Below are positions 1 through 64,000 of a stretch of 64,000 nucleotides of DNA, in pieces. The stretch comes from Atrina japonica. Taxonomy: Eukaryota > Mollusca > Bivalvia > Pterioida > Pinnidae. The stretch covers positions 2,303,501 through 2,367,500 of the forward strand of contig BROG01000027.1 of assembly GCA_030159075.1 (NCBI GenBank), given 5' to 3'. The translations under genes were made by a program, and so were the position numbers. Position 1 is the stretch's first letter, and every line of letters starts with the position of its first letter. Under the pieces are notes generated by a model. It was not told the DNA's origin and ran no database searches. It saw only the letters and a list, made by a program, of their open reading frames with translations.

Positions 1-1895
1 ACATTGTCGCCGTTAGACAGACGTGTACAATAACGGTTTACAGTAACACACTTTGGACCGATTCACGAACGAGTGTTCAGTCTGTTACATGTTGATTTAA
101 TATTTTTTGTCTGAAATCAGATGATTATCACGCATTAGTTAAAATTAGCATTTGTAAAATAATGAGAATCAAAAATACAAACAGCTGATCATCGTATTAA
201 TTTGCATATATTGAGCCTTATTGATGAAGGTTCTTCTGGACCTGGTTCAACTTAGTGTTATATTTATTAAATGTATTCGTGTTGTGTTGTTTTTCCTACG
301 CAAGTCTCTACATATTGTGATATTGGGTCCAAAGTCACAAATGTTAAGATAATGCATGCATATATAATAATATTCAGGCAGTCACGAGTTCTCTGGCAGT
401 CTGCCAACTATGGGGGCGGTCAGCTGATAAAGTATTTCATGTTTTGTTATTTTGAACATCTTGGGGTTCAGTGGAGTTGCAGTCATATTTTTTTTAAATA
501 TGTGTCATTAGATGTCTCAGTTTATGTTATCTGGTGATGAAAAAAGGATTTATTTTCTAAAATAGAGTTAATGTTTGTTTTGGCATCATGCCAATAATGC
601 TATCTCCCATTTTTACTATGTATGTATCATACTAGAAACAATGGATTTTCCTCACCTTTGCCTTTTTGATTTTTTTATTGAGATTTTTGGATAAATGAAG
701 GTCTGGACCACTTGTAATTGGTTTTTGTTTATTTTATTTTTTATTTTTTTTGAAAAAAAGTACATGTAAGCCATTTCAAAGAAGTATCTTGATTTTCAAA
801 TCTTAGATTTAAAAACATTTTGAGAAAAAAAATAATGAAATATTTAAAATACCTTTGTTTACAAAACATAATCATTTGTATATGTAGTCATTTTCAGACC
901 AGTTTTGTTACTGACCTGTAACATCATTTCATCACGGCCCAGGACTTTTTGTGTCAATTTTGGTAAAATGTCATTGGCAACACAATTGGGATTTTTTTTT
1001 TCAAATGCATCTCCTCTTACTTTAATTTCATTATTGTTGTGGCATCAACGTCAAATTGGGATGGGGGATTTTTTTTGCATTGGCAATGGAGTCAGAATCC
1101 CAAGGCTATTTGTGCTTAAAACGTTTAATACGGTAGATTTTTCAATTTAAAAAAAAAATAGAAATGAAATTTCTGGTAATTGGCAAATTAATAAATTTTG
1201 AAATACAATCTATGCTGAGATGAAAATTTCATCCTGAAAGAAGTAACTTACACTGTAAAAATTGTCATAGAAGAGGTCAATTCCTATGAATTTCCAGCTT
1301 GTTTTAACTTGTCAACCCCTGGAAAACAATGGGCTCTGCTGTAAATCAATGACTTTGACCAGTCCAAGTATGTCTGTAGTGATCAAAAAGTTATATACAT
1401 GTAGGAATTGAAAGTTTATACATGTTCATTTTAAATGTCGTCATATTACTTATAATTGTTTGAAAATAATATATTTTTTGTATTTTCATTATTTGACTTC
1501 AACATTTCAATAGCATATATATTGTCCCTGTACATTGCTAGATTTTAGGTAAACCGTTTCCATAGCAATGGGATACTTTTGAAGTTAAAAGTTAAAAAAT
1601 GTATACAGCTTGTTATATGTATATATCAATGTTTTTATATATGTCTTATAAAGCAGATGTAAATTTCTACCTTGAATATTAATACCGGTATCATGCAAAA
1701 CGGTTCAATATATGTAGAATTTCTGAAAAGAATCTTTTATTGATATATCATAACCATATTATTAGAATTTAGAACTATTAAATGACTGGTGTGCCCTGTT
1801 TTCCATATAATTTCAATTACATTTCATAAAGATCAGCATTTTCAGGGAATTGTTTACGGGGGAAAATTTGACATTTTATTTTCATTTTCTAACAG
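1..1895. other. Upstream intron or 5' flank of TFAP4; no coding exon recognised
   Basis: AT-rich sequence with short open frames (271-537, 905-1150) that show no family resemblance. The N-terminus expected before the bHLH was not found, so this is probably the end of a large first intron. Confidence 0.5.
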
Positions 1896-2055
1896 ACAGT
1901 CCTCCCTTTCTGCCAAACCTCATCTTGAGCACGAGAAAAAAATGCGAAGAGAAATTGCGAATAGCAATGAGAGACGGCGCATGCAGAGTATTAATGCAGG
2001 ATTTCAAAGTTTGAAAGCTCTCATACCACATCAAGATGGAGAAAAATTGAGCAAG
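1896..2055 (+). CDS. TFAP4: TFAP4 exon: basic region, helix 1 and loop
   Basis: Encodes SSLSAKPHLEHEKK followed by the basic region and helix 1 and the loop QSLKALIPHQDGEKLSK. The acceptor is ambiguous: the intron ends aacagacag, so AG occurs at 1895 and again at 1899. The exon therefore starts at 1896 or 1900, depending on the phase of the unseen upstream exon. The donor is AAG/gtatat at 2056, phase 0. The Glu-Arg pair of NERRR is the E-box-contacting core in bHLH proteins. The open frame continues upstream to 1789 only because the intron end happens to be open. Confidence 0.96.
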
Positions 2056-4572
2056 GTATATTTAAATTTGAAATATTCTTTATCAGCTATCCACCTTTGA
2101 AAAAACTCAACTGTATCTGTTTTAAAAAGCACTTGATAATATGCAGTCATGTTGATTGTAGTCATGTTATACTTACACCCACACTTAAACAAATATATGA
2201 GAAATCTTAAGAAAAACTAATTATTTTTACACACAAAATTAGTTTTCTAAACATCGAAAATAAATCACTGGAAATTGTCTTCAAGATTACTCTATATCAT
2301 CTGCTTTTTGCTAATAAATTGGAAAGAACTAGATTTAATCGTCAATGGGGAGGTCCATATGTAACATGATATACATTTTCATGATGAATTTATACATGTG
2401 TGTGTGTGTGTACTTATTGAAACCAGCTGTATGTTACACAGGAAATGATACAGTGAAATGGATTTTGTTGCAAATAAAATCTGAAGCATGTGAACTCGCA
2501 CAACTTACAGCTAGTCCCATTGATGATACATGTACACACTATAACGATACTGGGCAGGCATTACCCCGTCAATATTCATTATCGTGTGAGTGTGTAGATT
2601 ACAGATGGAGGCATGCAGTGCAAAAAGTAGTTCCTAACTTGTGAATGAAATTTAAAAGCAGAAGTTGTTTGGTGTTAGGAATTGAAGTATTATATCTAGT
2701 GATAAAAGGAGTTGCTCAGCTGTGTTCTGTGTATGAATGGATGACCTAGTTTCTTTAGATATCTTGTAAATGGACTCTCAACAGCCTTTTGTTGTGTGCA
2801 GGTAGATCATGTGACACAGCGGTGACAGGGAATATAAGTGTATTAATACTTGATCCTTGTCTGGCATACCAAAACTGCATGGCTTTCAATGATTTAAATC
2901 TACCTGAGCTTACCTGATAGCAATGTTAAAGTGAACATGTTTGTAGGATAAAAGAACATTATGCTCAGATGCATCAACAGATTTTAGTTTATTTTATTTT
3001 ATTTCAGTAGAATGTGTTGTGTAGGTTGTAATGAAAAATTGCTAAAATTGTAGTTATGGATGAAAAAATTCCTAAATTTGTTAAAATTAACCCATAAATT
3101 TATCAAGATGAATAAATGGTCACCTGTCTCTCAAGATTTTTGTGGGAGATGACGGGTAAAATGATTTTGTAACTAAGGTGTATAGGCATTGACAATTATC
3201 AAGGATAGGCTTAATCAAGTTCTGACTCTGTGCCAGCTAGTGCAAGGCCCACAGGCGTAAAACAATTCACAACAAGTAGCATTCCAAAAATGCCAGTGTA
3301 AATAATCAGTCACTCAAGCATGTCGGTTGAAAGGCCATTCATAAATAGATATTTTTTGTAAAAGTTCATGAAGAAGGAGTACTAGAGAAGAGTTTTATAA
3401 TATTCTGACTTTAAATGTTTGTTTTATGATAAAATAGTGTCATTAAAGTGAATTGTAAGCTTGTGTTGTTTAACTTATTGTATCAATGAAATATTGCACA
3501 AAAATGATATCATTGCTTGTGACCTAATAATGACCTTTTGTGGAAGTAATTGATATGTGTGTATGATGACTTTTTGCCATGAAATATTAATTTCAATTTT
3601 GTATCACAATACATTGTGTTATCACCTTACTCCTACATACACAGCAAGGGTAACAGGAAGATTAATTATTATCCCTCCGTAGAACAGAGCCTGACCTGCA
3701 ACATGAAAACAGTGGCTTAGTTACTGTAACATTTTACTGTAGTAACAATTTAAAGTTGATAATCGGATCAGCTTTCCAGTTGAAATCTCTCCTTGACTTG
3801 TTAAAGAAGTGTCGTACCGTCATATTGCAGCATAAATTGTGACACTCACAGTGAGTAGAAAACTGATAATTGAACCGCTTCATTACCAAATAAATAAATT
3901 CTAATTATATGCAGGCTTTCCTTTTCAAATGATTTGTTAGGATTTCTGGTATTCTTATTGAAATAATATTTTTTTCACTACAGGCTGCCATCCTCCAGCA
4001 AACAGCAGAGTATATACAACAGTTGGAACAAGAGAAGACCAAACTTTTGTCACAAAATAACCAGCTGACCACCCAGTTAAAGCGTCTCCTAGGAAGTCAG
4101 TTTGATAATCTGCAGGTGATTGACGAATACAAAGATTCTCCGCCTCCAAAAAGAAAGAAGCGAGACACAGGTACAGGAAATGGTTCACTTTTCTCGTACA
4201 CATACATAATGTAATATATTTATTATACATGTAGGCATGTGTAATCATGCAGTTATACTACAGTGTTCAGTACACCCATGCAATACAAAACATTCTATTA
4301 CACTGCAGATGGCTACAGAAATTCAGCTGGAATCATTGTTCTAAATGGAATTCCATTCATCCAAAATATTTGATGTTAAAAGAAAAATGAATTTTAAATT
4401 TGTGTACACATTAAGAAATACAAATATTAGAACTATCTGTATCATCACACTGGCTCTACATTGAATGTTAAAGCAAAAGGATTAAGCTCTAGTTACTCTC
4501 TTGACGAATCCCTCCACTACAATGATCTCATGCAGTCTGATGATACAGATAGGAACAAAGGTACAGTTTTGT

Positions 4573-4614
<42 letters not shown>

Positions 4615-7382
4615 AAATATATATACATAGATATATCTTTATTTGCACTGATGTGTAGGCTATCTATAGAAAACATCAATCATTTACAGATGATTATCTT
4701 TTGTATAAAAAAAAATTTGCAAACCTAAAATAGTACCAGAACAGTATATGTCCAAGAAGCTGATTTCTACAGCCAATGATAGCTTAACAGAATTTTTTTT
4801 GCCATTATTGATTGTCTGCATGAAGACAAAGTAGAAATATGAGCTGTGTGATATTATGAAATTGTACTTTCTATCCCAATCCTATTACATTCACAATAAG
4901 CTATTAAATGGGTGTTATTACTTGTTGGATACTGTGGTTTGTATCAGGTAAAAAAAATGTCGTGAGGTTGATCAACTTTTTTATGTCGCCCTTTACTTTT
5001 TATTTAGAATCGTCGGATGAAGGAATTACAGCTGATTATGACGATATCACAGACATAAAAAGAGAGATGATTGAACTTCGTTGTCAGTTAGATAGGGAAA
5101 GACGTATGCGCATGAGATTTGAGGACCATTCAAGAACCTTGGAAAGCCAAATCTTTGATGAAAACCCTCACCCATATCTCAACATGCAAGTGAAAATGAA
5201 GAACGATAAAATTGTACGTTTCAGAAGTTTACTACAAAATATACACCCCTTCTCTCTACAAAAAAACATCAGATGCAATGACTTTAGAGAAAAATTAAAT
5301 ATACAAATTGAATTTCTTTCGTTTTCAAAACTGGATCAGCCTATGAGACAAGTTATTTAAGGTCAACAAAAAGGTTTCATATAGCTGAACTTTGTGTGTA
5401 CATAGAAATCAGCAATATTTTCTGAATAGAAGATAAATATGATTTACACTGCTTTTTATGAAAATCGATGACAGAATATGTTGGCTTCTATTGAAACGTT
5501 TTTGTTGTCAATAACATAACAATGTATTCAAATAAATTATGTCTAGATGCATGTACACGAAAAGTAGTCAAAAAACATTATCATGTCAGCTTTATATACT
5601 GATACAAGGTCTGTGCAAAAACAAATTTGAATGTTTAGATTGGTATCTAGGTTTGTTGAAATAACAGTGTCTATACCAGTGTTTTATACATAACCCAGTA
5701 AAGCAGATATCATATTTTATACAAGAACTGAGTTGATTTTTACATGAAGTCATGAACTGGTAAAACAGTTTCTAGACACTATTTTACACAAGAGCCGAGT
5801 TGATTTTTCACAGATTGTTACCAGTCATAATTTTATTTCTCTCTTAACATGTTTTTAGCAATTACTTAACCAGACAAATACAACTATAACAACTTTAAAC
5901 AATATAAATAGCAAAGAAATCTTTGCTTGGGCTTGATACATAGTATATATATATATAGGGATCATTATTTGAACATTTTGATATTATACTCCTTAGCCCG
6001 AGGTTCCCGATATCAGCCTGAGGGCTGAAGGCTGATATCATGACCGAGGTCTGAGAAGGGGTATGATATCAAAGTGGTCATATTATAAACTTTTTATCAT
6101 GTGTCTAAATGATAAATTATAATACATAACACGATACAACAATTACAACATACTTTCTAATTCCAATACTCTGGTCGACAAAGAATTAAAATTCCTTTCA
6201 CTGTTTTCAATTTCATGATTTTGGATAACACCAAACGAGCAGACAATGAAGTGCACTGGAAACGAATGACACTCAAAATTCTTTTTTGTTTTCATTGATC
6301 ACATTATAAATAGTGAACTTTGAACAGGGAGGGGGGGGTGCATGGGGGTTTGTCAGTATCACATATGCAAATGTAGTCATATCTAATACAGGCATATGAT
6401 AATAAGTACTAGCAAAGCCTCTTAGATGCTATGACCCTGTGTATTTCTTTTATAGCCATGTCCATCTTAACTTGTTAACCCATGTGATAACATTTAGACT
6501 TGTCCAAATCAATAAATACATGTAACATGTTCTACTTTCATAATTCAGGAGTGAACAACTTTATATTGCATGATAAAATTATTACAAAATTTGGATTCTA
6601 AACCATACACCCCTCAATTTTGACAGTGGACTTAACTGTTCTTTGGAATGGGCAGGTTCAAATGTGACTTCAGGGGGTGAAGAGTTAGGATTTACATCAT
6701 TGCAATCAGTGAGATTTATAATAGTAAAAATAATATGTGAAGAACTTTGTTAAAAAGCACCTTTTCAGGAAATTAACAAATTTGTGACCAGATCTGTAGC
6801 AAAGGCAATCATTCTGTGGTCTCTTCTACCTATTAATAGTCAATAGACATAGTATAAATAAAGCCATTCTCTAATATAAGGAAATGCAGTGCTGTATATT
6901 ATCCGTTCTGTCTTTGTTTAAGAAATAATGAAGTCAATACAATCTGTTTATTGCAGATTTATATGAAGCAGATGAAGAGTGAAGAAGAAGAGAAACTAAA
7001 AAGTCAACCTATATCGGAATCAATGTCACGTAGAAATTTGGAAACAATTGTTGAAGCAATTCGTCATTTAGAGGGTGATAGAATAACAATTGAAGATAGG
7101 ACCTCTTCTCATCACATTCCACAAAGTGAGGAGAGCGAAAAAGAAAGTAGTGTCACGTGTAGTGAAGCCGAGGACTTAAAATCCGAGTGTTCAGATAGAG
7201 ACTCCCCTCTACAATATGTACCACATTCTGACAGTAGACAATCCACACTGACTGAAGTGCATCCTCATCTTCAACATTCAACAAATTTTCATGAAAAATA
7301 TCCAATAGCAACAAATCTTTTACATCGATCAAGTATGGTTCAGTATTACTGTAGACCTAATGTTATTGTGCAGAAATCGTAG
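1896..7382 (+). CDS. TFAP4: Transcription factor AP-4 orthologue, bHLH leucine-zipper (four exons, 5'-partial)
   Basis: Joined exons about 1900-2055, 3984-4170, 5008-5213 and 6957-7382 give one open frame of 324 codons plus TAG; all introns have GT/AG ends and phases 0, 1, 0. Seen: a basic region with RREIANSNERRRMQ, then helix-loop-helix ending GEKLSK/AAILQQTAEYI, a zipper with LEQEKTKLLSQN, a second heptad block around IKREMIELRCQLDRER, a conserved SRRNLETIVEAIRHLEG segment and a Ser/Glu/Asp-rich C-terminus. This order is that of AP-4 (human TFAP4, 338 aa; fly cropped). Known for the family: nuclear homodimer binding CAGCTG E-boxes, repressing or activating genes of proliferation and differentiation. 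The N-terminal residues before the bHLH are missing, so at least one 5' exon lies before the window or was not recognised. No in-frame stop breaks the joined frame, so the gene looks functional. Confidence 0.95.
2056..3983 (+). other. TFAP4: TFAP4 intron, 1.9 kb
   Basis: Bounded by AAG/gtatat and cactacag/GCT. No internal exon or large repeat was recognised. Confidence 0.85.
3984..4170 (+). CDS. TFAP4: TFAP4 exon: helix 2 and first leucine zipper
   Basis: Starts after a pyrimidine-rich tract ending cactacag at 3983 and reads AAILQQTAEYIQQLEQEK, completing helix 2 and entering the zipper (TKLLSQNNQLTTQLKRLL). It ends with a basic cluster PPPKRKKRD, a likely nuclear-localisation patch, equivalent in place to the KRRR patch of vertebrate AP-4. 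Donor acacag/gtacag at 4171, phase 1. Length 187 bp. The reading frame running the opposite way here (3955-4248) is only a shadow. Confidence 0.96.
4171..5007 (+). other. TFAP4: TFAP4 intron, 0.84 kb, containing a (TA)n tract
   Basis: Bounded by gtacag and tttatttag. Carries a (TA)n microsatellite at about 4575-4611. Confidence 0.85.
5008..5213 (+). CDS. TFAP4: TFAP4 exon: second leucine-zipper block
   Basis: Acceptor tttatttag at 5007. The first two bases complete a Glu codon with the G left from the previous exon, giving ESSDEGITADYDD, then REMIELRCQLDRERRMRMR, the second coiled-coil block typical of AP-4, and NMQVKMKNDKI. The SSDEGI stretch matches the DEGIGSPD region of vertebrate AP-4. 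Donor att/gtacgt at 5214, phase 0. The open frame runs on to 5360, but that part has no family resemblance and follows a good donor. Confidence 0.93.
5214..6956 (+). other. TFAP4: TFAP4 intron, 1.7 kb, containing a foldback element
   Basis: Bounded by gtacgt and tttattgcag. Contains the inverted-repeat element at 5971-6080; nothing else recognised. Confidence 0.85.
5971..6080. repeat. Foldback (MITE-like) element in a TFAP4 intron
   Basis: The left arm (gaacattttgatattatact) pairs with the right arm (ggtatgatatcaaagtggtc) with few mismatches. In the middle, gatatcagcct faces aggctgatatc as a perfect inverted repeat around gagggctga. The whole unit of about 110 bp is an imperfect palindrome, as in non-autonomous DNA transposons. 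Flanking duplications are unclear in the AT-rich context. Confidence 0.6.
6957..7382 (+). CDS. TFAP4: TFAP4 terminal exon with conserved C-terminal motif and stop
   Basis: Acceptor tttattgcag at 6956; reads IYMKQMKSEEEEKLKSQ, then SMSRRNLETIVEAIRHLEGD at about 7020-7080. This corresponds to the SRQNLDTIVQAIQHIEG motif of vertebrate AP-4, the strongest evidence outside the bHLH that this is the same gene. The remainder is a low-complexity Ser/Glu/Asp tail (EESEKESS, SEAEDLKSE) and a His/Ser/Pro-rich end. Stop TAG at 7380-7382. The vertebrate Gln/Pro-rich middle is much shorter here. Confidence 0.94.
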   Translation: MYMKQMKSEEEEKLKSQPISESMSRRNLETIVEAIRHLEGDRITIEDRTSSHHIPQSEESEKESSVTCSEAEDLKSECSDRDSPLQYVPHSDSRQSTLTEVHPHLQHSTNFHEKYPIATNLLHRSSMVQYYCRPNVIVQKS

Positions 7383-9003
7383 GACCAAGCATTCATTCGT
7401 TCAGTGTAGATAGCTTCATCGTACCATTTGTGGAAGTATTTTAACAGCTACTGCCCAAAGGCAAACATTTGTTGTACTGAGCAAAGATGGAATCAGTGCT
7501 TAAAATGAACAAATCACCCAGGAAGATGCTCAATTTTTGTTGAATGTTTTGTAGTATTTATTGTCTCCAAGAGTTGTCTTCGCATGTTAATGGCTTTTCA
7601 GACTCCCTTACTATCAAAAAATTTTGTGCATTTTTATTAATGTGATGTTGGACTTTTTGGGCTAATGCCAAACGTGAATTGAAGTTACATTGGCTGTAAA
7701 ATCTAGAACTTCATCAATGTGTCCGTGAAAGCCAATGAAAATTGATTGTTATCTTTGTGGTATAAGATTACATGTCTCACAACATGTGTCCCATGTAGTT
7801 TAAACTGTTAATTGTTATTATTGTTAAGTTTTTTTCTTTTTTAATGTTGCAGTTCCAAGTTTCAAATGTATCCTAATAATGGAATCCAATTCCAATTATC
7901 ACTCCAATTCAGACTTTGTAGTAATGTGCATTGTCTGCTCACATTGTCATGCATTATCCTTTCTGTTGCTACATGAGTCATATTCAGAATCCATTTTTTC
8001 GGCCTTGCAGTGTTTTATTTAATTTCAGGGATAAATTATTCATGTTGTTGTAAAAATTTGTGTGTTGCAACTTATCCAGACAGTTTTAAATACTTATTCA
8101 TGGAATTTGATTCCAATCTAGACTTGTATTGACTACAGTATATATATATATATGTGTGTGTGTTTTCGTGTGATGAGAGCTAAAACTGCCAATTTCTATA
8201 ATCGGCCATGATTTATATTTATCATATTATAAAGTTTCAAAAGATCTGAAAGTTAACCAAATCAATTTTGTCTTAAAGAAATTTCTTGTTCATTCACAAT
8301 TTTTGTATGCTTTTAATTAATATTACAATTACTTGTATTTAAAGAGGTCCATGTGGTCTCTTAAATTATTGATGATTTTGTTTTCAAATTTCTAGAACTA
8401 TTCTTGGCTATTCTTAGAATTTGAGATACCTTTGCAGTTAACACTTGATAGAATGCCCACTTGTTAATATCAAATGGAATAGTTCATTTTTTTAGGGTAT
8501 TGGGTACATGTAACATCAAGCCCATGCAGTTTTGAAGATTTTTGTAATCTGCGGTATTGAGTAGATCCATCAGTTTTGAAGCTTTGAACAGTAATATGAT
8601 ACATTTAAGTTTTTGTGCCATTGATACACCATGCTAAGGTGTTGAAAAAGAAATTACAAAGAACTACATCATTCACTGGAAATTGTTCATTTATGGAATA
8701 CTTGCAACAAGCTTTACTGAAAAATAAACAAATTTTGTCTTTTAAGATATTTTTGTTGTTGCTTGTAAATACATCATTGTTAAAGTGAGTAATTTTGCTT
8801 TTTAATGATAAATTTTGTACATATACAAATGGATGGATTAGGACTATTCTGTGAGTTGGTACCAGGTGAAAGCATTCCAGTTCCATCATTTACACAATAA
8901 CACTCTTGATAGATCTGGTGTTTCAACAGTTTGATTTTCCGAATTGTCTCTTAGGGTATGACATCTGTGTTACTGTTGATGAGGCACAACATAATTGGAT
9001 TCA

Positions 9004-9045
<42 letters not shown>

Positions 9046-9625
9046 ATTGAGAACTCTTGGACAGCTTCAATAAAAATATCATTTTAAATCCAAAGATTTT
9101 GATGGATAGGAAAACATTCAAGAATTTGTGTAGTTATTGCTTCCTAAATCTGTTGTTAATAAGAAAGAAATAACCTTGCTAGTTACTTTTGATAATGAGA
9201 AAACAAGTTCCTTTATTTATAAGATAAAGATTTAATCTTCTCTTAAACATCTCAAGTACTGTACATGTACTTATTTTAGTGGTATTCCAATATTTGCACT
9301 CAAGTTATTGCGCTAATTCAAGAGTAGCTCTAAAATTTCTCAATCCTGTCATTCTATAAACATGACAAAGCTAATGAAATTATTTGCGTGAATGCAAGAT
9401 TGCGGTAATAAGTGTAGACCCCTTGAGAGCGATAAAATATGAGTGCGCTAATTTAAATACACAGTATTTTGATTAATATGGCTTAATGTTTAGGTATTTA
9501 TTTTTGAAGGTCAAACTTTATTCCCTCAATTAAGTATGCATAAACAATACATTTCATTTTCATGTCCATACACAAATTTATCATAACTGAAGCTCACTTG
9601 CCTTGAGGTATTCATTATATTTTGT
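7383..9625 (+). other. 3' UTR and flank of TFAP4
   Basis: No coding potential seen. AATAAA-type hexamers occur, for example at 9069-9074, but none can be assigned as the used poly(A) site. TA/TG microsatellites lie at 8139-8162 and 9004-9045. Confidence 0.5.
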
Positions 9626-9846
9626 TGGGGCCTTTGTTGCTGAATGGTTAGAACATTGTGCTCTTAACCATGAAGTCTCCCATTTCTGGTCAGTGCAGTT
9701 TCGAGCTCCACTGGAATCCAAGCTGATTTTTGTGAGAAAGTTTGTTAGTTTACATGCCAGTTTCTCCACCATAAAGAAAAATGGCGGCCACCATATAACT
9801 GAAAAATTGTTAAGTGTGGTGAACAACATTCAAATTCAAAATTCAT
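9626..9846 (+). mobile_element. tRNA-derived SINE (full-length-like copy)
   Basis: The head is tRNA-like: an A-box-like tgctgaatggttaga and a B-box-like gtttcgagctcc about 45 bases later. A body follows with gtttacatgccagtttctcc and a tail ending in the repeated word attcaaattcaaa. The same organisation recurs inverted at 49976-50187, and the body/tail again at 63325-63480, so this is a dispersed family. Small open frames on both strands here are fortuitous. Confidence 0.75.
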
Positions 9847-11050
9847 TATAACTGTTCATTGAGGAAGATAAAACAAATTTTCAATTTAAAGTATAAATGT
9901 TTTAAAATTCCATAACTTTATATCATTTGTAGACAAATTTTAGACATAAGCAAAATAGTTCAAGAATGGACATGTTTACATTGTTTTTGAAGTGAATACA
10001 ATTTATGCATTTTCACCTTTTTACTGTATGAGGGAAATCAAGTGTGTTTAGTTTGTATATAAATCAGACTTAATTTATTTTTTCATCCCTCATTTTCATG
10101 TTGTTTATAAGCCAATTTCAAATATCAAGCTTTTTGTTTACACCAGAACATTGAATCTTGTAACAGTTCTCTCTAAAGAGTAATCATACTTGACAAATTT
10201 TGACAAGAAATGTGAAAACAAACATGTACATATAAAATCTAATTGCAATAAGTGTAAGTGAATGGTCCAATAAATCGTAAAGGAAAAAGATTTTAAGTTG
10301 CCCATATTGTATCATAAAACTGAATGCCAACATACTATACTCCTTATTCTCTCTCAAAGAAGTTGGCTTATATGTTAATATGGTTGAAATAATTGCTGTG
10401 TAAAATTTAAATGAATGTTTAGATAGTGTCTATGGCAACCATAGACTTAAGGTAACAACATTTTTTTATGTTATTATTTTAATTTTTGAAGTAATTCCTA
10501 ATGACTGAAAAACAACGCTTATGAAAGTTTGTTTAGTGGTTCACTTTATTGACTTGTTGAGATATATCTGTTGGACACAAGTTAGTGCTATGAAATATTT
10601 CAGTTTTTAAACTATGTTGTAAGGGTCTTGTTACACCTGTCCTATTTTTTTAATGACTTGAAAATGCTATTGAATACATTGTGTGCATTTTGCGTTAGAC
10701 ATTGATGCATATTCATTTCCATTTACTGTGAGAGTATCTTACAGTTAGTGGATAATAAAGTAATTGGTAATGAAACTTAAAAAAAATCTTGTATTGTATT
10801 GTCTTTGATGTCATCATGTTTATTCATGCATTGTCACTGAAAGTTTGAATCCTTTTAATAAGAATTCTGTTGATTACAAGCTATTAAAATGGTGGACAAC
10901 TGAGAAGACATCTGCCAAAGAAATGCTAGTCAATCTGATGATCTCAGATCACAAGTGTTGTAATGTAAAGGCTTTGTGGTTTGCTGGACTGGTAATCAGA
11001 AGGAAAGAATACTATTTTGCACCTTCAATTTTGTTTCACAACAAGTCATA
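9847..11050. other. Non-coding stretch
   Basis: AT-rich single-copy-looking DNA apart from the candidate poly(A) site at 10754; no exon recognised. Confidence 0.5.
10754..10800 (+). terminator. Candidate poly(A) signal with GT/T-rich downstream element
   Basis: AATAAA at 10754-10759 is followed by a short A-run and a T/TG-rich stretch (cttgtattgtattgtctttg). It could end a very long TFAP4 transcript of about 3.4 kb 3' UTR. The nearer hexamer at 9069 is an equal alternative. Confidence 0.25.
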
Positions 11051-11228
11051 TAGACAGTTTAGCAGTAACCTGTGAATTAGTTTGGCAAAATGATACAGAT
11101 ACCCGCAAAAGCTTAGACATCATTATAGAAACTGATTGCTTTTTTATGTCATTTTCTGGGAACCTGTATCATTTTGCCAACCAAAGACTGGCAAAGTCAC
11201 AGGACCACATTTACTGCTAAAGGGTCTA
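11051..11228. mobile_element. Foldback MITE, family 'tagaccctttagcagtaac', copy 1
   Basis: Ends are inverted: tagacagtttagcagtaac at the left and ttactgctaaagggtcta at the right. Inside, tggcaaaatgatacag (11083-11098) is mirrored perfectly by ctgtatcattttgcca (11164-11179). A second copy of almost the same length, with the same ends, is at 56052-56227. TA at both borders suggests a TA target duplication, as in Tc1/mariner-type MITEs. Confidence 0.8.
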
Positions 11229-14200
11229 TACATTGGATGTTGGATAAAAATCAGTTGGAAAAAAAACTTCAGCCTTATTTAGCAAGCATTGACTAAAAAT
11301 GGTCCACAATGCCAGGGTTCACACCACCAAGTGCCATTTTAGCAAAATGCTAAAAATATTAAAAATTGGCACAAAAATAATGTTTCTTGCAATTCTTCCT
11401 GAGGCAATATATTTGTAAAATACAGACCTTGAGCATTCCCAAAGACCGATTGTGATTCGTACAGGCAGTTATATAATATAACAATGATGAAATGGAATTA
11501 CAGTTTTAAAGTGATTAATAGCCTTGGATACTTGTTGTTTATTCATTTTGCTCAATGCAATTTTATTTGGCTAAAAGAATATTCATTTTGCTAATATTTT
11601 GGCTCATAAATTTGAAATATTGGTGTGAACCTTGATTGCCGTTCAGTTGCCACAGAAAGTCGATAATGCTGAGGTATAACACGTACTGTAGACGGAAAGT
11701 TCTCATTCCTGCTTATTTTCAACCTTTTACACCAGAAAGCATATTCACCCCGTCTTAAATTCAGTAATTCACCACAATCTAGTGTATGGCCATGGTTTTA
11801 TTATTTAGTCTGAAAATATCGCTTTAATTTTTATTTTGTCCTTCTGTGTTAAAAATAAACGGGAACCAGAATTTTCAGGCGTACGCATGTATATTTGATG
11901 AATGTTAAGTAACTTGGAGTGAAATATGTGGAAAAAATATCGGTAAATATCGAGGTCTGAATTTGTAGTTTTTATACAAGGACCATGAAATAGCAGCATA
12001 CATTGTTATTATCAGGTATAGATAAATTATCCGGCGGTCCTAGGTTCGATTCCAAGCAGAGACAGTTACTTGCCTCTGTTACATAAACACAGCTGGAGTT
12101 TGTTATGAATTACCCCCCCCCCCCACCCCCACCCCAAAAAAAAAAAAATTTCTCCTAATGAAAGAGTAGTAAATTTGTATTAAGTGATTAGGGTAGTTGT
12201 GGACTGTATGAATGCTGAAACAATATGACAATGGCTTCCTCCGTGCATATCGTTATCAATTGTGATACAGAAATCATAACTTTTTGCGCACATTTTGTAC
12301 TAAGGATAAGTAGACGATGGTTTATCAACTTGTGATTATTGGTATTGTTGTGGATGCTTCATATCGACTTCAATAGAGATTTTTGTGAAGTACAATTTTC
12401 TTTTTCACAACTACAGAAGTGAAAAAGAATGTATTTTGCACGTGCTTCGGATCGTATTACTAGTATTTGTTAAAACTGTACTCGTGTATCTAACATAAGA
12501 CCCACAATCTTCATAAACGTACTCCTCAATTTACGGCGAATGACCAGGATTGCATATTTGAGGTTTGGTGAAAAACAGAACCTTGGGAATAACATCTTCA
12601 TAGATAAAGAATGCAAAACCGGAGTGAAACAAATGCCGTCAGACGGTATTGATACCGGGGTCAAATTATTATGCAAAACTGTGTGCGGTTGTTGACTTGG
12701 CAGAAATGAAATATGGATCTGGAGAGAATCATAGTTGATGTGCTTTAGTTCAAGATAAAAATATATGCAAATATTAGGAATGAAAATAATTTTATATGTG
12801 AAGTTATATCCAGACTTTGCTGATTGTCACCAGTTGATTCACAATTAATACTACACTGATACCAATATTTCAAATTCCGTCAATTAAAATCAAATCAGCA
12901 TTTATGGTGGTTATGCAGTTACGAATAAAAGAAATATAAGAATATGTTTTGGTGCACACAAATTACAATGTATATAATTTTAATTATACACACATGAATT
13001 TGCAACAGAAACTACATGTATAAGTAGGACGTAATGGCTGTTAAATTCATTATTTTTTTTTCAGATGAAGATGAATATTTCCGACATTTTAAAACTATGA
13101 CAGTTTAATACACCTTGTGTGTATATATATATATATATATAATTTATCAAACGGTTATATTTATAGTAACGATATTACCATGTGATCGCTGACCTCTGGA
13201 ACTTGCTCTGATTAAAGTGCCCGACTTTGTACAATGCATATATAATCTGCTATTACACACCTGATGAATATGTGCAACGGGTTATTTTTGTTTGTAATGT
13301 AGATTACCCAACTCTGTAAATGACATCAGTATTAAATTTCTCGTTTTTTCTCTACCATTAACCTGTGATATAGTTTTTCCTCGTTTCAGACTGCATGTAA
13401 AATTTTACAACATTGTAGAATGCATTGGGAATTCTATATTGACTCGCATATAATTCACTTCGTCCATGCACTCTATGGCGATTGTTAAAACACTTTGACG
13501 CGGTTGAGTACTTTTTTCGTATGTCTATTCACAACAATTCATTAATAAGCAGACGTATATTACTTTGGCGCGCTGGAATATTGCCAAGTACAGACTTTAA
13601 ATCGATATTCTTTTATGATTTGTCAATACTATTTATATTCATAGCTTGTCTTGTTGTTGACTATGGAATTTATCTGCTCTGATCCAAAAGCTTTAACTGA
13701 AGGCTGTTATTTTTACACACACATATCCCTCTTCTATGGTTGTCTACAGTCTACATAAAATAGTTCTCTTAGAGACGCACGTGTCGTGTTAGCATGTTAT
13801 CCATTTCAAACGATTGTGTTTGTATTTTATAATCCTGGCACAGTGCCAGATTTGCCTGATCAGGGCAGACCATTGCTGCACATTTATCTAATTGCTGTGC
13901 GGAATAAAATACCAGCTGTGTTCAAATAATGCATACATTCAAATTGAATTATGAACCTGTGCTATTAGTATGACATTTTTGCTTTGAACAGCAGATGTAC
14001 ATAATTAAAGAAACACTTAATAATCAACACGTATGTAGCAATATTATATTTGATTGCTCGTTTTACTCATCATTAGGGACAGACAGTAGTATTGACCTCA
14101 AATAGTCCTAGAGGACACTAATCTAATTACAGACGATAATCCATGAATATCAGGATCTAATCTAAATATATAGACAGACACAGTAATATCAACATCAAAC

Positions 14201-15055
14201 CTCGATCAGGGGAATATTGTACTCTGATGTTATTCGCTTATTATTATTAAGTCTGATCTATTTTTATAATATTCTTGTTGAGATGTATCTTTCTGGAAAT
14301 ATTATAGAATGCTTAAATCCGTTCGATGATGTATGTTTTTTATATATATGTATTTGCCTTTTTTTTCTTTTTATGTTGGGGTTAACTTTTATTATTTGGT
14401 TTGGGTTCTTTTTGTTTTACTTTTCTACTGGAATCTGGAATCGATCCTTTAAAAATTATGAATGTCAGACATATATGTACTTAAAACGTCCCTTAACGTC
14501 GTCGAACACATTTATAATTACAGAATTTTGATATATTTTTCTTATCTACCGATTTTGTTACATTCGTTTGCACCAAATAAAAAGTAACTTGTTATTCATT
14601 GAAAAAAGACATTTTAAGTTAATTTAAGTTCTTCAATTTATTGTTCACGAAAATTTAAATGAGAGAAAGAAAAAAATCGCCCGTTTAGGTCAGTTTAAAC
14701 TTTATTTGCTGAACAGAATTGATAGTTACAAATTGATATACAAAGTCATAAGGATCTAGAAACAAGTATACTAAAGTACTTAAGTGAAATCCATTTCCTT
14801 AGATACACAATCAATACAAAATATATAACCTCCGTTTTTGATTGTATGAAAACAAAAAGAAAATTGTTATTAAAAATTCAATGATATTACATGCACATGT
14901 GATATAATAAATAACAAGTAATTTGAATGAGGATTGATAATTGTCGAATCGTCCTTTTGAAAAAGAATCAACAGCAATGCATTTAACAAATTTTTACTGG
15001 AATATATATTTGATGTTATCTGCCTTGTATTTGGTGAAGAAGCAGGCTTAGTCGC
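11229..15055. other. Gene-free stretch
   Basis: Apart from the SINE fragment at 12020 and a short (TA)n at 13119-13141, nothing is recognised. The longer open frames (13482-13682, 14217-14531) are T-rich and match no family. Confidence 0.5.
12020..12150 (+). mobile_element. SINE fragment with B-box-like motif, followed by C- and A-rich tract
   Basis: A tRNA B-box match (aggttcgattcc at about 12042) is followed by a SINE-like body and a poly(C)/poly(A) stretch (about 12113-12150). The 5' tRNA half is not recognisable, so this looks truncated. Confidence 0.4.
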
Positions 15056-15345
15056 ATTGGAAGTTTGTGATTACTGTGTTTCACGAAATGAAATGTTAAG
15101 TAACTTGTTCGATAGCTATTGTTGAGTTGTCTACCTATTGTGACGAGGATTTCTTACCCACCTATTTCATTTGAATTTGACTGTGGACTCACGGCGGGTA
15201 TGACGCATCAGCAGGGGATGCTTACTCCTCCATGACACCTGATCCCACCTCTGGATTTCCAGAGGCTCGTGTTTGTCCAATATCACCAGAATAGACTGAA
15301 GATTTATACTTAGGTATTTGAGATTTTATGATTCAACTTATAAAA
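15056..15345 (+). mobile_element. Solo 3' tail of the RT retroelement
   Basis: Begins like the end of the RT coding part (gattactgtgtttcac) and continues through gtgacgaggatttc, actcacggcgggt and gcaggggatgcttactcctc to the end gatttatacttaggtatttgag. It is collinear with the tails at 43960-44330 and 47000-47285, but the RT part is absent, consistent with 5' truncation. Confidence 0.75.
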
Positions 15346-15778
15346 ATGTATAAGAAATATGTTTTGATAAAACATTATTTTCAAAACAATAAAGAGTAAA
15401 CGGTAGCAAAACGGTATGTAACACAGACACATGATTGGAAGACAGCAAATTATGATCGTAGATGTTTGATATTCCTCGTAAAAACACTGTCCAAAATCAA
15501 TTATATATATTCACATCATGAGATCTAGTTGGCACCCAAGATACAAGAAAAGAAAAGAAAGAAATACACGTGGTATTAATGCCATGTAAAATCGATGAAA
15601 CATGTTAAAATTACATCATTAGAAAACGTCGTCAGGCTAATCATCCAGTCGATAAACATAAAAATTCATGAGTTGTACAAGTTCAAAATATTGCAGCATT
15701 GCAGTATTATGTCCTTATATATTTTTATATTGATCTGTAGTTCTATCAATATTTATACAATAACTTGAAACGATTGAC

Positions 15779-15990
<212 letters not shown>

Positions 15991-15995
<5 letters not shown>

Positions 15996-17344
15996 TAGGT
16001 CATATTATAGTATATTTGTGCATAAGTTAGTATAGATCTACCAGGATAAATTGTCACATAATTACAATCACAACGATTTTAACATATATCATGACAGGGG
16101 TGCAGGCTAATTTCATACACAAAATATCGTACTGTAATGTATGGAATTAGAGCAAGACAAAGCGTTCTACCTGCACACCCTTCGTTGGGAAAAATAGACA
16201 GTATTAGTTTAGTTTATGAGTCCGGATGTGCCACTTTATGTTGGTATAGCTCTACCCTTATTTTTTTTGCATTTTGTTTTACATACAGCTGTTCGGTGTG
16301 ATATGAAAATAACCGAAGAAGAACAAGTTAATTAGAACTAGAAGTAAATGTAATCTCGACAATCGGAAGCCCACAATATTAGAATACGTTGATATTCATA
16401 AATAAAATTCTCCTTTATAACTAGCATGCTTATTTCTGGTGCTATATACATACTATATACATGTGTAATTTGTTTTCTTTATATCGATATGAAACTGTAA
16501 ATATGTCATAGTATTTGATATAGTTTTAAGTGTACAGTGAACTGACACCAGGTGTATTACACGTGTGTTCGCCTCGTGTTGCATTATTTCCTTTTCGATG
16601 TAACAAATATGTCTAAATTCAGTGAAAATACATAAGGTCATGTTTCGTGGTCTTTATCCAATCAGATTTCGAGCTATTTACTATTTTCATGTTTACATGG
16701 TGACATGAACTTAGCAGAATAGATCATATCCACTTGCATTACGTTACACAGTTAACTCGACTCGTTTACTACATAACGTAATAGTACTTATACACGGTGG
16801 GTATGATCTAACCTTTACACAGTATACATCGACCTTAGAAACGTTGTCGGCAAATTTCCTGTTAAGTTATTTGTAGTTTGCAACACAGATTTGAACAAAA
16901 CTAAAGTAAGGATATTCTTTTACAACCTACGTGTTATCGGCGTTCACTTTATTTCCAGATAGCAGGAATTCAGCTGTTTAGATAGAAATGATATACGATG
17001 TCATCATATTTTAAAGTCGATCAAGTGTCAAAACGTAGTAACAAATCTAAATATAATATTTAAGATTGATAGACAATCCCATTATGAGTTCAGATGGACG
17101 TAAAATTGGATAGTGCTTTGAAAATATTATATACCTTAGTTTTAATGTACAGCATATGTAACCCAACGTATTCATATTTCTGTGAATTATTCTATATCTA
17201 GGCATCCTATTTAAAAGCCAATCAGTTCGTAGTATGAAAAAGGACCTACATGTATTACGATTACATACATGTATTACACATTGCTTCATTTCATAATGTA
17301 GTTGATATTTAAGATTCCAGTATTATGTATATTGACGTTTCTTA

Positions 17345-17345
<1 letters not shown>
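15991..17345. other. Gene-free stretch
   Basis: No exon, RNA gene or repeat family recognised. Confidence 0.45.
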
Positions 17346-17443
<98 letters not shown>

Positions 17444-17484
17444 GACACACACGCACACACATACACACACGCACGCACGCACGC
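17346..17484. repeat. (CA)n microsatellite
   Basis: Pure (CA)n 17346-17439, then imperfect copies with CAGA and CGCA variants. Open frames across it on both strands are artefacts. Confidence 0.98.
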
Positions 17485-19785
17485 ATAAATGCGCATCGCG
17501 TGGTGGCTAATGAAACTGATGAAAAAGTTATGCGCTTGAATGAATGAAACTTATTTGGGTTCGATCATGGATACAGGAAATATCATATACATAAAGGACA
17601 ATAAGATACTACGGCTTGGATTCACAATATTGCCTAGGCGTCTAGTAAAGTTGTGTTATAAAACACTGCATTTTGTCGAAAAAATCGAATATATCGAACA
17701 GGGATATATCGATTTTACGGCTATTACGGAGCGAAGATGATTTACCCGGCGAATTCCTTCTATGTAAAATTATGCGTCCATAGCGTACATGCTTATAACG
17801 AATTTAGTTTATAATGAGGTAAGTTCTGTTCCCCTTGACTTAAAATAGAATGGAAAATCAACTTTATAACGCCGTGTTTTATTTGTAGAATTCCTTCATG
17901 AGGTACGACATCTGATCGTGTTTTATCAAGGAGAGTGCTAATTCAAAATGATTATAAATTATTTTATATTTAAGTTATTTGCTTTTTTTATCGTGTATTT
18001 GGTATATTATTTTTTATCTCTGAATTGTAAAACTTTAATGCAACATCTTGTATTTGTTCATATGTGTCAACAAAAACCTAGTCTATCATTGGAATGCATT
18101 TTAAAAGGATATCAATGGCGTTCATCGTGTACTTTTTGTTGACAATTGATTTTTCTTATGTAGAGCAATTAAGCTATTTTTAAAAAGAACGAAGTCGTTA
18201 AAAGCAAGTTATGGATTCGCTATAAATATATAACGAATTGCACTTATAACGAAATATCAGAATTTTACTGTATATAGCAGTAAGCTGGTATATTCTTATT
18301 TAAAAATCAGAGATAAAAAAGTATTAATTTTCTTAATGTCCAGGAGACAATTATACAAATCTACCGAACATTGGATACTAGATCCTCTTTTATGGTTTCA
18401 TTAGGACATTAGGAATGTTATTGATTAAATATTTTCTACGTAATCCAGATTCATTTTCTATGAAAGGGAATCATGGATATACTTCAATAAAATGTTCCAT
18501 TACTTTTCACAGGCATATAAATGTGGGATGTCATTTACACATGGGGTATAGTGAGATAATTTACACTTGTGTGAAGCAAATACGTTATTATCAAATAATG
18601 AGGATACAAAAAGGGAAATTCTACATCTTAATGATCAAAATCTTATACCACAATCGTACACGTCTAGAAAATATTTGGTAAATGAACATTATTTCAGAAA
18701 ACACAGACACCAGCATCTGACAACAATAATGTACCTGATACTGACTGTAGCGATACAGACGCAATTACGATGTCATTCTGCAACAAGTGATTGTCTGACG
18801 ACACAGACATCACTTTGACAGTTATATTTATATTATGTAAGATATAAACAGTTCACCAATAACCACAGAACTTGTAGTGAACATCGATCTCATTGTCTGT
18901 CGTTAAGTATTCTGAATACGAATTCTAAAAGTCTGTACAAAATTGTTCCATAATAAAAGTAAATGTCTGCAGGAGTCTGGATAAGGCGGGAAATAAAACG
19001 GTTTTATAAGCTTTAATAACTTCATCGCATTCTTAATCATTTCTTCATTTACAAGGCTTTTATTGATTTGTATTTCCACTATGATTCTACAAACAGCAAT
19101 GCACGTAGTACTTTATCGAAATGTTGGCACGAGGCCAACTATCAATGATCAAAACTTTCTCTGGTTTTGACTTTATGTTGTATATCTTTTTGTTGTGGCA
19201 TTCACAGCTATTGATCATGCGAGGGATGCAATCGCTCCAGTGCATCTAAATCCAGATTTTTGCATTCCCTTTGTTTGTTAACGTATATTTTGAATTCGGA
19301 CAACTATTGGTTATGCGGTTAAGGTAATGTTTTATGATGATTTGACAAGAGCTGATATACGTCTTTAATTAAAACCAAGTACAACTCGTTTAATAATCTC
19401 CACGTGTTGCTCGTTCAAATACTCACATTCTTTGAAGTATATTTGATTTAAATTCTTCACGATTATCGTACTATCTTTGAAAATTATTCAAATTAGCATA
19501 TAGTTGAGCTAACTACAGCTGGGTGACAAAAGTGTGAAAACTGTTTATATTTCTCAAAATATTTCACATTCACTATATTTAAATAACATTCATGGAATGT
19601 TTCTCTAAAGGAACTCTGAACAACATAAACTATTAAACTCAATATCTAACACTTTCATTTTGTATTTGCTCATGTTGTTCTGTTTTCAAAATTTAGCAAT
19701 ATTAGTAGACAATTAAATACTTGATGTAACAATGCCCTATTTACATATACATGTATTAAAAAGATACATTTAACTACTGGATCCA
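17485..19785. other. Gene-free stretch with AT-rich 'ataacgaa' segments
   Basis: Words such as cttataacgaatt, tataacgaattg and cttataacgaaat recur at about 17790-17815 and 18220-18255. They suggest remnants of an old DNA transposon, but no clear ends were defined. An exon-like open segment lies at 18565-18810 (see findings). Confidence 0.35.
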
Positions 19786-19880
19786 GCAAAACTTACCAGT
19801 ACTATAAAACGAAACAGTGGAAATGGAAACAAAGCCAAACTTACCAGTACTATAAAACGAAACAGTGGAAACAAAGCAAA
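19786..19880 (+). repeat. Tandem duplication of about 47 bp
   Basis: caaacttaccagtactataa...cgaaacagtggaaacaaagc occurs twice in direct succession; the first copy has a few extra bases. Confidence 0.9.
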
Positions 19881-20049
19881 CACATAAATATCAATCATTA
19901 ATGCTTATATAACATATTCTATTGAAATCGATCGAAAAATTGTGGTTCTATATAAAATATATAGAAAAAATTGTTTCATTTGTATTGTAATCCTGCTGTA
20001 GTTTCCATGTGGAGAAAATAAGGATATAGTCATATCTATCAAACATATC

Positions 20050-20231
<182 letters not shown>

Positions 20232-20479
20232 TACAACGATATATATAGCGATGTATTTATCTTTATACGACTAAGCGAATCTTGTAAAAGCAGTTGTGAT
20301 TGTAATTGTTTGTGATGACTGGAAGCGTGATGTATTACATGTCTATATAGTGTTTTCTAGGTTATCTCTTTGCTTACAAAACAAATAGATATAGACATTT
20401 CTTTATGTGTATCACACAAGGAAGCGATTCATTGTATCATAATTCTGGTTGATAACACAGTGTATGTTTAAATGGTTAG

Positions 20480-21115
20480 TATTGCATAATGTATGTAGAG
20501 ATTAGTTTTTTGTGGTTAATAACTTATGAAACAATGAACTTTTTATGATTTAAAACACATAACGTATGTAGTTAAATTTTGAAGGGTAAATAACGCATAA
20601 CGTTTGTAAACATCGACGTTTTTATATTGGTATAACGCATAACGTATGTAGATAGTTTAAATTTTGAATGGTAAATAACGCATAACGTATGTACATAGTG
20701 TACGCATCTGTTTAGTTACTGACTTAAAACGTAAGTAGACAGAATACATTTATGGTTAATACGAATAGCGTATGCATACCATCATGTATAACGTATACAT
20801 AACGTATGTAGATCGTGTGCAATTATGGTTATTCTAAACGTAAAATGTATGTGGACAGTGTACGTTTTGTTTTGTTAAAACCCATAGTGTATATAGATAG
20901 TGTACATCTATGACTTATAACTTTGGTATTATGTTTATAATATTTATATCGTATAACATATGTAGAGAGTGTACATTTTATGGTTGATAACGCATTATGT
21001 ATGTAGACAGTGTACATCGTATAGTTGATAACGCATTACGTATGTAGGCAGTGTACTTTATTGTTGATAACGTATTACATATTCAGACAGGGTATTTTAT
21101 GCACAGTATGTTTTG
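20480..21115. repeat. Degenerate tandem array, unit about 40 bp ('cataacgtatgtagacagtgtacat')
   Basis: The core cataacgtatgtag returns about every 35-60 bases (near 20490, 20560, 20637, 20681, 20799, 20955, 20994, 21036 and others), often followed by acagtgtacat. About 14 diverged copies. The periodic minus-strand open frame at 20829-21017 is a by-product. Confidence 0.75.
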
Positions 21116-23351
<2,236 letters not shown>

Positions 23352-23355
<4 letters not shown>

Positions 23356-24077
23356 GTAAATCAAGTTATGTATGATCTCGATGTGAATTTCAGCTCCAAA
23401 AATCAATAATATCTACAAATAAATGCATTGATACTCTTAGTTCAAAATGACAATATACGCAGATGATGACGCATAGGAGATCAACAATTATACCGTCAAT
23501 AGGTGTCATGTTAATCGAAATTAAAATTAATTATTCCATATATTAAAAAGTTAAACACGTGCGTATTGAGATATTTACGGGACTTTAGAACTGCAATACA
23601 AGAGAGGTTCAAATTTCATTGGTAAATTTGATGTCACGCGTGAGAGATGAATACAGGTATAGAAATTATATACAATGTACATGTATTTATGTTATTTATG
23701 CTTTTAAACATAATTAAAAAAATCGTTGGTTATTCGACTTTCTGCAATAATACTATATCAGTATAGCCTATATTTACGTTAAAATGTCTAAATTAGACAT
23801 TTTGAATTAAGAATTAACTATCTTTATTTTGCCTCACTGGTGTAGCAGCTTCATCACAGCCTCAGTATGTGATCGTTTATATTTTTTTATATTGTGCACG
23901 AAAAGGATAAACAAAGATCCAATAAAATTAAGTCAAACATTCACTTCATTTTATTTAATTGATTTCATTATTGAAATTATGATATAATGAATCTAACAAT
24001 TTTTAAATTTTAGATATATGTAATAGGCCGACGAATGAAATGGAGACGCCATCTTATTTTTTTTTTACATTTAAAAT
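23352..24077. other. Gene-free stretch
   Basis: AT-rich DNA with no recognised feature. Confidence 0.45.
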
Positions 24078-24290
24078 AAAAATGAAGAAGTAGCGATGGT
24101 GAATCGAAACTCAAAGTCTATTAGAATACGAGAAATTAGATATTAAAAATAGTCTCAACATAAAGAACAATTGCGAATCCCAAACCGGGTGGGACCAGGT
24201 GTCCGTGAGGTAGCGTTCCCTGTTAGCATGCCTCAACTGTCGCAAAGGTTTCATGGAAAGCTGTCGAATAAATCGGTAAAGAGTTCAACC
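24078..24290 (+). mobile_element. SINE-like repeat, family 'gggaccaggtgtcc'
   Basis: Shares aatgaagaag, attagaatacgaaaatta, caaaccgggtgggaccaggtgtcc and gcctcaactgtcgcaaa with the segments at 27830-27990 and 28045-28120. It appears inverted at 33717-33902, where a tRNA-like head is preserved. Age and divergence differ among copies. Confidence 0.65.
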
Positions 24291-24892
24291 TCTTTGAAAA
24301 TTTCATGAGTCAATTTTAGATCCGATTGGTGAAAGGGAGTTTGTCTTTATATGGTTCTGTCTCAGAATATTATCTATCATTCTTGAGAGGGTGATTTAGT
24401 CTTCCACAAGATCCCCGATTCGACCATAAAACTTCCTCAATGACGATTTCACACTGTTCAGTGCCGTATTTCCATACGGGTTGTTTGGCTCTCAGAAAAA
24501 CCTTCATAAGAAGAGTAGTAATGTAAAAAGTTGTGAAATGAAAACGCTATAGACAGGAGAAGAAGGGCTAAAAGTAACATTGTGTTTTAATATATCCCTA
24601 TGTCTGGACAAGTTTCTTAATGACGTTAGCGCTGTACTGATTTTATGGATTAGATTTGTAATTTTGAAAAATATCACCGTTAAACACAATAAATGTCACA
24701 ACCAAAATTTAGTCAATACTTTTATACATATTGATGTTGTTCTTTTGACATGCCTAGCTTTTCATGTAGTTATTCATAATCAGTAGATCTTGGTATTAGT
24801 TGGTTAACACATTGTAGAAAAGCTATACTACAGTGAGATATACAATATACACAGAGTGAAATGCTAAATTGCCTGTTTTATAATGGTTTCGT

Positions 24893-25105
24893 GGTCGTCT
24901 TTGTGACGAGAATTCAATTATTCATTTGAATTCAATTTTAGCGGGAGTTATCGGTCGACAGGGGATGGTTACTCCTCCACCTGATGATACCACCTCTGGA
25001 TTTTCATAGTCCTTATGTGTACAATTTTCACCTGATTTGTATATTGTTTCATGAACCTGTTTTCGATAAATACATTGGTATCTTTGATTTTTATAGACAC
25101 GTTGA
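24893..25105 (+). mobile_element. Solo 3' tail of the RT retroelement (diverged)
   Basis: gtgacgag, tatcggtcgacaggggatgg, ttactcctccacctgat, ccacctctggattttc and a terminal ggtatctttgatttt match the tail of the RT element. Confidence 0.65.
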
Positions 25106-27010
25106 TGTCTGTTAAAACATTATTTCGGAGCATGGAATCGTATAACTGTATTTAGCGGATCCTCGAATCCAGTATGACATCACCTACTTCAAAGACCAGG
25201 ATATTTTATTTTTCATCAATTTCTCTCCCGATAGATTTAATTTTTATAGTGGGAAAGACAAAACAATTCGTGATAAGAATATATGATTTCAGGGTAACTG
25301 AAATAAGATGGAATTATCGACCTCCTCGCTGGTCATAGAATGGCTATATGATATCGACAAAAGATCAGGCGGCCATCTGTTGACATAATTTAGCCATATC
25401 GTAGCATCTTCCGGATCAGATCAACGACCTTGATATTTCATAATAAATTCACAAATAAAGGATAAAAGGTAAACCTAATATGGCGAAGCAAAATATATGA
25501 AAGGTATCATGATACTTAAAACATCAATAAACGAGACGAAAAATAGTTCCGGGATTTTGGAAACATTCAGTGTTGATCAAGAATCAGTTTTGCAATTGTC
25601 CAGTATTGTCGTTCATTCTAAAGTTTGATGTAGGATATCGAGGTTTGGGGGTATTTATTCTTATCACCATTTTACTTATACTTTGTATAAACTATCCTTT
25701 ACTCAAGTAAAGCCAATATGAATACAAATTGTATATGAATTCAATTTATAAAATCACATTATTTAAGAAGTGAATAGGTAAATAGATAATCTATGATATT
25801 AAATACACATTGTATAATGGTCCACAGTGTACTGCAAGTAAACCCACAACACTGCTTAATTAACCTGATATTGCTTTACTGTCCCCTTCACAAAAACATA
25901 TTTCAATTTATTAGACAAAATAATATTTTTTGCTACACTTTATTTAGGATAGATAAAAATACAATGATATTCGGAATCTGTATGGTCTACAAGTTTCTAC
26001 AATTTAACCTACAGTTCTTCCTGATGCAACTGATACAGCTCCACTTTGAATGACAATGATTTTACCTGGACTAAGGAAATACTGTTCATGAATCCTAACA
26101 TCATTTTATTCTACATTTATTGCAGAACATCGGAAATATTGAAATATTAAATTGATTTTAAATTCCAATCATTTGTTATATCTTATAATTAAGATTTATG
26201 AGTTTTATCATACGTATGTAGGTATCAAAAGCAAATATCAGCCATATTTACACTGGTTAGTGGTAATTTCTCAAACCTGTGTCCTTGAAAGGAAGAACGA
26301 TATTAACTTGTAATGGTAAAATTTTTATTTCTGATCTGGTTAACATTTGTGTGTATTTAATGTCATTTCAAACGTTTTGTTAAAGGTATAATAAGAGACT
26401 TTTAGTATAATGCATTAATAATGCACACCAATATGATCACTGAATATCCGAAATTCCATTAGAAGATTTAAATTGTACCATTTGTAGGATTATATAATGG
26501 ACTGAGGAGAAAAGCTATTATTCACCATGTATGACTTTGGAAACATTGAAATGAGTCTATATCTATCATAATAAAAATGATCATGTTGTCCATTGAATTG
26601 GTGTACATGCACATGCGTTATCGTATAAAAATTAATACCAGATGACTACTTAATGATAAAAAACGGAATCCGATAAAGGATCTTGATGCTTTTAATTAAG
26701 TATTGATTCCAATATTTTCAGGCGGTTGATATCTCTATCAAAATAGTAATATAACTACACATCAACATTATCCAAATCTTCACTTGAGTAAATTAATACA
26801 TTACTACATAATTTTGTGCAATGGGGATTTAATGAAAATATATTAGCCTTATCACTTACCTAAAATTTAATTCCCCAACATGCAGTTAACACAAAGAGTT
26901 TCTTATTGTAAAAGATATGAAAACCATTTGGACCTAGTTACACAAACAAACACAATTTAATTTTATATTCCATTCATTGAATTCATTGAGATGATACCTG
27001 ATAAGTTTTA
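25106..27010. other. Gene-free stretch
   Basis: No feature recognised; the open frame 25793-26053 is T-rich and matches no family. Confidence 0.45.
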
Positions 27011-27200
27011 CTGTTGATAACTGGAATACATAACTGTTGATAACTGGCATATCTAACTGTCGATAACTGGCATACGTAACTGTTAATAACTGGCATACGT
27101 ATCTGTTGACAACTGGTATACTTTACTTTTGGTGACTGACATTATATACTGCTGATCACTGATGTACTTTACTGATGATAACTTAAAATACTTAACTATT
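27011..27200 (+). repeat. 23-bp tandem array, about 8 copies
   Basis: Unit gataactggcatacgtaactgtt repeats in register. The first four copies are close to consensus and the later ones increasingly diverged. Confidence 0.85.
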
Positions 27201-27270
27201 GGTATTTCCTTCAGTTCATGTCCCGAGTCACTAAGTCTACCAAAATGTCATTGTCAGTGTGATACATCAG

Positions 27271-27348
27271 TTTGTGTGTGTGTGTGTGTGTGTGTGCGTG
27301 TGTACGCGCGCCCGTGTGTGTGTGTGTGCGTGTGTGTGTGTGTGTGTA
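27271..27348. repeat. Imperfect (TG)n microsatellite
   Basis: TG repeats with CG substitutions (gtacgcgcgcccg) in the middle. Confidence 0.95.
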
Positions 27349-27828
27349 GTAATTGTTTTATTATATGATTATTTCAAAATTCACGAGTCATATAATGATA
27401 GACAATATCAGCAGTAGACAATACCAGTGTATTTGTGTAGCCAGAACAAAGTCACTTCATCCAACCATATTTAAATCATTTAACCTTGTAATCCTGCAAA
27501 CAATCATGATACCATTCATGAAAACACTCAAGTTTTTGTTCTGGATAGCTATTCAGAAGTTCGATTGGTCCATCCTTGGTCATTTATGCATGTAATGCCT
27601 TTGTTGCTGATACCGTTCTCAAGATGAATAAACTACATGTAGTTTTTAGGAACATTCTTACCTCGGCTTCGATTTAACCAATACTATATGGATGTGTAAG
27701 CAAAAACGATAATTATTCGATATTTTGAAGTTTGCGTGGCAGAGAAGCTATTTTGTCTATAATTTTACACATGGAGTTTTGCAGAAATGATATTGATAAT
27801 GCCCGTCTGTTTGAAATAACAACACAAG

Positions 27829-28120
27829 TAAAAATGAAGAAGTGCCATCTCCAAGTCCATTAGAATACGACAAATTAGATATAACAATGGCTTAACACGA
27901 AGAGTTATTGGATATCCTTAACGGGATAGGACCAGGTGTCCGGAAGGAGTTAGCTTTCCCTGCCAGCAAGCCACACCCGTCGCAAATGTTCCATGGAAAC
28001 CCCTCTCGAGTTGGGTGAAAAGGTAGATGTACTGATGTTCTTAACACGAAGACCAATTGCAAATCCCAAACCGAGTGGGGTCAGGTGTCTGGAAGGAGCC
28101 AGTTCCCCAGCCAACACAAC
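27829..28120 (+). mobile_element. SINE-like repeat, family 'gggaccaggtgtcc', one copy plus a partial second
   Basis: 27829-27990 matches the 24078 copy end to end (aatgaagaagt, attagaatacgacaaattag, ggaccaggtgtccgga, gcaagccacacccgtcgcaaa). A second partial copy restarts at about 28037 (ttaacacgaagaccaattgc...ggtcaggtgtctggaag). Confidence 0.65.
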
Positions 28121-28300
28121 ATTCAACACAATCAAATTATACAAAATTCAACACAAGCAAATCATACAACGCAAGCAAATTGTAAGACATTAAGCACAAC
28201 CAAATTATACAACATTCAACACAAGCAAATTATACAAAATTCAACGCAAGCAAATTGTAAGACATTCAACACAACCAAATTAGAAGAAATTTAATACAAA
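28104..28300 (+). repeat. Short tandem array, unit about 22-25 bp ('caacacaagcaaattataca')
   Basis: caacacaagcaaatta and variants (acgcaagcaaattgtaagac) alternate for about eight copies directly after the SINE-like fragment. Confidence 0.8.
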
Positions 28301-28947
28301 TTAGAAGACACTGAAAATCCACAATGCACTTTACATCTATCTGTATTGACTATGTATTTGTCAACACTTAAAAGAAAATATATACTTAAACATTTGTAAG
28401 TTATACTATTTTAAAACTTTACAATAAATTACTCCCATGCACTCCCTGCACAGCATACTTCAAAATAGACTGGTAAATAAGATATAGTGTAAATGTAATA
28501 GCAAAACCCGATGTAGTGATATGAATATGCTTTAAAATATACCCGGTTTTGTGGTGCGACCATGTATAATAATACCATTGTTAAAGCTGATATAATTGAA
28601 GGTAAGGTGTCATGTACGCTAAAAACACATAATTAGAATTTTAAAGGGGAAAGTATCATTTTGTCTTTCCCACAGAAAATCCAAAACCAAAATGTATAAG
28701 ATATAATATATATATATATATACATGTATACGAGAAAAATGGGTTACAGTACCATAAAGAGATACTGAATGTCATTCGTGTATTTTCTGATACAAGAACA
28801 ATCCCATTATTTCCGTGAAGTTGAACAATTTGATTAATAATTCAAATTGATATGCTGCTATGCAAACATTAATTCATGTAAATTTCCCTCATAACATTAC
28901 TGCTGCATTTCATTCACAAAATTCTAATTAGGAAGACTGTTTCATCA

Positions 28948-29103
28948 CCTAGTTACCTGTATAAGTAAGTGAACCAGTGAGTAATTGTATGTTACATGAC
29001 CTAGTTACCTGTATAAGTAAGTGAACCAGTGAGTAATTGTATGTTACATGACCTAGTTACCTTGATAAGTAAGTGAACATGTAAGTAAATGTATGTTACA
29101 TGA
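28948..29103 (+). repeat. 52-bp tandem repeat, 3 copies
   Basis: cctagttacctgtataagta...ttgtatgttacatga starts at 28948, 29000 and 29052. The first two copies are identical and the third is diverged. Confidence 0.93.
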
Positions 29104-33312
<4,209 letters not shown>

Positions 33313-33480
33313 TAGACTCACGGCGGGTGTGACCGGTCGACAGGGGATGCTTACTCCTCCATGGCACCTGATCCCACCTCTTGGTTTCCAGAGGTCCGTG
33401 TTTGTTCATTTTTACCGGATTTGTATCTATGTCCTGGACATTCTATTGATTTATACTTTGGTATCTGAACTGTTTTATAT
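33313..33480 (+). mobile_element. Solo 3' tail of the RT retroelement
   Basis: actcacggcgggtgtgaccg, gtcgacaggggatgcttact and ggtatctgaact match the tails at 44160 and 47120. One frame reads TGRQGMLTPP, the peptide this repeat also gives elsewhere in the window. Confidence 0.8.
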
Positions 33481-33716
33481 TATAAAGCAGTATATAGGAT
33501 TTACGGACGGATTGAAAGACAGATAGACAGAGAGATAAATCGGTTTATAGTTGGATATACGGATGGATGAATTAACGAGTGGTTTGACGAATTGTTGGGG
33601 AATGACCGGATAGATGATATAATATCTGCTCGAGATACTTGTGTGGATGTTACATTATAAAGTCCGATCTCAAAACTTAACTTCCACTGAGTTAAGAGTG
33701 ATTCTATATGGTAGAG

Positions 33717-33902
33717 GGCCTAATATCTTTCCGGACACCTGGTCCCATCCAGATTCTGATTCGTAATTGTTCGTCACGTAGAGACCATTTTCATATACAA
33801 TTTGTCGTATTCTAATGGACCTAGGGTTTCCAACATGCATTAGTACTTCACCCAGTCCAGACTAGAAACCCTGACTTCTCGGTCGCTCTACCACCGCGCC
33901 AT
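33717..33902 (-). mobile_element. SINE, family 'gggaccaggtgtcc', with tRNA-like head
   Basis: Read on the minus strand it begins ggcgcggtggtagagcgacc, a tRNA-like 5' end with an A-box-like motif, and runs to ggaccaggtgtccggaaag. This identifies the family at 24078 and 27829 as tRNA-derived. Confidence 0.7.
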
Positions 33903-33906
33903 TAAA

Positions 33907-34243
33907 ATATTATAAACATAATACCAAAGTTATAATGCTCAACGATATCGTTTCTGTCTAGTATACTTCATCAGTTGAGCTCCAATTTGAAAACTATGTG
34001 TTTTTTCTAAAGATAAAATGGTATCATACAAGGCCAAATAATAATCTAAAAGTATAGCCGAAATCCGTCTAAGAGTAACCAATGTAAAAAAAAATGACTT
34101 AGCTTTAGAAATTTTTCGAATTTAAATGATGTTAACAGTGTCAAATATCACTTTAGTATAAAATGAACAGTTGGTACCGAAATACCAGGTACTAGGTTTA
34201 TGTATACCCTCGGGGACTCAAACGGTCCACCAGCAGTGGCAAC
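33907..34243 (-). mobile_element. Hammerhead-bearing 340-bp repeat, copy A (ribozyme damaged)
   Basis: Plus-strand borders are attataaacataataccaaa and ccaccagcagtggcaac. The minus strand carries CTGATGA and GAAAC, but the GTC cleavage triplet region reads GTTGAGC (two bases lost) and stem II is mispaired, so self-cleavage is unlikely. It abuts the SINE at 33717-33902. Confidence 0.75.
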
Positions 34244-36062
<1,819 letters not shown>

Positions 36063-36847
36063 TAAAGAGGATCAAAGTCATACAATTTAGCACCTTGTAA
36101 AGAGGATCAAAGTCATACAAATAAGCACCTTGTAAAGAGGATCAAAGTCATACAGATAATCACCTTGTAAAGAGGATCAGGCATACAGATAATCACCTTG
36201 TAAAGAGGATCAAAGTCATACAAATAAGCACCTTGTAAAGAGGATCAAAGTCATACAAATAAGCACCTTGTAAAGAGGATCAAAGTCATACAGATAATCA
36301 CCTTGTAAAGAGGATCAGTCATACAGATAATCACCTTGTAAAGAGGATCAAAGTCATACAAATTAGCACCTTGTAAAGAGGATCAAAGTCATACAATTTA
36401 GCACCTTTTAAATAGGATCAAAGTCATACAAATACGCACCTTGTAAAGAGGATCAAAGTCATACATATTTACACCTTGTAAAGAGGATCAAAGTCATATA
36501 ATTTAGCACCTTGTAAAGAGGATAAAAGGTAAAAATGAAGAATTACCAATTAATAATAGAAACTCAAGTCCATTTCAACACGACAAATAAGATGTGGAAA
36601 TGGTCTCAATATGAAGAACAATAGCGGATCCTAAACCAGATGGGACCCTGTGTCCTACAAATAAGCACCTTGTTAAGAGGATCAAAGTCATACAAATTAG
36701 CACCTTGTAAAGAGGATCAAGGTCACACAGATAAGCAATTTGTAAAGAGGATCAAAGTCATACAAATACGCACCTTGTAAAGAGGATCAAAGTCATACAA
36801 ATAAGCACCTTGTAAAGAGGATCAAAATAATACAAATTAGTACCTTG
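36063..36847 (+). repeat. 35-bp minisatellite, about 19 copies, interrupted by a SINE fragment
   Basis: Unit caccttgtaaagaggatcaa + agtcatacaaataag. Copies fill 36063-36528 and 36656-36847. Two shortened 33-bp copies lack bases within atcaaagtcat. Variants at the unit end (aaataag, agataat, aatttag) recur in a patterned order. Confidence 0.95.
36529..36655 (+). mobile_element. SINE fragment inserted in the minisatellite
   Basis: aaaaatgaagaattacc...ctaaaccagatgggacc + ctgtgtcc matches the family at 24078/27829. It replaces a few bases of one 35-bp unit. Confidence 0.75.
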
Positions 36848-39703
36848 AATATGGAAAATATATGGAGAATATTGTAATTTGTTCTGTATTTAGACCAAGC
36901 AATTTTTCTCAGCTCGTCAACAAAAACAATCTTTTACTGAGTTCACACACACACACATTACATGATGAAATAGAGATGAAACCAGAAAGATATATATGTA
37001 CAATACAGTGATTACATAATACATACGCACAGAGTAAATGAGCGACTTCACCTGAGTAAACATTCTTCCATATCGATTTTATAGTACACCGTGTTATCTG
37101 AAGGAAGAATTAGGGTCAATATATAACTTGAGAAAATATGTTATAATCTTATCTCCAGCAATTTAAAATGTACTTGCAAATGCAAATGCAGTGTTTGCAT
37201 CTAATATGAGCATGCAGTTGAATACAGTAAATACATGATTTGGTAGAAAGGTATCTTTAACAAGTAAAATGACGTAATACTCTAACATCTCCAGAGATTC
37301 AAAGTTTGTGTATCGAACTTTTACACAGAGCTCATGATACTGTCTCGATGACTGTATCTGTCATCCAATTTTTTCCTTTGTGTTTCACTAACAATAATAC
37401 GCATAGGTACGTGTATGTTGTTATTACAGGTGAGTATCTAAGTGAAATTATTTCTAACACTTCTCTCATATCGACATGTAATCGCATGACATTGTTTGGA
37501 GTCATAGTCCATCGCGGTTATCTATGTAACATAAGATTAAGGTACAGGTCAATAGTACCGTGAGAAGATGTGAGAGATCAGGATCGCATGATGAACTTGT
37601 CTATAGTGCCTTGCTTTGGTGAATCGGCCAATAGAAGTATTATCTCACGCTCTCTGCTTTATTTTGTTAATTTTCGTACAAATACTATGCAAAGGTAGAG
37701 GTTACCTGGCGTTTCAACTGTAGACGGACCGGAAGTATCAGTAGTCCGTCAACCATACTGTGTGTAACTTGATTTATTTATTAGATAAATAAATTGGTGT
37801 TTAACTTCCTACCTACCAAAAAGGTTGGCGTACACATATGACAACCAATGGATTCATGGAATGAAAACTGGCATATTTAACATATATAAAGTACTGGAAA
37901 ATAAACTGGTCAACTAATTGTAATACTCCTTACCTTATAAATTAGCGCACCATTAGTAAGTCAGTATGGAGAAAATTATACCGTTATTTCTTATATATAT
38001 ATATAAATTACAAAGGTTGGGGTATACTACTTTGAGTTGAACGGGAATTGTGCTTTATAATTAGATGTCTTTGGTCTGATATAATTACGAGTTTTTCTAC
38101 ATTTTCGCATTGCAAAATAATAATGATAAAAAGAATGAAGATTATGTTGTCTGTCATGTTTCAAAGGTTCACAAGACCAACAGAGGATTCCAGATTCACT
38201 CGGTTCATTAGACATAGAGCATACAACATACAATGTCTGGACAAATATCCTATAGTTAATTCATACACAGACCAACCTTGTCATCGATCTATTCGGATAA
38301 AATACAAGGCAGAAATGAGAGTACATGTACAATATGTGAATGTGAAACATAGTTCAAATGGAATTGAGCATATAATAATTTTAATAATTTAGAATTCTAG
38401 GCCCATACTCGACTTTAAGCAGAACTGTATTCTTAACTAAAAGAGACACCCAAAATTCAAACACAGTCACGAAATAGAGACTATTAATCCTTAGCACAAC
38501 AATAATTGTGGTACCTTTTTGTATAGAAACCTCATTCTTACGCCTGTGTGTGCGTGCATGCGTGAGCGAGCGTGTGTGTTTACTTATTACTAATGTAAGG
38601 TAACGTATTAATGTAATGGTTTATTCACATTGATCCTAATCACGATTGATACTGATTCTGTTTTTAGATTAATAGAAACCGTTGAAAGTTATTATATTTA
38701 GAAGATTGGAACACTATCATTTTCTCATTTTTAGGCTCACGTATTATTCTCCTAAGTCATATATAAACACTGCTGGAAATATAACATATAATACAGTATA
38801 AATCAGAATATTCTTAAACCCTTTCACCCTTACAGACGACAATAGACTGGTCTTAAACAATAGAAAAGAAATATCGCTTGGATATTCAGGGGTGAAAGAT
38901 TTAATCAACTATCTTATATTAAATAGATTTAATGTTAGAACTAGTGTTATTGCTTGAACGTTTACATATTTAGATTTACAACATGATTTATATCATCAAA
39001 AGGACTCTTGGTATTCAAAGTTAGGTATAAACATTATTGATTTTAGGTAAATGTCTAATGATAAAAATCTGCAAACCAAATTGAAAACATTTCGATCTTT
39101 ATGTTCTAATAATTATGAAAACCATTGACCAAGAAATGAACTGATTTCTATAACGATATGACTCTGATCCACGTGAATGTGATTGTTTCTGACGTAATCT
39201 AAAGGAATACAAAATACGCAGTTCGAACAGGTGTGTTGTACCACGACAATCATACGTGTTACTACTTTAATACAATCCATATAGGGTAATCGTATTGTAT
39301 CTATTTTAAAATCCCATTGGGACCATCGTATTACAACAAAGTATAAATAATGTCAATATTGGCATCACGTGAGGTTTGTTTGTAAACTCAAGCCAACTGC
39401 GCTAAAAATAGACTCATCAGCACGTGTTCTCGTTAAGCTAGTAGTCATCACTGCGTGGTATAAAACATCGGACAAAGATTGTTTTTGCTAGAAAACTTAT
39501 TCATCAAATCCTGCTCATATACAGTTAGTCATATCTGTATCCTTAGAAAACAAACAACGAAGGTCTGTATTTAGGTGATGTACATATCTGAAAGCAGTCG
39601 TTTCTTTATCTTTTTCATAATAAATAAAGTAGTTTTGTTATTGGCATACGTGTAAACATGTTATTAACAGTACCAAAGTCATATCTTTACAAAAAAGGCA
39701 AAA

Positions 39704-39706
<3 letters not shown>
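36848..39706. other. Gene-free stretch
   Basis: No exon recognised; the overlapping open frames at 38027-38392 have no family resemblance. Confidence 0.45.
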
Positions 39707-39880
<174 letters not shown>

Positions 39881-39888
39881 TTACTAAG

Positions 39889-40140
39889 TGACATGTTGAG
39901 TTGCCTTTTCGATGGCGGTTTTTGAGATAGATGTGTGAACCAATTGTGACGAGGATTTCACTGCGGACTCACGGCGGGTGTGACCGGTCGACAGGACATG
40001 CTACTCCTCTATGGCAACTGATACCACCTCTTGATTTCCAGAGGTCAGTGTTTGTCAATTTTGTTTACCAGATTTGTACCTATATCCTGGACATCCTAAA
40101 GATTTATACTTTTGTGGTATCTGAGATTTTTTTTATATAT
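39889..40140 (+). mobile_element. Solo 3' tail of the RT retroelement
   Basis: Starts gacatgttgagttgcctttt, matching the post-RT part of the 47000 copy. It passes caattgtgacgaggatttc, acggcgggtgtgaccggtc and gacatcctaaagatttatac, and ends at ggtatctgagatttt. Confidence 0.8.
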
Positions 40141-40354
40141 TGAGCTAGATTTCAAAATAAATGTATATTGGTGAAAGCGAAAGTGCAAATAATAAATCTA
40201 AATGTATTCCCAAATCTTTCTAAAAGTAAGTATTGTAAAAATCTTTGGTTTTGAGGAGTTTAGAATTTAGATGTGATAATGTATGAGGTACACAGAAGAG
40301 GAGACTTGGATTTGAAAGGTTGTATTGGACGGGGATCTATTTTAAGTTGAAATA

Positions 40355-40500
40355 TACCGGTCGACAGGGGATATTTGATTCGCAATGGCACCTGATCACA
40401 CCTCTTGATTTCCAGAGGTCCGTGTTTGTCCAATATCACAAGATTTGTGTATGTATCCTGGGCATCCTGAAGGTTTATACTTTGGTATCTGACATTTTAT
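40355..40500 (+). mobile_element. Solo 3' tail of the RT retroelement (shorter)
   Basis: accggtcgacaggggatatt through gtttatactttggtatctga; same orientation as the copy 0.4 kb upstream. Confidence 0.75.
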
Positions 40501-42975
40501 ATATGACGCCATGGATTAGTAAGGACTGGTTTCACCGTGTTTATATGCCTTGTTTTTCAAAAGATAATTTTTGTATTGAGGTCTTGGAAGCTCGAAACTC
40601 TGATTAAAGTGCAAATATAAATACTCAGTTTTGTTTCTCATCAAGTTCGTATAAGTTGTGAAGATTAACAAGTGCATCTAGACTACCAAAACCACATATA
40701 CTGATTTAAGTTTATATGTTTTCATACACCTGTGTTTACAATCAGGTTTATGTATAAATTGCATAACATAAAATTAAGGACTGAAAGTAGACAATGTTTA
40801 TATATCTAGAAAATAAATAAAAAATAAACGATTGAGTACAGAATATAATTGATATATTTACTTTATCTGCGTATAAACATTTCTGGTAAAAGGCCTTGTT
40901 GACTTCACACTTTTACTTATGTAAATATCAATTATTTCTCAACGGAAACTTCCCTCATACTTGGTATTAAAGTAAATATTTTATTTTCTTTAAGTCCGTG
41001 GTATGCGCATGTTTTCAAAACTAAGTACACGTAAACTTTGACGCGTTATAGATCGAACACATTTTTGTTTTGTTTCCATAACGATATTAACATGCTTCAA
41101 GAAAACTTCAATGTGACGGCTGATGGAAATTGTGTGAGCCTCACGTGTAGAAAGTCGACTTTCAGGAACATATTGTACTATTTTAATTGCTGTTTATACA
41201 TTTGCCATATTAACGATGTTGAAAGACATAAAGGCTGCTTTTAAACCCCCGTTTCTTGACTATCCAGAAGGTCTTCTATGTATGACGTCATCAATTGTCT
41301 GATAATGTGTATCAGAAATGAAAAGTGATCAGATGAATTGAGTAAGGGGGCACATATGACGTGAGTCGAGTAAGAGGATGCTGAAAGCAACAATCGCTGA
41401 TGACATCCACATCAACGAGAGACTGTGAATGGAACTTTGTTCTGATGAAATAACATTTATTTTTTTAGATTTGCATCGCTCTTGACCATAATATGTTCTC
41501 TGAACTGTCTAAGAGGTGACATAATATATTCTACATTGATTGTCTGTCCCTTTGGAGATAACCCACAACAAGAATACAATCAGCATCGAAAATGAAACTG
41601 AAACTATTACCTTCCAAGGTGACAGTAGTCTTAGCCCGCTTTGGCGGGGTGATCCAGGTTTCAATCATTGTTAAATCCTTTTTTGTTTAATTTTAAGGCT
41701 AAATGATGCATCTATAAATCACCATCAGTCATAAACCTCAAAAGAAAGTTGTCAAGACCTGTCTCAAAACGGTTCACGCAACATATTCAAAATCCCCATA
41801 GAACTCACTATGTATCTCTGAAAACTGTCTATCGCTTATAACCCTATCATGAACTTTAGTGACGATTTTGGGAATTGCCAGTGCCATCCCTTCCATCACG
41901 GGGTCATCCTTGAGACACTCCATCCTCGAGACCTGCCATCCTCAAATTCTGCTGCTCATCATCTACGATAGCATATGAGGGGGGAGGTCATGCAATCATG
42001 TCCGAAGGACTATCAAAATACATGGTCCATTGATGAGCTATTATCTGAAAATAATTCAAACTAAAATAGTTAGAAAAGCGGCATACATGAGTTATCCGTT
42101 ATGTCAGGCTTGGTAAAACGAAACTACTACCTCAAATAACACTCAGTGTCTCACACTATTAATGAATGAACTTCTTTTTTATACAGATATATGGTAATTT
42201 AGACCTAGCATTAAAATGAACACAAACTTTTACTATACGTTACATATAAGTTAAATTCAGTCAAGACTATTAAATTGCCGATGGCAATTTCTAGTAAAAT
42301 GGAAATAGTAATATAATTATGGAAAAAAAAACTTTAAACACCAATGAGATCTAATATAGAGCTATATTTGTAGTAGGCTACAAGGAATAAGACCGTATGA
42401 TACCCACAAAGAGACATTTAAAAATAGAACTGTACATATCAGGAGACAAAAAGTACATTATGTTATGTGATAGTAATAATTGTAAAAAGGTGTATTTTTC
42501 TGGGTATTAGTTTTAACATTTTGGAACTTGATGTATTAGACCAAAGTATATTTCTATAATAAGCCGTCTTGGGTTTAGGATTACGAGTTTTCAATACTCT
42601 TAAGTTTAGTAGGACCAATGTATTAGGCATAGAATAAAATCCACCAATCAGAGTATACCAAGCATATATGAATGCATGAATGAATACTAACATGGATAAA
42701 CCTTTACACACAACGTAATGAATTATCTAAGATGAATTATTTTTGTAATATATTGTGCTTTAAGAATTCGATGGTATAGAATTTGCCATAGATTTGATAA
42801 ATTAATCCAAATAAAACTGTAGTATAACGATTTTTATATTTATTTATATGACTGAATTGAAATTTTCTTTTTGCATCATATGTAAATTGCGCATCAATCT
42901 CATGATAATTTTGTTCTTGACAAAGCCTCAAATATTATAGTTTTTATTTGCAAGTCACATTACTATAATTGTTTA
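40501..42975. other. Gene-free stretch
   Basis: No exon or repeat recognised. Confidence 0.45.
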
Positions 42976-44020
42976 TTAGAAGAGCTAGGGTTTAATACGA
43001 ATTCTGGTAATCCTACATACACACGTAGCTCACTTTCAAAGGACGAGATCCTTCAAACTCACGTGTCCGCATAACGCTCCTTTGATGTACCTACAACCGA
43101 TACTGATTTTGAGCTACCATATTTATATTGGATACCTAAACTTCATCAAACCCAATATAGCAGAAACCAGCGCAAATGTTCTACCAAACCTTTACCTTTA
43201 CCTTTACTCCTTACCAAGATATTGACAGTCGTTAAGAGGAAACTTCAACAATACTGTACAGTTGCTTTTTCCAGAAGCGGTGTAAATCAGATGTAGATAC
43301 TTAGAAATTCTAAGCAACGTCTAGAAAATTTGATATAAAAACATGCTGGGATTTCTAATAGACAATATATTTGCAATGTTCGGAGACGTGGTCTTTCAAC
43401 AAACTGTCGGCATTCCTATGGGAACCAATTGTGCCCCTTAATTGACCCATCTGTTCCTTTATTCATACGAAGCAGACTTCATTCAGAAACTGCTGAATGA
43501 AAAGAAGAAAAAACTAGCGGTGCCTTTTAATTTCACATCTAGATATCGACGACGTTTGTCAATTAATAATTTTCATACATATGTCAATGCGATATATCCC
43601 AGCGAACTAGAAATTAAAGATACAACAGAATCAAGCACACACACTTCATACCTAGACATTTTACTTGCTAGAGACATAGACGGGAAATTGGCAACTAAGC
43701 TATACGACAAACTCGATGACTTCGATTTTCCCATTGTAAATTTTCCACATTTAAGTATTAATATCCCACAGTCACCCACATATGGAATTTATATTTCACA
43801 AATGATCCGATATGCCAGGGTGTGTGTTCAACATATGAAAATTTCAAATACAGATGTAAACTACTCACTGACAAATTGTTGATATTCAAGCATACCGAAA
43901 ATCGCGTTTGATGTCAAACGATGTTTACGGTCGGTATAATAGTCTTGTTTGTGATTACTCTGTTTCACTGCGTGAAATGTTGAGTTGCCTCTTCTTTGGC
44001 GTTTGTTGAAATGTGTGTAC

Positions 44021-44119
44021 ATATTATAAACATAATACCAAAGTTATAATGCTCAAGACGATATCGTTTCTGTCAATTAGACTTCATCAGTTGAGCTCCA
44101 ATTTGAAAAGTATGTGTAC
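44021..44119 (-). mobile_element. Hammerhead-bearing repeat, copy B (truncated, inserted in the RT-element tail)
   Basis: Only the ribozyme-proximal 90-100 bases of the 340-bp repeat are present (attataaacataataccaaa to ccaatttgaaaagtatgtgt). Comparison with the uninterrupted tail at 47040-47085 shows it sits between gtgtac and caattgtgacg. The word tgtgtac occurs on both sides (44014-44020 and 44113-44119), a possible target duplication or microhomology. Confidence 0.8.
44051..44098 (-). ncRNA. Hammerhead ribozyme candidate (type I, very short stem III)
   Basis: Read on the minus strand: GCTCAA (stem I 5') - CTGATGA (44090-44084) - stem II GTC/GAC with loop TAATT - GAAA (44070-44067) - stem III CG-ATAT-CG - GTC (44059-44057) - TTGAGC (stem I 3'). 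Stem I is six perfect pairs, with a further CAAA/TTTG pairing outside an internal loop. This is the layout of type I hammerheads with minimal stem III found in Penelope-like elements and retrozymes, which often act as dimers. Cleavage is predicted after the C at 44057. A weak point is an A-A mismatch where stem II usually starts with G-C. Confidence 0.7.
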
Positions 44120-44330
44120 CAATTGTGACGAGGATTCGCTCCTCACGTATTTCATTTGGACCTGACTGTGGACTCACGGCGGGTGTGACCGGTCGACAGG
44201 GGAGGCTTACTTCTCCATTGCACCTAATCCCACCTCTTAGAGGTCCGTGTTTGTCCATTTATGCCGGATTTGTATCTGTGTCATGGACATTAAAAAGACT
44301 TATACGTTGGTATCGGAGATGTTTTTTATG

Positions 44331-46580
44331 GTATGATTTGGTATTAAATTTAATTTTGTAATTTCTAGTAACTGTATTGATTGAAAAGAATAATTTTGTA
44401 ATTATATATATATATATACAATAACGCATATCTGTATTTGCTACGATAACCAGTTCTTACCAGGAATGACTAAAACATGAAGAAGATGCTGACCGCTTAA
44501 TGATGAATGTATCACTGTAAATGGAACGGCGATCATATACTGACCTCATTTATTGGCTACAAATTTTTCTGGTTGCTTATCCTAAAACGAAATAAAAGAT
44601 TCATATTTGGATAACTGTTTAATGATGACAGACATGGCCTTACAATTGCATTGTTTTTATTTTGACATTCTTGTAAGTATGATTTTATCTGCTGTTTATA
44701 GCAATGTCTTTAGCAGTGGTTAATTAATAAGGAATACACAATTAGTACCTGTGGACCAATTAAATGGTGCCCAGAATTCTTTGTTTTTGTTAATATATTT
44801 AAAATAAGTGAAAGAAAATTATGTCATCATTCAACTAGATCTTCACTCCAAATAAACATTTGTAAATGTTTTCGTTAAATATACCTGTTTTTTCAATGCT
44901 AGAATGATTAATCATTTCATTATCAACCAATTGTAGTAGGATGGTAAATTTACGTACGTTATATGACAGTAAGTTAGAGTCACGTAAACGCGATCCATGT
45001 GATACAGAATACTGTCAATGCATTTGTGGATGCAACATTCTCCCGGATATTAACCTAGATTACACATGTTCTTTCCTCTGTCTCAACATAAAAAAGAAGT
45101 GATGTGTTAATTTATACGACTGAAATGACTATGCACAAATATGAACACTTTTGCATGTGAACAGAAGACATTACTATAAGTTGTATTTTTATTTAGTTGT
45201 TGTTGTATTTTTGTGTCACTGCATTTCATCGAAACACGTGCATAGAAAGCTGTTTTTAAAACTGAAATAATGATAAAGAATAGGCAGTTGGTATTGACCA
45301 TTTTCAGAATGTATACACAGAATAATAGCATGACTACTGAATTCTAAATTTGAGTCAGTGGATAGAAAAGGATAGTAAGATGTTAATATTGGAATCGTAG
45401 AAATTCTTAGATGCTATAAGATAGTATTCTGAAGCACGGTTACAGACAGTGACTCCCTTTCATCATATGTCATCAGGTCAAAATTTATTCTTAAAGAATT
45501 TATAATTTTTAACTCAAATCCTAATTTCTCAAGTTACACTTCTTTACTTTTGGCATATTTTTAGATATGCTTCGAACAGCTCATTTATTTTTTTATCCGA
45601 AATTGGGTAAATTTAATAGTTCATGTAAACAATAACATATTCAACTGCCACAAACAATTTGTATAATGCGCAATTCAAATAAGAAAATCGTTCAAGTGAT
45701 TTATCTACCCAATTAGTATCCAATAATCTGAGCTATAACCCATGGTATATCTTATCTTTTTATATGAGACCCGACAAGGAATTAATTACCGTCAATCAAA
45801 AAGCTTTCTTACAATAACCAAGAAAATAAGTAATAATTATGACGCGTCACATCTTCTGGAACTCCAAAGAAATAAAACGTTGATCTATACAGTTAACTTT
45901 TGGTCATCTTTTACAGGTAGGTGAACTGTTTTTGTAAATTTTATTGGTTCAATATCATTCATGTTAATAATCTGTTATATTATTATGATTCTGAAGTTTT
46001 GATTTCATGAATTTAAGTTGTTCATGTGTATAACTTGTAATATGGGTTAACTTCACATATACATTCATGTGTAAAACTTTTTCATTGTATTTTGTCTGTA
46101 TGCCTTGTGATTATTTTAGCCGTTTAAATAACATAGATACTGTTTTTATTCCAAATCTCATATTTTAGTTATTATAAAAGTTTTAGTATTGTGTACTTTA
46201 CCGCTCTTTCTAATATGCGCACTTTAGTTGAAATAATACAGATGATATCAATTTTATTAGTATAAAAGGTAATTTGAACATTTGAAAATTATTTTTGTTC
46301 TGAACTACTCTGTATTTTAATTGCTATGTGTATATCACTTTCCGGAAATCACTATGTCATGTGAATGGTTCTAAATTTACCTTGTACCAGACTTATTGAT
46401 CCGCTCTACATGAAATGTGCACGCTGACTTAAATCGAGAAAACATTAACTGTAAATTGATTTTACCATTGATCAAGAATGAATCATGGTGTAAGTGTTTG
46501 TACTTTTAATACACAACAACAACAACACATATTGGTTATTTGGTTATTGTCATCATTATTCTACCTTTTATACATATCTA
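44331..46580. other. Mostly unannotated; holds one member of a repeated 60-bp segment
   Basis: At 45862-45918 the segment ggaactccaaagaaataaaa...cgttgatctatacagttaac...catcttttacag closely matches 47790-47848. Both look like the end of a retroelement with an AATAAA word. Confidence 0.45.
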
Positions 46581-47288
46581 CCTTTTATATATATCGACGA
46601 CGTTTTGTCAATTAATAATGACAATTTTCATACATATGTCAATGCGATATATCCCAGCGAACTAGAAATTAAAGATACAACAGAATCAAGTACACACGCT
46701 TCATACTTAGACAATTTACTTAATATAAACACAGACGGGAAATTAGCAACTAATCTATACGATAAACGCGACGATTTCGGCTTTCCCATCGTAAATTTTC
46801 CACATTTAAGTAGTAATATCCCTCAGTCACCTGCATATGGAGTTTATATTTCACAAATGATCCGATATGCCAGGGCGTGCACAACATATGAAGATTTCAT
46901 ATACAGAGGTAAACTACTCACTGACAAATTATTGACAGGGATATCGAAAACCGCGTTTAATGTCAACGTTCCGCAAATTTTATGGTCGGTATAATAGTGT
47001 TGTTTGCGACTACTCTGTTTCACTAAGTGAAATGTTGAGTTGCCTTTTCGTTGGCGGTTGTTGAGACGTCTGTACCAATTGTGACGAGGATACACTCCTC
47101 ACGTGTTTCATTGGACTTGACTGTGGACTCACGGCGGGTGTGGCCGGTCGACAGGGGATGCTTACTCCTCCATGACACCTGATCCCACCTCTTGGTTCAC
47201 AGAGGTCCGTATTTGTCCATTTTTACCGGATTTGTATCTATGTCCTGGACATCCTAAAGATTTATAATTTGGTATCTGAAATTTTTAC
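46581..47288 (+). mobile_element. Reverse-transcriptase retroelement, copy 2 (5'-truncated)
   Basis: Starts just before the active-site box, here intact as YIDDVLSINND (46589-46621). It continues open through FHTYVNAIYPSELEIKD, DGKLATNLYDKRDDFGF, YGVYISQMIRYARAC and GKLLTDKLLTG to about 46935. The 3' tail follows: gagttgccttttcgttggcg, caattgtgacgagg, acggcgggtg and ggtatctgaaa. It lacks all RT motifs before the YIDD box, so it cannot be active. It shows the uninterrupted tail sequence used to size the insertion in copy 1. Confidence 0.8.
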
Positions 47289-47789
47289 ACTTTTGTTGTT
47301 ATCAAGTACTCATATGTACAAACCCAGCGGTTTAGGGTTTTTACCTATGAAGTTATAGGACAGGAACAAGCTTCTACACCTGTCTTCATTTACAAATATG
47401 GATAATTAAAAGCTAAAGTTTAATTTGCAATTTTATTATAATTGACCAAAATTTAATGACTTCCTTAAATTAGATATTCAAATTTAATTTAATTTATATT
47501 TTACATTCTATAAAATAAAACTATAACTGCTTCTTCATAGATAGCGTGAATCTCATTGCCAAGCGATGTCTCCTTTGTAGTTAATTTCACCCTCCTTTAT
47601 ATGTTAGTTTTATATGTTTTGATTGTTGTTGTATGATATTATGTGTACATGTAAATCATAGGTTTATGTTATGTGGTCATTATTTTAAGGTTAACTATAA
47701 ACATGTGTTGGACTTATTGTCTATTTGTACAGAGACTCATTATGTTCTGTCTATTTTATATGTCGTATTTGACTGGGACACTTCTTGCT

Positions 47790-47848
47790 GGAACTCTGAA
47801 GCAATAAAACGTTAATCTATACGGTTAACCTTTCGTCATCTTTTACAG
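47790..47848 (+). repeat. Repeated 60-bp segment (second copy)
   Basis: ggaactctgaagcaataaaa...cggttaac...gtcatcttttacag; compare 45862-45918. Same orientation. Confidence 0.75.
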
Positions 47849-47994
47849 ATTGTTACTATCACCACTATCACCACCATCGCCAAGGTCATCACATCACCAA
47901 ACATATCCTCCGGTGATAGATATATAAAAGTAACTGATGGCAATTTCACCAAACCTGACCTTTTCACTGAACTTAAGAGGTTTAATGTAACATT

Positions 47995-48095
47995 TGAGAC
48001 GGGTGTAGCATGCTAGCTAGGAGACGCTAACTCATTCTGGACAACTGATCCAATCCCGTTTTGGCATTCGCACTTGTCTGCGGATAGAAGCTATT
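47995..48095 (-). mobile_element. SINE-like fragment, family 'gggaccaggtgtcc' (diverged)
   Basis: On the minus strand it shows atgccaaaacgggattggatca...ttgtccagaatgagttagcgtctcc, aligning with the caaaccgggtgggaccaggtgtcc...gtagcgttccc part of the 24078 copy. Confidence 0.45.
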
Positions 48096-48357
48096 CTGAT
48101 GAAGAACATCTACGATTTTGTAATGACCTACTGTTGTTTTCTAAAACATTAACCCATCTGTTGCATAAGAATTCCAAAAGGTATAAAGGATATCATTATC
48201 AATTCGTTGTCATCCAATCAGCCTCTTTAAGAAATAAATAGACTAAAAGAGAAGTTTTATTGTTTTGACCATGCCACATAAGTGGAAACAACATTCTCCA
48301 AAACATAAACATAATATAGAATACAATTGTACTTGTCTGTGATTATACACAAAACAA

Positions 48358-48379
48358 CAGCATCATCATCATCATCATT

Positions 48380-48414
<35 letters not shown>

Positions 48415-48415
48415 G
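48358..48415. repeat. (CAT)n / (ATC)n microsatellite
   Basis: Trinucleotide run of about 19 units with one interruption (ttatca). Confidence 0.97.
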
Positions 48416-49975
48416 CAAATTATATAAATACTTGTGTTGTAGATCTTATCTTATCACAGATTTAATTTTTAGAACTTCTTACGTGTTTGCAGTATATGAA
48501 ATCCAACACAGTCAAAATCAAAGAAAAAAGTCCCCAAAGTAAACCATTGATTCTTCAAAGTAAAAGTAAAAAATGACCAGAAGTGTAGGAAATATTTATA
48601 TATATAATTACACAGGTGCCAATTTTGTAAAACTTCTCTGTTAATGAAGCGCCTTTGCTTGGCTTGTTTATAGACAGATCTCGTTTGCATTCACAAATTC
48701 TGTAGATATTAACTACACAATCATACATACAGAATTGTCATCTGATCATTGGTTCATGAGAATATCTTAAAGATGTACCCAGTTTTGTTGCTCTATAGGC
48801 CCTTTTCATTCGCAAATCTTATGCGGCTTAAAATGGGATACTTTCGGTCAAGTGTGGTTAAATTTTGCCCCGTGATTCGTGAGATAAAGTCGAAAGTGTG
48901 TAAAAGTTAAAAACGCATGGCGGACGACGACAGAAAAAAGACGATCGAAATAGGTCACCTTGAGCCTTTAGTTCATGACATAAAAATAGTAGCGAGACAG
49001 TAAATATTACAAGTTGTGATCATCGTGTACTGAGAAGTGTTTTTCCATTGAGAAATCTTTCTTCTTTAGTTACATACAATATAAATTATTCCTGGTATAC
49101 ATATCAAAAAGGCTGTAAATTATATCAAGTATTTATGTAGTAAAATAAGAAAGACAAACAAAAACTCTGTTTTACCATTCAACTATATAATGGCTCGTCA
49201 AGGAATTTCCTAGTCTGTTCAAACACTACTGAATGCCACGTTTGCAGTGAGTGTGATAATAAAAGCTAATATATATTCAGGTATTGTTATTTCGAGAAGT
49301 TTGCTCAGCACTTTGATAATTTGACGCTTACACAGGAGTGTCCTGCTATGACTTATTTACACACTGTATAGTATACACTTGATCTCATTCGACTTGTGAG
49401 CAATTTCGAGATATTTTCGTCCACTCAGGGCATTTTTCTTTTGTATAACAAAAGCGAAGTTTGAATCGGTTAAAAAGAGTTGACATTTTCCGCATTATTT
49501 TTGCTAAATTGTTATGTTACAGTGAATTGGGTCGAAATATCAGAAATTGATTAACCTTAATTTTAATTTACTTTACACGCTGTCACCACCTTTATATTTA
49601 TAGATGACCCTTAATAGTAGGCCTACCCATATAATATGATTTCGTTTCTAACATTCTGTAGACAAATTAATAAGAATTATTCTAAGGTATTATCTATGGA
49701 TATATATTTTGATATTAAAATGCAGCGCGCGTGCTCGTATGTGTGTTGCTATATTTGCAGTAATAATTCTATACATCTCTTAATCATACAGCGTCATGGA
49801 AAGGTGAATTAAACATAACTGTATGTGGACACACAAAAGCTTTGAGGGTCAATGAGTGCAGCAGCAGGTTGGTATTTCACCAATCCCTAAGTCTATAAAT
49901 ACATGTTGTATCACCAATACGATACCGTTTGTCAGGTGAAGCTTTGTACTTTTATCTTTAAAAATACTGGAGTTT
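48416..49975. other. Otherwise unannotated stretch
   Basis: Apart from the short ORF at 48917, nothing recognised. Confidence 0.4.
48917..49003 (+). CDS. Short ORF or possible first coding exon, unidentified
   Basis: ATG in a good start context (acgcATGGCG) opens MADDDRKKTIEIGHLEPLVH and closes with TAA after 28 codons. The composition (GC-rich start, charged residues) differs from the surrounding DNA. A gtcacc within the ORF at about 48954 could be a splice donor, which would make this a first exon. No family is recognised and no following exon was found. Confidence 0.2.
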   Translation: MADDDRKKTIEIGHLEPLVHDIKIVARQ

Positions 49976-50187
49976 CAAATTTGAATTTGAATTTGAATCG
50001 TGTTTTACGACACCCGGTCACAATGTACCCTAGAAGACACCATCGGCCGTCCCTAAGTAAACTGGCAAGATTTATCACAAAAGTCAACGTAGATTCTAAT
50101 GGGGATCGAAACTGCGTTGACCAGAACAAAGAGACATCATGGTTGAAAGCGCGATGCTCTAACCTCTAACCTATGACGCAAAGGTCG
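49976..50187 (-). mobile_element. tRNA-derived SINE (same family as 9626)
   Basis: On the minus strand the tRNA-like head (catgatgtctctttgttctg, B-box-like cagtttcgatcccc) is followed by the body with ttgccagtttact and a tail of repeated ttcaaattcaaattcaaa. Confidence 0.75.
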
Positions 50188-52430
50188 GAGTTTCAGATAT
50201 TGATCCATAGACTTACTAGTCATATACTAGGTTATAGATTAGTGGACATTTGGGCCGGTGAAAGATCGCACATTCTCCAATGCACAATCATTTCATTCCT
50301 CAACTAATGGATCTAGGAATTGGACAAATAAATCTTCAAGGTTGATGGACCTTCAGATCAGTGGACGGTCCAAACTTCTCTCTATGTCAGTATTTTATGC
50401 CCCTAGGAACATATTGATGTCGTTGAGGAGTTAACCGGTTTTGAAGAATACCCGTGTTATATTTCCCATGTACTTTACTGATGTTTTTAACAGTAGTTAC
50501 TGTATGATTGAAAAATTGTTTTGCTTGGCTTATAACTCCAGTAAAAATAAAAGTATGAAAAAATAATTGTTTTATGAAAGACAAATAAATCTTGATACAA
50601 TGTATCAGATAAAATAGATGCTTTAGAGCGAGAATTTCTTAACATATAGATTGACCAATGCATTTGGAAATAGACAAAACAGACAAATATGTCACAACGT
50701 ACTTATAAACTGAATCATATCTGTGTTGCAAAAAATAACAGAAGTAGCCCAACTTTCCCGTCCCATCATCATATTCATATACGCAACCAACAAATCAATT
50801 CACCACATGTATCTGTTATCTTAATCACCACTACATCAGCTTTCTTTGTTTTAGTCGCCTATACCGCTTCTTTGGCACTATAAATGTTCATTCAAGTTGG
50901 ATTATGAATTGTCATATGAAGTTGTTATGCAGGGATTTAGCAAAATTATTCTAACTAGCCAGACTCCTCTCAGACAAACCAGTGTTGTCTGGTGTCGAAA
51001 TAGCGAGAGCATTGAACATTAACATGAATTATTGTACGGCTATTACTGGACAAATCACACTCTAAACTAATGTGATATGAGCACGTTAGACAACAATCAG
51101 ACAGGATATCTAAATTCAATAATATTGATTTGTTGTGATAAATCCAAACCAATTAACATACGGACGGAATTACAGCAATCATTTGTGTTTGATATAAAAA
51201 TCACACATAAGAAAAGGCTATTTTATGACATAGAAAATGGTCATAATTAACTGACACCTCGTATATAAGCACCGTGAATAGTTGTAATTGGACAATACGA
51301 ACTGTGTGACCAGCTAACACTGTGTGATATTGATAACATAAAAGGTCGTGTCCCAGAGTGAACTATTTGTCGCGTCGATGTTTGGTCGATATACTGCACT
51401 AGATTTAAGCTACTCGGAAGGTTTTTTTGTGTATCAGTCTGGCGCAAAGTTTAAAGGTTATGTTTGTTTGACATGCATTTTGGACAAATTTGTGTTTAGA
51501 CCAATGATTGGTCATTTTGGACATCTTTTATCTCTCTCCTTTTGAAGTTCAATTTATATTGGAAAATAATAAATTTTAACCATAAATTACACCTACAAAT
51601 GCGTAAGAAACTAAACAATATTTTATAATGACAATATACATAATTTAATTAATATCTATAGAAATTTTGAATTTTTAAAAACAGTCATTATAAAAATCAA
51701 CTCTATAAGCATTAATATTGATATGGTGAATTTTGAATTATAAAAAGTTTGATAAAAGTCTTGCAACAAATTACATAATGTTATACGCCACCAATTGAAA
51801 ACTATAGGTGATATGTGTACAAATGTTTTTGAGCATCTTTGCATAGAAGAATAAGTGCATTCATTCTCTTAAAAAAGAAGTTTCCATGAAATTCGGAAGA
51901 ATACTTTTGAACTGTGTGTAGAAGTCTAGGCCTACGTGCATCGAATGTGGAAAAAAGTTATATAATCTTATATAGGTTCGATGCGTGGATAAGGCGATCT
52001 CCACTTGCCGAATGAGATCTCATTTCCATGCTACAGCCATGTTTGATTATTTTTCTATCATGCTTCAAATACAATTCATTCACGTAAAAAATCTGGTCGA
52101 CTTCTAATGTACTTTATTCTCATTACAAAGAACGACGTCATAATATAACATTGTGACGTCAGACCGCATGTAACTGTATCTATACATGTCCAAGAGGAAA
52201 TGATAATAGAATCTTATATGGGTGTGTAAAATGGATAAGGAAATATATTCTCGATTGGCAAGAAATCTGATAGTTCAATCCGAGGACTTGGTAAAATAGC
52301 AGATACGCCTGTCCCAGGTGGGAGGAAAAGGTATTCTAGGAAATCCTGAAAATGTGTTCTAGGAAATCCAGAAAAACTTTGAAATTAAAGTTTGATTTCT
52401 AGAAACCGAATATTGTAATCTAAGTTTTAG
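50188..52430. other. Gene-free stretch
   Basis: No feature recognised. Confidence 0.45.
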
Positions 52431-52761
52431 ATATTATAAACATAATACCAAAGTTATAATGCTCAAGACGATCGCTTCTCTCAATCAGACTTTATCAGTT
52501 AAGCTACAATTTTAAATAGATTTTCTAAAGGGAAATTGGTATAATACAAAGCCAAATAATAAATCCAAATGCATAGCCAAACCGTCTAAGAGTAACCACT
52601 GTAAAAGGATGACTTTCTTAGCTTTTGAATAATTTAGAATTTAAATGGTGTTATCAGTGCCAAATATTCCTTTAGTATAAGATTATCAGCTGGTACCAAA
52701 ACAACAGGTACTAGATTTATGTATACCCTGGGGACTCAAACGGTCCACCAGCAGTGGCAAC
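52431..52761 (-). mobile_element. Hammerhead-bearing 340-bp repeat, copy C (ribozyme damaged)
   Basis: Full-length-like, from atattataaacataatacc to ccaccagcagtggcaac. In the minus-strand core CTGATGA has become CTGATAA and GAAAC is GAAGC, so the ribozyme is probably inactive. Confidence 0.8.
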
Positions 52762-53600
<839 letters not shown>

Positions 53601-53921
53601 TAGAATCCATATTTGTATCATAGTACTTGACAAAAGTTCATATCTGTATCAGGTAAATGATTATATCATTATTATTATCATCTGCGAAATCCCATATCCC
53701 TGCCAAATTAAAATAGACAAATTTGAGATTCTTAATAGTTCACGGAATTGACCATACGTCTGTCATTTTGTAAAATTGAATTTACATCCACCAAGTAAAT
53801 TCAAAATATACAACATGACATTCTTAACCTTTACTCAATGTATCTGTATGCATGAATATAAACCTAAACCTTGTAATAGTTGTAGAAATTTGTATCGACT
53901 TTTAAGTTGGTATATATATAT

Positions 53922-54260
53922 ATATTATAAACATAATACCAAAGTTATAATGCACAAGACGATATCGTTTCTGTCAATTAGACTTCATCAGGTGAGCTCC
54001 AATTTGAAAAGTATGTGCATTTTCTAAAGATAAAGTGGTATCATACAAGGCCAAATAATAACTCTAAAAGTATAGCCGAAATCCGTCTAAGAGTAACCAC
54101 TGTAAAATGACTATCTTAGCTTTAGACAATTTTCGAATTAAACAGTGTCAACATTGCCAAATATTACTTTAGTATAAGATGAACAGCTGGTACCGAATTA
54201 CCAGGTTACTAGGTTTATGTATACCCTCGGGGATCCAAACGGTCCACCAGCAGTGACAAC
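53922..54260 (-). mobile_element. Hammerhead-bearing 340-bp repeat, copy D (near full length)
   Basis: From atattataaacataatacca to ccaccagcagtgacaac. On the minus strand CTGATGA, the stem II segment, GAAAC, stem III and GTC are all kept, but stem I (GCTCAC against TTGTGC) has two mismatches. It is followed after 12 bases by copy E in the same orientation. Confidence 0.85.
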
Positions 54261-54271
54261 ATAGTGGTTAT

Positions 54272-54416
54272 AAATATTATAAACATAATACCAAAGTTAT
54301 AATGCTCAAGACGATATCGTTTCTGTCAATTAGACTTCATTAGTTGATCTCCAGTCTCTAAAAGTATAGCCGAAATCCGTCTAAGAGTAACCACTGTAAA
54401 AATGACTATCTTAGCT
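54272..54416 (-). mobile_element. Hammerhead-bearing repeat, copy E (truncated, internal deletion)
   Basis: The ribozyme end is well kept (stem III, GAAAC, GTC, TTGAGC), but CTGATGA is mutated to CTAATGA. About 60-70 bases are missing between ctccagt and ctaaaagtatagccg. Confidence 0.8.
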
Positions 54417-55427
54417 GTATCAGTTTCATGTTAGGCTAATCATTTTTCATTAGATTCCGGCCAGTGTTTTCTGTATTCATATATAAAGATTTTTTGTAAT
54501 TGTGTATCTTACATCAAATTCGGCCTATAAAGTTCGGTTCTGTATAGGTTAGCAATGATAACATAATGAGCTACAGTGATTTGTGATAGTTTCCATGTCC
54601 TTGTCATGAAATGAACAGGAAAATTTAAGAAGCTGGTACATGTATACTGGTTTACATTATAGGTCTTAGTATTGATTTATTGATCATTTTTTCCCTGCTA
54701 GTATAAATCTTTTTCTAGGATATCTCTGGTTTGAATGTAGTTCAGAATAAACAGACACATTTGCGTTCTAGTGCGGAACGGAACATTTTTCAGATTATAA
54801 TGTCCTATTTACTAATAAAAGTTGGTGAATCGCTTGTAGAATGATGGTCCAGCAACAACGTTGTGTTGTTAAGACTAATACATGTGTTGACGACTTACAG
54901 TTGACGTGTAAACCATTGCACACTTAGGTATGTATGATGAAATGACGTCATCAACAATAAAATTTAGTTCTATTTCTCAAAACCAATCTATAAAATGTCT
55001 TACCATTACTCTCAAATGTGTTTATTCAATATAATTTACAATGCCCTTTGTGCCCTTTAAATTTTCCCTGTTGGCTTTTAAACAAATTTCGTGCCTTATA
55101 TGTTGTATGAAATGAAAATCTATCAATTATCTTGTATTCTATTATTGCACTTCACCTAAATGCATTCAAATTCAATCGATTTTAAGATGTTATTATATAT
55201 CAAAAATTTATGATTCAGTAAATCAGATTTGGATACTAAAAATTCAAAACAGCTTTTAGTTTAAAGATACGACTTCTCTATTCTTTATTCTGTATGGAAA
55301 ATTAAAAGCGATATTTTTGGAGAACATAGAAAAATGTATTTTACTATAGCAGTACACGCAATTTAGATAACTAGTCATTGATTATCTAACATCACCAATT
55401 CTACAAATACATACACTTTAATGGATA
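54417..55427. other. Gene-free stretch
   Basis: AT-rich; no feature recognised. Confidence 0.45.
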
Positions 55428-55860
55428 TTAAAAACATGCTGCAATGTCTAATAAACACTATTTGTAGTGTGTAGAGACAAGGTATTTCAGTAAATCGTCA
55501 GCACTTCCTTGGAAACCAGCTGCATCCCTTTATTAGCCAACCAGTACATTGTGAATAAAAAGACAAAAACACTAGTTGTTGCCTTTATATATCGACATTT
55601 TGTCAATTAATAATGACAATTTTCGTACTTATGTGAATGCGATATTTCCCTACGAACTAGAAATCAAAGACACCGCTGAATTTTGACCCATGCAAACGTG
55701 GTATGTTTGCTTTCCAGATCCCAACGCTTCACATAAGTCTTGCCTCCATATGTTGTGTATATCCTAGATGATCCGAACATGTTCGACAGATGAATATTTC
55801 ATATACAGAAGCAAACTACTACCTGGTAAGCTATAGTCATGAGAATATAAAAAAAACTTA
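55428..55860 (+). mobile_element. Reverse-transcriptase retroelement, copy 3 (heavily decayed)
   Basis: Recognisable pieces: aacatgctgcaatgtctaat, ggaaaccagctgcatccctt, tatatcgacattttgtcaat (a YIDD-box remnant), atgtgaatgcgatatttccc and catatacagaagcaaactac. Each corresponds in order to copy 1. Stops and frameshifts are frequent. Confidence 0.7.
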
Positions 55861-55899
55861 GATAACAAATTTTGAGGATGTTCAGGATACAATATACAA

Positions 55900-56005
55900 A
55901 TCTAGTAAACATTGGACAAATATGGAGTTCTGGAAATCCATAGGTGAGATCAGGTGCCATGGAGGAGTAAGCATCCACTGTTGACCAGTCATATCCACTG
56001 TGATT
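55900..56005 (-). mobile_element. RT-element 3' tail fragment, inverted
   Basis: ggagttctggaaatccatag, gtgagatcaggtgccatggag and gagtaagcatcc are the reverse complement of the tail module. Confidence 0.7.
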
Positions 56006-56051
56006 TCACTGTCAAATTCAAAAGAAACTAGTGATCAAATCCATGTCATAA

Positions 56052-56227
56052 TAGACCCTTTAGCAGTAACTACAGTCCAGTGACTTTGCCAGTCTTCCAG
56101 TTGGCAAAATGATACAGATTCTCGAAAAATGACGTCAAGAAACAATCAGTTACTATAACGACGTCTTTGTTTTTGCGGGTATCTCTATCATTTTGCCACA
56201 GGACCACAGTTACTGGTAAAGGGTCTA
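56052..56227. mobile_element. Foldback MITE, family 'tagaccctttagcagtaac', copy 2
   Basis: Left end tagaccctttagcagtaac, right end gttactggtaaagggtcta; ttggcaaaatgatacag is mirrored by tatcattttgcca. Same length class as the element at 11051. Confidence 0.85.
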
Positions 56228-56600
56228 TAGGTACAGACAACTCAACAACTGTTATCTAAAGGTACTCAACCTTTCATTTAGCGAAACAGAGTAATCGTTA
56301 ACAAGTCTATTAAACCGACCTCGATATATCTTCATCAATTACTTGTCAGTAAGTAGGTTTTCTTTTTATATGAAATGTTCATTTGTTGAACACGCGCTGA
56401 AATATAGATTATTTGTGATATATAATCACCATATGCAGGTGATTGCTTGATACTAATATTTAAATGAGAAAACCGAAATCGTCGCGTTTGTGCCTTTAAC
56501 TTCTAGTGCGTTGGGATATAAAATTGGCATATGTATGAAAATTGTCATTATTAACTGAAAAAAATTCGTCGATAGATCTAAATGCCAAATAAGATGCCAC
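56228..56600 (-). mobile_element. Reverse-transcriptase retroelement, copy 4 (decayed, internally deleted)
   Basis: On the minus strand: a cgacgaatttttttcagtta box remnant, then aatgacaattttcatacat, cgacgatttcggttttctc, cacctgcatatgg and a cgattactctgtttcgctaa end. A large part between the YPSELEIKD and RDDFGF segments is missing. Confidence 0.7.
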
Positions 56601-56689
56601 TGGAATCGCAATTAATGTAAATATTTCGCAAAAGGTACGGTTGGTATATTTATCTGGTTTCCAATTACCATGCTTCCCTATATGAAACG

Positions 56690-56865
56690 AGGAGTTACCC
56701 GTTCAATAGTCGTTGTTCAAGCGTTTATATTGTGACAATGACTTATTTCATTTGACTGTTGACTCACATTATTACGGGGGTGTTTACTCCTCGATTTCAG
56801 CTGATCACACCTCTGGATCGCTAGGAGGTCCGAGTTTGTTCATTGTTACCCTGACATACGATTAG
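56690..56865 (+). mobile_element. RT-element 3' tail fragment (diverged)
   Basis: gtgacaatgacttatttcat, ttactcctcgatttcagctg, atcacacctctggatcg and ggtccgagtttgttc. Confidence 0.6.
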
Positions 56866-57199
56866 ATGTAAACGTTTGTAATTTTAGTTGAGAGAAAAAA
56901 ATTATATTGGCCAAACTAATTCCTGTACAGAAAATATTACATGAATGTATATACATGCACTGTATTATCCATCAATACAATTAGGCATGCGAGGTAGAAT
57001 TCATCAGACTCACCTCATAGCAAACGTAAATGTTTTGTGTTACACTTAGGATTATCTACGGATCATCGGCCATTATATACGGAAGAACACTTGAGCTGTA
57101 TCTCCTGGCTTGGTAAAGAAGTATGTCGGTCACGAACCAGGAAGTGAATTTCAAACCGACAATTAACAACAGATGACAACAGACGATAACAGATTGGCA

Positions 57200-57475
57200 C
57201 AGGGATACCGGAAACCACTTTTTACTTTTCTACGTTTCGCAAATTTTATGGTCGGTTTTGTTTGCGATCACTTGAGTGTTGAGTTCCCTGTTCGATAGCA
57301 GTCACGTATTTCATTTGGATTTGACTGTGGACTTACGACGGATGTGACCAGTCGACAGGAGATGTTTACTCCTCTATGGCACAGATCCCACCTCTTGATT
57401 TCCGGAGTTCCGTGTTTGTCCAATTTTACCAAATTTGTATCTATATCCTTGACATCCTAGAGTTCCTTATAGAGG
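57200..57475 (+). mobile_element. RT-element C-terminal end plus 3' tail
   Basis: Begins ggataccggaaaccac and cgcaaattttatggtcggtt, the last RT residues, then tcacgtatttcatttggatt, gatgtgaccagtcgacagg and gacatcctagag. Confidence 0.75.
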
Positions 57476-57584
57476 TTGATTTGTGTACAAATGGCGCTAA
57501 TGGCGAGAGCAAATAAATATTTTTGTGACCAGGTGGTCTGTATACACAGGTGGTCACTAAAGCAAGCTTTACTGTATTGTAACA

Positions 57585-57778
57585 AGGATTTATTCCACAC
57601 TTATCTTCTTTTCAATTTGAACGTTCACTCGCGGTGCGTGTGAACGGTCAACATGGGATGCTTACTTTTTCATGGCTCCTGATTCCAGCTTTGGATTTGC
57701 AGAGCTCCGTGTTGGTCCAAAATTGACCAGATTTGTGCTGGATATCCAGGAGATTCCACCTATTGTATCTGATATTTT
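57585..57778 (+). mobile_element. RT-element 3' tail fragment (diverged)
   Basis: acaaggatttattccacac, gtgaacggtcaacatggg, atgcttactttttcatggc and ttgtatctgatatttttgt. Confidence 0.65.
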
Positions 57779-59688
<1,910 letters not shown>

Positions 59689-61415
59689 CGCATAATCACA
59701 GTTGATATTTATTTTCTGACAGTTTGAAACATTTTCGCTCTTTGAACAAAAATTACAATTTGTTGTTTTTTTCATTTCCTTTCCAAGTTTACATGCGAAC
59801 AAAATTGTAACGCATCATTTACATTTAGGTATGCTCTATGATATAAACTTTTGCAGTATTTCAAACGGACACTGAACAAAAAGGGGAATGTTGTGAGAGA
59901 GGAGAGATATAAGGATTTGTCTTAATGTCTGAAATGTATCATGAGATTTTCAACATGAGTGAAATATCCTGTTTCGGTTAAGTTCAAAGTGCTTGGTTTT
60001 TCCAATGATCTATATTTAATTCAAGATAATTTGTACACCTTTTCAATTGCGAAATACAAATCCGTTCATTGCTTAAGGTTATATATTTTCAAAACGTTAA
60101 TAATTATTATATCATAAGATTATCTGAAGGAATACAAACTGTGAATATGAATTGTTATATTAAAAGTTTCAAATATCCGATGTACAAATAAAAAAATGTT
60201 TTAGAAATCCCGGGTTGAAAAAAAACTTGTAATGTCGTATTTGTGAAAAGAAATAGAATGTGAACAGTGTCGAGAAAACATTCATGTCAACACGTGGATG
60301 GCAAGAAATTCAATCGTTGGCGTTATTCATTTATTCGAAGCAATTATGGATGATATAATAAACTTTTTTCTACAGCAATATATAGTTTTAGCCTTTTAAT
60401 CAAAGTTTTAGCCTAATCTGTGGATACTTTTTATGACAAGGACAGCCTCTATGTCTTTAAGCAGAAAACTACGATTACGTGTATTGCAATTACCTTGAGA
60501 GAAGGTTTTTAGTTTTTCATTGATGCCAAGTTAAGACACTACTAATAATAGAGATGAACCGCCTTATATTTTCAGCTGGTCTACATTTTTAAATTTTAGG
60601 CATGACATGTTTGTTTAATCAAACTTCATATAGTACACTAAAGAACTTGACACGTAAATCTCTGTCGCTATGTATATAACACTTAAAGGCTTGCCAGTAA
60701 GAGTCAATCAATTCATTAGCTTCTAATTCTTATCTAATATCAGCCAACATAGGTTTCAAATAATATCAAAGTGATATAGATCATTAGATCAGGTTTATTC
60801 GTCCCTCTGAAGAAACACGAGTGACCACAAGTGGATCGGAAGTCGTTTGACGTCTATACTTAAGTGATGTTCCGAGAATTGCTGAAGCAGAACAAATGAG
60901 ATATTAGTAACGGGAAGAAAGAATATGTATCAAGGTCTTCTAATGTCAAGTTGATAACGGAACGACTTCTCGGAATACATGTCAAACTGTTCCGGGAATA
61001 AAAAGTTGAAAATAAAGGACATATGTGTAAATCGAATACAATAGTTTAACATACTTATTCGAATCTTTTACGCAGAAAATGAGAATAAAACTAGAACTAG
61101 AACTTCGCCACTTTACATTTAACACTTCAAACCCTAAGTATCAAGATGGAATGCTCTTTTCCATTGTTTAGACAAGTCTATTATGGCCTGTAGGGTTTAA
61201 AGGGTTAAGACCATAAATATACAGTCTTCTGAACATTTCTCGGTAGACATTAAATAAGTCTAGACAATCATTTAACGGACTGCCTCCCTAATTTGTCCTT
61301 TTTGTGATAGTCGGTTAGGATGATCTTAATACTGAGTTTCAACTGTACAATGATAAGAAGAGATGTATTTCTCTCGAATGCATAAAATAATAAAGAGCTT
61401 TAAGATTATACTATA
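59689..61415. other. Gene-free stretch
   Basis: Nothing recognised. Confidence 0.45.
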
Positions 61416-61593
61416 CATAGGCGTCGGAACCGGGGGGGGGGGCTATAGGGGGCTTAGCCCTCCCTTTTTTGCAAAGATAGACATAGGTGTTGAAAATTGG
61501 GGCTTAGCCCCCAGACGTTTCTGGCGTGTGTGTGCGTGTTTTAAGTTGGTTTAGCCCCCCCCCCCCACTTTCAATTTGCTTCCGACGCCTATG
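61416..61593. mobile_element. Foldback MITE with 'cataggcgtcggaa' inverted ends
   Basis: The left end cataggcgtcggaa is mirrored perfectly by ttccgacgcctatg at the right. Next to the ends are G- and C-homopolymers and inverted ggcttagccc words. About 178 bp, non-coding. From memory such ends are frequent in marine invertebrate genomes. Confidence 0.85.
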
Positions 61594-62818
61594 CTGTTAC
61601 ACGAATACCACGTCTACATATAACAAGGCAAAACATAAAATGACAGAACACTAAGTATGAAATTATCATGTGTTGAACCCGTTTAGAATCAGTGGTTCGT
61701 TTGGAAGATATAAATACTAAAGGCAAGAGAAAAAAAATTAACATTTCAATGTGGAAAGTTGTCTATAGGAAAATTAAAATTATCATTTTTGTAGTATGGC
61801 CTTGTTGTTTATTCACAAGCTGTGTCTACAGTAAGCAAAATGTTCAGGTAGGGCATGTAGCTGGATTTATTTAAGTTAAACCCAAGTATTACGCGTGTTT
61901 GTAAAATTATGTGTGATGTCTTAATTTCTAGTTAGTTGAGAAATGTCGCATTCACATAAGTATGTGAGTTGCCATTACTGATTAACAAAACGTCGCCGAT
62001 TTATCAGAATGTCAAATCCAAGACTACAACATTTCTTTTGATGCAAAAGCTTCTAAATGAAGTCATAATGGTGATTTGATATAATACGAGCACATGGCAG
62101 CATAAATACGTGGTGATGTATGTGCTGCAGAACTCAGGAAAGATCTAACATTTTTAGATGAGTACTTCTTTGGGAAAATCTGTATGTATTTCTTTTGAAA
62201 GGGCCATAACTCCGGGGCCCAGGAATGAAAATAATCGTTTCAGCAAGCCAGTGTTTTATATATTTAGATACACAACCACCAGGCATATAATATGTCTATA
62301 TAGACTGAAAATACGAGATACAAATTCATCATTGTAAGCAATAAAACTTAATACAAGGTTTAATGTAGTATCCTAAACATGTTTGGAATGGCTTTTATTT
62401 ATCATGCATTCTAATCATCCCTTAGTTATTGTAATCCTGATATTTACGGAGAAGTGCATGAACTCATACACTGATGACAGCTTATGCAATGTTTCGACTT
62501 CACCAACCTTGAACTCATATCAACCTCAGCTGAAAGACATCTGTTAACTTATTCATACAGTATACATATTACTAAAACCTCTTTGTAACACCGATTATCT
62601 GTCTATACGTTACTTTGCATATATTGAAAGTGACATGTTGTAAATCCAAGTTGGAAAACGTTATTCTGTCGCACGTGTCTTACGATAGGAAATGGTCAGA
62701 AACAAGTTATGACCAATCCCTCAGTAACTTTGTCCTTCCACAGGTATCATGCTATTGATTAATTAATGTCTTGATATATTCATGTCAAATGTTTTATTAT
62801 TGACGTCTATATCTGTAA
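61594..62818. other. Gene-free stretch
   Basis: Nothing recognised. Confidence 0.45.
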
Positions 62819-63078
62819 ATATTATAAACATACCAAAATGATAATGCTCAAGACGATCGTTTCTGTCAATTAGCCTTCATCGGTTGAGCTCCAATTTTAA
62901 ACAGATTTTCTAAAAGAACAGTGGTATAATACAAGGCCAAATCCGTCTAACAGTAACCATTGTAAAAAGATGACTATCTTAGCTTTTGAATTATTTAGAA
63001 TTTAAATGGTGTTATCAGTGCCAAAAATTACTTTCGTATTAGACTATCAACTGGTTCCAAAATACCAGGTACTAGGTT
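62819..63078 (-). mobile_element. Hammerhead-bearing repeat, copy F (truncated)
   Basis: attataaacataccaaaatg to aataccaggtactaggttga; the end with ccaccagcagtgg is missing. The minus-strand core has CCGATGA instead of CTGATGA and a shorter stem III (CGATCG); GAAAC, GTC and stem I are kept. Confidence 0.8.
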
Positions 63079-63194
63079 GATGGAATTAATTTTATATTTA
63101 TATGTTTCATTACCAAAATGAGAAAAAACAAGAGTAAATATAAAACTCAAAGATACCAAAGTATTTATCGAAAGACAGTTCATGAGACAAAATA

Positions 63195-63290
63195 CGAGTC
63201 AGGTTAAATTGGACACACGCTAACGCCTGAACATTCAGAAGTGGGATCAGATGTCCTAGAGGAATATGTATTCCCGCTTTGACACACCGA
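63195..63290 (-). mobile_element. RT-element 3' tail fragment, inverted
   Basis: aattggacacacgctaac, gtgggatcagatgtcctag and gaatatgtattcccgc on the plus strand are a diverged reverse complement of the tail. Confidence 0.6.
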
Positions 63291-63324
63291 TGTTGTTTTG
63301 AAAACATCAATGATAATTGTGGAA

Positions 63325-63480
63325 AACGATTTGATTTTGATTTGATTTTTTGTTTTACGCCATACTCAACAATTTTCCAGTCATATGATGACGTCCAGTT
63401 TTTATTGGTGGAGGAGAAACCCCGGTTACCCAGGTAAAGACCACCAACCTTCCGCAAGAAAACTGGCAAACTTTCCCATT
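63325..63480 (-). mobile_element. SINE body and tail (same family as 9626)
   Basis: gatttgattttgatttgatt, gttttacgccatactcaac, caattttccagtcatatga, ggtggaggagaaacccc and gcaaactttccc form the body/tail found inverted after the tRNA head at 9626. I recall it as a module common in mollusc genomes. The 119-residue minus-strand frame 63110-63469 merely joins this with the neighbouring fragment. Confidence 0.7.
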
Positions 63481-63609
63481 TAAGTGGAAAACGAAATTAG
63501 AAATCAAACCTATCACAAACTAATTATTGCTTGCTTTGTATCTGGATGTTTTACTTTAAGGTGCTCTTTCCTAGAATTTGATAAAATTCGATTTTCTTTT
63601 ATTGTCAAA

Positions 63610-64000
63610 GAATACGATTCAACAAACTGTCGGCATTCCTATGGGAACCAATTGTACCCTTTATTCGCTAACATGTTCATTTATTCCTACAATACAGACT
63701 TCATTTAGAAGCTGCTGAATCAAAAGAAGAAAAAGTTAGCGGTGTCCTTTAATTTGACATTTAGATATATCGATGTCGTTTTGTCAATTTATAAATTTTA
63801 TACATTTATCAATGCGATATATCCCAGCGAACTAGAAGTTATAGACAGAACAGAATTAAGCACACACCTTTCATACTTAGACATTTTACTTACTAAAGAC
63901 ACAGACGGGAAATTAATAACTAATCTATACGACAAACACGACGATTTCGGCTTCCCCATCTTTAATTTTCCACATTTAAGCAGTAATATCCCACAATCAC
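63610..64000 (+). mobile_element. Reverse-transcriptase retroelement, copy 5 (cut by the window end)
   Basis: Begins at caacaaactgtcggcattcc (the QTVGIPMGTN box), continues through the YSYNTDFI region with an in-frame TAG, a YIDVVLSI-like active-site box (second Asp changed to Val), YPSELEV and DGKLITNLYDKHDDFGF. It runs off the window within a SNIPQS segment. The Asp to Val change and the stop make it inactive. Confidence 0.8.

Follow-up and report, generated by a model that had tools for sequence, protein, structure and literature searches.

Retrozymes and Penelope-Like Elements as the Closest Described Systems

The system closest to the element analysed here is that of the metazoan non-LTR retrozymes of Mytilus galloprovincialis, Acropora millepora and Ambystoma mexicanum (PMC7229834). 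According to the available part of that paper, these elements have no LTR, PBS or PPT, and their target duplications, if present, exceed 4 bp. In the mussel, about 5000 type I hammerheads reside in repeats of 350-390 bp, with slow self-cleavage and abundant circles, and the axolotl Amex2 hammerhead, although mismatched (U-U) at its helix II base, still cleaves, better as a dimer (PMC7229834). Plant LTR retrozymes (PMC4918200), as far as the available text describes them, are likewise non-autonomous, carry a hammerhead and go through a circular RNA cycle, of the kind proposed for the present element; they differ in their type III hammerheads, LTRs, PBS/PPT and 4-bp duplications (PMC7229834).

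The element described below shares with the metazoan retrozymes its low GC content, thousands of copies, an organization ranging from single to tandem, and the coexistence with Penelope-like elements (PLEs) (PMC7229834), the likeness to the mussel retrozymes being drawn from their published description. Its unit of 359 bp falls within the 350-390 bp of the mussel repeats, and its stem III of 2 bp with a tetraloop is also present in invertebrate retrozymes and in Amex2, whose U-U mismatch at the stem II base is here replaced by A-A. Two further features set it apart from the retrozymes of PMC7229834: a fixed 3′ end together with the 5′-end pattern, which is not among the features described in the available part of that paper, and a subfamily with a 6-nt stem III (CGATCG) beside the 8-nt form. 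Judged by its sequence, the retrozyme of this genome is a new member of the known group of non-LTR retrozymes.

A second point of comparison is provided by the Penelope-like Poseidon elements of Anolis, in which, as reported in the accessible portion of PMC11167929, a minimal hammerhead is followed by a nearby fixed internal start of reverse transcription, a layout resembling the one found here. AT-rich targets and partial tandem copies are also common to Poseidon-type PLEs and the present retrozyme. On the other hand, the retrozyme differs from the PLEs of PMC11167929 in having no ORF, one class of 3′ end instead of two, and a different hammerhead sequence, and from the PLE of its own genome in making little use of (TA)n targets.

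The Hammerhead Motif and Its Detection

The motif lies on the minus strand at positions 44051-44098 of the window, i.e., the whole 64-kb stretch of DNA that was analysed. Direct reading of the letters, backed by a descriptor search, finds all hammerhead parts in order, as the preliminary description had claimed. Stem I is formed by GCTCAA (44096-44091) and TTGAGC (44056-44051), giving the six perfect pairs already reported, and the distal pairing of CAAA (44105-44102) with TTTG (44042-44039) proposed beyond its internal loop is also in place. The core CTGATGA (44090-44084) leads into stem II, in which the strands GTC (44082-44080) and GAC (44074-44072) flank the loop TAATT (44079-44075) and stand above an A-A mismatch that is real and can be read directly at 44083 (5′ side) and 44071 (3′ side). 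The motif continues with the core GAAA (44070-44067), the stem III segment CGATATCG (44066-44059) and the TC of the cleavage site (44058-44057), the cut being predicted after the C at 44057. Stem I therefore comprises 6 bp, stem II 3 bp above A-A, and stem III 2 bp closed by an ATAT tetraloop; the type I core (CUGAUGA, GAAA and UH, three helices, stem I open) is complete.

A full descriptor, demanding at least 5 bp in stem I, at least 3 bp in stem II with a mismatch permitted at its base, and at least 1 bp in stem III, has 44051-44098 as its sole site in the 64-kb window and matches in only one of 300 dinucleotide shuffles. The looser pattern CTGATGA..GAAA..GTC occurs four times in the window against 0.27 expected; two of these matches represent one chance site at 45445-45476 and the other two are family copies. 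Rfam yielded no hammerhead match at the gathering threshold over the whole window, possibly reflecting a limit of sensitivity. With E up to 10, the matches around the site were all of non-hammerhead families (mir-134, Gut-1, SNORD82, snoZ199), and 13 loci with related copies gave no hammerhead match either. The preliminary description had suggested a covariance-model or descriptor scan as a check, and had named a missing covariance-model match together with a failure to cleave as grounds for dropping the candidate; the descriptor recovers the site, whereas the Rfam search supplies the covariance-model half of those grounds. When the 73-nt RNA of the motif is folded alone, another minimum-energy structure (-13.4 kcal/mol) is preferred over the hammerhead (-6.5 kcal/mol), tertiary contacts lying outside the energy model, and the fold is hardly more stable than those of shuffled sequences (z -1.0). 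The evidence from the letters confirms 44051-44098 as a real hammerhead motif, for which self-cleavage is predicted.

A Truncated Copy Inserted into a Repeat

The motif is carried by an insertion of 92 bp (44021..44112, minus strand), a 5′-truncated retrozyme copy delimited by alignment to other copies and by an empty paralogous site. Its 3′ end falls at the usual site. On the 5′ side the copy begins near unit position 263-269, an approximate figure because similarity to other copies continues through the duplicated bases. The comparison with the empty site reveals a target-site duplication, TGTGTAC, on the left (44014..44020) and on the right (44113..44119). The repeat interrupted by the insertion (43540-44324) has an uninterrupted paralogue at 46588-47286 that contains the empty target, TCTGTAC (47069..47075). 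Adjoining the fixed 3′ insertion end there is a terminal inverted repeat, TATTATGTTTATAATA (44022..44037, minus strand). The empty site in the paralogue and the 7-bp duplication together show that the hammerhead is unrelated to the plus-strand reverse transcriptase (RT)-like frame of the region and arrived separately. Since the 44051 copy is a solo 5′-truncated fragment, it could by itself yield no circle.

RT-like repeat fragments are present in the window at 43442-43882, 46494-46994 and 63623-64000. A Pfam search of the first two gave no match; the fragment at 46494-46994 has 7200 relatives in protein collections, and PF26215 appears in 3 of 120 among the matches listed. These fragments were rejected as a partner of the retrozyme, as they form the target of the insertion.

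A Dispersed Family with a 359-bp Unit

In the 832-Mb source genome, the core pattern CTGATGA-N4..30-GAAACGATATCGTC has 3574 exact matches and the 3′ tail GTATTATGTTTATAATATTTATA has 2332, the reversed control giving 0 in both cases. Seventy loci were taken as the listed core-pattern places on six contigs, and 40 more by following the list of tail places from its top, passing over those already in the core list and two others; the sample is non-random, drawn from the first contigs, and this way of choosing makes exact cores scarce among the 40 tail loci. Two loci (L004 and L028) show others a second time and were retained only in the unit alignment and the first mismatch tally. With one real unit of L022 serving as the ruler for numbering, the unit measures 359 bp with 33.7% GC, its predicted cut follows position 324, and its 3′ end reads ...TTTGGTATTATGTTTATAATATTTA. 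Copies are single, frequently 5′-truncated, or tandem, with a maximum of five full units plus a part (L066).

The family thus has what is expected of a metazoan retrozyme: a unit of 150-450 bp, a type I hammerhead, many dispersed copies, and dimers to multimers. The LTR layout is absent from the copies read; the duplication in the window is of 7 bp, and the duplication signal is weak across copies. The window motif very probably represents the ribozyme part of a non-LTR retrozyme, a 359-bp retroelement that is non-autonomous and present in thousands of copies. The genome copies support the earlier assignment of the motif to a minimal-stem-III type I hammerhead of a retrozyme-type element; of the wider attribution to Penelope-like elements or retrozymes, the retrozyme part stands, and the Penelope-like hammerhead of this genome has a different sequence.

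An Inherited A-A Mismatch at the Base of Stem II

With A opposite A at the foot of stem II, the ribozyme is expected to be weakened. Among the 91 cores that could be parsed, from 137 loose detections whose remainder was spurious or unparsable, this position is A-A in 82, C-A in 5, G-A in 2, A-T in 1 and A-G in 1. In places picked by the tail with the core disregarded (28 of the first 30), A11.1 is A in 23/23 and A10.1 is A in 20/21; an overlapping first tally, in which some loci are counted twice, agrees (47/47 and 42/45 letters, respectively). This prevalence in parsed cores and tail-picked places indicates that the mismatch is inherited and not the product of damage, and bears out the suggestion that it marks a lineage. 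The standing A-A mismatch offers a natural test of the stem II requirement in a working hammerhead.

Most old copies are broken, all core letters being kept in 4 of the 20 tail-picked copies that span the whole motif. Over the 28 tail places, the letters that differ amount to 6.0% of cells in the core, 4.3% in stems I and II, and 8.2% in unit positions 1-270, at best a slight excess of core conservation over the rest of the unit. Stem III exists in two forms, CGATATCG and CGATCG, and 7 of 19 loci in L071-L090 are two bases shorter there. The 6-nt palindrome CGATCG is seen in the window copies at 52428-52763 and 62808-63082, and in several of L071-L090. By analogy with axolotl Amex1, copies with a CGATCG stem III may work only as dimers.

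Fixed 3′ Ends and Scattered 5′ Ends

Insertions of the family share a 3′ end. Of 77 sampled chains, 72 stop at unit position 355-359, and the remaining five end at positions 174, 265, 335, 344 and 346; 15 further matches lacking a whole core were excluded from the chains. Because these loci were picked by core and not by tail, the common 3′ end is not built in by selection. Similarity continues for 1-4 nt past the 3′ end in 52 of the 64 ends that could be anchored (8/72 were unanchorable), so that the distance from the predicted cut to the 3′ end is mostly 36-39 nt. The base following the anchored ends is T in 62/63. The 72 chains sharing the 3′ end are 80-1853 bp long, and their 3′ flanks contain neither poly(A) nor a constant simple-repeat end. 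A fixed insertion end shortly 3′ of the hammerhead is a Penelope-like trait that is thus found in a retrozyme that is not itself a PLE member. In the papers and listings consulted from the open-licence literature, no description was found of a fixed 3′ end in animal retrozyme insertions; the same holds there for one-template arrays and for a standing A-A mismatch.

By contrast, the 115 5′ ends collected from the core and tail samples are scattered across the unit. Two clusters emerge, at positions chosen after inspection and with expectations scaled to the 22 ends at 300-343, as the tail sample favours coreless copies. At 331-334, immediately 3′ of stem I (325-330), there are nine firm ends and one doubtful (L016) versus 2.0 expected (Poisson 2e-4 for nine). 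At 317-319 there are six versus 1.5 expected (Poisson 4e-3), a count that includes the junction of an internal deletion. In L002, L003, L015, L039, L097 and L106, 5′ ends or junctions at 317-319 fall midway through the palindrome of stem III. Some events are non-independent, as the flanks of L034 resemble those of L046 and the two chains of L063 are local duplicates. Target duplications are weak overall, direct repeats of at least 8 bp being present at the ends of 7 out of 79 chains against 3.1 expected; this tally exceeds that of the 3′ ends by two chains that are second views of window copies.

One-Template Arrays and a Proposed Replication Cycle

Template sharing within arrays is apparent from a comparison of their units. 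In 32 pairs from 26 multi-unit chains, adjacent units diverge by 2.6%, versus a median of 7.1% between arrays, and for 25 of the pairs no unit from another array is equally close. The seven exceptions, with a unit elsewhere as close or closer, are in L031, L060, L053, L018, L040, L002 (8.6%) and the window pair 54416-53906, which diverges by 7.6% and whose member at 54269..54416 is no nearer to its neighbour than to other arrays. Rare variants are common to the adjacent unit in 96 of 192 cases, against 5.6 expected. Taken together, the end and array patterns are as expected if a single RNA, circular or multimeric, were copied repeatedly from an internal start that is fixed. The array evidence could also stem from a linear multimer transcribed off a young array, or from duplication at the DNA level once the insertion had been made.

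In the cycle that we propose, read-through transcription of units would be followed by cutting of the multimers at GUC by their hammerheads, and a ligase would then close the circle. For mussel and axolotl retrozyme RNA, circularisation in vitro by the tRNA ligase RtcB has been published. An RT presumably provided by another element would start near the inverted repeat, at a fixed internal site that mostly lies 36-39 nt to the 3′ side of the cut. From there it would copy anything between part of one turn and several turns of the circle into a nick in AT-rich DNA. The 3′ end would thereby be fixed, whereas 5′ ends would be scattered and the units of a tandem would derive from one template.

A more specific version, in which circles are copied by a Penelope-type RT, the 331-334 cluster is the footprint of its stops, and the A-A hammerhead is active in vivo, is put forward tentatively and is on balance unlikely. 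If true, a Penelope-type RT would start internally at an inverted repeat just 3′ of a hammerhead, with several turns possible, and the 331-334 cluster would be a genomic trace of RT halting where the ribozyme is folded or where the cut RNA ends. Given the fixed 3′ end, the scattered 5′ ends and the one-template arrays, the question of which RT starts at a fixed site on a circular template, a topic of the available part of a 2020 review (PMC7761336), becomes directly testable.

Penelope-Like Elements of the Source Genome

PLEs are present in the source genome as separate elements. One of them, L119, contains a single frame that combines RVT_1 (1e-6, just below the Pfam cut-off) with GIY-YIG (6.8e-9). 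The element is flanked by two type I hammerhead motifs of canonical stem II that are oppositely oriented. The L119 hammerhead-tail recurs exactly at 107 places in the source genome and at 0 when reversed. Across the hammerhead-tail and GIY-YIG places listed on 25 contigs, there are 24 same-strand pairs less than 1 kb apart, 23 of them spaced 194-359 bp. Ends were sampled from 20 of the 107 hammerhead-tail matches (L120-L139), those near GIY-YIG matches being preferred. The family so defined, including L119, adjoins (TA)n and has two classes of 3′ end, resembling the two-class PLE tail that is attributed to two internal RT starts in the available text of PMC11167929. The retrozyme lacks the RT and GIY-YIG ORF of a PLE, its 359-bp unit being too short. 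At L132, a retrozyme unit begins immediately after a PLE tail in (TA)n, roughly 70 nt beyond the predicted cut.

Candidate partners were also sought beside individual copies. A repeat upstream of L033 and L087 was rejected as an autonomous partner, since it is present tail-less at several other loci and the retrozymes of L033 and L087 are therefore insertions into that repeat. None of the GIY-YIG loci L111-L119 (9 of at least 137) shares the retrozyme unit.

Weighing the Alternatives

Movement of the retrozyme by a Penelope-like RT, with an internal start in the stem-loop downstream of the hammerhead, is compatible with the proposed cycle and not an alternative to it; we regard it as quite possible but somewhat doubtful. 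The layouts are alike, as the retrozyme ends mostly lie 36-39 nt beyond the predicted cut and L119-family copies reach (TA)n at 45-63 nt (13/20) or 86-96 nt (7/20) past theirs, and GIY-YIG matches are abundant in the source genome (at least 137). Against this, the nine GIY-YIG loci examined share no sequence with the unit apart from one 25-nt tail-like match, judged to be a stray tail insertion. Moreover, (TA)5+ is found in 20/20 PLE copies, and (TA)4+ within the next 24 nt in only 5 of 72 retrozyme ends, in a comparison whose windows differ in length and that covers one PLE family. The rarity of (TA)n after retrozyme ends suggests that the L119 family is probably not the direct partner.

If the element were SINE-like, with an incidental hammerhead, and a LINE copied its linear transcripts ending at the tail, this would account for the fixed 3′ end, the common 5′ truncation and some target duplications; we consider it improbable, given 3′ flanks devoid of poly(A) or a constant simple-repeat end and one-template arrays of several units with partial first units, which are unusual for SINEs. 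Still less credit is given to a non-autonomous Helitron/Helentron-type element with a 3′ hairpin, of the kind that carries satellites in bivalves. Its terminal 3′ inverted repeat and internal tandem units would be in keeping with the copies, yet Helitron/Helentron elements have a defined 5′ end and are not known to make a target duplication, whereas the 115 5′ ends here are scattered over the whole unit and the window copy is flanked by a duplication. That the motif is a chance product of AT-rich DNA would agree with the silence of Rfam and with a minimum-energy fold other than the hammerhead. The probability of this is practically negligible, and as to sequence the idea is already refuted by the single match in 300 shuffles and by the dispersed family of thousands of copies.

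Other Retrozyme Copies in the Window

Besides the insertion at 44021-44112, the window holds further members of the family, for a total of six hammerhead-bearing copies and one tail-only copy. All hammerhead parts are kept only by the 44051 copy, the other five, all on the minus strand, having lesions in the core, stem I or the cleavage site. Three of these are near full-length: 33907..34245 lacks the TC of the cleavage site and has a changed stem II, 52428..52763 combines the core lesion CTGATAA with the 6-nt stem III CGATCG, and 53906..54260 has two mismatches in stem I. Directly upstream of the last, a 5′-truncated copy with an internal deletion (54269..54416) carries the core lesion CTAATGA, and the copy at 62808..63082, also internally deleted, has the core lesion CCGATGA and a 6-nt stem III. 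The tail-only insertion (20915..20945, plus strand) begins with position 332 of the unit, immediately beyond stem I on its 3′ side. A 35-bp minisatellite is also present in the window at 36059-36847, in two blocks of about 13.5 and 5.6 copies.
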